Position numbers and translations under genes: made by a program | Shown: positions 1-55,981 of the stretch, in pieces | Layout of the letters: each line of letters begins with the position of its first letter | Position numbering within the stretch: position 1 is the stretch's first letter | Assembly (NCBI GenBank): GCA_023150915.1 | Contig: JAKLKA010000036.1 | Location: 1 to 55,981, forward strand | DNA: 55,981 bases | From: Polyangiaceae bacterium | GTDB lineage: Bacteria > Myxococcota_A > Polyangia > Polyangiales > Polyangiaceae | Direction of reading: 5' to 3' | The notes under the pieces: generated by a model | Databases searched by the model: none | What the model saw: only the letters and a program-made list of their open reading frames with translations | Told to the model about the DNA's origin: nothing

Positions 1-2
1 TC

Positions 3-71
3 GAACCCGCGTACGACGAACTCGTTCGTGCACTCCAGGGGCTCATTCGATCGCTCGACGCGCGCTCTTGA
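3..71 (+). CDS. C-terminal fragment of an unidentified protein (gene starts before the window)
   Basis: The first 69 bases read without a stop in frame 3 and end at TGA (69-71), giving 22 residues ending in LIRSLDARS. The pattern is amphipathic helical, as in the C-terminal helix of a globular protein. Too little is present to name a family. Third positions are less GC-saturated than in the core genes further right. The stop is followed at once by palindromic repeat A (72-140), so this gene and the minus-strand debris at 137-622 converge on that element. The call rests only on an open frame at the window edge and could be chance. Confidence 0.35.
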   Translation, partial: EPAYDELVRALQGLIRSLDARS

Positions 72-140
72 GCCTGCAGCCTGGAGCCTGACCCCTGGAG
101 CCTTCGTGTTTCGCCCGAAAGGGCGAAACACGAGTCAGAG
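72..140 (-). repeat. Palindromic repeat, copy A (REP-like), with a perfect 12-bp hairpin
   Basis: A perfect hairpin lies at 105-132: a 12-bp stem (CGTGTTTCGCCC and its complement) closed by a GAAA tetraloop. It is flanked on one side by GCCTG-type tandem motifs (72-95) and on the other by the box CGAGTCAGAG (131-140). The same three parts recur in copy B (7732-7799) and, inverted and more diverged, in copy C (7592-7654). The CGAGTC box faces the 3' end of a gene in every case. There is no long T tract, so it would act as a factor-assisted or bidirectional terminator, or as a REP-type mobile palindrome. Confidence 0.7.
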
Positions 141-196
141 CAGGCGCACGCGAGCCCGGCCGAGACGACCACCGGCGCCAGCCAGAACCGGTTCAT
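137..196 (-). pseudogene. Signal-peptide remnant of a lipoprotein, interrupted by palindromic repeat A
   Basis: On the minus strand an ATG at 196-194 overlaps the stop of the frame at 193-588 (ATGA). It opens MNRFWLAPVVVSAGLACACS, a convincing short lipoprotein signal peptide (basic start, hydrophobic core, LACAC lipobox). After about 20 codons the frame runs straight into repeat A and loses any protein character. I infer that the element, or a deletion next to it, removed the rest of a lipoprotein gene. The alternative is a chance hydrophobic stretch downstream of a real stop. Confidence 0.3.
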
Positions 197-588
197 GGCG
201 CCACGCTCGCGTAGGGCGGGGCCTTCACCCAGCCGCAGATGGGCGAATTCACCGTCGTCTGCGCACCCCACTGAGTTCGTTCGACCTGGGCAATGAGACC
301 CATGGGTGGCCCCTCGACCACCGGGTTCGAGTCCGATCGGTCGAGGTCGTCGCGGCCGGGGTAGCACGCCGGGGGATTGTACCCGGCCGCGTTGAGCTCG
401 ACGTTCATCGTGTTAGCCAAACCCAGCAGCTCCTGCCAGAGCACGGTCTCTGTCTCGTTGCGGGTCGCACCGGTGAGATCACCCACGGTGCTCCACGAGA
501 ACTTCAGGAACGATCCGCGCTTGGCCTTCCAGTTGCCCTTGGCCATCTCCAGGACGTCACTGGCCGTCGCCCAGAAGCGCCGCGGCAA
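193..588 (-). CDS. Hypothetical protein, possibly the main part of a frameshifted gene
   Basis: A 131-residue frame starting at TTG 588 (GAGGGAGAG just upstream), or at ATG 552. The sequence looks protein-like: a charged segment (MAKGNWKAKRG), an aromatic segment, a helix around WQELLGLANTMNVELN and a Pro/Cys/Tyr-rich segment. I do not recognise a family. A good Shine-Dalgarno and ATG lie upstream in another frame (557-622), whose 21-residue peptide ends inside this frame, so the native gene may begin at 622 with a one-base shift joining the two. No signal peptide is visible in this frame. Codon usage is weaker than in the core genes, consistent with accessory DNA. Confidence 0.4.
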   Translation of the reverse strand: MPRRFWATASDVLEMAKGNWKAKRGSFLKFSWSTVGDLTGATRNETETVLWQELLGLANTMNVELNAAGYNPPACYPGRDDLDRSDSNPVVEGPPMGLIAQVERTQWGAQTTVNSPICGWVKAPPYASVAP

Positions 589-622
589 TTCTCTCCCTCG
601 AAACCTCGATCCCCAACTCCAT
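557..622 (-). CDS. Short frame with good ribosome binding site (likely N-terminus of the frameshifted gene)
   Basis: ATG at 622-620 is preceded by GGGAGG (633-628) at good spacing and by a promoter-like sequence (642-670). It encodes 21 residues, MELGIEVSRERIAAALLGDG plus one, and stops at 557. The downstream frame begins inside it. Either this is a translationally coupled leader peptide, or a one-base indel split a single gene of about 145 codons. I favour the indel because the expression signals serve this start and not the TTG at 588. Confidence 0.35.
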   Translation of the reverse strand: MELGIEVSRERIAAALLGDGQ

Positions 623-641
623 CAGTACCTCCCGGGACAGG

Positions 642-670
642 ACTATACCCGACACCAGGGAACGCCGGAA
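642..670 (-). promoter_or_regulatory. Candidate sigma-70 promoter
   Basis: On the minus strand TATAGT (647-642) matches the -10 consensus at five of six positions and lies 17 bases from TTCCGG (670-665), a weak -35. The predicted start of transcription, near 635, is just ahead of the Shine-Dalgarno GGGAGG and ATG 622. In DNA this GC-rich a near-consensus -10 correctly placed before a ribosome site is notable, but the -35 is poor. Confidence 0.4.
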
Positions 671-757
671 GGGCGGGAGCACCGGAAGCGCCATCGCACC
701 GCGAGGGCCACGTCTTGAACGCGAGGGCCTCCCACGCGTGGCGCCGCGCCGCGGCAG

Positions 758-1156
758 TCAGCGCTTCTTACCCAGCTTGCGGGCGCCTGGGAGGTTTCCG
801 AGCTTCTGGTCGAAGGTGGCAAGGGGTGCCATGGCGGCGCTCTCTGCGACGGCCAGGATGAGGCAATCGGAGAAGTCCGCGCGAGACGAGCGAAAGCTCT
901 GAAGCGCAGCCTGGACGACTTCAGGCTCTTGAAGCGAAATCCCGTCGGTGTCCACCAGCATTTCCAGAACGGCCCGCAGCTTCTCGCGAGTGAAGCCGTA
1001 GCCGCAGGTGAGCACCCACGACGCCTCGGCGAGCACGACGTGTGACACGAAGAGCGGCGCGTGGGCCCGCTGGAAAGCTCGGGCTGCGCGAGCCTGCTCG
1101 TCGTCGTCCTCGAGCAGCAATCGCAGGAGGACGTTGGTGTCAGCGGCGGCGGCCAT
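758..1156 (-). CDS. vapC: VapC-family PIN-domain toxin (ribonuclease)
   Basis: A 132-residue single PIN domain, the usual VapC length. Acidic residues of the Mg-dependent RNase centre are in place: Asp6 in the opening ADTNVLL motif, Glu44 in VVLAEASW, Asp94/Asp97 in RADFSDCLI and Asp116 in ATFDQK. VapC proteins cleave tRNA or rRNA and are neutralised by a co-transcribed antitoxin. The ATG at 1156 overlaps the antitoxin gene by 17 bases, the usual antitoxin-first order with translational coupling. The short basic C-terminus (KLGKKR) is common in the family. The cellular target cannot be read from sequence. All catalytic positions are present, so the toxin should be active. Confidence 0.9.
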   Translation of the reverse strand: MAAAADTNVLLRLLLEDDDEQARAARAFQRAHAPLFVSHVVLAEASWVLTCGYGFTREKLRAVLEMLVDTDGISLQEPEVVQAALQSFRSSRADFSDCLILAVAESAAMAPLATFDQKLGNLPGARKLGKKR

Positions 1157-1403
1157 GCTTCGCGCTCACGCCGCGATCGCGTGCCGCGCGCATCTCTGCG
1201 AGTGACAAGCGCGAAACGGGACGCACGGCGCACAGTGCACGAACGTCGTCGAGCGTGTGCCGTTTGGGCCTCACCACCAAGAGCTCTTCGCGTTCCTCCC
1301 ACACGAGCTCCGTTCCCGGAACGATGCGGAAGCGCCGTCGCACCGCGGCCGGCACCGAGGTCTGGTTCTGCGAGGTGACACGTGAAACCGCGCGCATGAC
1401 CAT
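1140..1403 (-). CDS. vapB: VapB-like antitoxin with AbrB/MazE-type DNA-binding N-terminus
   Basis: 87 residues. The N-terminal 45 have the swapped-hairpin AbrB/SpoVT pattern (VTSQNQTSVPAAVRRRF, then IVPGTELVWEE). The C-terminal half is a charged tail that would wrap VapC. Starts are possible at ATG 1403 or ATG 1397; the family pattern fits either. There is no clear Shine-Dalgarno and a perfect palindrome (1401-1417) covers the first ATG, so the message may be leaderless or start at the second ATG. Such antitoxins bind as dimers to their own promoter and repress more strongly with toxin bound. The gene overlaps vapC by 17 bases. Confidence 0.85.
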   Translation of the reverse strand: MVMRAVSRVTSQNQTSVPAAVRRRFRIVPGTELVWEEREELLVVRPKRHTLDDVRALCAVRPVSRLSLAEMRAARDRGVSAKHGRRR

Positions 1404-1417
1404 TACCCAGGGTAATG
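1401..1417. promoter_or_regulatory. Operator palindrome of the vapBC operon
   Basis: CATTACCC-A-GGGTAATG is a perfect 8+1+8 inverted repeat at the 5' edge of vapB. An AT-containing perfect palindrome at an AbrB-type antitoxin start is the expected autoregulatory site. It overlaps the first candidate start codon, so binding would block both transcription initiation and this start. Confidence 0.7.
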
Positions 1418-1459
1418 GAGAGGCCTCGGAAGTCAAGGTCCCCGAAGACCCCCGCGCCG

Positions 1460-2734
1460 TCAATTCGGGTCCACCAGCACCAGCGTCGTGCGCTCGGGCG
1501 ACACGCCGAGGAACACCCCGCGGCCGTGGGCGAACGCGACGCGGCGCCGGTGCTGCACGGGAATTGGTGCATGGTCCGGTTGCTCTTCGCGCGTGCGGAA
1601 GACCCGCGTCTCGGCGCCGTCGGGTGCGAACCAGGTGCCGTCGCCCAAGAGCGCGGCTCCGGTTTCCGGGTCGATGGCCACGGGGAAGTCCATCTCTTCC
1701 GGCGAGCTGATTGGGCCCGATCCAATCGAGCTGGGATCGACGCGCCCCTTCCAGATCGGTGTACCGCCTCGAAGGGCCGAAACGCGGAGCTCGCCGCGGG
1801 TGTTCCAGGCCATGCGCGTGGCGGTGACGTCGAAGCGTGGAAATGTGCCCATCTCGATTGCGTCTTTCAGTGCATTCGAGTCGAAACCCGGCGTCGGAAT
1901 CGGGTAGCGACGGACGACGCGGCGGAGATCTCGGCTCAGCGCCACGGCCTGGTATTCGCTGACCCCGCCCGATACCGACCACACGGTGGAACCGACCACT
2001 CGCACATCGGAAAGTGGCGTCGTGAATCCCAAGCACAACGCCAGCTTGCGCCCGAGCTTCCGCTCTCCGACGACGTTGCCGCTCGGAACGTCGAAGGTCG
2101 TGATGTGGTGCTCGCCTCGCTCACAATGGGCCAGCGCCAAGGTTTCGCCCGAGGCGTGCAGGGACAGCCGGCGGGCGTCCACGGTCAGAACTTCGATCAC
2201 GCGATGGTGCTGCTTCGCGAAGTCCTGTCCGACGAACCAGAGCTCGATGGGTGACGGGTCCTCGTAGCCGGTGGTGGCGTAGGCGAAGCCGCTGCCGGTG
2301 CGCGTGAGCGCGTAGGTATTGCCGACCTGTATTCCGTTCCCGGGCCGATGGCGGTGGGTCACCTCGCGGATCGTTCGTGCGCTGACCGGGTCCCATTCGA
2401 CGAGCGCAAAGCCTTCGTCGACGGTCTTGGCGAATACCAGCGTGCCGTCGACGAACTCGCGGGAGGGAGCAGCGCCTGCCACGACGTCGACGGCGCGAAA
2501 CGGCAGGTCGACGACCCGGGTGCGGTGCGAGGTCGGCTCGACGCGGACACGGACCTCGTCCTCCGCGCTGGCGGCACCGGGCAACGCACCGCTCGCCGAC
2601 GGCGGCGCAGACACGATCTGTGGCGCCGAACCGCTCCGTGACACGGGGACGTCTTCGCGAGAGCAGCAAAGCCAGAGCAGCCCAGCGCACGACGCTGTCG
2701 CGACGATGACCGCAAGGAGCACACGGCGTGTCAT
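1460..2734 (-). CDS. Membrane-anchored or lipid-anchored protein, probable beta-propeller, function unknown
   Basis: 424 residues from ATG 2734, which overlaps the stop of the upstream hydrolase gene by one base (TGATG). The N-terminus has a hydrophobic anchor (VLLAVIVATASCAGLLWLCC); the Cys pair at its end could be a weak lipobox. The rest is exported, beta-rich and repeats a blade-like pattern (LVFAKTVDEGFALVEWD, YALTRTGSGFAYATTGYED, VGSTVWSVSGGVSEYQAVAL, GVFLGVSPERTTLVLVD), suggesting a six- or seven-bladed propeller. I do not recognise the family. Coupling to a signal-less cell-wall hydrolase suggests it may be its partner or periplasmic immunity protein, which is inference. Third-position GC is lower than in core genes. 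Confidence 0.7.
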   Translation of the reverse strand: MTRRVLLAVIVATASCAGLLWLCCSREDVPVSRSGSAPQIVSAPPSASGALPGAASAEDEVRVRVEPTSHRTRVVDLPFRAVDVVAGAAPSREFVDGTLVFAKTVDEGFALVEWDPVSARTIREVTHRHRPGNGIQVGNTYALTRTGSGFAYATTGYEDPSPIELWFVGQDFAKQHHRVIEVLTVDARRLSLHASGETLALAHCERGEHHITTFDVPSGNVVGERKLGRKLALCLGFTTPLSDVRVVGSTVWSVSGGVSEYQAVALSRDLRRVVRRYPIPTPGFDSNALKDAIEMGTFPRFDVTATRMAWNTRGELRVSALRGGTPIWKGRVDPSSIGSGPISSPEEMDFPVAIDPETGAALLGDGTWFAPDGAETRVFRTREEQPDHAPIPVQHRRRVAFAHGRGVFLGVSPERTTLVLVDPN

Positions 2735-3750
2735 CACACCCCGAAGAGTCCCACGATCGTGTGATCGTAGGCACCCTTCCTCGACTCTTTGAACGCCCCG
2801 CTCCGGAGCCCGTCGAAGTAGCCCCAGGTCTTCGTGCTCTCGTTGAACAGCCAGATCTCGCGTTTCACGCCTCCGAGCGGGGCCTTGCCCTCCGCCCCCC
2901 ACGATGAGTCGACCTCGAACACGTGAACGGGCCCGCCTTGCATGAATGCGGCGGGCACCGGCGGGCGTCCCGGAAATGACGGCCGCGGAGACCCAGCGGG
3001 GAGCGAGTGGCGGGAGTAGACCACGACCTTGTGACCAGGATCTCCGCCGAGGACGATCAGGTCTCCGGGGCCCGCCGCGCGCAGGTCCTTGCTCTTGTTG
3101 GGCGCGGGGATCCCCTCCTGAAGGCCCAACTTCCGCGGCGCGCCTCGAGCTGCAGCGTGCGCCTGATACGCGAACCCCGAACAATCCAGCCCGATGCCGA
3201 AGTCGAACATCAATTGGCGAACTCGGTCGCGCGGGCTGCCACCCGAAGCCGCACCCAGGTGACCGCGATCAATCAGCGCCTGAGTGACACGCTGGATTTC
3301 TTCGGGGGTGCCTTTGCCGCCCGCGATCACCGTCAGGCGCGGCCCCAGCTCGCGAACCAACTCGGGTGGGAGCGCTTTCTTCAACGCGGCGGTCGCCCGC
3401 TCGGGCCGGGGGCCGTATCCACCCTGCATTCTGAAGGCCGGCGTGACGCGAACTTCATGACCGTCTACGCGATAGGGCGCGTTGGCCGCCGAGAGGAACG
3501 AGTCCAGGCGCTTTTGCGCGTCGGAGCGAAGGTCCGGGGCCGCGGCCGGCGTGGCCCGTTCCGCTCGGAGCTTGCGCGCCTGGGCCTGTGCTTGGTCACG
3601 CGCGGCGAGCAGGGCGGCCGTGCCCTTCGACAGTGCACGGGGCGAAGGTTTGGGCTGGGCGGCCGTCGGGGCCTGCGTCGTGCCTGGGTCTGCAACCTGG
3701 CTGGTCCGCGAGCGGTGGGCAATGGAAGTGACGGACATGCAGCACTTCAT
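2734..3750 (-). CDS. NlpC/P60-type (Cys-His) hydrolase without signal peptide
   Basis: 338 residues from ATG 3750 (326 from ATG 3738). The nucleophile motif LDCSGF (Cys190) and a later GDLIVLGGDPGH segment (His240) followed by KVVVY match NlpC/P60-like papain-fold peptidases that cut peptidoglycan peptides; residues around 275-283 (VHVFEVDSSW) may hold the third polar residue. There is no signal peptide. The first 85 residues are low-complexity, Ala/Pro/Gln/Arg-rich and probably disordered. An unusual middle domain (95-180) precedes the catalytic part. A cytoplasmic-looking wall hydrolase needs an export route such as a type VI or contractile system, lysis or co-secretion. The downstream gene overlaps it by one base. 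Confidence 0.75.
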   Translation of the reverse strand: MKCCMSVTSIAHRSRTSQVADPGTTQAPTAAQPKPSPRALSKGTAALLAARDQAQAQARKLRAERATPAAAPDLRSDAQKRLDSFLSAANAPYRVDGHEVRVTPAFRMQGGYGPRPERATAALKKALPPELVRELGPRLTVIAGGKGTPEEIQRVTQALIDRGHLGAASGGSPRDRVRQLMFDFGIGLDCSGFAYQAHAAARGAPRKLGLQEGIPAPNKSKDLRAAGPGDLIVLGGDPGHKVVVYSRHSLPAGSPRPSFPGRPPVPAAFMQGGPVHVFEVDSSWGAEGKAPLGGVKREIWLFNESTKTWGYFDGLRSGAFKESRKGAYDHTIVGLFGV

Positions 3751-3854
3751 TCGGCTCGCAGGGCCGGTGGGTTGCGTGGTTTCTGCGGCGGCGCCGCGCG
3801 CCCGAGCGCCGACCGCGCGGCCGGTCGCGCGCTCACTTGACCCGCTCGCGCGTT

Positions 3855-3877
3855 CGTGACATTGAAATCGGGTCACG
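3855..3877. promoter_or_regulatory. Inverted repeat in front of the leader frame
   Basis: CGTGAC (3855-3860) and GTCACG (3872-3877) form a perfect 6-bp inverted repeat spaced by 11 bases, ending just before the Shine-Dalgarno GAGGTGA of the frame at 3889. A TTGACC at 3837-3842 lies 17 bases before CATTGA, a weak sigma-70 match, so the repeat would overlap the -10 and transcription start. It could be an operator or a 5'-leader hairpin. Confidence 0.4.
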
Positions 3878-3888
3878 AGGTGATTTCC

Positions 3889-3987
3889 ATGAACCGCCTT
3901 CCGCGCCACACGATGACCCGCGCCGCGTCCTTCAAGGACCAGTGCACCGTCATCTCTGCCGCGGCAGGAGGTCAGCTGCTCACCTAG
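3889..3987 (+). CDS. Small protein or leader peptide upstream of the MATE exporter
   Basis: A 32-residue frame, starting MNRLPRHTMTRAASF and ending GGQLLT, with ATG preceded by GAGGTGA at good spacing and about 27 of 32 codons ending in G or C, the bias of genuine genes here. It has one Cys (position 19) and no membrane segment. An intrinsic terminator starts 24 bases after the stop and the exporter gene starts 29 bases after that. The perfect palindrome CTGCCGCGGCAG near its 3' end contains CCGCGG, also present in both arms of the terminator stem, so ribosome position on this frame could decide whether the terminator forms. An alternative is a free-standing small peptide, possibly a modified-peptide precursor. 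Confidence 0.55.
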   Translation: MNRLPRHTMTRAASFKDQCTVISAAAGGQLLT

Positions 3988-4011
3988 ACAGCCAAAACCC
4001 CTGACTATCTG

Positions 4012-4046
4012 CCGCGGGCACCGAAAGGTCCCCGCGGTTTTTTTTT
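4012..4046 (+). terminator. Strong intrinsic terminator between the leader frame and the MATE gene
   Basis: CCGCGGG (4012-4018) pairs with CCCGCGG (4031-4037), followed at once by nine T residues (4038-4046). This is one of only two clear stem-plus-T-tract terminators in the window. The exporter ATG is only 29 bases further, too little room for a complete independent promoter, so exporter expression probably needs read-through. Confidence 0.9.
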
Positions 4047-4075
4047 GCTTCGAACCCCCGAGAAAGTTGCTCGTC

Positions 4076-5470
4076 ATGACATCAAAGTCCGTTCGCGAAG
4101 AGCTTCGCTGGAAATTGAAACCCATCCCCGAGTTGGTGCGGCTGGCGTGGCCCATCACGGTCTCGATGCTCTCGTACAGCGTCATGACCCTGGTGAGCAC
4201 GCTGTTCGTCGGCCAGCTCGGGGCGAACGCGCTCGCAGGCGTGGGGCTCGGAGGCATCGCCGCCTTCGGCCTGATCGTCTTCGGCTTCGGCTTGCTTCGT
4301 TCGGTGAAGGTCGTGGTCAGTCAGGCCGCGGGCGCCGGGCGGCGCGGGGACATCCCCGTGTACATCGCGGCGGGCGTCGGCCTCGCCGTCGTGCTCGGCG
4401 TGATCGGCATTGGCGCGGGCCGCTGGCTCGCGGGCGTGCTGCCGAGGTTTTCGGCCAGCCCCGAGGCGGGTCTCGCGGCCGCCGAGTACCTGTGGTGGCG
4501 CAACCTGGGTGCGCCCTTCGTGCTGATCGCCGTGGCGCTGCGTGAAGCGCGCTACGGGCTCGGTGATTCGCGCTCGTCCATGGTCGCCGCGCTGGGCGCC
4601 AACCTGGCCAACATCGCGCTCGACGCGCTGTTCATCCTGGGCCTCGGCCTCGGGGTGCGCGGCGCGGGCGCGGCCACCGCGCTCGCGCACGTGGTCGAGG
4701 CGGCGCTCTTGGTCGCGGCGTCGCGCTCGCCTGGCTTCGGCTGGGTGCGCGTGCGGCTGCGTCACGTCACCACGCTGCTTCGGCTCGGCGTGCCGCTCGG
4801 CCTGCAGTTCCTGCTGGAGGTCGGCTCGTTCGCCGTGCTGGTCGCGGTGCTGGCCGGGATCGGCGCGGTCGATCTGGCCGCGCACCAGATCGCGCTGCAG
4901 CTCACCCACATCTCGTTCTTGCCGGCGCTCGCCCTGGGCGAGGCGGCCAGCGTGATGGTGGGCCAGGCGGTGGGCGCGGGCGAAGACCGCTTGGTCAAGC
5001 GGGTGGCCCGGCGCGCGCTCGCCCTGGCCCTGGCCTACACCGGAGCGTGCGCGCTCGGGTTCGTGGTGTTCGCCGATCTCCTGGCGGGCGCCTTCACCGC
5101 GGATCGCGCGGTGCGGGCGGTGGCCGTGAAGCTGCTCTGGGTGGCGGCGGCCTTCCAGATCTTCGACGGGGCCAACGCCATCGCGCGCTGCGTGCTGCGC
5201 GGCACCGGTGACGTGCGCTACCCGGCGGTGATCGCGGTGATCACCGCTTGGGTGTCGACGCCGCCACTGGCGTGGTGGCTCGGTGTCCGGCTGGGCTGGG
5301 GCGCCCTGGGCGGCTGGCTCGGGCTGTGCGCCGAGATCGTGGTCGGGTCGCTCCTGCTCTGGTGGCGGCTCGAACGCGGAAGCTGGAGGCGATCGGCCGA
5401 GGCCTCGCGCCAGCGTCTGGCCTCCGAGCCCGGCGCCGACGAGCTGGTCAGCGCACCGGTCGCTTCCTAG
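4076..5470 (+). CDS. MATE-family multidrug/toxin exporter (NorM/DinF type)
   Basis: 464 residues from ATG 4076 (CGAGAAAG upstream; an in-frame TTG at 4067 is less likely). About twelve hydrophobic segments in two homologous six-helix halves fill the length, as in all MATE proteins. The first helix carries LVRLAWPITVSMLSYSVMTL and the following loop FVGQLGANALAGVGLGG, the family signature region; the second half repeats it (QFLLEVGSFAVLVAVL, then DLAAHQIALQL). MATE proteins expel cationic or aromatic drugs against Na+ or H+. It lies directly behind a leader frame and terminator, suggesting inducible read-through, and converges with the lipoprotein gene at 5473 with a two-base gap. The substrate is unknown. 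Confidence 0.9.
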   Translation: MTSKSVREELRWKLKPIPELVRLAWPITVSMLSYSVMTLVSTLFVGQLGANALAGVGLGGIAAFGLIVFGFGLLRSVKVVVSQAAGAGRRGDIPVYIAAGVGLAVVLGVIGIGAGRWLAGVLPRFSASPEAGLAAAEYLWWRNLGAPFVLIAVALREARYGLGDSRSSMVAALGANLANIALDALFILGLGLGVRGAGAATALAHVVEAALLVAASRSPGFGWVRVRLRHVTTLLRLGVPLGLQFLLEVGSFAVLVAVLAGIGAVDLAAHQIALQLTHISFLPALALGEAASVMVGQAVGAGEDRLVKRVARRALALALAYTGACALGFVVFADLLAGAFTADRAVRAVAVKLLWVAAAFQIFDGANAIARCVLRGTGDVRYPAVIAVITAWVSTPPLAWWLGVRLGWGALGGWLGLCAEIVVGSLLLWWRLERGSWRRSAEASRQRLASEPGADELVSAPVAS

Positions 5471-5472
5471 CG

Positions 5473-5955
5473 CTACTGCCCCACCGAGATCGGCGCTTCG
5501 AAGATCAGCGGCGCACCTTGCTGGGCCTTCGCCTTCACCGTGAGGGTCCCGGCAAGGGCGCCGCCGCTCTCGATGAAGACCCGCAGCGCGCGCGGGGTGA
5601 TCCACTGCGCCTTGCAGCCCTGAAACTCGTCGCTGCCCGCGGCCAGCACCGTGCCGTCGCCGGCGGCGAGCTTGGCGTCGACCAGCCAGGTGCTGGCCTC
5701 GGCCGAGTACACCCGTGCGTAGACGAAGAAGTGCGAGCCGCCCTGGGCGCCATACTGCTGCTGAAGCGTATCGCCGGTCGCGAGGGGCACCGTGCCGCCG
5801 CCCGAGGCGTCACGCAGCACCTCGAGCGCCAGATCGGTCTTGGGGACCGAGAGGGCAGAATCGCAGGTCACCGGCTCTTCCGGCTCGGGCTGGACGTGCC
5901 GCGGCCCGCAGGCAGCCGCTGACACGAGCAGCACGAAGAGCAGCGGTCGGGGCAT
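5473..5955 (-). CDS. Hypothetical lipoprotein
   Basis: 160 residues. A type II signal peptide (MPRPLLFVLLVSAAACG, lipobox SAAAC) is followed by a Pro/Glu spacer and then a beta-rich domain with alternating hydrophobic strands (HFFVYARVYS, TWLVDAKLAAGDG, ALRVFIESGG, LTVKAKAQ). Two further Cys residues (in VTCDS and FQGCKAQW) could form a disulfide. The fold looks like a small immunoglobulin-like sandwich. I recognise no family. The gene is convergent with the MATE gene and co-directional with the exporter gene at 5987-6769, but upstream of it lies no coupling overlap, so no function is implied. Confidence 0.7.
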   Translation of the reverse strand: MPRPLLFVLLVSAAACGPRHVQPEPEEPVTCDSALSVPKTDLALEVLRDASGGGTVPLATGDTLQQQYGAQGGSHFFVYARVYSAEASTWLVDAKLAAGDGTVLAAGSDEFQGCKAQWITPRALRVFIESGGALAGTLTVKAKAQQGAPLIFEAPISVGQ

Positions 5956-5986
5956 GAGACTGCCCGGAAACTAGCACGACCCCGGG

Positions 5987-6769
5987 TCACGAACGACCGA
6001 TGCCGGCGACGGCCAAGAGAGCGCAGATCACCAGCGTGGCGTGCTCGATCGCCCCTGCGGGCAGCCGCTCGGTGAAGCGCCGTGCCCGGCGGCCGACGCC
6101 ATTGCCGGCCACCACGGCCACCGAAAGCAGCGCCGCGAAGAGCCAGAGGTCGCGGGTCAAGAGTCCGCCCGCGCCATAGCCGGCGATGCGGCCCAGGTGC
6201 ATGGCCACCGCCGCGGCCGCGATGGTTCCGGAGTAGGTCTCGCCCGAGAGCCCGGCCGAGAGGAACAAGGGCGCGGTGAGCACGGCCGCGCCGCCGGCGC
6301 TGCCGGTCAGCCCGCCGATCACGAAGCCGGCGGGCGCGAAGGCGCCGCGCGGCGGCGTGAGCTCGAGCTTGCCGAACGCGCGCGCCAGGCTGAGGAGCGT
6401 GATCCCCAGCATCAGCCCGTTCACGATCCAGAGCGGCACGGCGACCGCCGCCAGGCTGCCCAGCGCCGCGCCGGGCACCGCGCCCAGGGCGAAGGCCCGC
6501 ACGATCGGCCACTTTACCCGTGCGCGGAACACCCAGCTGCGGTGCAGGTTGCCGATCAAGAGCGCGGGCGTGGTCATCGCCAGCGCCGAGAGCGGGTCGG
6601 TCACCAGCGACAGGCTGATCAGCAGCAGCAGGCCGCCGCCCAGGCCGGCCACCGTGGTGAGTGCCCCGGCCAGCATTCCGAGCACCCAGAGCGTCACGAT
6701 GAAGGTCACGAGAGCCAGAATGGCGCCGTGGCGGCCGTTGCGCCAATTGATAGTTTTGGTAGATTCCAT
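5987..6769 (-). CDS. TauE/SafE (TSUP) family membrane exporter
   Basis: 260 residues from ATG 6769 (an in-frame TTG lies at 6775). Around eight hydrophobic segments in two repeats; the first contains LAGALTTVAGLGGGLLLL and the second FVIGGLTGSAGGAAVLTAPL, the glycine-rich repeat pair typical of the sulfite exporter TauE/SafE family. Members move sulfite, sulfoacetate, sulfolactate or related organosulfur anions. The gene is divergent from a LysR regulator with only eight bases between start codons, so the regulator very probably controls it. The cysteine-synthesis operon 4 kb away fits a sulfur role, but the substrate is not readable from sequence. Confidence 0.85.
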   Translation of the reverse strand: MESTKTINWRNGRHGAILALVTFIVTLWVLGMLAGALTTVAGLGGGLLLLISLSLVTDPLSALAMTTPALLIGNLHRSWVFRARVKWPIVRAFALGAVPGAALGSLAAVAVPLWIVNGLMLGITLLSLARAFGKLELTPPRGAFAPAGFVIGGLTGSAGGAAVLTAPLFLSAGLSGETYSGTIAAAAVAMHLGRIAGYGAGGLLTRDLWLFAALLSVAVVAGNGVGRRARRFTERLPAGAIEHATLVICALLAVAGIGRS

Positions 6770-6777
6770 TAGCAATC

Positions 6778-7590
6778 ATGATGGATGATCTGAAGCACCT
6801 GCTGCTGATCGCCGAGCGCGGCAGCTTCACGCGCGCGGCCCGGGTGGCCCACCTCACCCAGCCCGCGCTCAGCGTGTCGATTCAGCGGCTGGAACAGGCG
6901 TTCGGCGCGCGGCTGCTGGACCGCGGCCGACACGGGGCCGCGCTCACCCCCGCCGGGCACGAGGTCGCCTCGCGCGCGCGCGTTGCCCTGGCCGCCATCG
7001 AAGATGCGCGCCGCGCCGTGGCCGAGCTCGCGGGGCTCGAGAAGGGCGTGGTGCGCATCGGCGCCGGCGCCACCACCGCGACCTATCTCTTGCCGCCGCT
7101 CTTGGCGCGCTATCGCAAGCAGCACCCCGGCGTGCGCATCGTGCTCAAAGAGCTGACCCGCGCCGAGGCCGGTGACCAGCTCGAGCGGGGCGAGCTCGAT
7201 CTGGCGGTGCTCACCGGCCCCGAGGGCGAGCACTGGCGCGACGACGCGTTCGTGCTGGTGGCGGCCCCGGGGGTGAAGCTGGCCGGGGCGCCGTTTCTGA
7301 CCTTTCCGCGGGGCACCGTCACCCGCGCGATGCTCGACCGGCACTTCCCCGAGGCCGAGATCGTGATGGAGCTGGGCAGCATTGCCGCCATCAAGCACCA
7401 CGTGGCCGAAGGCATCGGTGTGGCTCTGATCAGCCTGGCCGCCGTCGAGCGGGACGTGAAGCAGGGTCGGCTGTCGCGCTTGCGCCACCCGGCCACGCCC
7501 ATCCCGCGCGAGCTGGTGCTCTGCCATCGCGGCGTCGCGCGCCTGCCGCCTGCCGCCGCGGCGCTGCGCGAGCTGCTGCTCGCGGCCTAG
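6778..7590 (+). CDS. LysR-family transcriptional regulator
   Basis: 270 residues. The N-terminal winged helix-turn-helix is canonical (LLLIAERGSFTRAARVAHLTQPALSVSIQRLE, residues about 7-40, written here in two parts by function: recognition helix TQPALSVSIQRLE). The C-terminal effector domain (90-265) is shorter than the usual 200 residues. ATG 6778 and 6781 are both possible and start the family pattern exactly. LysR proteins bind upstream of a divergent target and change activity on binding a small ligand; here that is the TSUP exporter gene eight bases away, so the binding site must extend into one of the coding starts. The 3' end abuts palindromic repeat C. Confidence 0.9.
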   Translation: MMDDLKHLLLIAERGSFTRAARVAHLTQPALSVSIQRLEQAFGARLLDRGRHGAALTPAGHEVASRARVALAAIEDARRAVAELAGLEKGVVRIGAGATTATYLLPPLLARYRKQHPGVRIVLKELTRAEAGDQLERGELDLAVLTGPEGEHWRDDAFVLVAAPGVKLAGAPFLTFPRGTVTRAMLDRHFPEAEIVMELGSIAAIKHHVAEGIGVALISLAAVERDVKQGRLSRLRHPATPIPRELVLCHRGVARLPPAAAALRELLLAA

Positions 7591-7591
7591 A

Positions 7592-7654
7592 TCAGACTCG
7601 ACTTTCGCTATTCGCGAAAGTCTCGGGCTACAGGCTTCAGGCTGCAGACTTCAG
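7592..7654 (+). repeat. Palindromic repeat, copy C (inverted relative to B)
   Basis: Begins two bases after the LysR stop. The box CAGACTCG (complement of CGAGTCTG) is followed by a perfect 9-bp hairpin GACTTTCGC / GCGAAAGTC with a five-base loop (7600-7622) and then by CAGGCTTCAGGCTGCAGACTTCAG-like tandem motifs (7631-7654). Its reverse complement aligns over its whole length with copies A and B, but the stem is diverged, with compensating changes on both arms. That is the mark of selection for, or copying of, the hairpin. Confidence 0.7.
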
Positions 7655-7731
7655 CAGAGCAAAGAGCGAGAAAAGGATGACGTTGAACGACCACTGCAGG
7701 CGCTTCGACCGAAACCTCCCTTCTGCCGAAG

Positions 7732-7799
7732 CTGAAGCCTGGAGTCTGGAGCCTGATGCCGGGAGGGTTTCGCCCGAAAAGGGCGAAACCCGAGTCAGA
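7732..7799 (-). repeat. Palindromic repeat, copy B
   Basis: CTGAAGCCTGGAGTCTGG-type motifs (7732-7755) lead to a perfect 11-bp hairpin GGGTTTCGCCC / GGGCGAAACCC with a GAAAA loop (7765-7791) and the box CGAGTCAGAG (7791-7800), inside which lies the stop codon of the metalloprotease gene. It faces copy C across a 77-base spacer in which I see no gene, so the convergent LysR and metalloprotease genes are separated by an inverted pair of the same element, resembling a BIME made of two REPs. Confidence 0.75.
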
Positions 7800-9438
7800 G
7801 CGCGAGCGTCTGGGGCGAGCCCGGGACGCGGATCGCCTGGGCGCCGGCGGGCCAGGGGCCGTCGTCGCGCAAGAGCAAGAACTCGGTGGTGCCGTCGTGC
7901 CCGACCGGCAGGGTGAAGCCCTTGATCGTCCCCAGCACCGCCCCCGAGCCGTCGAGCACGTCGACAGGCCGCTCGGCGCCGAGCACCGGCCAGGGCGTGT
8001 CGATGGCAGAGCCCCACGCGAGCGAGCCGCCCTCGGCGACGATCGCCGTGCGGAACTTGCCGGGGGCGCGCAGCTGATCCTTCGAGACCGCCATCGAGCC
8101 GGCGCCGTTCACGTAGGCGATGCGCTTGAACATCTTGTTGAACGTCCAGTCTGCGGTCCAGTTCGGATCGCAGTAGCTCATGATGTCCTTGTACTTGCCG
8201 GGGTCGACGAAGCCCTTGGTGAGGACGTCCCAGCCCTGGGTGCCGATGCTGGCCCCGGAATAGGGGTACGCCGGGTCGACGTTCTGCGGCATCACGCCGC
8301 CCTGCCCGCACGGCGCGTGGATCAGCCCCAGGGTGTGACCCAGCTCGTGGGCCATGGTCTCGGGCGAGCCGGGGTTGCCGTCGGCGGCGAAGAAGCCCAG
8401 GCCCATGCCCGTGCGGCCGATCACGTCGTTCGGCTGCGGCGTGGTCGAGAGGCCGGCGACGCACGCTCCCTGACACCACTGCATGAACGAGTTACCGGGG
8501 GTGAAGATGCCGTAGTAGTAGGTCTGCGCCGGCGGCTTGTCGGACGAGCGAAGCTGCATCAGCCAGCTCAAGAGCTGACTCCAGCCCGAGCCGTTGCGCT
8601 GCGGGGCCGCCCCGCCATAGTTGACGGGGGCGCGCACCTCGATCTTCAGATCGGCGACCGGGTACATCTTGAACAGGGTGTCGCGGTAGGTCTGAATTTC
8701 GCTCTGACCCAGCTTGGGCGTGACGCCGCCGACCACGATCGGCACCAGCATCACGGTGTACGTGCCCGCGTTCTGCGCCGCCAGGTTCACCGCGCCGAAC
8801 TTCGCCTTGTCGCTGGTGCCGGCAAAGCTGCCGGCGCCCGCCTCGAGCAAGCTCACGCTGTAGGCCTGGCCGGGCTTGATGGCGCCCGGCGGGATCGGCA
8901 CCTGGATGGTCGAGTTCGGATCGCCCTCGTTCGACGGGCCGCCGATGAACGCCTTGCCGTCGAACAGGCCCGCGCCACCCAGATCGACCCGCGCCACGAT
9001 CTCGCGCGCCTGATAGCCGGCCTCGGGCGTCACGAACACCCGGAACACGCCCTCGCGATCCGCCACCACCGGCGCGTTGCGCGGCGGCTCGCCCCAGTCC
9101 TTCATCAGCGGCACGCGCACCGCTTGATAGATGTCGATCTCGCTCATCGCCAGGCCCTTGGCCAGCTCGCCGGCGGGCAGCGTGCCCCCGCTGCCGCCGG
9201 TGGCTGCGCCGCCGCTGCCGCCCCCGCCCGAGGTGCCGCCGGTGCTGCTCAGGCCGCACGCGGGCGCGCACTGGGCCAGGTTGCCGGTGGTGCAGACGCA
9301 CAGGTCGTAACAGCTGCCGCAGGCCGAGCACGAGTTGTTCGAGCAGTTCGGGTTTGCGGCGTTGTCATCCGACGAGCCACACGAGACGACGAGCAAGCCA
9401 GCGGCCGCGAGCAGCGAAAGCGGAAGAAAACGAGTCAT
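7795..9438 (-). CDS. Exported zinc metalloprotease lipoprotein (HExxHxxGxxH type)
   Basis: 547 residues. Signal peptide and lipobox LLVVSC (Cys20); then a Cys-rich segment (32-61, at least nine Cys), a Gly/Ser/Thr linker (66-86), a beta-rich region and a metalloprotease domain. The zinc motif HELGHTLGLIH (His364, Glu365, His368, His374) and a downstream Met-turn (DIMSYCD, Met420) mark a metzincin-like peptidase. The C-terminal 100 residues look like a beta domain. It should be anchored outside, degrading or processing proteins at the cell surface. The start is supported by GGGAGCC ahead of ATG 9438. A 14-bp palindrome lies about 45 bases upstream. Its stop codon lies in palindromic repeat B. 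Confidence 0.88.
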   Translation of the reverse strand: MTRFLPLSLLAAAGLLVVSCGSSDDNAANPNCSNNSCSACGSCYDLCVCTTGNLAQCAPACGLSSTGGTSGGGGSGGAATGGSGGTLPAGELAKGLAMSEIDIYQAVRVPLMKDWGEPPRNAPVVADREGVFRVFVTPEAGYQAREIVARVDLGGAGLFDGKAFIGGPSNEGDPNSTIQVPIPPGAIKPGQAYSVSLLEAGAGSFAGTSDKAKFGAVNLAAQNAGTYTVMLVPIVVGGVTPKLGQSEIQTYRDTLFKMYPVADLKIEVRAPVNYGGAAPQRNGSGWSQLLSWLMQLRSSDKPPAQTYYYGIFTPGNSFMQWCQGACVAGLSTTPQPNDVIGRTGMGLGFFAADGNPGSPETMAHELGHTLGLIHAPCGQGGVMPQNVDPAYPYSGASIGTQGWDVLTKGFVDPGKYKDIMSYCDPNWTADWTFNKMFKRIAYVNGAGSMAVSKDQLRAPGKFRTAIVAEGGSLAWGSAIDTPWPVLGAERPVDVLDGSGAVLGTIKGFTLPVGHDGTTEFLLLRDDGPWPAGAQAIRVPGSPQTLAL

Positions 9439-9479
9439 TTAGGCTCCCAGGTCCGGGCATTGGAGCATGGACTGAGCGT

Positions 9480-9493
9480 TTGGCGAGCGCCAA
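9480..9493. promoter_or_regulatory. Palindrome upstream of the metalloprotease gene
   Basis: TTGGCG-AG-CGCCAA is a perfect 6+2+6 palindrome in the 99-base gap between the dipeptidase gene and the metalloprotease start. It has no T tract, so an operator is likelier than a terminator. No regulator in the window can be assigned to it. Confidence 0.35.
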
Positions 9494-9537
9494 GTGCACG
9501 TGCGCCCACCCTCCCTGACCGCCCAGCCTGGAAACTT

Positions 9538-10788
9538 TCAGCAGCCTTGGAGCCCGGAGTCGCGATCGAGCCCTTGCCAGTAGCGCGGGAGGCGGCCCGA
9601 GACGCGGGCGGCCAGCGTGGTCTCCCACCGCGCCTCGAGGGCCGCCGCCGCTGCGAAGGCCTCGTCGGGCTCGGCCGCGAGGTGATCGCGTTCGAAGGCA
9701 TCGCGCTCCGGGGCGATCAGCGCCAGCGCCGCGGCCAGATCTCGAAGCGCGATTCGATGCAGCCGCTCGTGGCGCCACCACAGCGTCGTCGGATCGAAGC
9801 GACCGGTGGGCGAGCCGATCGGGGGCAGCGCGCGCCCGAGCTGGACCGGCTTGAACAACGAGAGGCACGCTGCCGAGGTCGCGGTGACGAACACCCGAGA
9901 GGTCGCGGACAGCTCTGCCACCAACGAGCCGACGGTCTGCCCGTGCGCGCGCGTGGGCAAAGCGCCGGCGTGCGCGCACACCGTCTGGCGCAGCTCGCGA
10001 TGCGCGCGCGCGGGACGATCGGGCGAGCCGTGCTGACGCAGCGTCGCCATGCCCCGCAAGAGCGAGGGCGGGTGCGCGCCGAGAAACCCCTCGCTGCACG
10101 CGCGCCGCCGGGCGGCGGCCGCGGCCAGCGTGATCGGCGCGTCGCCGAACGTCCGGGCGAAATCGACCCGGGTTTTGCCGGGATCCAGCCGATAGTCGCG
10201 AGCCTTGGCCGCGAGCCCGTCGCAGGCCAGCTCCCAGTCGTCACCGAGCGTGAGCCCGTTGGAGATCGCTCGCACTCCGACCACGCGTTTGGCGACCCAG
10301 GCGCGAGCCGCGCTCTCGAGCACCCAGGCTTGCTCGGGGTCGGCGATCAAGAAGCTGTTGTGATAGCGAAACGACGCGCGCTGCCCGGCGGCGCCGCCCT
10401 GGCCGTGGGTCTCGATCAGCTCACCGATCAGCCGCACGGCTGGGTGCGCCGAGGTCGCCCGCTCGAGTGCCAGCCGCACCAGGTCCATGCCGGTGAGCCC
10501 CGAGGCGGCGTGCGGCGCACGGGTGAACACCGCCTCGTTGCCGATCGCCACGCCCGCGTCGTTCACGCCCATCTCGGCGCCCCACATCCAGTAGGGTCGG
10601 CAGAGCAGCGCGGCGCGGGTGAGCGGGGCCGCCGGCACGTCCGCGAAAGTGCAGTGCGTGATCGCCTCGGTGCGCGCCGGCCCAAGCTCCACCGCCTGCG
10701 CTTCGCCGGGCTCGCGATCGCTGTTCTTCCCGAACAGCATGCGGCCGTTTTCGGAGGCCTCGGGCGTGGCTACGAAGGTGTCGCACAT
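9538..10788 (-). CDS. C69-family dipeptidase (secernin-like)
   Basis: 416 residues from ATG 10788. The protein starts MCDTFVA: Cys2 is the N-terminal nucleophile of C69/secernin Ntn hydrolases, so only the initiator Met must be removed for activation. Further family segments are FGKNSDREPGEAQAV, the PYWMWGAEMGVNDAGVAIGNEA region and SFLIADPEQAWVLE. C69 enzymes cleave dipeptides or amide bonds. There is no signal peptide, so it is cytoplasmic. The start codon lies only about 40 bases from the divergent rrf2 start, so the two may share a control region. The C-terminal 150 residues are helical and less typical. Substrate is unknown. Confidence 0.85.
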   Translation of the reverse strand: MCDTFVATPEASENGRMLFGKNSDREPGEAQAVELGPARTEAITHCTFADVPAAPLTRAALLCRPYWMWGAEMGVNDAGVAIGNEAVFTRAPHAASGLTGMDLVRLALERATSAHPAVRLIGELIETHGQGGAAGQRASFRYHNSFLIADPEQAWVLESAARAWVAKRVVGVRAISNGLTLGDDWELACDGLAAKARDYRLDPGKTRVDFARTFGDAPITLAAAAARRRACSEGFLGAHPPSLLRGMATLRQHGSPDRPARAHRELRQTVCAHAGALPTRAHGQTVGSLVAELSATSRVFVTATSAACLSLFKPVQLGRALPPIGSPTGRFDPTTLWWRHERLHRIALRDLAAALALIAPERDAFERDHLAAEPDEAFAAAAALEARWETTLAARVSGRLPRYWQGLDRDSGLQGC

Positions 10789-10830
10789 GGGTTCTTGACA
10801 AATCCGATGCGTGAATGCACAAAACGGCTC
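10789..10830. promoter_or_regulatory. Divergent control region between the dipeptidase and the rrf2-cys operon
   Basis: This 42-base gap contains TTGACA (10795-10800), a perfect -35 for the operon; 17 bases on lies CACAAA, a poor -10. GTGAATGCAC (10811-10820) is a short imperfect dyad over the expected -10, where an autoregulating Rrf2 protein could bind. The AT-rich character stands out from the surroundings. Confidence 0.45.
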
Positions 10831-11295
10831 GTGAAGCTGTCGAACAAGGGCCGATACGCCGTTCGGGCGCTGTTCGACATCGCCTTCTACAACGACGGCC
10901 GGCCCACCCAGGTCAAGGACATCGCGGAGCGTCAGGGCATTCCCCCGCGGTTTCTGGAGCAGATCTTCCAGGACCTGAAGCGCGCCAACATCGTCGGCAG
11001 CAAGCGCGGGCCCCAGGGCGGGTACAGCCTGGCCCGGCGCGCGGCCGAGATCCGGCTGGGCGACGTGGTGCGCGCGCTCGAGGGGCCGATCACGCTCGGC
11101 GACAAGGCCGAGCCCGGGGCGCGGCGCGGCAAGATCGGGGCGGACGGCCGCAGCGTCACCGACGCCGTCTTCCGCGATCTGTCCCAGCGCATCGAGGCCT
11201 GCTTCGACGCGGTGACCATCGCCGACATCTGTGGCCGAGCCGACGAGCTCGGCATTCACCGCCCTCGCGGGCAGCGCTACGTCTATGTCATCTGA
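10831..11295 (+). CDS. Rrf2-family regulator (CymR-like), predicted CysK-binding tail
   Basis: 154 residues from GTG 10831, which gives the family start MKLSNKGRYAVRAL; an in-frame ATG at 10807 would add eight residues. The winged helix-turn-helix (about 1-70) includes the wing GSKRGPQGGYSLAR. The three-Cys iron-sulfur loop of IscR is absent; only two Cys remain, near residues 124 and 134. This resembles CymR, which in Bacillus controls cysteine metabolism in complex with CysK. The C-terminus reads RGQRYVYVI; a terminal Ile after a Tyr/Val stretch is the feature by which serine acetyltransferase tails insert into the CysK active site. The stop overlaps the cysK start region by 11 bases. It probably represses or activates this operon in response to cysteine precursor levels. 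Confidence 0.88.
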   Translation: MKLSNKGRYAVRALFDIAFYNDGRPTQVKDIAERQGIPPRFLEQIFQDLKRANIVGSKRGPQGGYSLARRAAEIRLGDVVRALEGPITLGDKAEPGARRGKIGADGRSVTDAVFRDLSQRIEACFDAVTIADICGRADELGIHRPRGQRYVYVI

Positions 11296-12250
11296 CGGCC
11301 TGCCCCCCCTGCCCGCGCACCCCTGCGTCTACGGCAGCGTCCTCGAGCTGATCGGCGACACGCCGCTGGTCGAGATCGCCAAACTCGGGCGGGGCGCACC
11401 CCGCGGGCGCGTGCTCGCCAAGATGGAGCACATCAACCCCGGCGGCTCGGTGAAGGATCGGATCTGCCTGGCGATGATCGAGCGCGCCGAGCGAGAGGGG
11501 AAGCTGGGGCCGGGCGGCACGGTGATCGAGCCGACCAGCGGCAACACCGGCATCGGCCTGGCGCTGGTGGCCCGCCAGCGGGGCTATCGCTGCATCTTGA
11601 CCATGCCCGAGAGCATGAGCCTGGAGCGGCGACAGTTGCTCGCGGCGCTGGGCGCCGACGTTCGCCTCACGCCCGAGGCAGACCAGATGGACGGCGCCAT
11701 CGCCCTGGCTCGAGAGCTGGCCGCCGCCACGCCCGGTGCGTTCATGCCGCAGCAGTTCGAGAACCAGGCCAACCCCGACGTGCACTACGGCGACACCTTC
11801 CGCGAGATCGTGCACGCCCTGGGCTCCGAGCCGGTGCACGCGTTCGTGGCGGCGGTCGGCACCGGCGGCACGGTGAGCGGCGTGGGTCGCGCGCTGTCGG
11901 AGCGCTTCGCCGGCTGCCGCGTGATCGCCGTCGAGCCCGAGAGCTCGGCCACGCTCTCGCGCGGCGAGAAGGGCCCCAGCAAGATCCAGGGGATCGCGGC
12001 GGGGTTCGTGCCGAAGAACTACGATCCGTCGGTTCCCCACCAGGTGCGCACCGTGTCCGACGAGCAGGCCCACCGGGTCAAGCGCGAGCTGGGCCTTCGC
12101 GAAGGCCTGCTGGTGGGGCTCAGCGCCGGTGCCAACGTCTCCGTCGCGCTCGACGTGGCGCGGGAGCTCGGGCCCGGAAAGAACGTGGTCACCGTGCTGT
12201 GCGACACGGGCGAACGCTACTTCAGCCTCGATGAATACTTTCAGGACTGA
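11285..12250 (+). CDS. cysK: Cysteine synthase (O-acetylserine sulfhydrylase)
   Basis: 321 residues from ATG 11285, overlapping rrf2 by 11 bases. A fold-type II PLP enzyme: Lys57 in NPGGSVKDR carries the cofactor, TSGNTG binds the substrate carboxylate, GTGGT holds the PLP phosphate, and the C-terminal GLSAGAN segment places the Ser that contacts the pyridine nitrogen. It condenses O-acetylserine with sulfide. The N-terminal 20 residues are longer than usual. A second PLP cysteine synthase (cysM, 13543-14493) in the same operon suggests a division of labour: free sulfide here, the carrier thiocarboxylate there. The gene overlaps the E1 gene by 20 bases. Confidence 0.93.
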   Translation: MSSDGLPPLPAHPCVYGSVLELIGDTPLVEIAKLGRGAPRGRVLAKMEHINPGGSVKDRICLAMIERAEREGKLGPGGTVIEPTSGNTGIGLALVARQRGYRCILTMPESMSLERRQLLAALGADVRLTPEADQMDGAIALARELAAATPGAFMPQQFENQANPDVHYGDTFREIVHALGSEPVHAFVAAVGTGGTVSGVGRALSERFAGCRVIAVEPESSATLSRGEKGPSKIQGIAAGFVPKNYDPSVPHQVRTVSDEQAHRVKRELGLREGLLVGLSAGANVSVALDVARELGPGKNVVTVLCDTGERYFSLDEYFQD

Positions 12251-12980
12251 CCCGCAGCGGCTCGCCCAGAAGAGCGCCTTGGTCGTCGGTGTCGGCGGCC
12301 TGGGGTGCCCTGCGGCGTTGGCCCTGGTGCGCGCGGGCGTCGGCCGAGTGGTGCTCTGCGACGACGATCGGGTCGAGGCCGCCAATCTGCACCGTCAGAT
12401 CTTGTTCGACGAGCGCGACGTGGGGCGCGACAAGTTGGACGCCGCCTTCGACACGCTGCGGGCCCGCGGCGGCACCGCGCGCGGCCTCGAGCGGGTTCAC
12501 GGGCGCCTCTTGCCCGACACGGCCCGCGCGCTGGTTCAGGGCGTGGACGTGGTGCTCGAGGGGTCGGACAATTTCGCCACCAAGTTCTTGGCGGCAGACG
12601 CCTGTCACCTCGAGCAGCGGGCCGTGGTGCACGGCGCCGCCATTCGCTGGCACGGCACCGCCTGGCTGGTGCCACCGGGCGGCGCCCCCTGCTATCGCTG
12701 CCTGTTCGAAGACGTGCCGATGGGGGCCCAAGCGGGCTGCTCCGAGGCCGGCGTGATGGGCCCGGTGGTGGGCGTGGTGGGGGCGCTGATGGCCGATCTG
12801 GCGCTCCGCTGGCTGACCGGTGACACGAGCGCGGTGGGCAGCATCTGGAGCTACGACGGCAAGCGGGACCGGTTGCGCGCCAGCGCGGTGCCCGCGCGCC
12901 CCGCGTGCCCGCTCTGCGGGCAGCGGCAGATCGCGGAATTGATCGAATCAGCGTACGTATCTGGCATCTGCACGACCTGA
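12231..12980 (+). CDS. E1-like adenylyltransferase (ThiF/MoeB/HesA family) lacking the N-terminal Arg-Gln helix
   Basis: 249 residues from ATG 12231 inside the end of cysK. It has the Rossmann nucleotide motif GVGGLG (20-25), the acidic turn CDDDRVE (43-49), Arg55 in NLHRQ, Lys68, Asp113 in EGSDN, two zinc Cys pairs (Cys154/157 CYRC and Cys226/229 CPLC) and Cys170 in CSEAGVMGP, where ThiF/MoeB relatives keep a conserved Cys. E1-like enzymes adenylate the C-terminal Gly of a ubiquitin-fold sulfur carrier, here the CysO-type protein encoded next. MoeB and ThiF begin with about 30 residues bearing RQ, whose Arg enters the partner's ATP site; this protein has only 14 residues before the first strand. 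Upstream sequence in frame is cysK shadow, so the absence is not a start-site error. There is no rhodanese domain. Confidence 0.92.
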   Translation: MNTFRTDPQRLAQKSALVVGVGGLGCPAALALVRAGVGRVVLCDDDRVEAANLHRQILFDERDVGRDKLDAAFDTLRARGGTARGLERVHGRLLPDTARALVQGVDVVLEGSDNFATKFLAADACHLEQRAVVHGAAIRWHGTAWLVPPGGAPCYRCLFEDVPMGAQAGCSEAGVMGPVVGVVGALMADLALRWLTGDTSAVGSIWSYDGKRDRLRASAVPARPACPLCGQRQIAELIESAYVSGICTT

Positions 12981-12992
12981 GAGGAGACCATC

Positions 12993-13265
12993 ATGGAGGT
13001 AACGGTTCGGATCCCCACCCCCCTGCGCTCGCTGACGGGCGGTGAAGAGGCAGTCAAGGTGACCGGCGCCACGGTGCGCGCCGTGATCGACGGCCTGGAG
13101 AAGGCGCACCCCGGCATGAAGGACCGGCTCTTGGACGACAAGGGCGTGCGGCGGTTCGTGAACATCTACGTGGGCGAAGAGGACATTCGCTTCCTCGACG
13201 GGCTCGAGACCGCGCTCGAGAACGGACAGGAGATCAGCATCGTTCCCGCGATCGCAGGGGGCTGA
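12993..13265 (+). CDS. CysO/ThiS/MoaD-type sulfur-carrier protein
   Basis: 90 residues of beta-grasp fold ending in the diagnostic Gly-Gly (VPAIAGG), where a thiocarboxylate is formed. PTPLRSLTGG and EISIVPAIAGG are the first and last strand regions as in MoaD and CysO. ATG 12993 is preceded by GAGGAG at six bases. Placement between an E1 and cysM/JAMM genes points to CysO: the E1 adenylates the C-terminus, sulfide replaces AMP, CysM uses the thiocarboxylate and the JAMM protease clips the product. A MoaD role in molybdopterin synthesis is unlikely because no moaE or other cofactor genes are near. Confidence 0.9.
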   Translation: MEVTVRIPTPLRSLTGGEEAVKVTGATVRAVIDGLEKAHPGMKDRLLDDKGVRRFVNIYVGEEDIRFLDGLETALENGQEISIVPAIAGG

Positions 13266-13267
13266 CC

Positions 13268-13546
13268 ATGAGCTCGCGCCAGCTGCTCTTGCCCGAGGTG
13301 GGCCCCGCGGGGCAGGCCAAGATCCAGGCCCTGCCTTGCGAGGTTCGGGGCTCCGACGGCGCGATCATCGAGGCCGAGTACCTGCACCGCGCGGGCGTGG
13401 AGCGGCTCGAGCTGCTCCCGGGGCGCGAGCCCGAGCCGTTCGCTCACGAGGCCGCGTTCCGCTTCGCGGCCTCGCGCCGGGTGGCGGCGGGGGCGTGGCG
13501 CGCGCTCCGCAAGATCCGGCGCGCGCTGGAGCTGGAGGGCGCATGA
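13268..13546 (+). CDS. Truncated E1-like protein (Arg-Gln helix plus degenerate Rossmann unit), putative E1 partner
   Basis: 92 residues. It opens MSSRQLLLPEVGPAGQAKIQ, almost exactly the start of MoeB/ThiF proteins, with Arg4-Gln5 at the place of MoeB Arg14-Gln15. The next stretch still follows the first Rossmann beta-alpha-beta (LPCEVRGSDGAIIEAEYL, then HRAGVERLELLPG), but the GxGGxG loop is gone and cannot bind ATP. After about residue 52 it leaves the family and ends in a basic helix (RVAAGAWRALRKIRRALE). It lies two bases after the carrier gene and overlaps cysM by ATGA, with its own GGGGG ribosome site, so it is a maintained gene. I infer a pseudo-E1 that donates the Arg finger missing from the E1 at 12231-12980. 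Confidence 0.8.
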   Translation: MSSRQLLLPEVGPAGQAKIQALPCEVRGSDGAIIEAEYLHRAGVERLELLPGREPEPFAHEAAFRFAASRRVAAGAWRALRKIRRALELEGA

Positions 13547-14493
13547 GCGCGCTCTTGCGCCGTGCACGGCTGCTGCCCAGCGTGATCGACGCCGTGGGAA
13601 ACACGCCCCTGGTTCGCTTGCGCCACGTGAGCCAGAGCGCGCCCAGCGTCGAGGTCTACGTGAAGCTCGAGTATCTGAACCCCGGCGGCTCGGTGAAAGA
13701 CCGGCCGGCGCTTCGGATCGTGCAAGACGCCATCGCGAACGGCCGGCTCACGCCGGAAAAGACCCTGATCGACGCAACCAGCGGCAACACCGGCGTGGCC
13801 TACGCCATGGTCGGCGCGGCGCTGGGGTTTCGCGTGGCGCTGGTCATGCCCGCCAACGTCAGCAAGGCGCGCAAGGACATCACCCAGGCCTACGGCGCCC
13901 AGCTGATCGCCTCGAGCCCGATGGAGGGCTCGGACGGCGCCATCCGGGTGGTGCGTGAGCGCGTGGCGAGCGAGCCGGAGAAGTATTTCTACGCCGATCA
14001 GTACGCAAACCCGTCGAACCCCCTCGCCCACTATCACGGCACCGGCGCCGAGATCCTGGACGCCCTGGGCGACCGCCTCACCCACTTCGTCACCGGGCTG
14101 GGGACCAGCGGCACCATGATGGGCACCACCCGGCGGCTGCACGAGCACCCGCGGAAGATCCACTGCGTGGCCGTGGAGCCGGCGGAAGCGTTGCACGGGC
14201 TCGAGGGCATGAAGCACATGGCGTCCAGCATCGTGCCCGAGATCTTCGACCCCGGCGTGCCGGACGAGATCTTGCCGGTGTCCACCGACGACGGCTGGGA
14301 CATGGCAGAGCGGGTCGCGGAACACGAGGGGCTGTTCGTCGGCCACTCGACGGGCGCCAACATCTTCGGCGCGGTGAAGGTGGCCGAGCGCCTCCACGCG
14401 GCGGGTCGCGGCGGGTGCGTGGTCACCATTGCCTGTGACCGCGGCGACCGCTACTTCGCGCCGCTTCGCTGGGAAAGAAGGTACACGTGGTGA
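13543..14493 (+). CDS. cysM: CysM-type cysteine synthase (carrier-thiocarboxylate-dependent)
   Basis: 316 residues from ATG 13543 (GGAGGG upstream). A PLP fold-type II enzyme: Lys52 in NPGGSVKDR, TSGNTG, GLGTSGT and, near the end, GHSTGAN. The segment with EGMKHM and IVPEIFDP resembles mycobacterial CysM, which uses O-phosphoserine and CysO thiocarboxylate rather than O-acetylserine and sulfide. Substrate choice cannot be proven by eye, but operon company (carrier, E1, JAMM) favours it. It overlaps the pseudo-E1 by four bases and the JAMM gene by seven, so expression should be tightly coupled. Confidence 0.9.
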   Translation: MSALLRRARLLPSVIDAVGNTPLVRLRHVSQSAPSVEVYVKLEYLNPGGSVKDRPALRIVQDAIANGRLTPEKTLIDATSGNTGVAYAMVGAALGFRVALVMPANVSKARKDITQAYGAQLIASSPMEGSDGAIRVVRERVASEPEKYFYADQYANPSNPLAHYHGTGAEILDALGDRLTHFVTGLGTSGTMMGTTRRLHEHPRKIHCVAVEPAEALHGLEGMKHMASSIVPEIFDPGVPDEILPVSTDDGWDMAERVAEHEGLFVGHSTGANIFGAVKVAERLHAAGRGGCVVTIACDRGDRYFAPLRWERRYTW

Positions 14494-14999
14494 CCCCGCC
14501 CTGGGTGAGCGGCGGCCTTCGCATCCCGGCGGCGGTGCTGGCCGAGGTCGAGCGGGCGGCCCGCGCGGCCTACGGGCGCGACGAAGAGGCCTGCGGATAT
14601 CTGGAGGGCCCGCTCGCCGACCCGCTGGCCGTGGACCGGGCGGTGGAGCTGGAGAACCTGGCGAACAAGTACCACGCGGTCGATCCCCAGGGGCACCCGC
14701 GCACCGGGCGCGAATACTTCAAGATCAACTCGCTCAAGTTCGAGAAGGCGATCCTGCAGGCCGCCGAGCACGCCCGTGCCGTGAAGGTGTTCTTCCACTC
14801 GCACCTGGATTGCGGCGCTTATTTCAGCACGGAAGACGCCGCCAGCATGACCATGGGCGACACCGGCGCGCCGGCGTATGCGCTGGCCTACCTGGTGACC
14901 GCGGTCGACCGCGGCGAGGTCACTGCCCACCGCTTGTTCGTCTGGCACGCCGCCGACCGGGGCTTCGTCGAGGCGCCGTTCGTGATCGACGAGGCGTGA
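14487..14999 (+). CDS. JAMM/Mov34 metalloprotease (Mec+-like), releases cysteine from the carrier
   Basis: 170 residues from GTG 14487 (a second GTG follows at 14490; GAAGG upstream). A JAMM domain: Glu34 in DEEACGYLEG, then HSHLDCGAYFSTED giving His104, His106, Ser114 and Asp117, the HxHx7Sx2D zinc site. In mycobacteria the relative Mec+ hydrolyses the CysO-cysteine adduct, regenerating CysO-GlyGly and freeing cysteine. The operon here reproduces that set. It overlaps cysM, and its stop overlaps the next start (TGATG). Length is close to the stand-alone bacterial JAMM proteins. Confidence 0.9.
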   Translation: MVTPPWVSGGLRIPAAVLAEVERAARAAYGRDEEACGYLEGPLADPLAVDRAVELENLANKYHAVDPQGHPRTGREYFKINSLKFEKAILQAAEHARAVKVFFHSHLDCGAYFSTEDAASMTMGDTGAPAYALAYLVTAVDRGEVTAHRLFVWHAADRGFVEAPFVIDEA

Positions 15000-16279
15000 T
15001 GGCGCGGCTCGGGGCAGCGCTGATCGCCGCGGCGTGCGCGCTATGGGCGGCGCCCGCCCGCGCGGATCTGGATCGCGACGTGCGCGATCTGGGGGCGGCC
15101 TTCGAGAAGTCGGGAGCCGTGCGGCGGCTGCCGGCGCGCTTCGTCGAACGCGGCGGGCTCCGGCCGCTGCTCTTGCCGGGCGAGTGGCTCGATCCGTTGA
15201 AAGACGACTGCATCACGGTGGTGGTGCTGGGCTCGAGCTCGTCCACCTTCGTGCTCCGCTTCTTGCCCACCAGCGACGCGCTGACCTGGCCCCGCGGAGA
15301 GAACCCCGAGCTGAGCATCGCCGGGGGCGCCCAGCTGGTGCGCTGCGGGATCCGCAAGGCCATGCTCTCGCGCCTGGCGCTCGAGATCCGCTCGCCGCGG
15401 GGCGTGATCGAGGTGCTGGTGGCCCGGGGGCCGCGGCCCTTTCCGCCGTTGACCCGGGTGCTGCCCGCGCGCTCGCCGGGCGCTCTGGGCCCGCCGGCCA
15501 CGGCCGGTCCGCCGGCGCGCGCGGAACCGATCGAGGGGCGCCTGCGTGCGCACACCGCGCGGGCGCGTCGTGACGGGGCAGCCGCCGTGGCCAAGCGCGA
15601 CATGACGGCCGACGCCGATGGTCGTGGGCGGGCGCTGTTCGAGCTCGTGCCGGGCTGTCATCGCCTGACGCTGCTCGGCGCCGCGGGTGCCAGCCTGCCC
15701 ACCGATCTGGATGCCGATCTGATGCTGGGGGGCGATCCCGAGCCGGCGGCCAGCGATCGTTCGGAGGCCACGGACGCGATGGTCTTTGCCTGCGTGGGCG
15801 ACAAGACGATCGGTACCCTGAGCTATCGCGGGGCCACGCCCCAGAGCAGCGTCACGCTCCTGGCCGAGCACTACCCGCTGGCCGAGGCGCTGCCCGAGCG
15901 CTGGACTGCGGACGAGCGCGCTCGAGTGAGCCACGTCTTGTGGCAGCACAAGAGCCCGCGCGCGCTCGCCCCCGTGGCCACCGCCCGGGGCGTTTCCGGC
16001 GTGACCTTGATGCCCCTCGAGCTCGATCCCAGCGGCTGCTACCTCGCCGTCATCGCTTCGGTGCGCGGGCAGAACGCCGGCGTCGCGCTCTCGGTCGAGC
16101 TCGGTGAGCGGCAAGCGCAGAACCACGGGGGCCCCGAGGGGCTGGGCACCGCGCTGGCCTTTTGCGCGCGCGGCGAGCCCGTGGCGCGCTTCAATCTCGA
16201 GGTTCGCGGCGACGGCGGCGCGTGGCTGTTTTCGCTGTTTCGCGCCGGCAAGACCGCCATCGGGGAGCAGGCCGAGTGA
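14999..16279 (+). CDS. Exported protein with three Cys-bracketed repeat domains
   Basis: 426 residues with a cleavable signal peptide (MARLGAALIAAACALWAAPARA). ATG overlaps the JAMM stop by one base. Three repeat units can be aligned by eye, each opening with a Cys followed by an alternating hydrophobic strand and closing with hydrophobic-x-Cys 42-45 residues later: Cys71-Cys116, Cys220-Cys265, Cys347-Cys389. Each is followed by a strand such as LALEIRSPRGVIEVLVA or FNLEVRGDGGAWLFSLF. Spacing suggests a disulfide-closed beta-sandwich, reminiscent of pre-peptidase C-terminal domains, but I recognise no family. The next gene carries four more units. No catalytic motif is seen; a binding or scaffold role in the periplasm is plausible. 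Confidence 0.72.
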   Translation: MARLGAALIAAACALWAAPARADLDRDVRDLGAAFEKSGAVRRLPARFVERGGLRPLLLPGEWLDPLKDDCITVVVLGSSSSTFVLRFLPTSDALTWPRGENPELSIAGGAQLVRCGIRKAMLSRLALEIRSPRGVIEVLVARGPRPFPPLTRVLPARSPGALGPPATAGPPARAEPIEGRLRAHTARARRDGAAAVAKRDMTADADGRGRALFELVPGCHRLTLLGAAGASLPTDLDADLMLGGDPEPAASDRSEATDAMVFACVGDKTIGTLSYRGATPQSSVTLLAEHYPLAEALPERWTADERARVSHVLWQHKSPRALAPVATARGVSGVTLMPLELDPSGCYLAVIASVRGQNAGVALSVELGERQAQNHGGPEGLGTALAFCARGEPVARFNLEVRGDGGAWLFSLFRAGKTAIGEQAE

Positions 16280-17931
16280 AGGCGTGGCTTCTGGCGCTGG
16301 CCTGCGTGGGCTGCACCGGCTGGGTGGGTGGCCCGCGGCCGGCGGCCCTCGAGGCGCGCCCGACCCCGGGGCGCGTCGAGGGCGAGCGGTTCTTGCTCGC
16401 CGACGGCCGCCGCGCGCGCGACGCCGGCGCCAGCGAGCAGCGCGTGGTGGCAGCCGACGCGGGCGCCCCCGGCGACCGGATCTCGGGCTTCGTCAGCGTG
16501 CCCGCCCAGGCCTGCGCGCTGGTGATGGCGCGCGGCTCGCGCGAGATCGACGACGTCGATCTGTTCGCGTTCGGCGACGACGGCACGCTGCTGGGCGCCG
16601 ACGAGCGCCCGAACAAGGCCCCCACGCTGCTCTTGTGCCCACCGCACCCCGAGCGCATCTACGTCAGCGCCCGGATCGCCTCGGGCTTTGGCATCGTGGC
16701 GCTCGGCGTGCAGAGCGTCGCGGCGGCGGACGGCCCGAAGCTCGGCGCGCTGCTCGACGTTCCCGGGTTCGCGACTCGGGCCGACGTCGGCGCGGTCGCC
16801 GAGATCGAGCGCGCGCTGGGCGCCCATCGCCGCGGCATTGGCGGGCGCTGGCAAGAGCTACGCCGGGCGGCACTGCCGGTCGAGCCGGGCACGCCCAGCC
16901 TGATCTCGGCCGTGATCGAGCCCGGGCGCTGCCTGGACGCCTGGGTCACGCCGACCGAAGCCGTGTCGCACCTCGACGTGGCGCTGCTCGATGCCGACGG
17001 GCGTACGGCGGGGCGCGCCGTGTCCCACGGGCGCAGCCGATTCCTGGTGGCCTGCGCCGCCGACAAGACCGCGGTCACGCTGGAGGTGCGACCGCAGTCC
17101 GGGCGTGGCGTGGCGGTGGTCGTGCTCTCGCAGTCCAAAGACGGTGGGCGTGCAGAGCTCGGGGGGCGCATTCCGATCATCGAGCTGGGCGCCAGCCGGT
17201 CGCTGGACGAGGTGAAGACCGATCTGGCCGCTCGCCTCGACAAGGGTGACTACGACGCGCCCCGGTCGGCGCTGCGCGTCGATCTGCCGATCGCCGAGCG
17301 CACCAGCACCGATCTCGAGCTGGCGGCCGGGTGCACCCGTATCGACGTGCTGGGAGGCCGCCCGCTCGCCGGGGTCGAGGCGTGGCTGTGGGCGGGCGAA
17401 GCGCTGAGCGCCCACGACCGTGCCGCCAGTCACGCCACGCTGTTTGCGTGCGGCGCCGCCGGCAAGCGCCGTCTGGATCTGGAGGCCCTGGCGCGTCCGG
17501 GGCCCGTCGAGGTGCTGGCGCGGAAGCTGCGACAGGTGCCGCCGCTCTTCACGCAGCACCCGCTGGCCGCGGGGCGGTTGCTCGCGCGGGTGTTGGCGCG
17601 CGGCACGGCCCCGCGCTTCGATCAGCTGGGCGCACCGAAGGTCGTCACGCTCGGCGAGACCCGGCGCGTCGACTCGGATCTCTTGGTTCCGATCCAGCGC
17701 TGCGCAGACGTCGTGCTCGCACTCGGGCCGGGCGCTGCCGGTGCCGAAGTTCGGATCGTCGACAAGGCGACCGGCAAAGAGATCGAACGTGGGTTCGGCG
17801 GTCAGCACGCGGCGGCGCGCGCCTGCGCCGTCGATCGTCGTGCCAGCCTGGACGCGCGCGTCGAGCTCTCGGTTTCGAGTGGCCAGACCGACGGCCTGGT
17901 GCTCACGCGGCTGCTCGCGCCGACCGAGTGA
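16276..17931 (+). CDS. Lipoprotein with four Cys-bracketed repeat domains
   Basis: 551 residues from GTG 16276, overlapping the previous stop (GTGA). A short type II signal peptide ends at a lipobox (LACVGC, Cys13). Four units match those of the preceding protein: Cys80-Cys121, Cys219-Cys260, Cys353-Cys392 and Cys476-Cys517, spacings 39-41. Typical openings are QACALVMARG, GRCLDAWVTP, AGCTRIDVLG and QRCADVVLAL; typical closings LLLC, FLVAC, LFAC and ARAC, then a strand ending in a G-x-V-V-V-L-type segment. Units are separated by 90-100-residue helical or linker regions. The two genes clearly arose by duplication and are probably co-expressed as a periplasmic and lipid-anchored pair. Function is unknown. 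Confidence 0.72.
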   Translation: MKAWLLALACVGCTGWVGGPRPAALEARPTPGRVEGERFLLADGRRARDAGASEQRVVAADAGAPGDRISGFVSVPAQACALVMARGSREIDDVDLFAFGDDGTLLGADERPNKAPTLLLCPPHPERIYVSARIASGFGIVALGVQSVAAADGPKLGALLDVPGFATRADVGAVAEIERALGAHRRGIGGRWQELRRAALPVEPGTPSLISAVIEPGRCLDAWVTPTEAVSHLDVALLDADGRTAGRAVSHGRSRFLVACAADKTAVTLEVRPQSGRGVAVVVLSQSKDGGRAELGGRIPIIELGASRSLDEVKTDLAARLDKGDYDAPRSALRVDLPIAERTSTDLELAAGCTRIDVLGGRPLAGVEAWLWAGEALSAHDRAASHATLFACGAAGKRRLDLEALARPGPVEVLARKLRQVPPLFTQHPLAAGRLLARVLARGTAPRFDQLGAPKVVTLGETRRVDSDLLVPIQRCADVVLALGPGAAGAEVRIVDKATGKEIERGFGGQHAAARACAVDRRASLDARVELSVSSGQTDGLVLTRLLAPTE

Positions 17932-17934
17932 ATG

Positions 17935-17969
17935 CTGCATGATTCTAACGGTTTAGCCCGTTGATGCAG
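17935..17969 (+). terminator. Hairpin after the lipoprotein gene (possible terminator)
   Basis: CTGCAT (17935-17940) pairs with ATGCAG (17964-17969) around an inner AACGG / CCGTT stem, starting three bases after the stop codon. It has no T tract. It probably ends or protects the cys operon transcript. The remaining gap to 18118 holds the leader of the next gene and nothing else I can name. Confidence 0.4.
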
Positions 17970-18118
17970 GGTGCGACCCGGGTCTGCAGCGGACAGTGGC
18001 GTTTTGCGGAGCTTTCGGGCTACCCTGCGGCGCGCACAAGCAGTGCGGCCGTATTTAGAGCGGGTTCGGAACTGAATTAGCAGAGCGAAAGCGAACTGCG
18101 GAGAAGAGGAGCACACAG

Positions 18119-18583
18119 ATGATGGAGCAGCAGACCGGCATTCAGGCACAAGGTGGAGGCTACGGACCGCCTCCCGGCGGGTACGGTCCTCCGGGTGGTG
18201 CACCCGGTGGGTACGGCGCGCCTCCCGGGATGCCCGGTGCTCCGATGGGGCCGCCCGGCGGAATGCCGATGGCGCCGCCCGGTGGCGGCATGCCGCCCGG
18301 CATGGGTGGCGGTGGCGGCGCGCCGCCGGATCTCGAGGCGCACGTCAAGAAGTGGTTCACGCTGTCGATCGTCTCGATCTTCTGCGGCTGCGGTATGCTC
18401 GGCTTGATCAACGTGTGGATGGCCATGCAGGCCAAGGACGCGCTGGCCAAGGGTGACGCCGCCACGGCCGCTGACAAGATCAAGCTGGCACGCACGCTGT
18501 GCATCGTCGGCTACGTGATCTTCGGCCTGTATGTCCTGGGCGGCATCGCCTACGGCATCATGATGGCCGTTGCGCTGAGCTGA
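18119..18583 (+). CDS. CD225/dispanin-family membrane protein with Gly/Pro-rich N-terminus
   Basis: 154 residues; ATG 18119 or 18122 after GAAGAGGAGC. Residues 10-70 are a low-complexity Gly/Pro/Tyr/Met tail (repeats of GGYGPP and PPGGM). The C-terminal 85 residues form the two-helix CD225 unit: KKWFTLSIVSIFCGCGMLGLINVW, then a polar loop AKDALAKGDAATAADKIKLAR, then a second hydrophobic helix (given here only as segments). The Cys pair at the first helix edge is typical. Bacterial dispanins are uncharacterised; eukaryotic relatives (IFITM) alter membrane curvature and fusion. It has its own long leader and terminator, so it is monocistronic. Confidence 0.85.
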   Translation: MMEQQTGIQAQGGGYGPPPGGYGPPGGAPGGYGAPPGMPGAPMGPPGGMPMAPPGGGMPPGMGGGGGAPPDLEAHVKKWFTLSIVSIFCGCGMLGLINVWMAMQAKDALAKGDAATAADKIKLARTLCIVGYVIFGLYVLGGIAYGIMMAVALS

Positions 18584-18604
18584 TCGCTCACCGCCACTGA
18601 ATCA

Positions 18605-18639
18605 GGGCGCTGCCAGCGATGGCGGCGCCCTTTTTCTTT
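18605..18639 (+). terminator. Intrinsic terminator of the dispanin gene
   Basis: GGGCGCTGCC (18605-18614) pairs with GGCGGCGCCC (18621-18630) with one G-T pair and a six-base loop, followed by TTTTTCTTT. It starts 21 bases after the dispanin stop. Confidence 0.9.
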
Positions 18640-18706
18640 GGGCTGGCATTTTCCGCCGGCTCAGAAACACCTGCCAGATTGCCGCGACACGGGTACCCTC
18701 TCTGGT

Positions 18707-21169
18707 ATGGCGAGCTTGCGTTGGGGCTTTGGTGTCTTGGGGGTCGGTGCTCTGGTCGCTGCAGCGTGCGGCGGTGACGACGAAGGCGGCACCGCGGGGA
18801 ACACCGGCGGCATGGCGGGGGATGCGTCGCTGGGCGGTGCCAGCGGCGCCAGCGGCAGTGGCGGCGGCATCAACGTCGACTCGGGCGGCGGCGACTGCAG
18901 CGCGACGAAACCCTGCGAGGCCGGCGTGTGCGTCGGGGGGAAGTGCTGTCCGTCGGCCGAGCAAGCGTGCGGCAGTGCGTGCTGCGGCGGCAGCGAGGTG
19001 TGTCTGTTCGAGCAGTGTGTGGTGCCGGGCAAGTCGTGCCAGACCGTCGCCGACTGCGCGACCGGCGAGTACTGCGAGACGGCCCTGGGCTCGGGGGCGA
19101 CTGACGGCGGCGTCTCGGACGCGGGCGGAGGCGACTCGGGCGCCGCGTGCTCGCAGCCCGTGCCGGCCAACGGCAAGTGCGTCAAGCTGCCACCGATCTG
19201 CGAGGGCGACGGCGGCGTGCCGGACGGCGGCACCTGCGTGCAGAAGTGCGAGTACAAACCGCCGTCGGGCGTGCTGAGCGCGGTGAAGAAATGGCAGTGG
19301 GGCACCGACGACGCCCCCAAGCAGTTCCCGGGCTTCGCCGACGTGTGGGCCACGCCCACGGTGGCGCGCGTGGCCGACGCCAACTGCGACGGCAAGGTCG
19401 ACGAGACGGATCCGCCCAACGTGATCTTCGTCTCGGGCAACGCCCAGCAGACCTGCTGCTCGTGCGGCGGCATCACACCCAGCACTTGCCTGACCGGGAA
19501 GCTGCGGGTGCTCGACGGGCAGAGCGGGAAGGAAATCTGGAGCCTGGACAAGGCCAAGACCGGAGCCCTGGGATTTGCCGGGCTCTCGGTGGCGCTGGGC
19601 GACATCAACGGCGACAAAGAGATCGACATCGTCGCCATGACCGGCGACGGCCACATCGCGGTGATCGACAAGCAAGCCAAGGTGCTCGGCGTCTCGGACA
19701 AGCCGGTGGACACCGCCGCCGCGGGCGCATTCGGTTGGGGTGGCGGCATCGCGATCGCCGACATGGACGGCGACGGCGCGCCGGAGATCGCCTACGGGCG
19801 CAACCTCTTCTCGACCAAGGGCGGCACCATCGTCCGGCAGTGGGTGGGCACCGGCGGCAACGCCGGCGGCGGCGGGCGCGAGCTGTCGTTCTTCGTGGAT
19901 CTGAACGGCGACGGCAAGCTCGAGCTCTTGGCGGGCAACACCGCCTACAAGGCGGATGGCACCGCCCTGTGGACCGCGCCGGCCAGCGTGACCGATGGCT
20001 ACAACGCGGTGGCCGACTTCGACGCCGACGGCAAGCCAGAGGTGGTGGTGGTCGACGCCGGCAAGATGTGGCTGCTCGAGGGCCTGACCGGCGTCATCGA
20101 GCTGGGCCCCCTCACCCTGCCCAGCACCGGCAACGGCGGCCCTCCGACGGTGGCGGACTTCGACGGAGACGGCAAGCGCGAGGTCGGCGTGGCGGCGCAA
20201 GACAAGTACACCGTGGTCAAGCCCGACTACGTGGGCAAGAAGCTGAACGTGCTCTGGGCCACGCCCAACCACGATCTGTCGTCCAGCGTCACCGGGTCGA
20301 GCGTGTTCGACTTCGAGGGCGATGGAAAGGCCGAGGTCGTCTACAACGACGAGTGCTTCCTGTGGGTGTACGACGGCAAGACCGGCAAGGTCCTGTTCGC
20401 CACCCCCACCACCAGCTTCACCGCCACCGAGGCCTCGCTGGTGGCCGACGTGGACGGCGACGGCCACTCGGAGATCGTGATGGTGTCCAACGGCGCCGAC
20501 CCCAGCGCGAACGGCTGGAAGTGCAACGTGGCGCCCTGGAACCAGCCCGACGTGGCCAACAATCGGCCGGCCTGGAAGCCGCCGCCCGGCAAGCCGGCCT
20601 ACCGTGGCATCACGGTCTTCGGCGACAAGCAGAACAGCTGGGTCGGTACGCGCACGGTCTGGAACCAGCACGCTTACTCGGTGACCAACGTGTGCGACTC
20701 GCGCGACAGCGCGTGCAGCGCGCCCAACGTCTACGGCTCGATCCCGACCGCCCAGAAGCCGAACTGGACGCAGGCCTGGCTCAACAACTTCCGCCAGAAC
20801 GTGCAAGACAAGGGCATCTTCGACGCGCCCGACGTGGTGGTGAAGGTGGACGTGGTCTGCTCGAACCCGATCGTGGTCAAGGTGTCGGTGCGCAACATCG
20901 GCCTGGCGGGCCTGCCCGCCGGTGTGACGGTGGCGGTGTTCGTCGACAAGGGCGGCGCCCAGACCCAGATCGGCACCGTGGTCACCACCAAGGCGCTCTT
21001 GCCCGGCCAGACCCAGGTGCTCGACTTCACCGTGCCCTCGGGGGCGGGCCTGACCACCGACGGCTACCTGGCCAAGGTGGTGATCGACCCCAACAACAAG
21101 ACGTTCAACGAGTGTCGCGACGACAACAACACCAGCAACGTGGTGAAGCCCAAGTGCGGGCCACAGTGA
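18707..21169 (+). CDS. Surface lipoprotein with FG-GAP/VCBS calcium-binding repeats and a CARDB-like domain
   Basis: 820 residues from ATG 18707. Lipobox LVAAAC, a Gly-rich linker, then a Cys-rich segment (about 60-180, with repeated CCGG/CxxC patterns). Residues about 190-610 contain at least seven D-x-D-x-D-G calcium loops (for example DINGDKEID, DMDGDGAPE, DLNGDGKLE, DFDADGKPE, DFDGDGKRE, DFEGDGKAE, DVDGDGHSE), the signature of an integrin-like seven-bladed propeller. The C-terminal 110 residues (VVKVSVRNIGLAGLPAGVTV onward) match CARDB-type adhesion domains. It is probably surface-exposed and adhesive, Ca-dependent. It follows a strong terminator, so has its own promoter; I could not identify one with confidence. 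Confidence 0.88.
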   Translation: MASLRWGFGVLGVGALVAAACGGDDEGGTAGNTGGMAGDASLGGASGASGSGGGINVDSGGGDCSATKPCEAGVCVGGKCCPSAEQACGSACCGGSEVCLFEQCVVPGKSCQTVADCATGEYCETALGSGATDGGVSDAGGGDSGAACSQPVPANGKCVKLPPICEGDGGVPDGGTCVQKCEYKPPSGVLSAVKKWQWGTDDAPKQFPGFADVWATPTVARVADANCDGKVDETDPPNVIFVSGNAQQTCCSCGGITPSTCLTGKLRVLDGQSGKEIWSLDKAKTGALGFAGLSVALGDINGDKEIDIVAMTGDGHIAVIDKQAKVLGVSDKPVDTAAAGAFGWGGGIAIADMDGDGAPEIAYGRNLFSTKGGTIVRQWVGTGGNAGGGGRELSFFVDLNGDGKLELLAGNTAYKADGTALWTAPASVTDGYNAVADFDADGKPEVVVVDAGKMWLLEGLTGVIELGPLTLPSTGNGGPPTVADFDGDGKREVGVAAQDKYTVVKPDYVGKKLNVLWATPNHDLSSSVTGSSVFDFEGDGKAEVVYNDECFLWVYDGKTGKVLFATPTTSFTATEASLVADVDGDGHSEIVMVSNGADPSANGWKCNVAPWNQPDVANNRPAWKPPPGKPAYRGITVFGDKQNSWVGTRTVWNQHAYSVTNVCDSRDSACSAPNVYGSIPTAQKPNWTQAWLNNFRQNVQDKGIFDAPDVVVKVDVVCSNPIVVKVSVRNIGLAGLPAGVTVAVFVDKGGAQTQIGTVVTTKALLPGQTQVLDFTVPSGAGLTTDGYLAKVVIDPNNKTFNECRDDNNTSNVVKPKCGPQ

Positions 21170-21174
21170 AGTGA

Positions 21175-21194
21175 ACCGGGCGTGACGGCCCGGT
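21175..21194. terminator. Bidirectional hairpin between convergent genes
   Basis: ACCGGGC (21175-21181) and GCCCGGT (21188-21194) form a perfect 7-bp stem with a six-base loop in the 40-base gap between the FG-GAP lipoprotein and the kinase gene. There is no T tract. Confidence 0.55.
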
Positions 21195-21209
21195 GCGGCG
21201 CCCGCGGCG

Positions 21210-22973
21210 TCACTCGTAGGGATTGGCTTCCAGCCCGCCCGCGGTGGGTTTGCCGCCGGTGGGCTTGCCGCCGGTGGGCTTACCGCCGGTCGTGGGCTGC
21301 GTCTTGGGCAGGTCGCCGGGCTTGACCGCGGCACCCGCCACCGAGCGCACGCGGATCGCGGTGTTGTCGTTGGGCACGATGGTCTCGGTGAGCTCGCTGC
21401 CGTCACTGAGGCGGACCACCAGCACCACGCTCTGGCTCGATCGCGGCAGCTCGAGCTCGGCGCCCTTGTCGCGGAACTGCACGCCGCTCACCCCGGGCCC
21501 GCGGATCTCGGAGATGTCGCTGTCGGCGGTGACCACCACCCGCACCCGCGCCGACGCCGCCGTCGCCGATGCGGTCGGGATGGCCGCGGATCGAGAGGGG
21601 CCGGCGCTGGCCACCGGCGTGGCGGCTCGGCCGCGGCTGGAGACCACGGTGGCGAGCAGCGCCACCAGCGCCAGTGCCACGCTGCCCAGGGCTCCGGCGG
21701 CGATCACCAGGCCCAGGCGCTTGCGACGCTGATGCTCGGCCAGCTCGGCCTGGGTCACCGCCGGCACCACCTTGACGCTGTCGAGCGTCAGCGGCGCGCT
21801 GGTCCCGGCGGTGGAGCCGGTGCCCGAAGTGTGCGTCTGGCGAAGGCTGCGGAACCCGGCGGGCGCGCGGGTTCCGGCCAGCACCGCGGCCAGCGCCTTG
21901 CGCCGCTCGACCACCGCGTGGCCGCAGAACTCGTGCACCAGGCGGGCGATCTCGGCGCTGCTCACCAGCTCCGAGTGCAGCCGGGCCCAGCCCTCGAAGG
22001 CGTCGGCCATGGCGGCGGCCGTGGGCCAGCGGTCGTTCGGGTTCGGTGCCAGCGCGCGCATCACGATCCGCTCGAGCTCGGGCGGAATGCTCGGATCCAC
22101 GCTGGACGGCGAGCGGTAGTTGCCCTCGGCGACCTCGAGCAAGATCTGGGCGTCGTTCTCGGCCTTGAACAGCCGCTCGCCGACGAACAGCTCCCAGGCC
22201 ACGACGCCCATCGCGAACACGTCCACCCGCCGATCGATGGCCCCGCCCCGGGCCTGCTCGGGCGCCATGTAGCGGAACTTCCCCTTCGCCAGCCCGGTGG
22301 CGGTGTGCACCGAGCGCTCGGCGGCCTTGGCGATCCCGAAGTCGGTCAGGCGCACCGTGCCGTCGGTGCCGAGCAGCAGGTTGTGCGGGGTCGCGTCGCG
22401 GTGCACCACGCCCAGCGGCACGCCGTTCATGTTGGTGATCTCGTGTGCGGCGTGCAGCCCCGCCAGCGAGTCGACCAAGATGCGAATGGCCGCCGGGCGC
22501 GAAATGCGCTCGCCACGCTTGCGCGCCGCACGCATCACGTTGGCCAGGCTCGGACCGTCCACGTAGTCCATCACGAGCAGATGCTCGCCTTCCGCATCGT
22601 GGACGTCTTGGACTGCGACCACGTTCGGGTGTCGGATCAGCGAGGCAATGCGCGCCTCGTCCATGAACGACGCGGCCAGCTCGGGCTCGGCGCCAATGTG
22701 CGGGTGCATGCGCTTGATCGCCACCAGGCGCTCGAACCCGCCTGCCCCGTGCTGCCGGCCCACGTAGACCGTGGCCATGCCGCCCGAGGCAACCTCGAGC
22801 AACAGCTCGTAGCGGCCGACCTGCTGCATGCGGGGCACGCCGGCCACCGGCGCGGTGGCGGTGGGGCTCGAGGCGTAGGCTTCGCGGGCGTCCAGCGCCC
22901 GGGTCAGCTCGATCTCGCTCATGGTGAGCTCTTCGAGCGAGGCGCCGTCGTCGTCGCTGGCAGCGCCGGCCAT
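21210..22973 (-). CDS. Membrane-bound Ser/Thr protein kinase (Hanks type)
   Basis: 587 residues from ATG 22973, overlapping the upstream TPR gene by one base (TGATG). Kinase domain about 54-320: glycine loop LEVASGGMATVYVG, ATP Lys87 in VAIKRM, catalytic HRD (191-193) in HRDATPHN, metal-binding DFG (211-213) and MAPEQ. All catalytic residues are present, though TPHN replaces the common SPQN. A transmembrane segment (RLGLVIAAGALGSVALALVA, about 434-460) separates it from a 100-residue exported beta domain and a Lys/Pro/Gly tail with three TGGKP units. The outside domain presumably senses a signal. It is coupled to a TPR membrane protein, a likely partner or substrate. Confidence 0.93.
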   Translation of the reverse strand: MAGAASDDDGASLEELTMSEIELTRALDAREAYASSPTATAPVAGVPRMQQVGRYELLLEVASGGMATVYVGRQHGAGGFERLVAIKRMHPHIGAEPELAASFMDEARIASLIRHPNVVAVQDVHDAEGEHLLVMDYVDGPSLANVMRAARKRGERISRPAAIRILVDSLAGLHAAHEITNMNGVPLGVVHRDATPHNLLLGTDGTVRLTDFGIAKAAERSVHTATGLAKGKFRYMAPEQARGGAIDRRVDVFAMGVVAWELFVGERLFKAENDAQILLEVAEGNYRSPSSVDPSIPPELERIVMRALAPNPNDRWPTAAAMADAFEGWARLHSELVSSAEIARLVHEFCGHAVVERRKALAAVLAGTRAPAGFRSLRQTHTSGTGSTAGTSAPLTLDSVKVVPAVTQAELAEHQRRKRLGLVIAAGALGSVALALVALLATVVSSRGRAATPVASAGPSRSAAIPTASATAASARVRVVVTADSDISEIRGPGVSGVQFRDKGAELELPRSSQSVVLVVRLSDGSELTETIVPNDNTAIRVRSVAGAAVKPGDLPKTQPTTGGKPTGGKPTGGKPTAGGLEANPYE

Positions 22974-23911
22974 CAGAACCGCCCCCGTGCGCCGACGAAA
23001 CCTGGCCCGACCAGCAGGCCCGCGTCCGCCGGCGGCGGCGCCGACTTCGGCTTGCCCTTCCAGTTGGTCAAGAACAGGCCCACCACCGCGGTCCCCACCC
23101 CCGCCACGGCGGTGGCCCCGAGCAGCAGGTTGGTGCGGCTCTGCTTGGCGCGCCCCTCGTCCAGCCCCTCCGGGGTCGGATCGGCGTCGTATTCGTCGCG
23201 GGCCTTGTTGGTGTCGAGCCCGCTCCACAGCGTGACGCCGCCGACCACCGCGGTCACGCCGAGCCCCACGTAGAAGAGCGTGGGCGAGAGGCCCTTGTCG
23301 GCCTTCTGCGTCGCGTCGGGCTCGGGGGCTTTTTCGGGCGCATCGTCGCCCTCTTCTTCCAGGGCCGCGCCCTCGCGCTTGGGCGGATCCAGGGCCACCT
23401 TCACCAGGCTGCCGGCCACGACCGTGAGCTTGCGCTGCACGGTCTTGTCACCGAACTCTCCGCTCACGCTGTGATCGCCGGGATCGACGTAGGTCGTCTC
23501 GGCATCCACCGCCTTGCCGTCGAGCTCGACGTTCTTCGCGCCGCGGTCCTTGACCTGAATGCGCCCCAGCTTGGGCATCAGCTCGCCGATCAGCGCGTTG
23601 GCCTTCTCGCGTCGCGAGTCGTCTTCCGGGGCGTCACGCAGGTAGCGCGCGCAGAGGTTGGCGGCGCGCACCAGATCGCCCGCCTTCTGGTGGGCGGTGG
23701 CGGCGTTGAACAGCGCTGCCGGGTGCGGCGCAATGGCGTGGGCCTCTTCGAAGGCCTTGGCGGCGGCCGCATACTCGTGGCGCTTGAAGGCCTTCTCGCC
23801 CTCTTTGAAGCGCTGGGCGGCCTCGGTCTTCGAGTCCTGTGCCGCGACCGGGCCGGGCGCGGTCAAGGCCAGGACGGCGCAAACCAGGACGAGGGGCGGG
23901 AATCGACGCAC
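22973..23911 (-). CDS. TPR membrane protein with PEGA-like segment, kinase partner
   Basis: 312 residues with a signal peptide (ending PGPVAAQ). Residues 28-115 hold TPR units (RFKEGEKAFKRHEYAAAAKA, then ALFNAATAHQKAGDL). A PEGA-like strand region follows (GAKNVELDGKAVDAETTYVD), then a charged linker and two hydrophobic segments near the C-terminus (LFYVGLGVTAVVGGVTLW; NLLLGATAVAGVGTAVVGLF). Layout matches the protein at 49982-50755, also beside a kinase gene, so the two loci are paralogous modules. It is first in an operon with the kinase. It probably sits in the inner membrane with the TPR part outside. Confidence 0.85.
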   Translation of the reverse strand: MRRFPPLVLVCAVLALTAPGPVAAQDSKTEAAQRFKEGEKAFKRHEYAAAAKAFEEAHAIAPHPAALFNAATAHQKAGDLVRAANLCARYLRDAPEDDSRREKANALIGELMPKLGRIQVKDRGAKNVELDGKAVDAETTYVDPGDHSVSGEFGDKTVQRKLTVVAGSLVKVALDPPKREGAALEEEGDDAPEKAPEPDATQKADKGLSPTLFYVGLGVTAVVGGVTLWSGLDTNKARDEYDADPTPEGLDEGRAKQSRTNLLLGATAVAGVGTAVVGLFLTNWKGKPKSAPPPADAGLLVGPGFVGARGRF

Positions 23912-23967
23912 GGAACGGCCCTCATCGTACCGCCCGCGGCCCTGGGGGGCCAGAGGGTGGCGGTTTC

Positions 23968-24777
23968 TCAGCGCCCGGCGACCGTTCCGAGGAAATCGGC
24001 GACCGCCCGGTTGTACTCAGCGGGGTGGCTCAGGTTCACGATGTGGCCCGCGCCCGGGATCTCGACCAGCGTCGCCCCGGGGATCAGCCGGGCAAGCGCG
24101 CGGCACGGCGCGAGCGAGGGCAGATCCGCGCTGCCGACCACGATCAGAGCCGGGACGCGGATCTCGGCCAGCTCGGGCATGGCCGCCGGGGGCGGTTGCA
24201 CGGCGATCAGCTCGCGCAGCACGTTCACCAGCGCGTGGGGCCGATGCTCGACGAAGCCGCGCTTGATCAGATCCGCGGTCTTGGGATCGAAGCGGCCCCA
24301 GATCACCTCTTCGCCGGCGGCCTCGAGCCCGCGCTCTTCGATGGCGCGGGCGAAGCCCAGCGCCCAGGGGGCGTGGGCCGGCTCGTCCACGGCGCGGGGA
24401 AAGGCCGACAGAATCAGGCCGCTCACGCGGTCGGGGTGCTCGAGGGCGAACCGCAGCGCCACACCCGCGCCCATGCTGAGCCCCCCGACGATGGCGCGCT
24501 CTGCACCGGAAGCGTCGAGCACCGCGCCGAGATCGGCGACGAAGCACTCGGGCCGGTACGCGGCGGGGGCCTCTGGCGCGTCGGAGCGCGCGTGACCCCG
24601 AGCATCGAAGAGCAGCACCTGATCGTGGACCGAGAGGACCCGCGCCTGCGGGCGGAAGTTGCGCGCGCTGCCACCGAAGCCATGTCCCAGCACCACGACC
24701 GGCCCCGCATGGCCCCAGCGCTCGGCGTGGAGCGCAATCGGACCCGAGCGGACCGGCACCCGCGCCGGCGCGCTCAC
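23968..24777 (-). CDS. Alpha/beta-fold hydrolase (lactonase/esterase-like)
   Basis: 269 residues from GTG 24777, overlapping the dehydrogenase stop (GTGA). The oxyanion segment is LGHGFGGS, the nucleophile elbow GGLSMGAG (Ser101), an acid lies near IVVGSADLPS, and the catalytic His is in GAGHIVN. The pattern is close to 3-oxoadipate enol-lactonases and related soluble esterases. Its coupling to an iron-type dehydrogenase resembling maleylacetate reductases suggests a role in the lower part of an aromatic-degradation pathway, but no ring-cleavage gene is near, so this is inference. No signal peptide is present. Confidence 0.85.
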   Translation of the reverse strand: MSAPARVPVRSGPIALHAERWGHAGPVVVLGHGFGGSARNFRPQARVLSVHDQVLLFDARGHARSDAPEAPAAYRPECFVADLGAVLDASGAERAIVGGLSMGAGVALRFALEHPDRVSGLILSAFPRAVDEPAHAPWALGFARAIEERGLEAAGEEVIWGRFDPKTADLIKRGFVEHRPHALVNVLRELIAVQPPPAAMPELAEIRVPALIVVGSADLPSLAPCRALARLIPGATLVEIPGAGHIVNLSHPAEYNRAVADFLGTVAGR

Positions 24778-25934
24778 AGCGCGGCCTCGTACAGCGCCAG
24801 CACGTCGTTCGCGTCGGGGAAGCGCGGGGCGGCGGTGAGCACCAGGTCGGCCATGGCGTCTTCCACCAGCGTGGGGCACAGCACGCGGCCGACGCCCAGC
24901 TCGGTGGCGCCTCGGCCAAGGCCGATGCGCGCCGTGAGGCGCTCGATCTCGGAGATGGCCCGGTGCGCGTTCTCGGCGTCGCTCACCCCGGGCGCGGCCA
25001 CGCCCAGGGCAATGGCCACCTGTGCGTAGCGTGCCTCGGCCACGCCATAGTTGAAGCGCATCACGTGCGGCAAGAAGGTGGCCAGGGCCTGACCGTGGGC
25101 GACCTCGAGCCGCACGGTGAGCGGGTGCGCCATGGCGTGGCACAGCCCCAGCCCCGAGCTCTGGGCGGCAAGCCCCGCCAGGTGAGCCGCGAACAGCATC
25201 TGCGAGCGCGCCTCGAGATCGCTGCCGGTCTCGACCGCCCGCGGCAGGAAGCTGGCGATGGCGGCCAGCGCCCGCAGCGCCAGGGCGTCGCAGAGCGGGT
25301 TGTGTCGATTGCTGGTCAGGGCTTCGACGGCGTGGACCAGCGCGTCCATGCCGCTGGCGGCGGTGACGTGGGGCGGCGCCGCCAGGCCGAGCTCGGGATC
25401 GAGCACCACCGCAGCGGGCCGAACGCTCGGGTGCCCGATGGGGAACAAGCGCTGGGTGCGCGGCTCGAGCATCAGCGCCAGCATGTTGGCCTCGGAGCCG
25501 CTGCCGGCAGTGGTGGGCACCGCGATCACCGGCAGGCCGGGCCGCGAGGGGCGACAGCCCGGTGGATAGTCGACCACGTTGCCGCCGTTCGGGGCGAGCA
25601 ACGCTGCCGCCTTGGCGGTGTCGATCACCGAGCCACCGCCCACCGCCACCAGCACCGAGTCGGGCACGCTCTGCGCACGCGTGACCAGCGTGGCGATGCG
25701 ATCGCCGCTCGGAATGCGGCGCGGCGCCGCCGAGACCTCGACGCCGATGCCGTCGGCCTCGAGCACCGCGCGCACCTTGTGGAGGACGCCGGCTTGCTCC
25801 ACGCCTGGATCGGCGACCACGATCACGCGCGACCGATCGAGCCCGCGGACGGCCCGCGCGAGCTTCCCGACACTGCCGCAGCCGAAGTGCGCGTGGGCGC
25901 CCGGCCAGATTTCGAAGACGCTCTCGCTCAGCAT
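24774..25934 (-). CDS. Iron-containing alcohol dehydrogenase family (maleylacetate reductase-like)
   Basis: 386 residues from ATG 25934. N-terminal dinucleotide-binding half with VAVGGGSVIDTAKA, then the helical metal half. Four metal ligands are present: Asp and His in SGMDALVHAVEA, His in GLCHAMAHPL and His in VAHGQALATFLPHVM. PTTAGSGSE is the family substrate or nicotinamide loop. Such enzymes reduce aldehydes, ketones or maleylacetate with NAD(P)H. It is first in a two-gene unit with the hydrolase at 23968-24777. The helicase gene diverges from it after a 111-base gap. Confidence 0.88.
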   Translation of the reverse strand: MLSESVFEIWPGAHAHFGCGSVGKLARAVRGLDRSRVIVVADPGVEQAGVLHKVRAVLEADGIGVEVSAAPRRIPSGDRIATLVTRAQSVPDSVLVAVGGGSVIDTAKAAALLAPNGGNVVDYPPGCRPSRPGLPVIAVPTTAGSGSEANMLALMLEPRTQRLFPIGHPSVRPAAVVLDPELGLAAPPHVTAASGMDALVHAVEALTSNRHNPLCDALALRALAAIASFLPRAVETGSDLEARSQMLFAAHLAGLAAQSSGLGLCHAMAHPLTVRLEVAHGQALATFLPHVMRFNYGVAEARYAQVAIALGVAAPGVSDAENAHRAISEIERLTARIGLGRGATELGVGRVLCPTLVEDAMADLVLTAAPRFPDANDVLALYEAAL

Positions 25935-26001
25935 GCGCGCCAGCGGCCCGAAGCTAGCAGAGCCCGGCGACGACGTCAGGGTTTGCCACGCGGAAACGGC
26001 C

Positions 26002-26030
26002 TTGACCCCTGCCCTCACCGTCCCTACGAC
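26002..26030 (+). promoter_or_regulatory. Candidate sigma-70 promoter of the helicase gene
   Basis: TTGACC (26002-26007), 17-base spacer, TACGAC (26025-26030). Five of six and three of six matches to consensus with ideal spacing; transcription would start about nine bases ahead of the ATG at 26046, leaving a very short leader. Confidence 0.5.
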
Positions 26031-26045
26031 CGCACTCTTCGTCTG

Positions 26046-28151
26046 ATGGCCGAACCGAAGCTGAACCCGCCGCAGCGCGCCGCCGTGACCACGCTCGCCG
26101 GGCCGCTCTTGGTGCTGGCCGGGGCCGGCACGGGCAAGACCCGGGTCATCACTTTTCGCATCGCGGCGCTGATCAAGAGCGGCATCAAGCCCGATCGCAT
26201 CTTGGCGGTCACCTTCACCAACAAGGCCGCCAAAGAGATGAAGCACCGGGCCATGGCGCTGATTGGCAAGCGCCGGCGCGGCGAGCAGGGGCCCGAGATC
26301 TCCACCTTCCACTCGCTGTGCGTCCGCGTGCTCCGCCGCCACGCCGACAAGCTGGGGTACCCGAAAGAGTTCTCGATCTACGACCGGGGTGACCAAGAAA
26401 CCGTCGCGCGCTCGGCGCTGCGGGACATCCGGGTCGGGCACGAGAAGCTTCGGCCGGGCGATCTGCTCCACGCCATCAGCTTCTGGAAGGGCGCGTCGAT
26501 CGCGCCCGACGTGGCCGAGACCAGCGCCGAAGACGACAAGAAGCAGCTCGCGGCCATGGCCTATCGCCGCTACCAAGAGCACCTCAGGGCCAGCGGCGCC
26601 ATGGACTTCGACGACCTCTTGCTGAAGACCGAAGAGCTGTTCGCGCGCTTCCCCGAGGCACGCTTCGCCGAGGCGACGCGCTTCGATCACCTGCTGATCG
26701 ACGAGTATCAGGACACCAACGGTCTTCAGTACCGGATCGTGAAGGCGCTGGCCGACCGCCACCGCAACCTGTGCGTGGTCGGCGACGACGACCAGAGCAT
26801 CTATGGCTGGCGGGGGGCCGAGGTGACCCACATCTTGAGCTTTCAGCGGGACTGGCCCGAGGCCAAGGTGGTGCGGCTCGAGGACAACTATCGCTCGCGC
26901 GCGCCGATCTTGGCGCTGGCCAACACACTGATCGGGCACAACGCCACCCGCCACGACAAGGTGCTGCGCCCGTTCCGCGAGGGGGGCGAGCCGCCGCGCT
27001 TCATCCGCTTCGAAGACGAGACCTCCGAGGCCGAGAGCGTGGTGCGCGAGATTGCCCACCGGATCGACAGCGAGAACCCCGAGCGCGTGCCGCCTAGCGC
27101 GCTCGCCATCTTGTTTCGTACCAACGAGCAGCCGCGGGCCTTCGAGCTCGAGTTGCGCCGCGCGCGGGTGCCCTATCAGCTGGTGGGCGGGCTCTCGTTC
27201 TACGACCGGAAAGAGATCCGCGACGTTCTGGCCTATCTCAAGGTGCTGGCCAATCCGTCCGACGAAGTCTCGCTGCTGCGTGTGCTCAACACCCCGCCGC
27301 GGGGCATCGGGGCCAGCACCGTCGAGACGCTGCTCGAGCAGGCGGTGTCCGCCGGGCAGCCGTTGTGGAGCGTGCTGCCCGCGGCGATGGCGTCGGGGGA
27401 CATCCCGCACCACGCGGGCGAGCGCATCGAGGCCTTCCGCCAGATGATCGAGGGCTACCGGGCGCGCCTTTGCTCGATGCCCCTGGCCGAGCTGGTGCGC
27501 GATCTGATCGCGACCGTGAACTACAAGTCCGAGATCGAGCGCGTCTACAAGAACCCCGGGGACGTCGAGGCCCGCTGGCATTCGATCGAAGAGCTGGTGA
27601 ACGCCGTGGCGCAATACGAAGAGCGCAGCGAGGGGGCATCGCTCCTCGGGTTCTTGGAAGAGTCCACCCTGGCCGGTCGCGACGAGCAGAAGGACGACGA
27701 CAAGAAGAAAGAGCGCCAGCTGCACGCCGTGACGCTGATGACGATGCACAGCGCCAAGGGGCTCGAGTTCCCCCACGTGTACATGGTGGGGATGGAAGAG
27801 GGGCTCTTGCCCCACTCGCGCTCGATCATCGACGGGCGCAGCATCGAAGAAGAGCGGCGCCTGTGCTACGTGGGCGTGACCCGCGCGCAAGACACCCTGA
27901 CGCTCACGCTGTGCAAAGCTCGGATGAAGTGGGGCAAGGCCCGGCCGCAGATCCCGAGCCGCTTCCTGATGGAAATGCGCGGCGAGACCGAGAAGGCGCA
28001 GCGCGCGGCCGAGGCCGCCGAGAAGCTGTTCCGGGGCGAGCTGCCCGAGAGTCAGGGCGGCGAGCCCGCCGCAGCGGCCGCGGCCGAAAGCGCGCCCGCC
28101 AAGAAGAAACGCAAGAAGCCGGCCGTGCGAGCGCGGTCTCTGAGAGGGTGA
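26046..28151 (+). CDS. UvrD/PcrA/Rep-family superfamily 1A DNA helicase
   Basis: 701 residues. It has the ordered SF1A motifs: Q motif LNPPQRAAV, Walker A GAGTGKTR (26-33), motif Ia AVTFTNKAAKEM, motif II LLIDEYQDTN, motif III GDDDQSIYGWRGA, motif IV LEDNYRS, motif V MTMHSAKGLEF and motif VI LCYVGVTRAQ. These are 3'-5' translocases acting in nucleotide-excision repair, fork restart and removal of RecA. The length suits a PcrA/Rep-like protein. The C-terminal 45 residues are Ala/Glu then Lys/Arg rich (AKKKRKK), perhaps binding RNA polymerase or DNA. The SDR gene starts five bases after the stop, so they are probably co-transcribed. Confidence 0.95.
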   Translation: MAEPKLNPPQRAAVTTLAGPLLVLAGAGTGKTRVITFRIAALIKSGIKPDRILAVTFTNKAAKEMKHRAMALIGKRRRGEQGPEISTFHSLCVRVLRRHADKLGYPKEFSIYDRGDQETVARSALRDIRVGHEKLRPGDLLHAISFWKGASIAPDVAETSAEDDKKQLAAMAYRRYQEHLRASGAMDFDDLLLKTEELFARFPEARFAEATRFDHLLIDEYQDTNGLQYRIVKALADRHRNLCVVGDDDQSIYGWRGAEVTHILSFQRDWPEAKVVRLEDNYRSRAPILALANTLIGHNATRHDKVLRPFREGGEPPRFIRFEDETSEAESVVREIAHRIDSENPERVPPSALAILFRTNEQPRAFELELRRARVPYQLVGGLSFYDRKEIRDVLAYLKVLANPSDEVSLLRVLNTPPRGIGASTVETLLEQAVSAGQPLWSVLPAAMASGDIPHHAGERIEAFRQMIEGYRARLCSMPLAELVRDLIATVNYKSEIERVYKNPGDVEARWHSIEELVNAVAQYEERSEGASLLGFLEESTLAGRDEQKDDDKKKERQLHAVTLMTMHSAKGLEFPHVYMVGMEEGLLPHSRSIIDGRSIEEERRLCYVGVTRAQDTLTLTLCKARMKWGKARPQIPSRFLMEMRGETEKAQRAAEAAEKLFRGELPESQGGEPAAAAAAESAPAKKKRKKPAVRARSLRG

Positions 28152-28155
28152 ACGA

Positions 28156-28818
28156 ATGGCCATTTCCATTGTCACGGGTGCCAACCGGGGGATCGGGCTC
28201 GAGCTGGCGCGGCAGCTTTGCGCTCGCGGCGAGGGCGTGGTGGCGGTCTGTCGCACCGGCTCGCCCGGGCTCAGCGCGCTGGGCGTGCGCGTCGAGGCGG
28301 GCATCGATCTCACGACCCCGGGGTTCGAGGCCGAGCTGGCCGCGCGCTTCGAAAAGGACGCGATCGGGCTCTTGATCCACAACGCCGGGGTGCTGATCGC
28401 CGACTCGCTGGCGGAAGCTCGCCGCGACGACGTCTTGCGACAGTTCGAGCTCAACGCGCTGGCGCCGCTGCTCGCGACCCGCGCGCTCTTGCCGCGCCTC
28501 TCGGCGGGCTCGAAGATCGCGCTCGTGACCAGCCGCATGGGGTCCATCGCCGACAACGACTCGGGCGGCTATTACGGCTATCGCATGAGCAAGGCCGCGC
28601 TGAACGCGGCGGGCATGAGCCTGGCGCGGGATCTGGCACCGAGAGAGATTGCCGTGGTGACCTTGCACCCCGGTTTCGTGCGCACCGAGATGACCGGGGG
28701 TCAGGGACTGATCGACGCTGCCGACTCTGCCCGGGGGTTGCTCGCGCGCATCGACGAGCTCACCCTGGCGACCACCGGCCGCTTCCTGCACCAGAACGGC
28801 GACCCCTTGCCGTGGTGA
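28156..28818 (+). CDS. Short-chain dehydrogenase/reductase
   Basis: 220 residues. The cofactor motif TGANRGIG opens the protein; NAGVL follows, then Ser in LVTSRMGS and the catalytic Tyr-x3-Lys in YGYRMSKAALN. PGFVRTEM is the usual post-catalytic segment. The acidic residue after beta-2 is not obvious (AVCRTGSPG), which suggests NADP use. The type resembles the CsgA/carbonyl reductase group; in Myxococcus the C-signal protein CsgA is a member, but similarity cannot be judged by eye. It sits between the helicase and a CPBP protease gene, overlapping the latter by four bases (GTGA). Confidence 0.9.
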   Translation: MAISIVTGANRGIGLELARQLCARGEGVVAVCRTGSPGLSALGVRVEAGIDLTTPGFEAELAARFEKDAIGLLIHNAGVLIADSLAEARRDDVLRQFELNALAPLLATRALLPRLSAGSKIALVTSRMGSIADNDSGGYYGYRMSKAALNAAGMSLARDLAPREIAVVTLHPGFVRTEMTGGQGLIDAADSARGLLARIDELTLATTGRFLHQNGDPLPW

Positions 28819-29777
28819 AGCTGGGCCACGTGGCGCGCCACGGCTTGGTGGCGGTGCTGTGGGTCGCGGCGTTCAGCCTGCTCTCCGAGCACGCGGTGCG
28901 CCTGGTGCCGCTGTCCCTGGCCAAGAGCCTCAGCCTTCAGGGCTACCTGACCGGGGTGCAGCTGCTCACTCTGGTGATTGGCCTGGGCCTCAGCTTCGCC
29001 ATCGTGCCCAGCGCCCGGACGGCGCTCGGGCTGGCGACCCTTCCGCTGCGCACCAGCGCGCTGCTGGTGCTGGCCGCGCCCGCGCTCTACGTGGTCGTCA
29101 GCTATGTCGCGATCTGGGTCGCGCTGCCGACCTTGCTCGCCGAGCTGGCGGCGCGCGGTCGGGCCGCGGTGCAAGAACAGAGCGGAGAGTTCGGGCGGCA
29201 GCTGGCGTCGTCGGGGCTCGGCCTGGCCGTGATCTGGGGCATCGTGGTCTCGCCCCTGGCCGAAGAGCTGATGTTCCGCGGTTCGGTCTGGTCCGCCGCC
29301 CAGAGCGTGGTCGACTTCGCGCGCGAGCGGCTCGCTGCCCCGGCGCCGCCGCCGGGGTCGGGTGCGCTGCCCGAGGGGGTGCTGGAGCAAAGCGCCCTGC
29401 TCTCGGCTGCGCGCGCCGCCTCCGGGTTCTTCCTGACCGGCGGGGTCGCGACCTTGGTCAGCGCCACGGTCTTCGCGTCGATGCACGCCGACATGCCCGG
29501 CGGGCTGGGGATCGTGCGCTGGGTCAGCGCGCTGGGCCTCGGGCTGGCGACCGGCGTGGCCCGTCAGCTGGGCGGCTCGCTCTTGGCGCCGCTGCTCGTG
29601 CACATGGTCTTCAACGCCTGCGCCCTGGCTACCACCCGGCGCTGGCTGGTGACCGAGAGCCTGGGGCAGAAACTGGGCGTGCCCATCCTGCTCTCGCTGA
29701 TCGCGGCGGGGTGCGCGCTCGCTGCCCTCGCGCTCGGCCTGGCGCTCAGGGCCCGACGAGGCCCATCTTCCGGATGA
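28815..29777 (+). CDS. CPBP-family intramembrane metalloprotease (CAAX protease/bacteriocin-processing type)
   Basis: 320 residues from GTG 28815. About eight hydrophobic segments. The ABI/CPBP motifs are present: EELMFRG (Glu150, Glu151, Arg155), a His in FASMHAD after the fourth helix of the domain, and LLVHMVFNA near the end. The segment between the Glu motif and the His holds a 55-residue Pro/Ala-rich insertion longer than usual. These glutamate intramembrane proteases cut within membranes, with roles in CAAX processing, peptide immunity or signalling. The end overlaps the convergent menA-like gene by 32 bases. Confidence 0.85.
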   Translation: MKLGHVARHGLVAVLWVAAFSLLSEHAVRLVPLSLAKSLSLQGYLTGVQLLTLVIGLGLSFAIVPSARTALGLATLPLRTSALLVLAAPALYVVVSYVAIWVALPTLLAELAARGRAAVQEQSGEFGRQLASSGLGLAVIWGIVVSPLAEELMFRGSVWSAAQSVVDFARERLAAPAPPPGSGALPEGVLEQSALLSAARAASGFFLTGGVATLVSATVFASMHADMPGGLGIVRWVSALGLGLATGVARQLGGSLLAPLLVHMVFNACALATTRRWLVTESLGQKLGVPILLSLIAAGCALAALALGLALRARRGPSSG

Positions 29778-30756
29778 CCACGTCGGCCACCAAACCCAGC
29801 ACGTAGAGCATGCCGAACCGCCGCGTGTGGTGGAACGCGAACGCCACGAACCACAACGGCCACACGTTGGGCGGCAGCTCGGGCGGCGGCCGCTCGGGGC
29901 GGCGTGAGCCGTAGGCCCTGAGCGCCAGGCGCAGCGCCGGCGCGGCGCCCAGCACCAGCAAGAGCACCGGCGAGAAATAGCGGGTCACCATCAGATAGCC
30001 GACCAGCCCGTACTGGCAGAGCAGCATCGCGCTGGTGGCGTGGCGCGAGAGCCGCTCGCCCAGCAGCACCGGCAGCGTGCGGATCTGCTTGCTTCGATCG
30101 GCCTCGAGCTTGTCGATGTGCTTGCCGAACAAGACCGCGGTGGCGCCCAGCGCGAACGGCAGGCTGGCGAGCGCGACCTGCCAGTCGAAGCGGCCGGTGA
30201 CCACGTAGTACGTGCCGCCGACCATCAGCGGCCCCCACACCACCAGCACCGCCGGCTCGCCCATGCCGATGTACTTGAGCGGCCAGGTGTAGAAGAGCAC
30301 GAAGAAGATGCCGATCAAGAAGAGCGTGAGCGTGACCTGGCCCCGCTGGGTCACCAGATAGGCCCCCGCCGCCAGCGCCACCAGCCCGGTGGCCACGGCG
30401 TACTGGATCACCTGCCCGGTGGTCATCAGCCCGTGCTCCAGCGGCTGCGGCCCGTACTGCGTGCGGAAGTAGTTGTCCTTGTCGACGCCCTTTTTGTGGT
30501 CGGTCAGATCGTTGACCAGGTTGTTGGTGGCGTGGGCAAACGCCAGCCCGACGGTGCACGCCCCCCACAGCACGGCGTCGAAGGCGCCGTCGCGGTAGGC
30601 GAGCAGGCCGGCGATGCCCGCTGCGATCACCGTCATGATGATCACGGCCGAGCGAGTGGCGATCAGCCACTTGCTGACGAAATCGAGCTCGGACCACTCT
30701 TCTTTGGTGACGCGCGGGATGACGGACAGCGCGCGCCCCCACATGGCGACGTTCAT
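29746..30756 (-). CDS. menA: UbiA-family prenyltransferase, MenA-like (1,4-dihydroxy-2-naphthoate)
   Basis: 336 residues; ATG 30756 follows CAGGAG. Nine hydrophobic segments. The first Asp motif is NNLVNDLTDHKKGVDKD and the second is in KHIDKLEADRSKQIRT, matching UbiA enzymes that bind prenyl diphosphate through Mg. The first motif is that of MenA enzymes, which make demethylmenaquinone; other menaquinone genes are not in the window. It acts in the inner membrane. Upstream, ccmH-like gene ends 27 bases before the start in the same direction. Confidence 0.8.
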   Translation of the reverse strand: MNVAMWGRALSVIPRVTKEEWSELDFVSKWLIATRSAVIIMTVIAAGIAGLLAYRDGAFDAVLWGACTVGLAFAHATNNLVNDLTDHKKGVDKDNYFRTQYGPQPLEHGLMTTGQVIQYAVATGLVALAAGAYLVTQRGQVTLTLFLIGIFFVLFYTWPLKYIGMGEPAVLVVWGPLMVGGTYYVVTGRFDWQVALASLPFALGATAVLFGKHIDKLEADRSKQIRTLPVLLGERLSRHATSAMLLCQYGLVGYLMVTRYFSPVLLLVLGAAPALRLALRAYGSRRPERPPPELPPNVWPLWFVAFAFHHTRRFGMLYVLGLVADVVIRKMGLVGP

Positions 30757-30783
30757 CGCGGCTCCTGGTTCACGGCTTCTGGC

Positions 30784-31314
30784 TCACAGCTTCTCGAGCT
30801 CGGCGTCGATCTGGTCGTCGAACGCGTCGCGCTCGGGCTTCTTCTTGCCCTTCTTGCCGGCGCTGGCCTCGGCGGCGCGGTCGGCGAGCGTGCGCTTTCG
30901 CCAGCGCGCGAGCATGAACAGCGCTCCGACGCCGGATGCCCCGAACAACAGCGACAAGATCACGCCCACGTCTTTCAGTGGATTGCCCGGCGGCACCGCC
31001 AAGATCTTCTCGCCATAGCGCCGGACGAAATCGGCCTGGATGGCGTCTTGGCTCTCGCCGGCCTTCAGCCGCCGGCGGATCTCGCGGCGCAGCTCGTTGG
31101 CGCTCTCGGAGCCGTGGATGTCCAGGGTCTGGTTCCAGCAGCACGGCGCGCGGATGCGCCCCTCGAGGGCCACCGCCCCCTCGACGGGCTCGCTGAAGTC
31201 GGCCTTCGTAGCCGCGCCGTGGTCGCCCTCCCCCGCTCTTGCGCGCCCAGAAGCGAGCGCGAGCGCGAGCGCGCCCGCCAGGGCCAAGGCCAGAGCCCGC
31301 GGGCGGTTCGACAT
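30784..31314 (-). CDS. CcmH/CycL-like cytochrome c maturation protein with altered Cys motif
   Basis: 176 residues: a signal peptide (ending GRARAG), then the CcmH core (about 40-110) and one C-terminal membrane segment (VILSLLFGASGVGALFML) followed by a Lys-rich tail. The core IRRRLKAGESQDAIQADFVR, then RYGEKILAVPP, is typical CcmH. In the usual motif LRCxxCQNQ two Cys reduce apocytochrome; here it reads IRAPCCWNQTLDIHGS with adjacent Cys58-Cys59. Vicinal Cys cannot behave as a CxxC pair, so it may be a thiol donor of another type. No other ccm genes are near. It may be co-transcribed with menA. Confidence 0.75.
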   Translation of the reverse strand: MSNRPRALALALAGALALALASGRARAGEGDHGAATKADFSEPVEGAVALEGRIRAPCCWNQTLDIHGSESANELRREIRRRLKAGESQDAIQADFVRRYGEKILAVPPGNPLKDVGVILSLLFGASGVGALFMLARWRKRTLADRAAEASAGKKGKKKPERDAFDDQIDAELEKL

Positions 31315-31395
31315 GGGCGGAATCTGGCGCCGCTTTCGAGCGACGTCCAGGGCTAAGGCTTGCCGCCTCTGCGCGGCGTGGGATAAACCGCCCCC

Positions 31396-31938
31396 ATGCG
31401 CATCGTCGTTTCGGTCGTGCTGCTCGCCGCTGCTGCGGCGGCGTGTGAAACCGCTACCCCCAGCTCGGGCTCGGCCCCCACCCCCGCGGCCGAGACCGCA
31501 CGCGCGGCGCCGACGCCCGCCGCGAGCGCAGCGCCTGGGCGTACGACCAAGGCGTACGGAGCGCCGCTCCGGCAGGCCGCCCCCGCGGCGCTCACCGAGG
31601 TGCTGACCAAGCCCGACGGCTTCGAAGGCAAAGAAGTGACGGTCGAGGGCGAAGTGCGACGCGCCTGCTCCAAGAAGGGCTGCTGGATGGAGATCGCCGA
31701 GAGCAGCGCCGCCGACGCGCGGGGCGCCCGCGTGACCTTCAAGGACTACGGTTTCTTCGTGCCGCTCGACTCGGCCGGTGCGCACGCCAAGCTGCAGGGG
31801 GTGGTGAACGTGGCCCTGATGAAGAAGGGCCATGTCGAGCACCTGGAAGAAGAGGGCGCGAAGGTCGCGAACAAGAACCCCGACGGGACGGCGAAGGAAG
31901 TGCAGTTCGTGGCCTCGGGAGTGGAGCTGACGAAGTAG
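31396..31938 (+). CDS. Lipoprotein with DUF4920-like OB domain
   Basis: 180 residues. Lipobox AAAAAC (Cys17), an Ala/Pro/Thr-rich linker to about residue 55, then an OB-type domain opening with TEVLTKPDGFEGKEVTVEGE and containing two Cys in ACSKKGCWMEI. This KKGCWM segment and the following VTFKDYGFFVP are typical of the DUF4920 family, thought to be a small exported metal- or redox-related domain. The Cys pair may bind a metal. It is divergent from ccmH by 81 bases, hinting at a shared respiratory or redox role. Confidence 0.75.
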   Translation: MRIVVSVVLLAAAAAACETATPSSGSAPTPAAETARAAPTPAASAAPGRTTKAYGAPLRQAAPAALTEVLTKPDGFEGKEVTVEGEVRRACSKKGCWMEIAESSAADARGARVTFKDYGFFVPLDSAGAHAKLQGVVNVALMKKGHVEHLEEEGAKVANKNPDGTAKEVQFVASGVELTK

Positions 31939-31978
31939 CCGCCCACGCAGTGGGCCGCGCGTTTTGTCGTGTGGGCGG
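31939..31978. terminator. Bidirectional hairpin after the DUF4920-like gene
   Basis: CCGCCCAC (31939-31946), beginning immediately after the stop, pairs with GTGGGCGG (31971-31978), between two convergent genes (lipoprotein and pssA). The loop holds a short GTTTTGT run. Confidence 0.55.
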
Positions 31979-32022
31979 TCATCGCCCGCGGGAGAGCGCG
32001 GTGAGCCACGCGCGGTGGGCTG

Positions 32023-32664
32023 CTAGATCTTCGGGATCCGGAGGGTCTTGCTGATCATTGCGCTGCCGCTCACCAGGTACATCAGGGTGAGCGGGTGCAG
32101 CACGAACCCGAAGAGCTCGACCGTGCCGCCGGGCAGCGCCCCGGCGATTCGGCCCTGCCAGGTCAGGATGGCGAGCACCAACACCAGCCCCAGGCTGGTG
32201 GGGATGGGCGTGCCCTCGAAATACGCCACCTTCCCGCTGTCGTCGGACAGCGCCGCAGCCGTCGCGTTGTAGCGCGCCAGGCGGCTGATGCCGCACCCCA
32301 CGAAATAGACGAACACCGCGGCGTCGATCCCGCCGCGCATCCCCACGGCGAACCCGAGCACCGCCGGCGCCACGCCGAACGACACCAGATCGGCCAGCGA
32401 GTCCAGGTCCGCACCCAGTTGCGAGTTCTTCCGGCGCCAGCGCGCCACGCGACCGTCCAGGTAGTCGGCCAGCGCCGCGAACGGCAGGGCCGCGAACGCG
32501 AGCCACAAGAAGCGCGCGTCCTGGACCTCCAGGTACTTCAACACCGCCAGGATGGACGCCGTCCCCGCGAACCCGTTGGCGAGGGTGATCACGTCCGCCA
32601 GGGAGAAATCCCGGAGCATGCTGAAGTGGCGGGGCCTGTCCGGCCGCTTCCCGGTGCTCGGCAC
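32023..32664 (-). CDS. pssA: CDP-diacylglycerol-serine O-phosphatidyltransferase-type enzyme
   Basis: 213 residues from GTG 32664 (AAGGGGA upstream; ATG 32619 is an alternative). The CDP-alcohol phosphotransferase motif D-x2-DG-x2-AR-x8-G-x3-D-x3-D is perfect (DYLDGRVARW, then GADLDSLAD). About six membrane segments. FSLADVITLANGFAG at the start and LVSFGVAPA after the motif are typical of bacterial PssA type II, which makes phosphatidylserine, the precursor of phosphatidylethanolamine. No psd gene is adjacent, so a related alcohol acceptor is possible. Confidence 0.85.
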   Translation of the reverse strand: MPSTGKRPDRPRHFSMLRDFSLADVITLANGFAGTASILAVLKYLEVQDARFLWLAFAALPFAALADYLDGRVARWRRKNSQLGADLDSLADLVSFGVAPAVLGFAVGMRGGIDAAVFVYFVGCGISRLARYNATAAALSDDSGKVAYFEGTPIPTSLGLVLVLAILTWQGRIAGALPGGTVELFGFVLHPLTLMYLVSGSAMISKTLRIPKI

Positions 32665-32794
32665 GCTTTCCCCTTCAGCACGCCGGGCCGGGGGCGGAAA
32701 GGCCGAAGATCCAAGGGCCGCGGGCCCCCCCCGCCGGGCCCGAGATCAGAGGTTTCCCCCCGCAGGCCGGGTTGTGGTAGCGCTTCGGCCGATC

Positions 32795-33886
32795 ATGTCG
32801 TCGAGGGTGTCGTTTGCGGTGGGGTGTTTGCTCGCGGCTCTGACGTTCGCCGGCCCGGGGGTGGCGGGCGAGCGCACGCACGTGGTGGGGGCCGGACATA
32901 CCCTGGGGAAGATCGCCAAGCGCTACAACGTCACGGTCGAGGCGCTGTGCGAGGCGAACGGCATCGAGCGCCGCGCGCGCCTCAAGCTGGGCACCAAGCT
33001 GGTCATCCCCGACGCCGACGACGCCAAGCCCAGCAAGGCGGACAAGGCCGACAAGGTCGACAGCGACGACGCCGACGAGAGCGAGAGCCCGCCGGCGGAA
33101 GAGAGCAAGAAGGCGCAGAAGCCCGAGCCCGACGAGAAGGCCGACGAGGGCGATCCGAGCACCAAGAACTTCGGCAACGACGGGCTGAAGCAGCTCGAGG
33201 TTCCGGGCCACGGCGAGGCTTACTTCTACGAGCCCACCGGCGCCGGGCGCAAGGGCATGAAGCCCGTGATCATGTACCTGCACGGGCGCGGCGGCAGCCC
33301 GCTGCGCGACTGCCGGCGCTGGGCCCCGGTGGCGCGTCGCTTCGGCTGGGTGGTGTGCCCCAGCGGCCCCAGCGCCCACGGCGACGGCCGCGACTGGAAC
33401 AACAACTGGTACAGCGGCCAGCAGATCGCCATGGCGACCCTCAAGGCGCTCCGCAAGGAATACGGCCGTCGCGTGCAGGTGGTGGGCAACACGCTGGTGG
33501 GTTTCAGCGAAGGCGCCTACGTCGCATTGAACGTCGGCGTGCGCGAGCCGCGGACCTTCAATCGTTGGCTGATCCTCGCCGGGAACACCTCGTACTGGGG
33601 CGGCGCCGGCCTGGAAGAGCTGAAGAAGAACGCTGCGACGCTGAAGCGCGTGTACTTGATCACCGGCGAGGCCGACAGCGTGATCGAGGGCACGAAACAG
33701 CTGGAAGAGTGGCTCGAACGGCACAAGGTGGCCACCCGCGCCTCGATGCCCAAAGACATGGGTCACGAGGTGGCGCTCGAGAAGAAGAGCGGCATGTACC
33801 GCGCCGCGCTGCACTGGCTGGATCGCGGCGGCGGCGGCGGCAAGAAGGCCTCGGCCAAGAACAAGTCCGACGCGCGCAAGCGCTGA
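32795..33886 (+). CDS. Exported LysM-alpha/beta hydrolase fusion
   Basis: 363 residues from ATG 32795. Signal peptide (ending FAGPGVAG), one LysM domain (27-72, THVVGAGHTLGKIAKRYNVT to LGTKLVIP), a 55-residue Lys/Asp/Glu-rich linker, then an alpha/beta hydrolase domain like dienelactone hydrolase or feruloyl-type esterases: VIMYLHGRGGSP, nucleophile elbow GFSEGAY (Ser238), LITGEADS with the acid, and His in DMGHEVALE. LysM would tether it to peptidoglycan. Substrate may be an ester of the wall or an external polymer. The Lys/Arg tail follows a Gly-rich stretch. Confidence 0.85.
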   Translation: MSSRVSFAVGCLLAALTFAGPGVAGERTHVVGAGHTLGKIAKRYNVTVEALCEANGIERRARLKLGTKLVIPDADDAKPSKADKADKVDSDDADESESPPAEESKKAQKPEPDEKADEGDPSTKNFGNDGLKQLEVPGHGEAYFYEPTGAGRKGMKPVIMYLHGRGGSPLRDCRRWAPVARRFGWVVCPSGPSAHGDGRDWNNNWYSGQQIAMATLKALRKEYGRRVQVVGNTLVGFSEGAYVALNVGVREPRTFNRWLILAGNTSYWGGAGLEELKKNAATLKRVYLITGEADSVIEGTKQLEEWLERHKVATRASMPKDMGHEVALEKKSGMYRAALHWLDRGGGGGKKASAKNKSDARKR

Positions 33887-33918
33887 GCGGGCCGCCGCGG
33901 TTCAGCCCCGCGCGGGCG

Positions 33919-34200
33919 TCAGTGCCACGCAGCGGCGGTCTTCACCGGCTGCCCGTTCTTGTCGTGCTCCATCACCAGCTGCTCGGCGTGCTGCATGCAG
34001 CTGACGCAGCTCGGAAAGCGTGAGCCGTGATCGCAGGTGATCACCGTCGCGGTGGGCGGCGTGCTGGAGAACTCGGCCTGATCGAGGTGACGCCCACACG
34101 AGATGCAGTGGATGTGCTCCGAGTGGTTGTGGGGGCCCGGGCGGTGGGTCGGGTCTTGGGCCTTGCGCTCGCGCTTGGTGAGACGTTTCTGACGTTTCAT
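33919..34200 (-). CDS. Small Cys/His-rich, probably zinc-binding protein
   Basis: 93 residues. A basic N-terminus (MKRQKRLTKRERKAQD), a His-rich stretch (THRPGPHNHSEHIH), a first Cys pair CISC and a later cluster CDHGSRFPSCVSC. This gives four to five Cys plus His, enough for one zinc ribbon. The family is not recognised. It follows the giant TPR gene by 34 bases on the same strand and converges with the LysM gene. Cytoplasmic. Confidence 0.7.
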   Translation of the reverse strand: MKRQKRLTKRERKAQDPTHRPGPHNHSEHIHCISCGRHLDQAEFSSTPPTATVITCDHGSRFPSCVSCMQHAEQLVMEHDKNGQPVKTAAAWH

Positions 34201-34234
34201 TCGGACCGCATCAGAGCCGAGAGCGCCCGCATCG

Positions 34235-37200
34235 TCAACCGCCGTCGATCTCGGAGACGAGCTGGCGTGCCAGGTGATGGTCGGGATTCTCGGAAAGCGC
34301 CTTGCCCGCCAGCATGCGCGCACGGCGCGGATCGCCGGCGCGCTGCGCGAGCAGCGCGAGTTGGTAGTTGGCGTGAGCCTTGACGTCGTTGGTGACCAGC
34401 TCGCCGCCCTCTTCTTCACCGGCGCGCAGCATGGTCACGCCGCGGAATGCGCGGGCGGCGACCTCGGTCTCGTCCATGTCCAGCGCCAGCTGGCCGAGCT
34501 CCATGGCCAGGCGCGCGTTCTTCATGTCCATCTCGAAGGCCTTGGTGAGCGAGCCCAGGGCGTCGCTCAGGAAGCCTTCGGTGAGCTGGATTCGGCTCAT
34601 TTCTCGGTAGACGGGCGCCAGCTCCTTGGCGCGCCGCCCGCGGAACGACGCCACCAGCTCGCCCAGCAACGTCATGGCTTCTTCGCCTCGCCCCACCGCG
34701 GCATGGGCCCGGGAAAGGAGCACCGCCCCATCCAGGCTGTCGGGCGAGAGGCCGCGCGCCTCGCTCAAGATCTCGACCGCCCGCCCGGGATCGCCGTCGG
34801 GCATGAGCAGCAGGTTGCCCGCCTGAAGCAACAGCTCGAACCGCCGCTGCACCTGCTGTTCGCCCGCGGCCTCTTCGAACACGAAGCGCGCCAGCTCGCG
34901 GCTGTCGCCCACCGCCTCGTAGAGCGCCCGCAGGCGGTCCTTCAAGCGGGCGTCGTGCGGCGCCAGCTTGTGAGCCCGCTCGAGCCCGCCCCGCGCGTCG
35001 CCGAAGCGCCCGGCTCGCTCGCAGGCATCGGCCAGCGAGAGCGCTGCCTCGGTCAGCGCGTCGCCCTCTTCCAGCGCGATCAGCTTGCGATAGGCCATGC
35101 TGGCGGCGTCCCAGCGTTCGGCGCGGCCCTCGAGCTCGGCCAGCCGGCGAACCACCTCGCGGTCTTTCGGGAACTGCTTGCCCAGATCGACCAGGCGTGC
35201 GCGGGCCGCCTCGCCGTCGCCGGTGCGCTCGAGGACCTCGGTCAGGCGCAGCGCCAGCTCGCGCGCGCGCTCGGCGTCGCTGCGCGCCATGGCCCGCTCC
35301 AGCGCCGGGATCAGGTCGTGGGCCGCCTCGGGATCCAGCCCGAAGGCCGCCTCCAGCACCAGCACCGCCTCTTCATCGCGGCCCACGTCCGAGAGCAGCG
35401 CGGCCCGTGCCCGGGACACCTGCGGGTCGGCCGCCATCTCGCCCAGCGAGTCGAGGATCTCCAGGGCCACCGTCGACTCGCCGGCGCAGCGGTGCGCGTC
35501 GATCAGCCGGCCCAGCAGCTCACGGTCGTTGGGGACCACGCGCACTGCGTCGCGCAGCACCCGAGACGCGCCCGCCCAATCTTCTCGCGAGGCGTACCGG
35601 TCCAAGAGCGGGTCGCGGAGCTCGACCGTGGTCGGGCTGGCCACGAACCCCAGCTCGAGCGCCCGCTGCGCCCCTTCCTCGTCCCCCTGGTCGGTGCGCA
35701 GCATCACCAGGCGCGAGGCGATCTCGACCGCCGGCTCGCCGCGCTCCACCCTGAGCAGCGACTCGAGCACGTCTGCCACCACATAAGGGTCGTCGCGGAG
35801 CTCGGCCAGGCGCAGCACCGCGCGCAAGATCTCGCGGTCCGACTTGTCCCAATCCAGCACCGCCACGTACACGTCGTAGGCGTCGTCGGCGCGCCCCAAG
35901 CTCTCGAGCAGCTTGCCCAATCCCAGCGACTGCGCCACCAGCCGCGGCACGTCTTGCCGGTCTTTCGCCGTGTCGATCTGGGTCATGCGCAGCGCGACGA
36001 TCGGATCGGTCAGCCCGCTCTGCTCCAGGATGGAAAGGAGCCGGTCGGCCGCGCGCGCCTGGCCCGGATCCTCTTCCAGGATCTCTTGCAAGATGGTGGT
36101 TGCCTCGTGTGACCGCCCCTCGTCGAGCAAGATCTCTGCCTGCTCGAAGCGAAGCTGGCCGCGATCGGCGCTGGATTCGACCAGCGGCACCGTGCGCTCG
36201 ATCAGCTCGACCAGCGCCTCGGACGCCCCCAGCTTGCGGTACACCGAAGCCAGCGGCTCCCAGACCTCACGGTCGGCCGGATCGTGCTCCAGCAAGGACT
36301 CGTAGATCCGGCGGGCCGAGGCGGCGTCGCCGGCTTCGCCAGCCCAGCGGCGAGCGACCGAGAGCAGCAGCGCTCGGGCCTCGTCGGGCGGCAGCAGGCC
36401 GGCGGCGCGCTCGCGGAGCGAGAGCGCCTCGGGCAACGCACCGCGCTCGTCGCACAGATCGGCGAGCTCACACAGCGCCCATGCCGTGTCCGCCTCGCCC
36501 ATGGCGTCGCGCTCGACAGCCGAACGCAAGAGCGCCTCGCAGAGATCGCTCCGCTCCAGCCGCTCGGCCAGGGCAACGCCCTCGCGCAGTGCCTCGGTGT
36601 GCACCCCCGGGAGCGCGACGACCTTTGACAGCGCCTCGACCAACAGCAAGTCGTCGCCTTTGGCGCGCGCGACGCGCTCGAACAGCGCCGTGAGCGCCTC
36701 GCTGCCGGGCTGGGACTCGAGCGCGGCGCGAAGCAGCCGCTCGGCGCGGGCCAGATCGGGCGCCAGCTCGAGGGCGCGCTCGAGGACCTCGATGCCGCGC
36801 GCCAGGGCTGGCGCGTCGTGCAGCCGGATCTCGGCCAGGCGATAGAATGCGTCGGGCTCGAGCTCGGTGCTGCCAGAGGCCAGGGCGCCCGAGACGCGTC
36901 GCTCGAGCACGTCGGCCTCGGCGCTCGCGTCGCCCAGGAAGTCGTACACCCTGCCGAGAGCCGCCCACGCGCGGTCGTCGCTGTCGACGCCCTCGTTCAG
37001 GCCGCTGTGGATCGCCCGGGCCCGATCGCGGATGCGCCCTTCGGCCGCCGCGAGCCCGCCCAGATGTTCGGCGTGCAAAAACGCCAGATCGGCCAGGGCA
37101 CGAGCGGCGTCTGCCGGCGATTCGGCCCGCGCCAGGCGCCCCTCGACCGAGCGCGCCAAGAGGTCGTACCGACCGCGGGCGCGCAACGCCGTTTCCAGCG

Positions 37201-40200
37201 CGTCGGCCTCGCGAACGCTCTCGAGCGCCGCCTCGAACGCCGAGTCGACCAGCTCGACCGCGCGCACGTCGTCGCCGGCCCGGCCGGCGATCTCGGCCAG
37301 ATCGAGCAGCGCTTCGGCTCGGCTCGGTGCGTCGTCGTCGTCGCGACCCAGCACCAGCAGCAAGGCGCGATATTGCTTCTCTGCGCGCTCGAGCTGCCCC
37401 TCTTCGAAGGCCAGCTTGGCCAAGGCCTGCAAGATGCCGGGGTGCGCGGGATCGATCTTGTTGGCGAAGTCGAGCTCGGCGATGGCCTCGGCGCGACGGC
37501 CCGCGGCCAGCGACGTGCGGGCCAGCTGGAAGTGGACCAGCGCGCGGTCCTTGGGCTTGCGCGTTCCGTAGCGCTCGATCTGCTTTTTGAGCACGGCCAG
37601 GGCGTCGTCCAGACGGCCCGAGCTGGTGAAGGCGGCGGCCAGCCCCAGCCTGAGTACCGGATCGTCGGGGTCGAGCTCGATGGCCTGCTCCAAGAGCGGG
37701 ATCGCGGCGTCGGGGCTGTCGAGGCGTTCGAGGTGGATCTTTGCGGTCTCTTGCAGCAGCCGCAGGCGCGTCTTGTTGTCGGGCGCCCGCTGCGCCTCGG
37801 TGGTCAAGAGCAGGGCCAGCGGCCCGAAGGCGCGCTGCGTGCGGTACAGCTCGGCCAGGCGCTGGCGAACCCCGCCGGCGTCGAGCGCGTGGGCCACGGC
37901 GTGCTCCAGGCGTGCCCGCGCCAGCTCGGGTTGACCGGCCCGCAGGTGTGCCTCTGCGAGGCGCAGGGTGCGCGCCCCGAGCTCGTCGCGGCTCGAGCGC
38001 TCGCACAGCCGCTCGAGAGCTGCCGCGGCATCGGTGTGCCGGCCGGCAGCGTCGAAGATGCGGGCCAGTGCGTCCAGCGCGGGCTCGCTTCCCAGATCGG
38101 CGGCCGCGCGATGGTTGTCGATGGCGCGCTCGGTGGCGCCCAGGCGGCTCTCGGCGATGTCGGCGGCGCGCGCGAACAGCGCGGCGGCGGCGCCAGCGTC
38201 ACCCAGCCCGGCCCGGGCCCGGGCCTGGTCCTCCCAGAGGGTGGCGATCTCGGCGTCCAGCTTCTGCTCTTCGAGCAAGAGCGCGAAGCGGGTGACCACG
38301 GCCTGGGCAACCGTGTCGGCCGAATCTTCGGCGAAGAGCCTACGGAACAGGCTCAGCGCCCGATCGGCGTCGGCCAGCCGATCGGAACACAGGCACGCTG
38401 CCTCGGAGAGCAGCGCGCGCCGCCGCTCTTTCGGATACGGAAGGTCTGCCGCCGACAGATAGAGCTCGACCAGGGCGGCGTGCTCGCCGTCATCGCTGAG
38501 CCGCCGCCCCAGCGCCTCGAGGGTGGCGAGCGCCGCTTCGCCCGCGGCCTCGTCCCCGAGCTTCCAGGCTCCCGTCGCTTCGTTCAGCAATTGCTCGGCC
38601 AAGGCCCGACCGCGCGGCCGCTCGGCGGGCGCCTCGAGCACCGTGAGCGCGCTCTGCCAGGCCCCGACCGCAACGAAGGCAGCGAGCGCGGCCTCGAGAT
38701 CGCCCGTGTGCTCGAGGTGCACCGACCCGAGGGCCACGGACAGCGCCTGCTTCTGCTTCGGATCGACCTCGGAGGCGATCTGCTCGCTGATCAGCGCCGT
38801 CAGCTCGGCCCAGCGCTGCCCCTGGCGGTAGAGCTCGGCGAGCGCATCGAAGCTCTCGGCGTCGGCGCCCAGGTCGGCACGAATCGCCTTCCAAGTTGCG
38901 ATGGCGCGCTCCGGGTTGCCCAGCTGGTCCGCCCAGAGGCGCGCCACGAAGGTGCGATCGCGACGCGCGGCCTCGGGGGCCGAGAGCGCGGCTCGGGCCT
39001 CGAGCACGCTCACCAGATCGGCCCAGTTGCCCTGGGCGGCCACCGCGTCTGCCAGACCGTCGAGCGCCTCGGTGTCGCTTGCGTCGTCGTCGAGCCGGGC
39101 ACGCCACGCGCGGATCGCCCGGTCCCAGTCCTTGAGCACGCGACCCGAGACGCGCGCCGCGGCCCCCAGCGCAGCCTTGCGACGCTCGGCTTCGTCTTCG
39201 AGCGCTGCCAGCTGCTCGAGCACGCTGACCCGCTCGGAAGCCCTGCCCGCGGCGTCGAGCAGCGGGTCGAGCTCGCGCGCGGCGCTGAGCGCCCGGGCGC
39301 GGTCGTCGCCGGCCTCGGCCAGCACGCGCTGCAAGAGCTCGACGGCGGCACCGCTGTCGCCCAGATCCGTCTTCTGGACGGTGGCGGCCTCGAGCAAGAG
39401 GTCGAGGCGCACGGCCGCGTCTTGGCAGCCACCGGCGATGGTCACGAGCAGCTCGGCGCGCCGCGCGTGGTCCCCGGTGCGCCCGCCCAGCTCGGCCAGG
39501 CGCACGCGATGCAGCGTCTCGTGGGGCTCGAGCGCCACCAGCTGGGCCACGCTCTCGAAGGCGCCGCGATAGTCCCCGATCGAGTCGGTCCGAAGCTGGA
39601 TGATCTTCTCCAGGCGGGACACGCGCTCTTGCTTCGTGTCGGCCAGCTCCAGCTCGACCTCCAACATGCGCGCGACCTGAGCCACGTCGCCGTCGGCCTC
39701 GTAGCGCTTGCGTAGCAGCTCGGCCGCGGCGTGACGCACGCTCTTGGCGTGGCTCTTCTTCTTCTTCGACTCTTCGCTCGGCGCCAGCGAGTCGCGGGCG
39801 GCCGGCAGCGCGACCAGACGCTCGAGCAGCTCGTGGACCTCTGCGCTGGGTTTGGGCTCGGCCAGCACGCGCTCGAGCAGGGCATAGGCCTCCACCGGGT
39901 CGCCGACCTCGAGCCAGAGGCGCGCCACGCGCAACGACAGGTCGGTCTTCTTCGGGCCGGTGGCCTGCGCGAGCCGCCGCGACAGCAGCGAAATCAGCGG
40001 CCGCGTTCGCCCCTCGCGCTCGTACAGGCGCTCGAGCGACGCCTCGATGCGCGCGTCGCCGGGGGCGGCCCGCTCGAGCCGCTCGAGATAGTCGATGGCG
40101 CGGTCGGCGTCGTTGGCGAAGTCCTTGGCCGCCATGGCCGCCTCGCGCAAGATCTCGAGCTTGCGGGGGCCGTCTTCCAGCCGCCCGAGCTCGCGGTCGT

Positions 40201-43200
40201 AGAGCGCGAACAGCTCGTTCCATCGCGCCGAACCGTTGAAGGCCAGCTTCAGCCGATCGAAGGCCCAGTCGGCGCTCGGGCACAGCTCGAGCACCCGAGT
40301 GAGCAGGGCGATCACGCGCTCGGCGTCCTCGAACCACTCTTCGTTGAACTCGACGAAGCGGCGCCCGAGCTCTTCGGCCACGTCGGGGCCCAGGTCGCCG
40401 TCCAGGCACCGGCCGTACGCCTCTGCCACGGGCTCGGGGCGGTTCACGCGGCGGGCGACGCGCTCGGCGGCGTCCCACAGGCCCGAGACGTGGGGCAGCT
40501 CTTCCGCACCGGCCAGCGCTGCCGCCAGCGTGGCCTCGTCGTCGCCTTCACGGCACTCGAGCAAGCGCTCGTACCAGCGCACTCGCGACTCGGCGAGCGA
40601 GTCCACGCCGCGGGCGACGTCGATCAGGGTCTGCAAGAGCTCGGCGCGCGCTTCACGGCTCTCGGCGCTGTCGGCGACCTTCTCGAGCAGAACGGCTGCC
40701 TGGGCGCGGACCGCGTCGAACGAGAGCAGAGCCCGCGTCAGGCGCATCACCTCGGCGTCTTGCGGGGCCACGTCGAGCAGGTGACCCAGGGTGGCCAGTG
40801 CATCGGCGGGCCGCCCCAGGCGCTCGATCCACAGCGAGACCATGCCGATCTCGGCGGTGGTGCGCTGTTCGCCCTCGCCCCGTTCGCACAGCGCCGCCAG
40901 GGTCACCAGCGCGCCCTCGGCGTCGCCGTGGGTGGACTGCAGGCGCGCCAGCTGTGACAGCGCGTCGAGTCGCTCGGGATCGCGATCGAGCACTCGCTTG
41001 TACAGCTCGATGGCGGCCGCGGGGTTGCCCAGCGTGGTCTCTTCGGCCAGCGCCCAGGCAATCAGCACCGTGGTCGGATCCGTGGCCCGCGACGCGCGCC
41101 ACTCGAAGAGCCAGCGTCGATCGGCGACCCGCGCCGGCGTCAGCTCGTTGGTCGCCAGGAACACCGTGAAGGCCTCGGCGGCGGCCTGGACGTCCTCGGC
41201 GCCGCTCTCCAGCACCCGCCGGTAGATCTCGGCCACCTCGTCGCGATGCGCCGGGCTGGTCGACAACGCGCGGGCGCGCGACAGCAGCACCTGCCGCATC
41301 CGAGCGGGGTCGAGGCTGTCGCGGGCGAGCACGCCGTCGGTCAGCACCACGAACACCTCGATGGCGCCCTCGGCGACGGCCGGCGCCTCCAGCGACAGCA
41401 ACAGCGCCACCACGTCGCGCTCGTCGGCCCCCGAGCGGTGCAACACGCCGAACGCCTCGGGGATCTTCTCCCAGGCGCTGCTGGCGGCATAGAGCGAGAT
41501 CAGGCGCCGGGCCGCCTCGGCCTCGTCGGGGCTCACGCCCAAGACGCGCTCGTACATGCGGCGCGCGCGCTCGTCGTCGCCGGCGGCGTCGGCGGCGCGG
41601 GCGCCGGCCAGCCACGACTTGGCGGCCGCCTCGGGATCCACCAGCTGCTTGGCCTGCACCAGCCCCAGCTTCTCGAGCAGGGCGGCGCGATCTTCCGGGG
41701 CGCCGGCCACGGCAATGCGCCGCTCCAGCACCTGGCGCATGGTCTCGGCATCACCGTTGGAGTGCGCGAGCAGCTCGATGTTCTCGAGCACCGAATCGGA
41801 GAGCTCGGCGCTGACCAGAAGCTCGCGGTAGTGCTCCAGCGCCTTGGCGCTGTCGCTCTCGGCGGCGACCTCGGCCATCCGCAGCAAGGTCGCGTTCCGC
41901 CGCTCGCCCTCGTGGAACGCGAGCGCGCGCTCGAGCTCCGAGTACAGCACCGACCAGTTTCGCGCTTCGGTGTAGCGCTCGACCAGCGCCTGGTGAGCCG
42001 CGGCGTCCCGAGGGTCTTCTGCCAGGGCCCGCAGCCAGGCTTCGATGGCTTCGTCTGGCCGCGAGAGCTCGCCCCCCAGCAAGCGCGCCATGGAATGCAG
42101 CAGGTGCTTCTTGCGCTCACCCTCGGGATTGCGAGCCAGCGCGTCGCGATACAGCGACAGGCGCTCTTCGGGGCTGCCTTGCTCGGCCAAGAGCTCGTCG
42201 ATGCGCGAGAGCAGATCGGCGTTCGACGGGTCGAAGGCCAGCGCGCGCCGATACACGGCGACGGCTCGCCCGGCGTCGCCGCTCTGCACCAGCGCCTCGG
42301 CGGTGGCCCGGGCCAGATCGCACATCTCGGGGCTGTCCACCGGGTGCTCGCCCAGGGCGCCGGCCAGGGCGGCGGCGCGCTCTGCCGGGCGCCCGGCCTC
42401 GGTGCCGAGCGACTGCACGCGTTCGAGCCACAGACCCAGTGCCGAGCGCGCGAACGTCACGACCAGGCCAAGCCCCCGGGCCGCCAGCTCGAGGGCCCGC
42501 GCGGGATCTTTGAGATGGGTTGCCGCAATCGCGAGCGCCTCTTCGATGGCGGCCAGCTGCGCCTCGGGCTCGGCGGCCAGCTCGGCTCGGGTCTCGAGCA
42601 CGCGCAACAGGCCGGTCCCCGGCTCTTCGCGGCGGAACACCCGTTCGAGGACGTCCGCCGCCGTGAGGCGCGAGTCGCCGGCGAGCATCAGCTTCTCGAC
42701 GGCGGCGCGGCTGACCTTGTCGGTGGGGTCGGCCGCCAGCGCCCGCTCGTAGGCGGCGAGCCCGCCAGGGACATCCGAGAGACGCGACACCTTGAGCTGT
42801 GCCAGGCGAGTGAGCAGCGCGACCTGCTCTTCTGCGGGCGCCAGCTCCAGGTCGCGCTCCAGCACCCAGGCCAGCTCTTTCCACTGCTTCTCTTGTTCCA
42901 GCAGCGGGATCATCTGGGCGTGCGCGTCCCGCGCCGGGCCGAAGCGCGCCAGATACGCGCGCCAAGCCTCGAGCGCCGCCGCGCGATCGCGCCCCTTCTC
43001 CGTGCGCAGCTCGGCCGCGCGGAACAAGAGGTGGCGCCCTTCGCCCGGCTCTTTGGCCCGCGCGGCGCGACGCTCGGTCACGTCGATCAGGCCCTCGAAA
43101 TCGCCCTGATCTTCGTACAGGCCCGTGAGCTTCTTCAAGGCGTCGTCGGCCCAGGGTGAGTCGATCAGCGCGCGGTAGGCGCTGATGGCCTTGGACGGAT

Positions 43201-44653
43201 CGTTGAGCTCGCCCTCGGCCAGCTTGGCCAGCCGGCGCGCCGCCGCGTTGCGCGGATCCGGCTCGGTCTCGAGCCGCGCCACCAGCTCGAGAGCCGCGCC
43301 CAGTGCCTTGGGGTCGCCGGACTTCTCCGACAGCTCGACCAGATGGCGGGCCGCAATCAGCATCGCCGACGGATCTGCCGCGTCTTCGACCACCTGCTTG
43401 AAGGCCGCCTCGGCCCGCTTCACGTCGCCCGAGCGCAGGTACACGGTTCCGATCTCGGCACCCACCCGGGCGCGCACCGCCGGCTCTTTGCAGGTGCCCA
43501 GCGCGCGATTGAGCAGCTTGGCCGCTTCCGCGGGCTGGTTCAGGCTCAGGCTCAGCTCGACGTAGCGGCGCCGGGCTTCGTCCTCGCCCGGCTCGGCGCT
43601 CACCACCGGCCCGAGCAGCTCCAGGGCCCCCGCGGGGTCGCCGGCGTCTTGCCGGATGAAGGCCAGGCGGCGCTGCACTTCCATCCGGCGCGGGCCGCGC
43701 ACCGTCTTCAGCTCGAGGTTCAACATGGCCGCGGCCTGATCTGCCAGACCGAGGGCGAAGTACGCGTCCGACAGCGCCGCCGCGACCCGCGCCGACACCG
43801 CGCGGTTGTCGAGCAAGGCCTCGGCCACGCGCCGCGCTTCGGCGTGGGCGGGCGTCTGCGCCAAGAGCGCCTCGATGTGCGGCACGGCGCGGTGCGGCTC
43901 GCCCACGTCCTTGGTGTACAGCTCGAGCAGCCGCGTCCGGATCTGGAAGCTCTCGATGGGGGTCGGCGCCGGCTCGCGGAGCAGCGACGCCTCGAGCAAC
44001 TTGATCGCCTCGCGCGACTTGCCCGCCGCCACCAGGCGCTGCTCCAGCGCTTCACGGACCCAGCTGTCGTTCGGATCGAGCTTGTTCAGCCGGGTGAGCG
44101 CGTCGACCGTCAGCTCGGCAAGGGCCGGCTGATCGGCGCTGACCTCGACCACCTGACGCAACCGGCGCAGTTGCACCGCAGGATCGCGATCGTGCGTTGC
44201 CAGATCGAAGTAGAGCTTGGCGAGGCGGGCGCTGTCCGAGCCGTCCGCGAAGATCTTCTCGAGGCGGGCCACGGCTTCAGGGTGGCCGGGCTGAGCCGCC
44301 ACCACCCGCTCGGCATAGGCCACGGCGCCGTCGGGATCGCCGAACACGTCGGCGAAGAACTGGGTGGCTGCCAGGAAGACGGCGGTCTGCGCCTCGGCCG
44401 AGAGCAGCTTGACGCGGCGGTCTTGCGCCAGGCTCTCGTAGGCGAACGCCAGGTCGGCGAGCTTGTCTTGCTCGGACGCCACCGCGTGCAGCTTCTCGAA
44501 CAGCGCCGGGAAGATCTGACCCTTGGCCGCGGCGTTCACCAGCGAGTCGAGTACCGCTTGCGGGCTCTCGATCGAGCCGCTCAGGTAGTCGTCGAGCTCT
44601 TCGACGCGCAGGATTCGACCGCCCGGTCCCTTGCTGCCTTTGGTGTTCGCCAT
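34235..44653 (-). CDS. Giant TPR-repeat protein (3,472 residues)
   Basis: One uninterrupted frame of 10.4 kb, 19% of the window, with no signal peptide or membrane segment. The whole length is helical and built of degenerate 34-residue TPR units (for example WRAYLARFGP and AEAYGRCLDG types; typical repeat core AIEAWLRALAEDPRDAAAHQALVE), with recurrent phrases such as R-L-A-x-L-Y and L-A-R-V-L. A Lys-rich break (EESKKKKSHAKSV) occurs near the middle. Such a superhelix would exceed 100 nm if fully extended and would act as a cytoplasmic scaffold. Related very large TPR proteins are known from myxobacteria, where function is largely unknown. Codon use equals the core genes, so it is old here. 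The ATG at 44653 follows upp by 134 bases. Confidence 0.9.
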   Translation of the reverse strand: MANTKGSKGPGGRILRVEELDDYLSGSIESPQAVLDSLVNAAAKGQIFPALFEKLHAVASEQDKLADLAFAYESLAQDRRVKLLSAEAQTAVFLAATQFFADVFGDPDGAVAYAERVVAAQPGHPEAVARLEKIFADGSDSARLAKLYFDLATHDRDPAVQLRRLRQVVEVSADQPALAELTVDALTRLNKLDPNDSWVREALEQRLVAAGKSREAIKLLEASLLREPAPTPIESFQIRTRLLELYTKDVGEPHRAVPHIEALLAQTPAHAEARRVAEALLDNRAVSARVAAALSDAYFALGLADQAAAMLNLELKTVRGPRRMEVQRRLAFIRQDAGDPAGALELLGPVVSAEPGEDEARRRYVELSLSLNQPAEAAKLLNRALGTCKEPAVRARVGAEIGTVYLRSGDVKRAEAAFKQVVEDAADPSAMLIAARHLVELSEKSGDPKALGAALELVARLETEPDPRNAAARRLAKLAEGELNDPSKAISAYRALIDSPWADDALKKLTGLYEDQGDFEGLIDVTERRAARAKEPGEGRHLLFRAAELRTEKGRDRAAALEAWRAYLARFGPARDAHAQMIPLLEQEKQWKELAWVLERDLELAPAEEQVALLTRLAQLKVSRLSDVPGGLAAYERALAADPTDKVSRAAVEKLMLAGDSRLTAADVLERVFRREEPGTGLLRVLETRAELAAEPEAQLAAIEEALAIAATHLKDPARALELAARGLGLVVTFARSALGLWLERVQSLGTEAGRPAERAAALAGALGEHPVDSPEMCDLARATAEALVQSGDAGRAVAVYRRALAFDPSNADLLSRIDELLAEQGSPEERLSLYRDALARNPEGERKKHLLHSMARLLGGELSRPDEAIEAWLRALAEDPRDAAAHQALVERYTEARNWSVLYSELERALAFHEGERRNATLLRMAEVAAESDSAKALEHYRELLVSAELSDSVLENIELLAHSNGDAETMRQVLERRIAVAGAPEDRAALLEKLGLVQAKQLVDPEAAAKSWLAGARAADAAGDDERARRMYERVLGVSPDEAEAARRLISLYAASSAWEKIPEAFGVLHRSGADERDVVALLLSLEAPAVAEGAIEVFVVLTDGVLARDSLDPARMRQVLLSRARALSTSPAHRDEVAEIYRRVLESGAEDVQAAAEAFTVFLATNELTPARVADRRWLFEWRASRATDPTTVLIAWALAEETTLGNPAAAIELYKRVLDRDPERLDALSQLARLQSTHGDAEGALVTLAALCERGEGEQRTTAEIGMVSLWIERLGRPADALATLGHLLDVAPQDAEVMRLTRALLSFDAVRAQAAVLLEKVADSAESREARAELLQTLIDVARGVDSLAESRVRWYERLLECREGDDEATLAAALAGAEELPHVSGLWDAAERVARRVNRPEPVAEAYGRCLDGDLGPDVAEELGRRFVEFNEEWFEDAERVIALLTRVLELCPSADWAFDRLKLAFNGSARWNELFALYDRELGRLEDGPRKLEILREAAMAAKDFANDADRAIDYLERLERAAPGDARIEASLERLYEREGRTRPLISLLSRRLAQATGPKKTDLSLRVARLWLEVGDPVEAYALLERVLAEPKPSAEVHELLERLVALPAARDSLAPSEESKKKKSHAKSVRHAAAELLRKRYEADGDVAQVARMLEVELELADTKQERVSRLEKIIQLRTDSIGDYRGAFESVAQLVALEPHETLHRVRLAELGGRTGDHARRAELLVTIAGGCQDAAVRLDLLLEAATVQKTDLGDSGAAVELLQRVLAEAGDDRARALSAARELDPLLDAAGRASERVSVLEQLAALEDEAERRKAALGAAARVSGRVLKDWDRAIRAWRARLDDDASDTEALDGLADAVAAQGNWADLVSVLEARAALSAPEAARRDRTFVARLWADQLGNPERAIATWKAIRADLGADAESFDALAELYRQGQRWAELTALISEQIASEVDPKQKQALSVALGSVHLEHTGDLEAALAAFVAVGAWQSALTVLEAPAERPRGRALAEQLLNEATGAWKLGDEAAGEAALATLEALGRRLSDDGEHAALVELYLSAADLPYPKERRRALLSEAACLCSDRLADADRALSLFRRLFAEDSADTVAQAVVTRFALLLEEQKLDAEIATLWEDQARARAGLGDAGAAAALFARAADIAESRLGATERAIDNHRAAADLGSEPALDALARIFDAAGRHTDAAAALERLCERSSRDELGARTLRLAEAHLRAGQPELARARLEHAVAHALDAGGVRQRLAELYRTQRAFGPLALLLTTEAQRAPDNKTRLRLLQETAKIHLERLDSPDAAIPLLEQAIELDPDDPVLRLGLAAAFTSSGRLDDALAVLKKQIERYGTRKPKDRALVHFQLARTSLAAGRRAEAIAELDFANKIDPAHPGILQALAKLAFEEGQLERAEKQYRALLLVLGRDDDDAPSRAEALLDLAEIAGRAGDDVRAVELVDSAFEAALESVREADALETALRARGRYDLLARSVEGRLARAESPADAARALADLAFLHAEHLGGLAAAEGRIRDRARAIHSGLNEGVDSDDRAWAALGRVYDFLGDASAEADVLERRVSGALASGSTELEPDAFYRLAEIRLHDAPALARGIEVLERALELAPDLARAERLLRAALESQPGSEALTALFERVARAKGDDLLLVEALSKVVALPGVHTEALREGVALAERLERSDLCEALLRSAVERDAMGEADTAWALCELADLCDERGALPEALSLRERAAGLLPPDEARALLLSVARRWAGEAGDAASARRIYESLLEHDPADREVWEPLASVYRKLGASEALVELIERTVPLVESSADRGQLRFEQAEILLDEGRSHEATTILQEILEEDPGQARAADRLLSILEQSGLTDPIVALRMTQIDTAKDRQDVPRLVAQSLGLGKLLESLGRADDAYDVYVAVLDWDKSDREILRAVLRLAELRDDPYVVADVLESLLRVERGEPAVEIASRLVMLRTDQGDEEGAQRALELGFVASPTTVELRDPLLDRYASREDWAGASRVLRDAVRVVPNDRELLGRLIDAHRCAGESTVALEILDSLGEMAADPQVSRARAALLSDVGRDEEAVLVLEAAFGLDPEAAHDLIPALERAMARSDAERARELALRLTEVLERTGDGEAARARLVDLGKQFPKDREVVRRLAELEGRAERWDAASMAYRKLIALEEGDALTEAALSLADACERAGRFGDARGGLERAHKLAPHDARLKDRLRALYEAVGDSRELARFVFEEAAGEQQVQRRFELLLQAGNLLLMPDGDPGRAVEILSEARGLSPDSLDGAVLLSRAHAAVGRGEEAMTLLGELVASFRGRRAKELAPVYREMSRIQLTEGFLSDALGSLTKAFEMDMKNARLAMELGQLALDMDETEVAARAFRGVTMLRAGEEEGGELVTNDVKAHANYQLALLAQRAGDPRRARMLAGKALSENPDHHLARQLVSEIDGG

Positions 44654-44722
44654 GCGTCCCTTCGCCGAGGCCCCGAGCCCGTAACGCTAGGACATTTTTG
44701 CGGCTCTGGGTCAGGTCTCGGG

Positions 44723-44748
44723 GCGCCCGGCCCCGGGTGGCCGGGCGC
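44723..44748. terminator. GC-rich hairpin between upp and the giant TPR gene
   Basis: GCGCCCGGCC and its exact complement form a 10-bp stem with a six-base loop. No T tract follows in either direction, so it could be a factor-assisted terminator or an mRNA-stabilising end for upp. Confidence 0.5.
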
Positions 44749-44787
44749 GGTGCTGAGCATTTGGGATGTAGGTGCGGCGGCGCCCGC

Positions 44788-45423
44788 TCACTTCGTGCCG
44801 TACAGCCGGTCGCCGGCGTCGCCGAGCCCCGGCAAGATGTAGCCGTGGTCGTTCAGGCGCACGTCGATGGCGGGCGTGTAGATCGGCACGTCGGGGTGCT
44901 GCTTACGGAAGGTGGCGATGCCTTCCGGGGCCGCGAGCAGGCACACGTACTTCACGCTCTTCGGCCCGGTGGCCTTGACCCGGGCCACGGCCGCCGCGGC
45001 GCTGTTGCCGGTGGCCAGCATCGGGTCCATCACGATCGCGTCGCGGTCGTGCATCTCGCTCGGCACCTTGAAGAAATACTCGACGGGCTCCAGCGTCTTC
45101 GGATCGCGGTACAGCCCGATGTGACCCACGCGCGCGCTGGGCACGATGCGCAGCATGCCGTCCAGCATGCCGGTGCCAGCGCGCAGCACGCTGATCAGCA
45201 CGATCTTCTTGCCCTCGAGCACCGGGGCCCGCATCGGCTCGAGCGGGGTCTCGATGTCTTCCATCACCAGCGGCAGATCGCGGGTCACCTCGTAGGCCAT
45301 CAGCATGCTCAGCTCTTGCAAGAGCGCGCGGAACGAGCTGGTGCTCGTGGTCTTCCGCCGCATCAGGCTCAGCTTGTGCTGGATGAGCGGGTGGTTGATG
45401 ACGAAGACGTTCTCCTCTGACAT
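44788..45423 (-). CDS. upp: Uracil phosphoribosyltransferase
   Basis: 211 residues. It converts uracil and PRPP to UMP in pyrimidine salvage. The PRPP loop is [27 protein letters not shown] and the C-terminal [15 protein letters not shown] are strictly conserved uracil-specific features. Length is typical (about 208). It lies 12 bases after the FHA-GGDEF gene on the same strand, so they should be co-transcribed, an unusual pairing of a second-messenger enzyme with nucleotide salvage. Confidence 0.96.
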
Positions 45424-46222
45424 GCCGGACTCCGTTCAGCGACAGACGCGGTTTTTACCACCCTGCTTCGCGCGGTACAGTGCCTCGTCCGCCTTCTGGA
45501 ACAAGCCGAGCGGATCGTCGGCATCGGCGGGGAATTCTGCCACGCCGATCGAGATGCCGGGCCGGAGCGGGACCCCCTCGCGCTCGAAGGGGTGGGCGGC
45601 GATGGCCGCCCGGATCTCTTCGGCCACGGCCACGCCCGCCGCCGCGTCGAGGCCCGGCAGCGCGGCCAGGAACTCGTCCCCGCCGAAGCGCGACCCCATG
45701 CCTCGGGCGCCCACGACCTCGCCGATCAGCTTGCCCGCCGCGCCGATCACGTACGCCCCGAACAGGTGGCCGTGGGTGTCGTTGATCTTCTTGATGCCGT
45801 CCAGGTCCATCACCAAGAGGGCCACGCTCGCGCCCTGCTTCCGCCCCGCTTCCAGCATCTGAGAGAGCTCGGCGTCGAACTTGCGCCGCACGAACAGCCC
45901 CGAGAGGTCGTCGATGTTCAACAGGCGCTCGACCACCTGGTTGTAGGCCTGGGCAACGCCGTCTTGAAGCTCGAAGCGCATCACGCTGGTGCCGATCACG
46001 ATGGTGTCGTTGGGCTTCAGGGCGGCGTCGCTCACCTTCTGATCGTTGAGTGACACCCCGTTGGTGCTGCCCAGATCGACCAACGCCCAGCCGTCGCCGC
46101 GGTCGTCGATGCAGGCGTGGTGCCACGACACCAGGCCGTCGGAGAGCGGCAGCGCGGCATCCGGGTCCCGGCCGATCAGCAGCGTGCGCTCGACGATCAC
46201 CCGCCGGCCGACGTCGCCCTCG

Positions 46223-48238
<2,016 letters not shown>

Positions 48239-48302
48239 GGCAGGGGGCGATATGGCACTCGCCGGCGGGATCGTCGAGGCGGATCGCCCCGCGCGGCCCG
48301 CG

Positions 48303-49967
48303 TCAGTCGAACCGGTGGAACCCGCCGGGCGGAGGCTTGGCGATGGGCCCCCCACCCCCCGGCTTCTTCTTGGTCCGGGTCAGCGAGACCCGGAAGCGCT
48401 GGCTCTCGTCCGGGGTGATCTTCTCGACCGCGTCGTCGTAGCCTTCGCGCCTCAGCGTGAGCTCGACCTGCGTGTTGCCCTTGGGCAGCTTGAACTCGAT
48501 GGGGGTCGGACCCTTCTCTTGGCCGTCGACGAGCAGCGTGGCCCCGGCCGGCTCGCTCACGACCTTGATCATCACCTCGGTCGAGGCCGGCGCTTCGCCG
48601 GGCGTGGCCTTGGGCAACACCGAGGTGGGCACGCGCAGCGCGCCCACGCCGCGCGCCATGGACGCGCCGCTGGCCTTGGGGATGCTGAGCACCAAGCCCA
48701 GAGCCCCGAGCGCCAACACCGACGCTGCGGCGGCGCCCGCGACGAAGATCGACCGGGTGCGCCGCGCCTCGGCGGCGGCCTGCGCCAGCGCGTCCACGCC
48801 CGACCCGGCGTGCGAGCCGCCGAAGGTGAAGCCGCTCTCGAGCCGACCGCGCGGAATGGACCCGGCGCCCGACAGCTCGGAGATCGCCTCCATCCCTTCG
48901 AGCTCGGGGATCTCGACGGCCGAGTCGGCCTCGGCGGTCGGGACCGCGCCGACCGCGCCGCCCGCCCGGACCTTCCGCAGCATCTCGTTCTTCTCGGCGA
49001 TGCGATCGGCGAAGAGCTGCTGCATCATCGCGACCAGCACCTCTTCCGGATCCTGGGGACCGAGCAGCTCGCGCACCACGGCCATCAGGTCGCGGCGCAT
49101 CTCGGCGGCGGTCGCGTAGCGCTCGTCGGCGCTCTTCGAGAGCGCCTTCATCGTTACCCGGTCGAGCGCCTCGGGGCAGCCTTCGACCACCTTGCTGGGC
49201 GGCACCGGCGTCTCGCGGCACACCGCTTCGAGCACGCCGAGCTTGGTGTCGCGCTTGAACAGGCGGCGCCGGGTCAAGAGCTCGTAGAGCACGATGCCCA
49301 GCGCGAAGATGTCGGCACGGCGATCGATGGGCTTCCCCCGGCACTGCTCGGGAGCCATGTACTCGAACTTGCCCTTGAGCTGTCCGACCTCGGTGTGGGC
49401 GGTGCGGTCCGCGGCCTTGGCGATGCCGAAGTCGAGCACCCGGACGCCGCCGCCGTAGGTCACGAAGATGTTCTGCGGAGAGATGTCGCGGTGCACGAGC
49501 GCCAGCGGCCGGCCCTCGGGATCTTTCAGCTCGTGCGCGGCGTGCAGGCCGGCGCACGCCTCGGCCACGATGAACGCGCACATCGCGGCGCCGATGTCCT
49601 TCTCGAGCACCAGGCTGCGCCGCACCATGCCGGCGGCGTTCTCGCCCTCGAGGTACTCCATGGTCAGGAACAGGTTCTTCCCGTCCTGGCCGAGCTCGTG
49701 GACCTGGACCACGTTCCGGTGCTGGATGCGAGCCGCGAGCCGCGCCTCGTCCAGGAACATGTCGACGAACGCCGGCTGCTCGGCCAGGTGGGCCAAAATC
49801 CGCTTGATGACGACGGCGCGCTCGAAACCACTCGGCCCGCGGAGCCTTCCGAGCAAGATCTCGGCCATCCCGCCTACTGCCAGGCGGCCGACGACCTCGT
49901 ACCGGCCGATGGTTTCTACAGTTGTGGATTCCGCTGCGGCCATTCCCCCTGCTATGCTTCCAAGCAT
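48303..49967 (-). CDS. Membrane-bound Ser/Thr protein kinase with PEGA domain
   Basis: 554 residues from ATG 49967 (546 from ATG 49943). Kinase domain about 20-290: RLAVGGMAEILLG, Lys55 in VVIKRI, HRD in HRDISPQN (159-166), DFG in LDFGIAKA (179-185), MAPEQ; all catalytic residues are intact. A linker with acidic stretches follows, then one membrane segment (SIFVAGAAAASVLALGALGLVLSI, about 405-428) and an exported PEGA domain (VVSEPAGATLLVDGQEKG onward). It diverges from a TPR gene with a palindrome between. The palindrome overlaps ATG 49967, favouring ATG 49943, though GGGGGA lies too close to the latter. Confidence 0.93.
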   Translation of the reverse strand: MLGSIAGGMAAAESTTVETIGRYEVVGRLAVGGMAEILLGRLRGPSGFERAVVIKRILAHLAEQPAFVDMFLDEARLAARIQHRNVVQVHELGQDGKNLFLTMEYLEGENAAGMVRRSLVLEKDIGAAMCAFIVAEACAGLHAAHELKDPEGRPLALVHRDISPQNIFVTYGGGVRVLDFGIAKAADRTAHTEVGQLKGKFEYMAPEQCRGKPIDRRADIFALGIVLYELLTRRRLFKRDTKLGVLEAVCRETPVPPSKVVEGCPEALDRVTMKALSKSADERYATAAEMRRDLMAVVRELLGPQDPEEVLVAMMQQLFADRIAEKNEMLRKVRAGGAVGAVPTAEADSAVEIPELEGMEAISELSGAGSIPRGRLESGFTFGGSHAGSGVDALAQAAAEARRTRSIFVAGAAAASVLALGALGLVLSIPKASGASMARGVGALRVPTSVLPKATPGEAPASTEVMIKVVSEPAGATLLVDGQEKGPTPIEFKLPKGNTQVELTLRREGYDDAVEKITPDESQRFRVSLTRTKKKPGGGGPIAKPPPGGFHRFD

Positions 49968-49968
49968 A
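49953..49968. promoter_or_regulatory. Palindrome between the divergent kinase and TPR genes
   Basis: TATGCTT-CC-AAGCATA is a perfect 7+2+7 palindrome in an unusually AT-rich spot between start codons 49943 (or 49967) and 49982. It is placed to control both genes. It covers the first candidate start codon of the kinase. Confidence 0.6.
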
Positions 49969-49981
49969 CAAGCCTAGCAAA

Positions 49982-50755
49982 ATGCCTCGTACCGTCACAA
50001 GGGCTCTGCCCGGCCTATTGCTTCTCGCAGTTTTAGGGTGTCCTACATTGTCGGCTGAAGCCCAGCCGAAAGCCAAGAAAGACCCGAAGGTCGAGGCCGT
50101 CGAGCTCTTCGAGAAGAGCGCCGACCTGTATCGCCAGGGCAAATTCGACGAAGCGGCCGCGCTGCTCGAGCGAGCCTATTCGCTCCACGAAGAGCCGGTG
50201 CTGCTCTACAACCTGGGCCGCGCGTACGAGGGCCTGGGCGAAAATCAGAAGGCCATCGACGCCTACACCAAGTACCTGGAGAAGGCGCCAGAGGCGAAAG
50301 ATCGCGGCGCCCTGGAGCGACGCATCGTCACGCTCAAGGCTCAGATCGAGAAAGACAAGCAGCGCGCCAACCCCGATCCGGCCAAGCCCGAGCCCAAGCC
50401 CGAACCCAAGCCCGAGCCCAAGCCCGAGCCCAGCAAGGGGCCCGGGGTCTTGCCGTGGGTGGTGGCGGGCGTCGGTGTCGCTGCGGTGGGCGCCGGGTTC
50501 TTCTTCGGCCTGCAAGCCAAGAGCAAGCGCGACGACGCGGCCGACAACCCGGTGAGCCGCGACGCGGCCGACGAGTACGACAGCGCCAAGGGCATGGCCA
50601 CGACGGCCAACGTGCTCTTGATCGGCGGCACCGTGGTCGCCGCGGGCGGTGTGACCTGGGCGCTGCTCTCGCGCAAGAAGAGCGAGCCGGCGGCCGCCGC
50701 CAAGCTGCACCTCACCGTGACGCCGACCGGGGTGCGGCTCGGAGGGCGTCTTTGA
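49982..50755 (+). CDS. TPR membrane protein (paralogue of the kinase partner at 22973-23911)
   Basis: 257 residues from ATG 49982. Signal peptide with possible lipobox (LLAVLGC, Cys20). TPR units 35-110 (LFEKSADLYRQGKFDEAAAL; LLYNLGRAYEGLGENQKAID; YLEKAPEAKDRGALERRI), then a repeat of Lys-Pro-Glu-Pro units (about 135-150), two hydrophobic segments (VLPWVVAGVGVAAVGAGFFF; NVLLIGGTVVAAGGVTWALL) with a charged loop between, and a short tail. The order of parts equals that of the TPR protein beside the first kinase, but here the genes diverge. The downstream PH-domain gene starts at its stop codon (TTGA). Confidence 0.85.
   Translation: MPRTVTRALPGLLLLAVLGCPTLSAEAQPKAKKDPKVEAVELFEKSADLYRQGKFDEAAALLERAYSLHEEPVLLYNLGRAYEGLGENQKAIDAYTKYLEKAPEAKDRGALERRIVTLKAQIEKDKQRANPDPAKPEPKPEPKPEPKPEPSKGPGVLPWVVAGVGVAAVGAGFFFGLQAKSKRDDAADNPVSRDAADEYDSAKGMATTANVLLIGGTVVAAGGVTWALLSRKKSEPAAAAKLHLTVTPTGVRLGGRL
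50384..50431 (+). repeat. Four tandem 12-base units encoding KPEP repeats
   Basis: AAGCCCGAGCCC is repeated four times, with one G-to-A change in the second unit (AAGCCCGAACCC). It encodes Lys-Pro-Glu-Pro units, a rigid extended spacer between the TPR part and the membrane. Perfect units make it prone to slippage. Confidence 0.8.
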
Positions 50756-51204
50756 GCGAGCCCGCCGCCGAAGCGTCGGGTGAAGACGTGCTCTTCGAAG
50801 GCCACCCTGCCCTGGTGCCGAGCCTGGGCGTCCTCTTGCTCTGCATCGTCACCCTGGGCATCGCGCTCGGGGTGCTCTGGGTGCGCACCCGTAGCAAGAG
50901 CTACAAGATCACCAGCCAGCGCATCGTGATCGACATGGGCCTGTTCTCGAAGAAGATGGAGCAGGTCGACCTCTATCGAATCACCGACTACGTGGTCGAG
51001 CGGCCGTTCGGACAGCGCATCATGGGTACCGGCAACCTGGTGCTCGAGGCGATGGACAGCACCAGCCCGGTGCTGCGGCTGGACGCTCTCAAGACCGACG
51101 TGGTGGCGCTGTACGAGAAGCTGCGCGTGGCGACCGAGGCCGCCAAGCAGCGCCGCGGCGTGCGCGTGGTGGACTACGGCGAGCCGGGCGTTCCGATCCC
51201 GTAG
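50752..51204 (+). CDS. PH-domain membrane protein (bPH2/YdbT-like)
   Basis: 150 residues from TTG 50752, overlapping the upstream stop (TTGA). One hydrophobic helix (VPSLGVLLLCIVTLGIALGV, about 20-42) is followed by a bPH2 (DUF304) domain: YKITSQRIVIDMGLFSKKMEQVDLYRITDY, split as strands, then MGTGNLVLEAMDSTSPVLRLDAL. This is the YdbS/YdbT domain pattern (tsqRi...G.f......v.l.ri.d). It probably sits on the inner face of the membrane. Function of the bacterial domain is unclear; co-transcription with a TPR membrane protein suggests an envelope role. Confidence 0.85.
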   Translation: MSEPAAEASGEDVLFEGHPALVPSLGVLLLCIVTLGIALGVLWVRTRSKSYKITSQRIVIDMGLFSKKMEQVDLYRITDYVVERPFGQRIMGTGNLVLEAMDSTSPVLRLDALKTDVVALYEKLRVATEAAKQRRGVRVVDYGEPGVPIP

Positions 51205-51214
51205 AGCGCCCCGC

Positions 51215-54190
51215 TCACGGCGTGTACAGCACGTGCTCGCCGCCCGGCGCGACCGCCGCAGCCTGGACGTCGTCCATCTCGAACGGGACGTCGTGCGACT
51301 CGTTCTTCCGCCAGAGGGCCATCTCGTTGGCGAAGAACGGGCTAGAGAGCGCCAGCACCGAGCCGCCGGGCAGGGCGTTCTTGATCTTGGGGCCGGTCTT
51401 GGTCATCTCGGCCACGAAGCGCTGCACCGGCCCCGAGCCATAGTTGAAGTCGAGCGGTGAGCTCAGGCTCTTCACGATCCCGAAGTTGCAGGCGTCCACG
51501 TTCCACTGGTCGCCGGGCCGCGGGAAGCCGTCGGGGAAGGTCGGGTCCGACAGGCTGGGGACCGAGGCGAACCACAGCGGGTTCAGCGAGCTCAGGCGCA
51601 GGCGATGCACCCTGCCCCAGCGCCAGGCATTGCGATCCGCACCGAAGATCTTGATCTTGACCAGATCGTCCACCGCGTCGAGCAGCGCGATGACCAGCCG
51701 GTCGTCCTTCTTCTCGACCACCCCGGTGGTGCCCATGTCGTCCCAGAGCGCGCTCTGCCCCGAGGCCGCGTCGTAGGTCGCAAGCTTGGTCGGATCTTGC
51801 TCGAGCATGCGGACGAAGCCCTTGACCATGTTGGCGGTCCCGAGGTTGCTCACGTCGGCCGCCTTCATCTCGTCTTCCAATGCGCGGGCGATGGCGCGCA
51901 CCAACCAGGCGTTGAACACCACGGTGGCCTTGGCGGCGAGGGCTTGCTTCGCATCCGTGGAAAGCGAGTCGTCGTCCGCGCTGACGCCCGACGCGGCCTC
52001 GAAGCCGGCCTCGGTGTCCCACTTCTTCAGGGCGTCGAGCAGATCGGCGACGCCGGCTGCCGCGTAGCGTGGATCGGCGACCGCGGCGCTGAGCTCGGGA
52101 TGGGTGCCGGGCGTGGCCTTCTCGGCCTGGGCCTTCTCCAGCGCAGCCACCAGGTGCTTCGACAGCCGCGCCCCCAGCCCGGACTTGTGGTCACCCTGGA
52201 TGCTGGCCATCTCGTCCACGGTCATGCTGCCGGCCTTGGCCGCCAGCCGCTGCTGGATCCGCCCCAGGCGCATGCCTTCGGCGTAGTCCGAGCCGATGTA
52301 GAACGGCTTGCCGTTCGGCAAGAGGTCGTTGGTCGGGTCGTTGTCGTTGGTGGCGCCCACCTGGTCGGTGTTGGCGGTGGCGATCCAGCCCGAGCTCGGG
52401 TTCTTGAGCTTCGGAACGTACTTTTCTTCGAGGAACTTCCCGGTCCACTCGTGCTCGCCCTTCTCGCCGTCGAGCACGAAGGCGGGTAAGGTCCCGGTGA
52501 ACGTTTTCGGGTCCCAGGCCAAGGCCTTGGGGTCGCGGTACGGCAACTTGGCCTGGGCGAACATGAAGACGCTGCCGGTGCTATCGGCGAACATCCAGTT
52601 CTGCGCACCGGTGCCGAACGGCTGCATGGCCACCCGCGCTTCGTCCACGGTCTTGGCCTCGAGCAGCGAGAACGTGGCCTGCAGCTCGCCCGTGACCTGA
52701 TGGCCGGTCCAGCGGATGCTGAGCACGTTCGAGTCGCCGACGGCCGGCTTCACCTTCTTGTCGGCGCCGATCTCGGGCACCACGGGACCATGGTGCGGCA
52801 CGATCAGCACGTCCCAGGTGTAGTCCGGCTGCCCGCCGATCTTGATCGTCTCGGTGACCTTCTGGAACGCGACCTTCTGGCCCTTGAACATCACCCCCGA
52901 GCCGTCGGGCGACACCTTCTCTTTCCACACGTCGGTGACGTCGTAGCCGGCGGTGGTGGCGCCCCAGGCCAGCGTGCGGTTGGTGCCCAGGATGATGCCG
53001 GGGATCCCGGGGAACGCCACGCCGCTGATCTCGAGCGTCGCGCTGGTCTCGCTGCCCACGTAGATGTGCGTGGGCCAGAACGTCATGGGCGAGGTCAGCC
53101 CCAGGTGCGGGTCGTTCGCGACCATGGCGTTGCCGCTCTGGGTCTTTCCGCCGGCCACGGCCCAGTTGTTCGACCCGAAGAACTCGTCGCCGCCCATGAA
53201 GTTCCGCACCCGCTCGACCGAGCGAACGAAGGGCGCGGCCGCCTGGGCCAGCCCCAGGGGCAGCGACGGGGACTTCGCGCCGAGCTTCGGCGTGGCGCCC
53301 GGCCCGGACGCGGCGCCCGGCACGAGCTGAGCGGCTGGGAGCGGGTCGTCCGTGAAGCCCGAGAGCGGCGATGCGGGGTCCAGCGGCTCGAAGCGATACA
53401 CGTCGATCAAGAGCCCCGCGCGGGCCTTGGCCGCTGCGTCGGTGGCGCCGGCGTGGAACACCTTCCGCACCTTCTCGACCTTCTCGCTCGCGCTGATCTC
53501 GCTGTCCCCGTCGTACGAGAGCGCGAAGGTCTGCAGGCGCGCCATGGCCAGCGTGTCGATGGGTGACCAGTCGGTGAAGGCCTCTTTCGGGATGCCGAGC
53601 AGCTCTTCCGGGGGCTTCAGCTTGCCCTGGCGATAGCCGCGGTTCCACTGCGTGATGCCGTCGGCGAAGGCATCGAGCAGCTTCTTGTCTCGGCTGTTCG
53701 GTTCCAGCGCTTCGTACATCGCCTTGGCGGCGCGGTGCAGGCCCACGGTGCGCATGGTGATGTCGTCGTCGATCTGGCCGGCGTCGAGCGAGGCGAACAG
53801 CTCGGCGAGACGGCCCGTGGCCAGCCGCCGGGCCATCTCCAGCTGAAACCCGCGATCGCGCGCCATCAAGAAGCCTTCGGTGCGGACCGCGTCTTCGGTG
53901 GTGCGCGCGTAGATGTGCATCCAGCCGAACTTGTCGCGGACTGCGTTGACCGGCGCAGAGAGCCCAGCCAGGGCCTCGGTGTCGGTGATCGGCACGCGCT
54001 CGCCGAACACGCCCTTGTCGACGCCGCCGTCCCCCGCGCCGCCGCCGCTGCCGGCGCTGCCGCCCACCCCGCCGGTGCCGCCGGTGCTGGACTTGCCGCC
54101 GCCCTCTTCGTCGTCCCCACAACCCCCGAGCGCGACGAGCGGCGAGGCGCACAGCATACCCAACGCGAAACGATGGCGAAGTCGCAACAT
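51215..54190 (-). CDS. Penicillin-acylase family (Ntn hydrolase) lipoprotein
   Basis: 991 residues, longer than typical acylases (750-850). Lipobox LGGC (Cys24), Gly/Ser/Thr linker (30-58), then the alpha chain (FGWMHIYARTTEDAVRTEGF) and the autocatalytic cleavage point GSNNW, with Ser340 as the future N-terminal nucleophile of the beta chain. GNAMVANDPHLGL, LGTNRTLAWG and DVYW-like segments follow, typical of the family. Processing would yield two chains held together and tethered to the membrane. Known members cleave beta-lactam side chains, acyl-homoserine lactones or cyclic lipopeptides, so quorum quenching or antibiotic self-protection is possible. The adjacent gene does not tell which. 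Confidence 0.92.
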   Translation of the reverse strand: MLRLRHRFALGMLCASPLVALGGCGDDEEGGGKSSTGGTGGVGGSAGSGGGAGDGGVDKGVFGERVPITDTEALAGLSAPVNAVRDKFGWMHIYARTTEDAVRTEGFLMARDRGFQLEMARRLATGRLAELFASLDAGQIDDDITMRTVGLHRAAKAMYEALEPNSRDKKLLDAFADGITQWNRGYRQGKLKPPEELLGIPKEAFTDWSPIDTLAMARLQTFALSYDGDSEISASEKVEKVRKVFHAGATDAAAKARAGLLIDVYRFEPLDPASPLSGFTDDPLPAAQLVPGAASGPGATPKLGAKSPSLPLGLAQAAAPFVRSVERVRNFMGGDEFFGSNNWAVAGGKTQSGNAMVANDPHLGLTSPMTFWPTHIYVGSETSATLEISGVAFPGIPGIILGTNRTLAWGATTAGYDVTDVWKEKVSPDGSGVMFKGQKVAFQKVTETIKIGGQPDYTWDVLIVPHHGPVVPEIGADKKVKPAVGDSNVLSIRWTGHQVTGELQATFSLLEAKTVDEARVAMQPFGTGAQNWMFADSTGSVFMFAQAKLPYRDPKALAWDPKTFTGTLPAFVLDGEKGEHEWTGKFLEEKYVPKLKNPSSGWIATANTDQVGATNDNDPTNDLLPNGKPFYIGSDYAEGMRLGRIQQRLAAKAGSMTVDEMASIQGDHKSGLGARLSKHLVAALEKAQAEKATPGTHPELSAAVADPRYAAAGVADLLDALKKWDTEAGFEAASGVSADDDSLSTDAKQALAAKATVVFNAWLVRAIARALEDEMKAADVSNLGTANMVKGFVRMLEQDPTKLATYDAASGQSALWDDMGTTGVVEKKDDRLVIALLDAVDDLVKIKIFGADRNAWRWGRVHRLRLSSLNPLWFASVPSLSDPTFPDGFPRPGDQWNVDACNFGIVKSLSSPLDFNYGSGPVQRFVAEMTKTGPKIKNALPGGSVLALSSPFFANEMALWRKNESHDVPFEMDDVQAAAVAPGGEHVLYTP

Positions 54191-54260
54191 GGCTCCGGTT
54201 TTTGGGTCAACTCGGGCGCGGCGGCAAGGGGCGCGGCCCTGGGCACCCTTCTGCCGGGCT

Positions 54261-54725
54261 TCAGGCCCGCCCGAAGCGTTCCACGCCGAGCCGCGCCAGC
54301 GCGTCGGCGCGCTCGTTCTCGGGGTGCCCGGCGTGACCTTTGACCCAGCGCCACTCGACCCGGTGCTTCCCGATGGCGGCTTCCAGCCGCTGCCACAGGT
54401 CGACGTTCTTCACCGGCTTCTTCGCCGCGGTCTTCCAGCCGCGCGCCTTCCAGTTCGGCAGCCACTCGGTGATGCCGTCTCGCACGTACTTGCTGTCGGT
54501 GTGGATCCGCACGTGCACCGGGCGCTTCAACGTCTCGAGCGCCTGGATTGCCGCCATGAGCTCCATCCGGTTGTTGGTCGTCTCGGGCTCGCCGCCGTGA
54601 AGCTCGCGCTCTTTGCCCCGGAAGCGCAAGAGCGCACCCCAGCCACCCGGCCCGGGGTTCCCCGAGCACGCGCCGTCGGTGAAGATCTCGATGGTGCCGC
54701 CGTCCTCGGCGTCGTCGTTCGGCAT
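54261..54725 (-). CDS. rnhA: Ribonuclease HI
   Basis: 154 residues from ATG 54725. Removes RNA from RNA-DNA hybrids. Catalytic Asp17 ([17 protein letters not shown]), Glu55 (NRMELMAA), Asp77 (HTDSKYV) and Asp141 (ENERAD), with His131 in KGHAGHPEN. Length matches E. coli RnhA (155). An upstream in-frame start would add 19 unlikely residues. It is divergent from the fibro-slime lipoprotein across 112 bases, where I see only a moderate Shine-Dalgarno for the latter. Confidence 0.96.
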
Positions 54726-54837
54726 GAGCCTCGACCCCTTGCCTACCACTCGTCTGCCCCCGCGAGAATGATCCAGCTGCATTGGCCGCCGTGGCCGGGG
54801 CCGATGAAGGCTGATATCCTACGGTCGTGAGGTGCTC

Positions 54838-55692
54838 ATGCGATTGCTGACCCTGTCGATGAGCGCCCTGGCGCTGGTGCTGCTGGCGGGCTGCGGCGGG
54901 GACGACGGCGACGACGTCGCGTCCAACGGCAGCGGCGGGAAGCTGAACATCGGGGGCAACGGCGGCTCGGGCAACGGCGGCGGGTCCGGCGGCGGCATCA
55001 ACGTCGGGGGCGGCGGTTCGGGCGACGGCGGAAGCGCCGCCTCGGGCTCGGGCGGCGACGGCTACTGCGGCAGCAAGCTGACCGGCACCGTCCGCGACTT
55101 CAAGATCGACCACCCGGATTTCGAGTTCACGATCGCCAGCGACCCCGGCATCGTTCAGACCGATCTCGGCGCCGACGGCAAGCCCGTCTACGCCGGCCAG
55201 AGCGGCAACCCGACGACCACCGGCAAGGCGGCCTTCGACCAGTGGTTCAACGACGTGTCCGGGGTGAACCAGAAGACCTTGCTCCCGATCCAGCTCACCA
55301 AGAGCGGCGGGAACGTCTACACCTACACGAACTCGGCCTTCTTTCCCATCGACGGCCAGCTGTGGGGGAACGAAGGCAACCCTCACAATTTCCACTTCAC
55401 CTTCGAGCTTCACACCAAGTTCGTCTACCTGGGCGGCGAGGTCTTCAAGTTCACGGGCGACGACGATCTGTGGGTGTTCGTGAACAAGAAGCTGGCGATC
55501 GATCTGGGTGGCGTGCACGGCGCCATGGACGGGCAGGTCGATCTGGACGCGAAGGCGGGCGAGCTGGGCATCCAGAAGGGGCAGCCCTACCCCTTGGACT
55601 TCTTCTTCGCCGAGCGCCACACCAGCGAGTCGAATTTCCGCATCGACACCACCATTGCGTCGTTCGTCGACTGCGGCCCGATCGTGCAGTAG
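54838..55692 (+). CDS. Fibro-slime domain lipoprotein
   Basis: 284 residues from ATG 54838 (GAGGTG upstream). Lipobox LLAGC (Cys19), a long Gly/Ser/Asn-rich linker (27-73), then the fibro-slime module: an opening TGTVRDFKIDHPDFE, a middle AFFPIDGQLWG, and the hallmark GDDDLWVFVNKKLAIDLGG-VHG with a closing LDFFFAERHTSESNF. The fold is PA14-like and binds carbohydrate, found in Dictyostelium slime proteins and in Fibrobacter. It suggests surface adhesion or polysaccharide binding. A lone Cys in GYCGSK and another in VDCGP may form a disulfide. Confidence 0.93.
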   Translation: MRLLTLSMSALALVLLAGCGGDDGDDVASNGSGGKLNIGGNGGSGNGGGSGGGINVGGGGSGDGGSAASGSGGDGYCGSKLTGTVRDFKIDHPDFEFTIASDPGIVQTDLGADGKPVYAGQSGNPTTTGKAAFDQWFNDVSGVNQKTLLPIQLTKSGGNVYTYTNSAFFPIDGQLWGNEGNPHNFHFTFELHTKFVYLGGEVFKFTGDDDLWVFVNKKLAIDLGGVHGAMDGQVDLDAKAGELGIQKGQPYPLDFFFAERHTSESNFRIDTTIASFVDCGPIVQ

Positions 55693-55702
55693 CCAGCAAA
55701 TC

Positions 55703-55739
55703 GGCCCGTCCGCGAGGGGTTTGGCCCGATTGACGGGCC
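55703..55739. terminator. Hairpin between the two terminal lipoprotein genes
   Basis: GGCCCGTC (55703-55710) pairs with GACGGGCC (55732-55739) over a 21-base loop. Inside, ATCGG (55699-55704) could instead pair with CCGAT (55726-55730), so two structures compete. It lies in the 66-base gap and probably separates the transcripts. Confidence 0.45.
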
Positions 55740-55758
55740 CCGTGGTACCTTTGGTCCG

Positions 55759-55981
55759 ATGAGGACCGTCTATCGCTTGTTCGGGGCGTCGGCAGCCATC
55801 GCGCTGGGCATGGTTGCCTGTACCAACGACTACGACGACTTCGAGTTCAGCGACACCGGCGGCGGGGGCGGCTCCACCAGCGGCGGCGCGGGCGGCTCCA
55901 CCACGGGTGGCAGCGGCGGCGCGGGCGGCGGTAACGGTGGCAGCGGCGGCGCGGTCAGCGGCGGCGGCAGCGGCGGCGCGG
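55759..55981 (+). CDS. Lipoprotein with Gly/Ser/Thr-rich linker, cut by the window end
   Basis: 74 codons are visible from ATG 55759. Signal peptide with lipobox GMVAC (Cys21), an acidic-aromatic stretch (TNDYDDFEFSDTG) and then at least 40 residues of Gly/Ser/Thr repeats (GGST, GGSGG). The functional domain lies beyond the window. The first part is the same design as the other linker lipoproteins here, though the linker is the longest and most regular. Confidence 0.8.
   Translation, partial: MRTVYRLFGASAAIALGMVACTNDYDDFEFSDTGGGGGSTSGGAGGSTTGGSGGAGGGNGGSGGAVSGGGSGGA

What the first reader, a model, noticed from the sequence alone, without database searches (positions are those of the whole stretch)
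14999..17931. Seven copies of a cysteine-bracketed domain in two consecutive exported proteins
By counting, each unit has an opening Cys and a closing Cys 39-45 residues apart (71/116, 220/265, 347/389 in the first; 80/121, 219/260, 353/392, 476/517 in the second), similar strand patterns and a following LEVR-type strand. The regularity over two genes implies duplication of a disulfide-closed beta domain I cannot assign. Overlap of the first gene with the JAMM gene (TGATG) puts them at the end of the cysteine operon: exported Cys-rich proteins whose supply depends on cysteine.
Basis: partly seen in the sequence, partly recalled or inferred. Interest (0 to 1): 0.55.

Follow-up and report, generated by a model that had tools for sequence, protein, structure and literature searches.

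The report
Seven disulfide domains beside cysteine genes
Two neighbouring exported bacterial proteins are built from seven copies of one small, probably disulfide-locked domain, and across an order of myxobacteria they usually stay next to the genes of an unusual cysteine-making pathway, in some genomes even after most of that pathway has been lost, for reasons still untested.

Summary
Gene 1 (14999-16279) and gene 2 (16276-17931) carry three and four Cys-bracketed units at the stated positions. All 14 unit Cys are present in every aligned homologue that covers them (50 and 52 rows). Profile comparison groups six units even with Cys masked; 1a depends on its Cys. AlphaFold models (pLDDT 91.7, 89.8) show tandem jelly rolls like PPC/collagen-binding and GOLD domains, with the Cys at the start of strand 3 and end of strand 6 (1a by analogy), neighbours in that fold. 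No Pfam or NCBIfam family covers them. 'Cys-rich' is wrong (1.6-1.8%). The link to the cysteine cluster is real: 88 of 107 genomes of the order have a gene-2 relative within 20 kb of CysO or JAMM, in several arrangements. 'Supply of cysteine' is not supported: of 17 genomes without CysO and JAMM, nine keep moeB and a 92-codon gene directly before gene 1. That small gene resembles the N-terminal arm (with the arginine finger) missing from the cluster's MoeB: an apparently split E1-like enzyme. Likely role: a periplasmic or outer-membrane binding scaffold made with the sulfur regulon; function inferred, untested.

The parts
14999..16279 (+). gene 1: exported protein, 426 aa, N-terminal hydrophobic signal (by eye), three Cys-bracketed units
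   Evidence: no Pfam/NCBIfam match, no consistent Pfam match in 26 homologues
15116..15430 (+). unit 1a (aa 40-144), C71/C116; weakest unit
   Evidence: strands; (links lost when Cys are masked)
15584..15874 (+). unit 1b (aa 196-292), C220/C265; conserved acidic D236, D238, D253, D259
   Evidence: VIA Z 10.1 to the TMED1 GOLD domain
15971..16252 (+). unit 1c (aa 325-418), C347/C389
   Evidence: VIA Z 9.2 to ColG CBD 1nqj
16276..17931 (+). gene 2: exported lipoprotein-like protein, 551 aa, GTG start overlapping gene 1's stop, lipobox-position C13, four Cys-bracketed units
16441..16722 (+). unit 2a (aa 56-149), C80/C121; Ca-site-like D93, D95, D109, E110
   Evidence: VIA Z 10.4 to the Tk-SP C-terminal domain 3afg
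16849..17136 (+). unit 2b (aa 192-287), C219/C260
   Evidence: VIA Z 9.3, rmsd 2.0 over 89 residues to a PPC domain, 5sv5
17263..17529 (+). unit 2c (aa 330-418), C353/C392
   Evidence: VIA Z 8.9 to p24delta1 GOLD 5azy
17638..17916 (+). unit 2d (aa 455-547), C476/C517
   Evidence: VIA Z 7.7 to supernatant protein factor 1o6u (weak)
14487..14999 (+). JAMM peptidase (Mec+-like), directly upstream
   Evidence: PF14464 6.6e-8, over its cut-off
13543..14493 (+). cysM-like cysteine synthase
   Evidence: PF00291 6e-64; TIGR01138 9e-98 but under its cut-off
13268..13546 (+). orf92: 92-aa homologue of the N-terminal arm of MoeB/ThiF, nucleotide loop lost
   Evidence: the window's own copy alone is weak (TIGR02356 E 0.039), relatives reach 8.8e-8
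12993..13265 (+). cysO-like ubiquitin-fold sulfur carrier
   Evidence: PF02597 5e-14; SAMP1 3e-15, just under its cut-off
12231..12980 (+). moeB, E1-like core lacking the N-terminal arm (start inferred at ATG 12231)
   Evidence: PF00899 4e-55 matched from profile position 15 only
11231..12250 (+). cysK (ORF as listed; the true start may be further in)
   Evidence: TIGR01139 3e-109, over its cut-off
10831..11295 (+). Rrf2-type regulator, start of the cluster
   Evidence: read from the ORF by likeness to L062's Rrf2 gene; not itself scanned

Best explanation
Genes 1 and 2 encode an exported two-protein scaffold. Gene 1 is a secreted or periplasmic protein of three tandem jelly-roll modules; gene 2 is a probable outer-membrane lipoprotein of four. 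Each module is a PPC/GOLD-like beta sandwich of about eight strands, locked by one disulfide between the start of strand 3 and the end of strand 6, and the modules arose by duplications older than the radiation of the family. Units 2a and 1b keep acidic residues at strands D and E where related domains bind calcium, so the array is probably calcium-stabilised as well. The pair is made together by translational coupling, as part of (or divergently from) the Rrf2-moeB-CysO-CysM-JAMM sulfur cluster, and so is probably controlled with sulfur or redox state. It most likely acts as a binding or structural scaffold in the periplasm or at the cell surface. Shown: homologous modules, invariant Cys, predicted fold, order-wide linkage, overlapping starts. 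Inferred: the disulfides, calcium, lipidation, co-regulation and the binding role.
For: Cys invariance. Unit homology with shuffled and Cys-masked comparisons. Models at pLDDT 91.7 and 89.8. Fold matches to PPC, ColG/ColH CBD, DeCLIC NTD and GOLD domains. Strand order A-H-C-F / B-G-D-E published for the DeCLIC lobes, putting strands 3 and 6 side by side (PMC12664993, passages). DeCLIC site 1 uses betaD-Asp and betaE-Asp-Asp; D93, D95 and D109 of unit 2a are acidic in 51 of 51 each and E110 in 49 of 52. Lipobox-position Cys in 50 of 52 (the other two lack that region), residue after it Asp in 0 of 50. Gene 1 to gene 2: 4-bp overlap in 28 of 43, within 60 bp in 40 of 43, with starts chosen by script. 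Linkage in 88 of 107 genomes, and 88 of 89 same-contig cases. Each of the family's seven unit positions forms its own clade, F1 0.94-1.00. Rrf2-family genes before the cluster (family F6 in 21 of the 75 stretches analysed) and next to gene 2 in Sorangium (Pfam-checked on L062 and L069).
Against: No direct functional evidence. The window's own lipobox (ACVG-C) fails both lipobox patterns used; 37 of 50 pass the relaxed one and 18 of 50 the strict one. Four named loci with several kb of flank (L072, L084, L099, L105) have none of the five cysteine-cluster genes sought; in G143 they are 387 kb apart. 32 genomes with JAMM and CysO have no gene-2 match at 1e-6, and seven more have only a weak one whose place one search does not list; of these, G073, G074 and G098 are placed, on other contigs than JAMM. 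Regulation by Rrf2 is not tested. Unit 1a has neither Cys-independent sequence support nor a fold match of its own in the rows shown. Divergent homologues depart from the pattern: one of 25 rows lacks C476 and one C517, and L161 and L162 have irregular spacings.
Confidence: 0.5

Rival explanations
1. The pair and the split E1-like enzyme (moeB core plus orf92) are one functional module: the cytoplasmic enzyme activates a carboxylate or sulfur carrier for a process whose outer part is the exported pair. CysO, CysM and JAMM are optional additions.
For: Of 17 genomes with a gene-2 relative but no CysO or JAMM at 1e-10, nine keep a 50-60% identical moeB directly upstream of gene 1, with orf92 between in all nine; in eight of them gene 2 follows on the same contig, in G109 it is on another. 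The linkage also survives inversions.
Against: A cytoplasmic enzyme and exported proteins have no obvious shared substrate. Seven of the 17 lack such a moeB and in G125 it is on another contig. L099 and L105 keep the pair without any of the sought cluster genes.
Confidence: 0.25
2. One reading: exported Cys-rich proteins placed in the cysteine operon because their synthesis needs cysteine.
For: Real linkage to the cysteine cluster; 6 and 8 conserved unit Cys.
Against: Cys content 1.6-1.8% against a median of 1.27%; gene-2 relative retained without CysO and JAMM in 17 genomes.
Confidence: 0.08
3. Neighbourhood without function: the pair has simply stayed beside a slowly rearranging cluster and works elsewhere, for example as an adhesin or inhibitor.
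For: Some genomes separate them (L105/G143, L072, L084, L099); gene 2 lies apart from gene 1 in Sorangium.
Against: Downstream neighbours change between subclades while the sulfur genes stay; orientation changes keep the linkage; reduced clusters keep moeB-orf92-gene 1.
Confidence: 0.17

Closest known systems
PPC domain (Pfam PF04151; ColG/ColH collagen-binding domain, Tk-SP C-terminal domain, 5sv5)
   Same: Same jelly-roll fold (Z 9.2-10.4 for units 1c, 2a, 2b); acidic residues at strands D/E in units 2a and 1b; a PF04151 match over cut-off in a relative (L183: 29.9 bits, cut-off 25.9) carries a Cys pair 45 apart and matches the unit profile.
   Different: No Pfam match for either protein and no PPC among hits of 49 homologues; tandem arrays with no peptidase found; conserved strand 3-strand 6 Cys pair; profile similarity weak (best 2a, probability 40.6).
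GOLD domain of p24/TMED proteins
   Same: Sandwich of eight strands with one disulfide; Z 10.1 (unit 1b) and 9.4 (2b) to TMED1.
   Different: TMED9 disulfide C49-C121 is 72 residues apart (PMC11414720, passages) against 39-45 here; models show no long helix after the modules; bacterial.
DeCLIC N-terminal domains NTD1/NTD2
   Same: Tandem jelly rolls in a periplasmic protein; Z 10.6 over two lobes, though rmsd 15.2.
   Different: Part of an ion channel; here free exported proteins.
CysO-CysM-Mec+ type clusters (neighbourhood types 4c/4d of Iyer 2006, PMC1779556, passages)
   Same: ThiS/MoaD-like carrier, E1-like enzyme, JAB/JAMM peptidase and cysteine synthase.
   Different: Adds two exported tandem-domain proteins and a split E1-like enzyme; neither appears in the passages seen.

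Membership tests
PPC (PF04151) | Pfam gathering score | tested here: not met
   0 families at E<=1 for either protein; no PPC among hits of 23 and 26 members
PPC (PF04151) | jelly-roll fold of about eight strands | tested here: met
   unit 1a not matched on its own in the rows shown
PPC (PF04151) | profile-level sequence similarity | tested here: inconclusive
   2a probability 40.6 against at most 0.5 in 20 shuffles, other units 0.2-6.2, all units joined 0.15; bridge L183
PPC (PF04151) | sits C-terminal to a peptidase | tested here: not met
   no other domain found; models show the modules plus helices and linkers
GOLD (p24/TMED) | GOLD-type fold | tested here: met
   Z 10.1 and 9.4 to 7rrm
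GOLD (p24/TMED) | GOLD disulfide position | tested here: inconclusive
   spacing differs (39-45 against 72); no residue-level structural alignment available
GOLD (p24/TMED) | coiled coil, membrane helix and cytosolic tail after the domain | tested here: not met
   both models end with strands of the last module and a short tail
Bacterial lipoprotein (gene 2) | lipobox before an invariant Cys | tested here: inconclusive
   Cys in 50 of 52; relaxed pattern 37 of 50, strict 18 of 50, window's own fails both
CysO-CysM-Mec+ sulfur-carrier cysteine cluster | Ub-like carrier, E1-like enzyme, cysteine synthase and JAMM in one cluster | tested here: met
   ThiS, ThiF, PALP and Prok-JAB Pfam matches over cut-off
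CysO-CysM-Mec+ sulfur-carrier cysteine cluster | CysM uses CysO thiocarboxylate | not testable with these tools
   needs enzymology

The most novel reading that the evidence does not exclude
The unit that selection keeps together is not the cysteine pathway but moeB-orf92-gene 1-gene 2 (with an Rrf2 gene in some): an E1-like adenylyltransferase split into a core and a separate 90-residue arginine-finger subunit, tied to an exported array of disulfide-locked jelly-roll modules. That would be a bacterial ubiquitin-like or sulfur-transfer system with an envelope arm, able to work without the CysO carrier and the JAMM peptidase.
Probability: 0.22. Interest if true: 0.8.

Novelty: new variant of a known kind. 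Interest (0 to 1): 0.55.

Why it matters
An order-wide, unnamed pair of exported proteins is genetically tied to a ubiquitin-like sulfur-carrier system. That gives a concrete way to ask why such clusters carry envelope proteins. The split E1-like enzyme beside it is a simple test case for how heterodimeric E1 enzymes could arise. It also gives domain boundaries to proteins that no Pfam or NCBIfam model matched here.

Tried and rejected
Family searches: Pfam and NCBIfam on both proteins, and Pfam on 23 and 26 homologues, gave no consistent family. Profiles of both proteins against PDB sequences matched nothing at E<=5.

Foldseek's top rows (Cry and Vip3 crystal proteins, neuropilin) have TM-scores of 0.21 or less by query length and rmsd over 12 A: generic stacking of beta sandwiches, not used. 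Rows for enterotoxin and haemagglutinin domains are read the same way.

Profile comparison of single units with a PPC set from relatives supports a link only for 2a. That set of 30 held two wrongly framed rows (L189, L193) that I left in. The 'all units' profile against PPC gave nothing.

Orthology of the three-unit partner outside the family with gene 1: not supported, as its units do not group with units 1a-1c. hhalign of orf92 with the cluster's moeB gave nothing, as expected if moeB lacks that segment; matches to other E1 families showed what it is. An all-against-all BLAST of raw ORFs timed out and was redone with filtered gene calls.

The first script to collect homologues misread minus-strand loci and was redone. 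In one search some best-domain coordinates for the orf92 profile fall on wrong parts of long open frames; seven reduced clusters were read by eye. The regex control looked for RQ only; seven full-length paralogues have RH there and three were not printed, so I judged those by eye and by the orf92 profile hits.

Literature: no paper held all of Sorangium, ubiquitin-like and cysteine biosynthesis and none held the lipoprotein-sorting terms. The rows listed (capped lists) show no title on this pair or on a split MoeB. I saw listings only, except passages of PMC1779556, PMC11414720, PMC12664993, PMC7527816, PMC13139853 and PMC12250964.
Full report
Genes and setting. The window is contig 243 of an 8.0 Mb, 295-contig genome; its relatives with names are Polyangiaceae, Sorangium, Polyangium and other Myxococcota, mostly metagenome bins. 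Gene 1 runs 14999-16279 (426 aa) and gene 2 16276-17931 (551 aa, GTG start). Upstream on the same strand lie cysK, moeB (ThiF family), a CysO/SAMP-like carrier, a 92-codon gene, a cysM-like gene and a JAMM peptidase. Starts and stops overlap at JAMM/gene 1 and gene 1/gene 2. In the scan of 10500-18700 the only strong + strand terminator-like hairpin is at 18604-18631; a weak one (5 pairs) lies inside JAMM. One transcript through 17931 is therefore plausible but not shown.

Conservation. Among 59 genomes (own included) gene 1 has a match in 27 and gene 2 in 40. With profiles, gene 2 matches 134 of 183 genomes of the order and gene 1 106 of 183; of 377 genomes drawn from the phylum 59 match gene 2, all but five from the same order. 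The six gene-1 Cys are present in 50 of 50 sequences; in gene 2 seven unit Cys in 52 of 52 and C80 in 51 of 52, the exception truncated. In the earlier, more divergent set of 26, C476 and C517 are each missing in one of 25 rows. In ten four-unit relatives from other families the pairs are 35-41 residues apart, and each lies beside a three-unit protein.

Units. hhalign between unit profiles gives 97.2 (2b-2d), 96.8 (2a-2b), 96.0 (1b-2c), 94.6 (2c-2d), 86.5 (1c-2d) and lower; 10 of 21 pairs reach 50, and 105 shuffled controls reach at most 2.5. With Cys masked, six pairs stay above 20 and join 1b, 1c, 2a, 2b, 2c and 2d; 1a drops out. A tree of 122 sampled unit sequences of the family and 79 from other families puts each of the family's positions in its own clade (F1 0.94-1.00, support 0.82-0.999), so duplication came before the family radiated.

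Fold. The models have pLDDT 91.7 and 89.8, pTM 0.69 and 0.72. In gene 2 each unit is a helix followed by about eight strands. The opening Cys lies at the start of strand 3 and the closing Cys at or just after the end of strand 6 in six units, and by analogy in 1a, whose strands are less regular (my reading of the DSSP strings against the Cys positions). In the related DeCLIC lobes the sheets are A-H-C-F and B-G-D-E (PMC12664993, passages), so strands 3 and 6 are neighbours and the Cys would face each other. VIA-align 2 matches: 2a to Tk-SP 3afg (Z 10.4, rmsd 2.5, 101 residues), 2b to PPC 5sv5 (Z 9.3, rmsd 2.0, 89) and ColG 1nqj (Z 9.9, rmsd 2.7, 91), 2c to p24 GOLD 5azy (Z 8.9, rmsd 2.6, 85), 2d to supernatant protein factor 1o6u (Z 7.7, rmsd 3.5, 98), 1b to TMED1 GOLD (Z 10.1, rmsd 2.6, 94), 1c to ColG 1nqj (Z 9.2, rmsd 2.9, 88). 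Z of 7 to 8 is common for such models, so 2d is weak; 1a has no match of its own in the rows shown. The TMED9 GOLD disulfide is 72 residues apart (PMC11414720, passages), so the Cys pair here is not the GOLD one by spacing.

Link to PPC. No Pfam PPC match was found for the two proteins or in 49 homologues scanned. A PF04151 search of 30 genomes gave, among 30 loci fetched, one domain (L183, 29.9 bits, cut-off 25.9) with a Cys pair at corresponding places; it matches the unit profile at 6.3e-12 and the gene 2 profile at 5.6e-9, in a search of those 30 sequences. I read the units as remote relatives of PPC, not as members.

Calcium. DeCLIC site 1 uses a betaD Asp and two betaE Asp, and Tk-SP has an overlapping site. 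Unit 2a has D93 and D95 at strand D and D109, E110 at the end of strand E, acidic in 51 of 51, 51 of 51, 51 of 51 and 49 of 52; unit 1b has D236, D238, D253, D259 (48 of 50, 46 of 50, 48 of 48, 48 of 50). Calcium binding is inference.

Export. Gene 2 has a Cys at the lipobox position in 50 of 52 homologues (the other two lack that region) and the next residue is Asp in none; that Asp marks inner-membrane retention is recalled, from E. coli. The window's own lipobox fails both patterns. Gene 1's signal was judged by eye.

Linkage. Of 54 named loci, 44 carry at least one of cysK, moeB, cysO, cysM, JAMM in the stretch fetched; of the other ten, L061, L077, L087, L103 and L108 are cut by contig ends close to the pair, L068 is a Sorangium contig without gene 1, and L072, L084, L099, L105 lack them over several kb. 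Over the order I compared places by hand-copied coordinates: of 124 listed genomes with a gene-2 relative (134 tallied), 107 have JAMM or CysO at 1e-10; 88 have it within 20 kb (88 of 89 on one contig, median 3.1 kb); 18 have it on another contig and one (G143) 387 kb away. Linked cases fall in families f1, f2, f3, f5, f6, f9, f10, f11; in f2, f3, f9 and most of f5 the linked hits are weak or partial, so relatives rather than proven orthologues. The script counted 39 genomes with JAMM and CysO but no listed gene-2 relative; seven of these (G055, G070, G072, G073, G074, G098, G182) do have a weak match's table, so 32 have none at 1e-6. G073, G074 and G098 are placed, on other contigs than JAMM.

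Arrangements. In several stretches from f5, f6, f10 and f11 the sulfur cluster is divergent from the pair, with a Ser/Thr kinase-family gene (L145, L149-L151, L157; Pfam checked on L145 and L157) or a GH15-family gene (L147, L148, L152, L156; Pfam checked on L147) near the pair; kinases of this kind are common, so that family may be loose. In Sorangium and Polyangium a bifunctional APS kinase/ATP sulfurylase gene lies between JAMM and gene 1 (Pfam checked on L069). Downstream neighbours differ by subclade.

Reduced clusters. Seventeen genomes have the gene-2 relative but neither JAMM nor CysO. All 17 have a CysK/CysM homologue, at 33-47% identity to the window's CysM and on other contigs than the pair. 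Nine (G013, G026, G027, G109, G110, G115, G139, G162, G166; seven of them 90% complete or more) keep a 50-60% identical moeB just upstream of gene 1; in all nine an orf92 sequence lies between, in G027 in one open frame with gene 1. In G109 gene 2 is on another contig. So the pair's partner by retention is moeB-orf92, not the CysO-CysM-JAMM route.

Split E1. The window's moeB matches Pfam ThiF only from position 15. Of 42 cluster moeB frames, 36 have a readable nucleotide loop and none of these has the RQ arm before it, nor an RH one by eye. orf92 matches that part: of 15 members chosen from the 45 frames found in 75 stretches, 13 hit TIGR02356 (best 8.8e-8) and 7 hit Pfam ThiF (best 1.1e-4); for the window's copy the match runs from profile position 2 or 3 to about 50 but is weak alone (0.039 and 0.073). 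The profile hits Uba4 structures at 6.5e-5. orf92 has lost the GxGGxG loop but keeps R4, Q5, G12, G15, Q16 in 15 of 15. The orf92 profile also hits the N-terminus of the other MoeB-like proteins in 13 of 13 stretches fetched, of 15 such places listed. In ThiF and MoeB this segment carries an arginine finger (Arg11, Arg14) that reaches the neighbouring subunit's nucleotide but is not essential (PMC13139853, passages). I infer a heteromeric E1-like enzyme.

Verdict. Interest 0.55.

Noticed in passing
window 12231-12980 and 13268-13546: Apparently split E1-like enzyme: cluster moeB lacks the N-terminal arginine-finger arm, and a separate 92-aa gene carries a homologue of that arm with the nucleotide loop lost; the small gene was found in 45 of 75 stretches examined, in several families.
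   Followed up: yes
L145, L149, L150, L151, L157 (Ser/Thr kinase family); L147, L148, L152, L156 (GH15 family): In other families of the order the pair sits near a Ser/Thr kinase gene or a glycoside hydrolase 15 gene, often with the sulfur cluster divergent.
   Followed up: partly
L069, L074, L075, L078, L081, L083, L101, L076, L093, L061: An APS kinase/ATP sulfurylase gene family lies between JAMM and gene 1 or next to the pair (Pfam checked on L069's copy only).
   Followed up: partly
L183 (G009 contig 52): A PF04151 match over the Pfam cut-off in a 192-codon frame that has the same kind of Cys pair and matches the unit profile; a bridge to PPC.
   Followed up: partly
L104 7334-8995: orf92 and gene 1 share one open frame without a stop between them, so they may be fused or gene 1 may start inside.
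   Followed up: no
window 18119-18583: Proline/glycine-rich N-terminus with a CD225 (interferon-induced transmembrane) type domain, PF04505 6e-8; conserved with an FG-GAP/CARDB protein downstream in L060.
   Followed up: no
L160 (G178 contig 427, 4068 bases): A close gene 2 homologue (2e-190) on a tiny contig of a genome from another family: probable contamination or recent transfer.
   Followed up: no
L157 (G080 contig 12): Several tandem-unit genes in a row beside the sulfur cluster, suggesting lineage-specific expansion.
   Followed up: no
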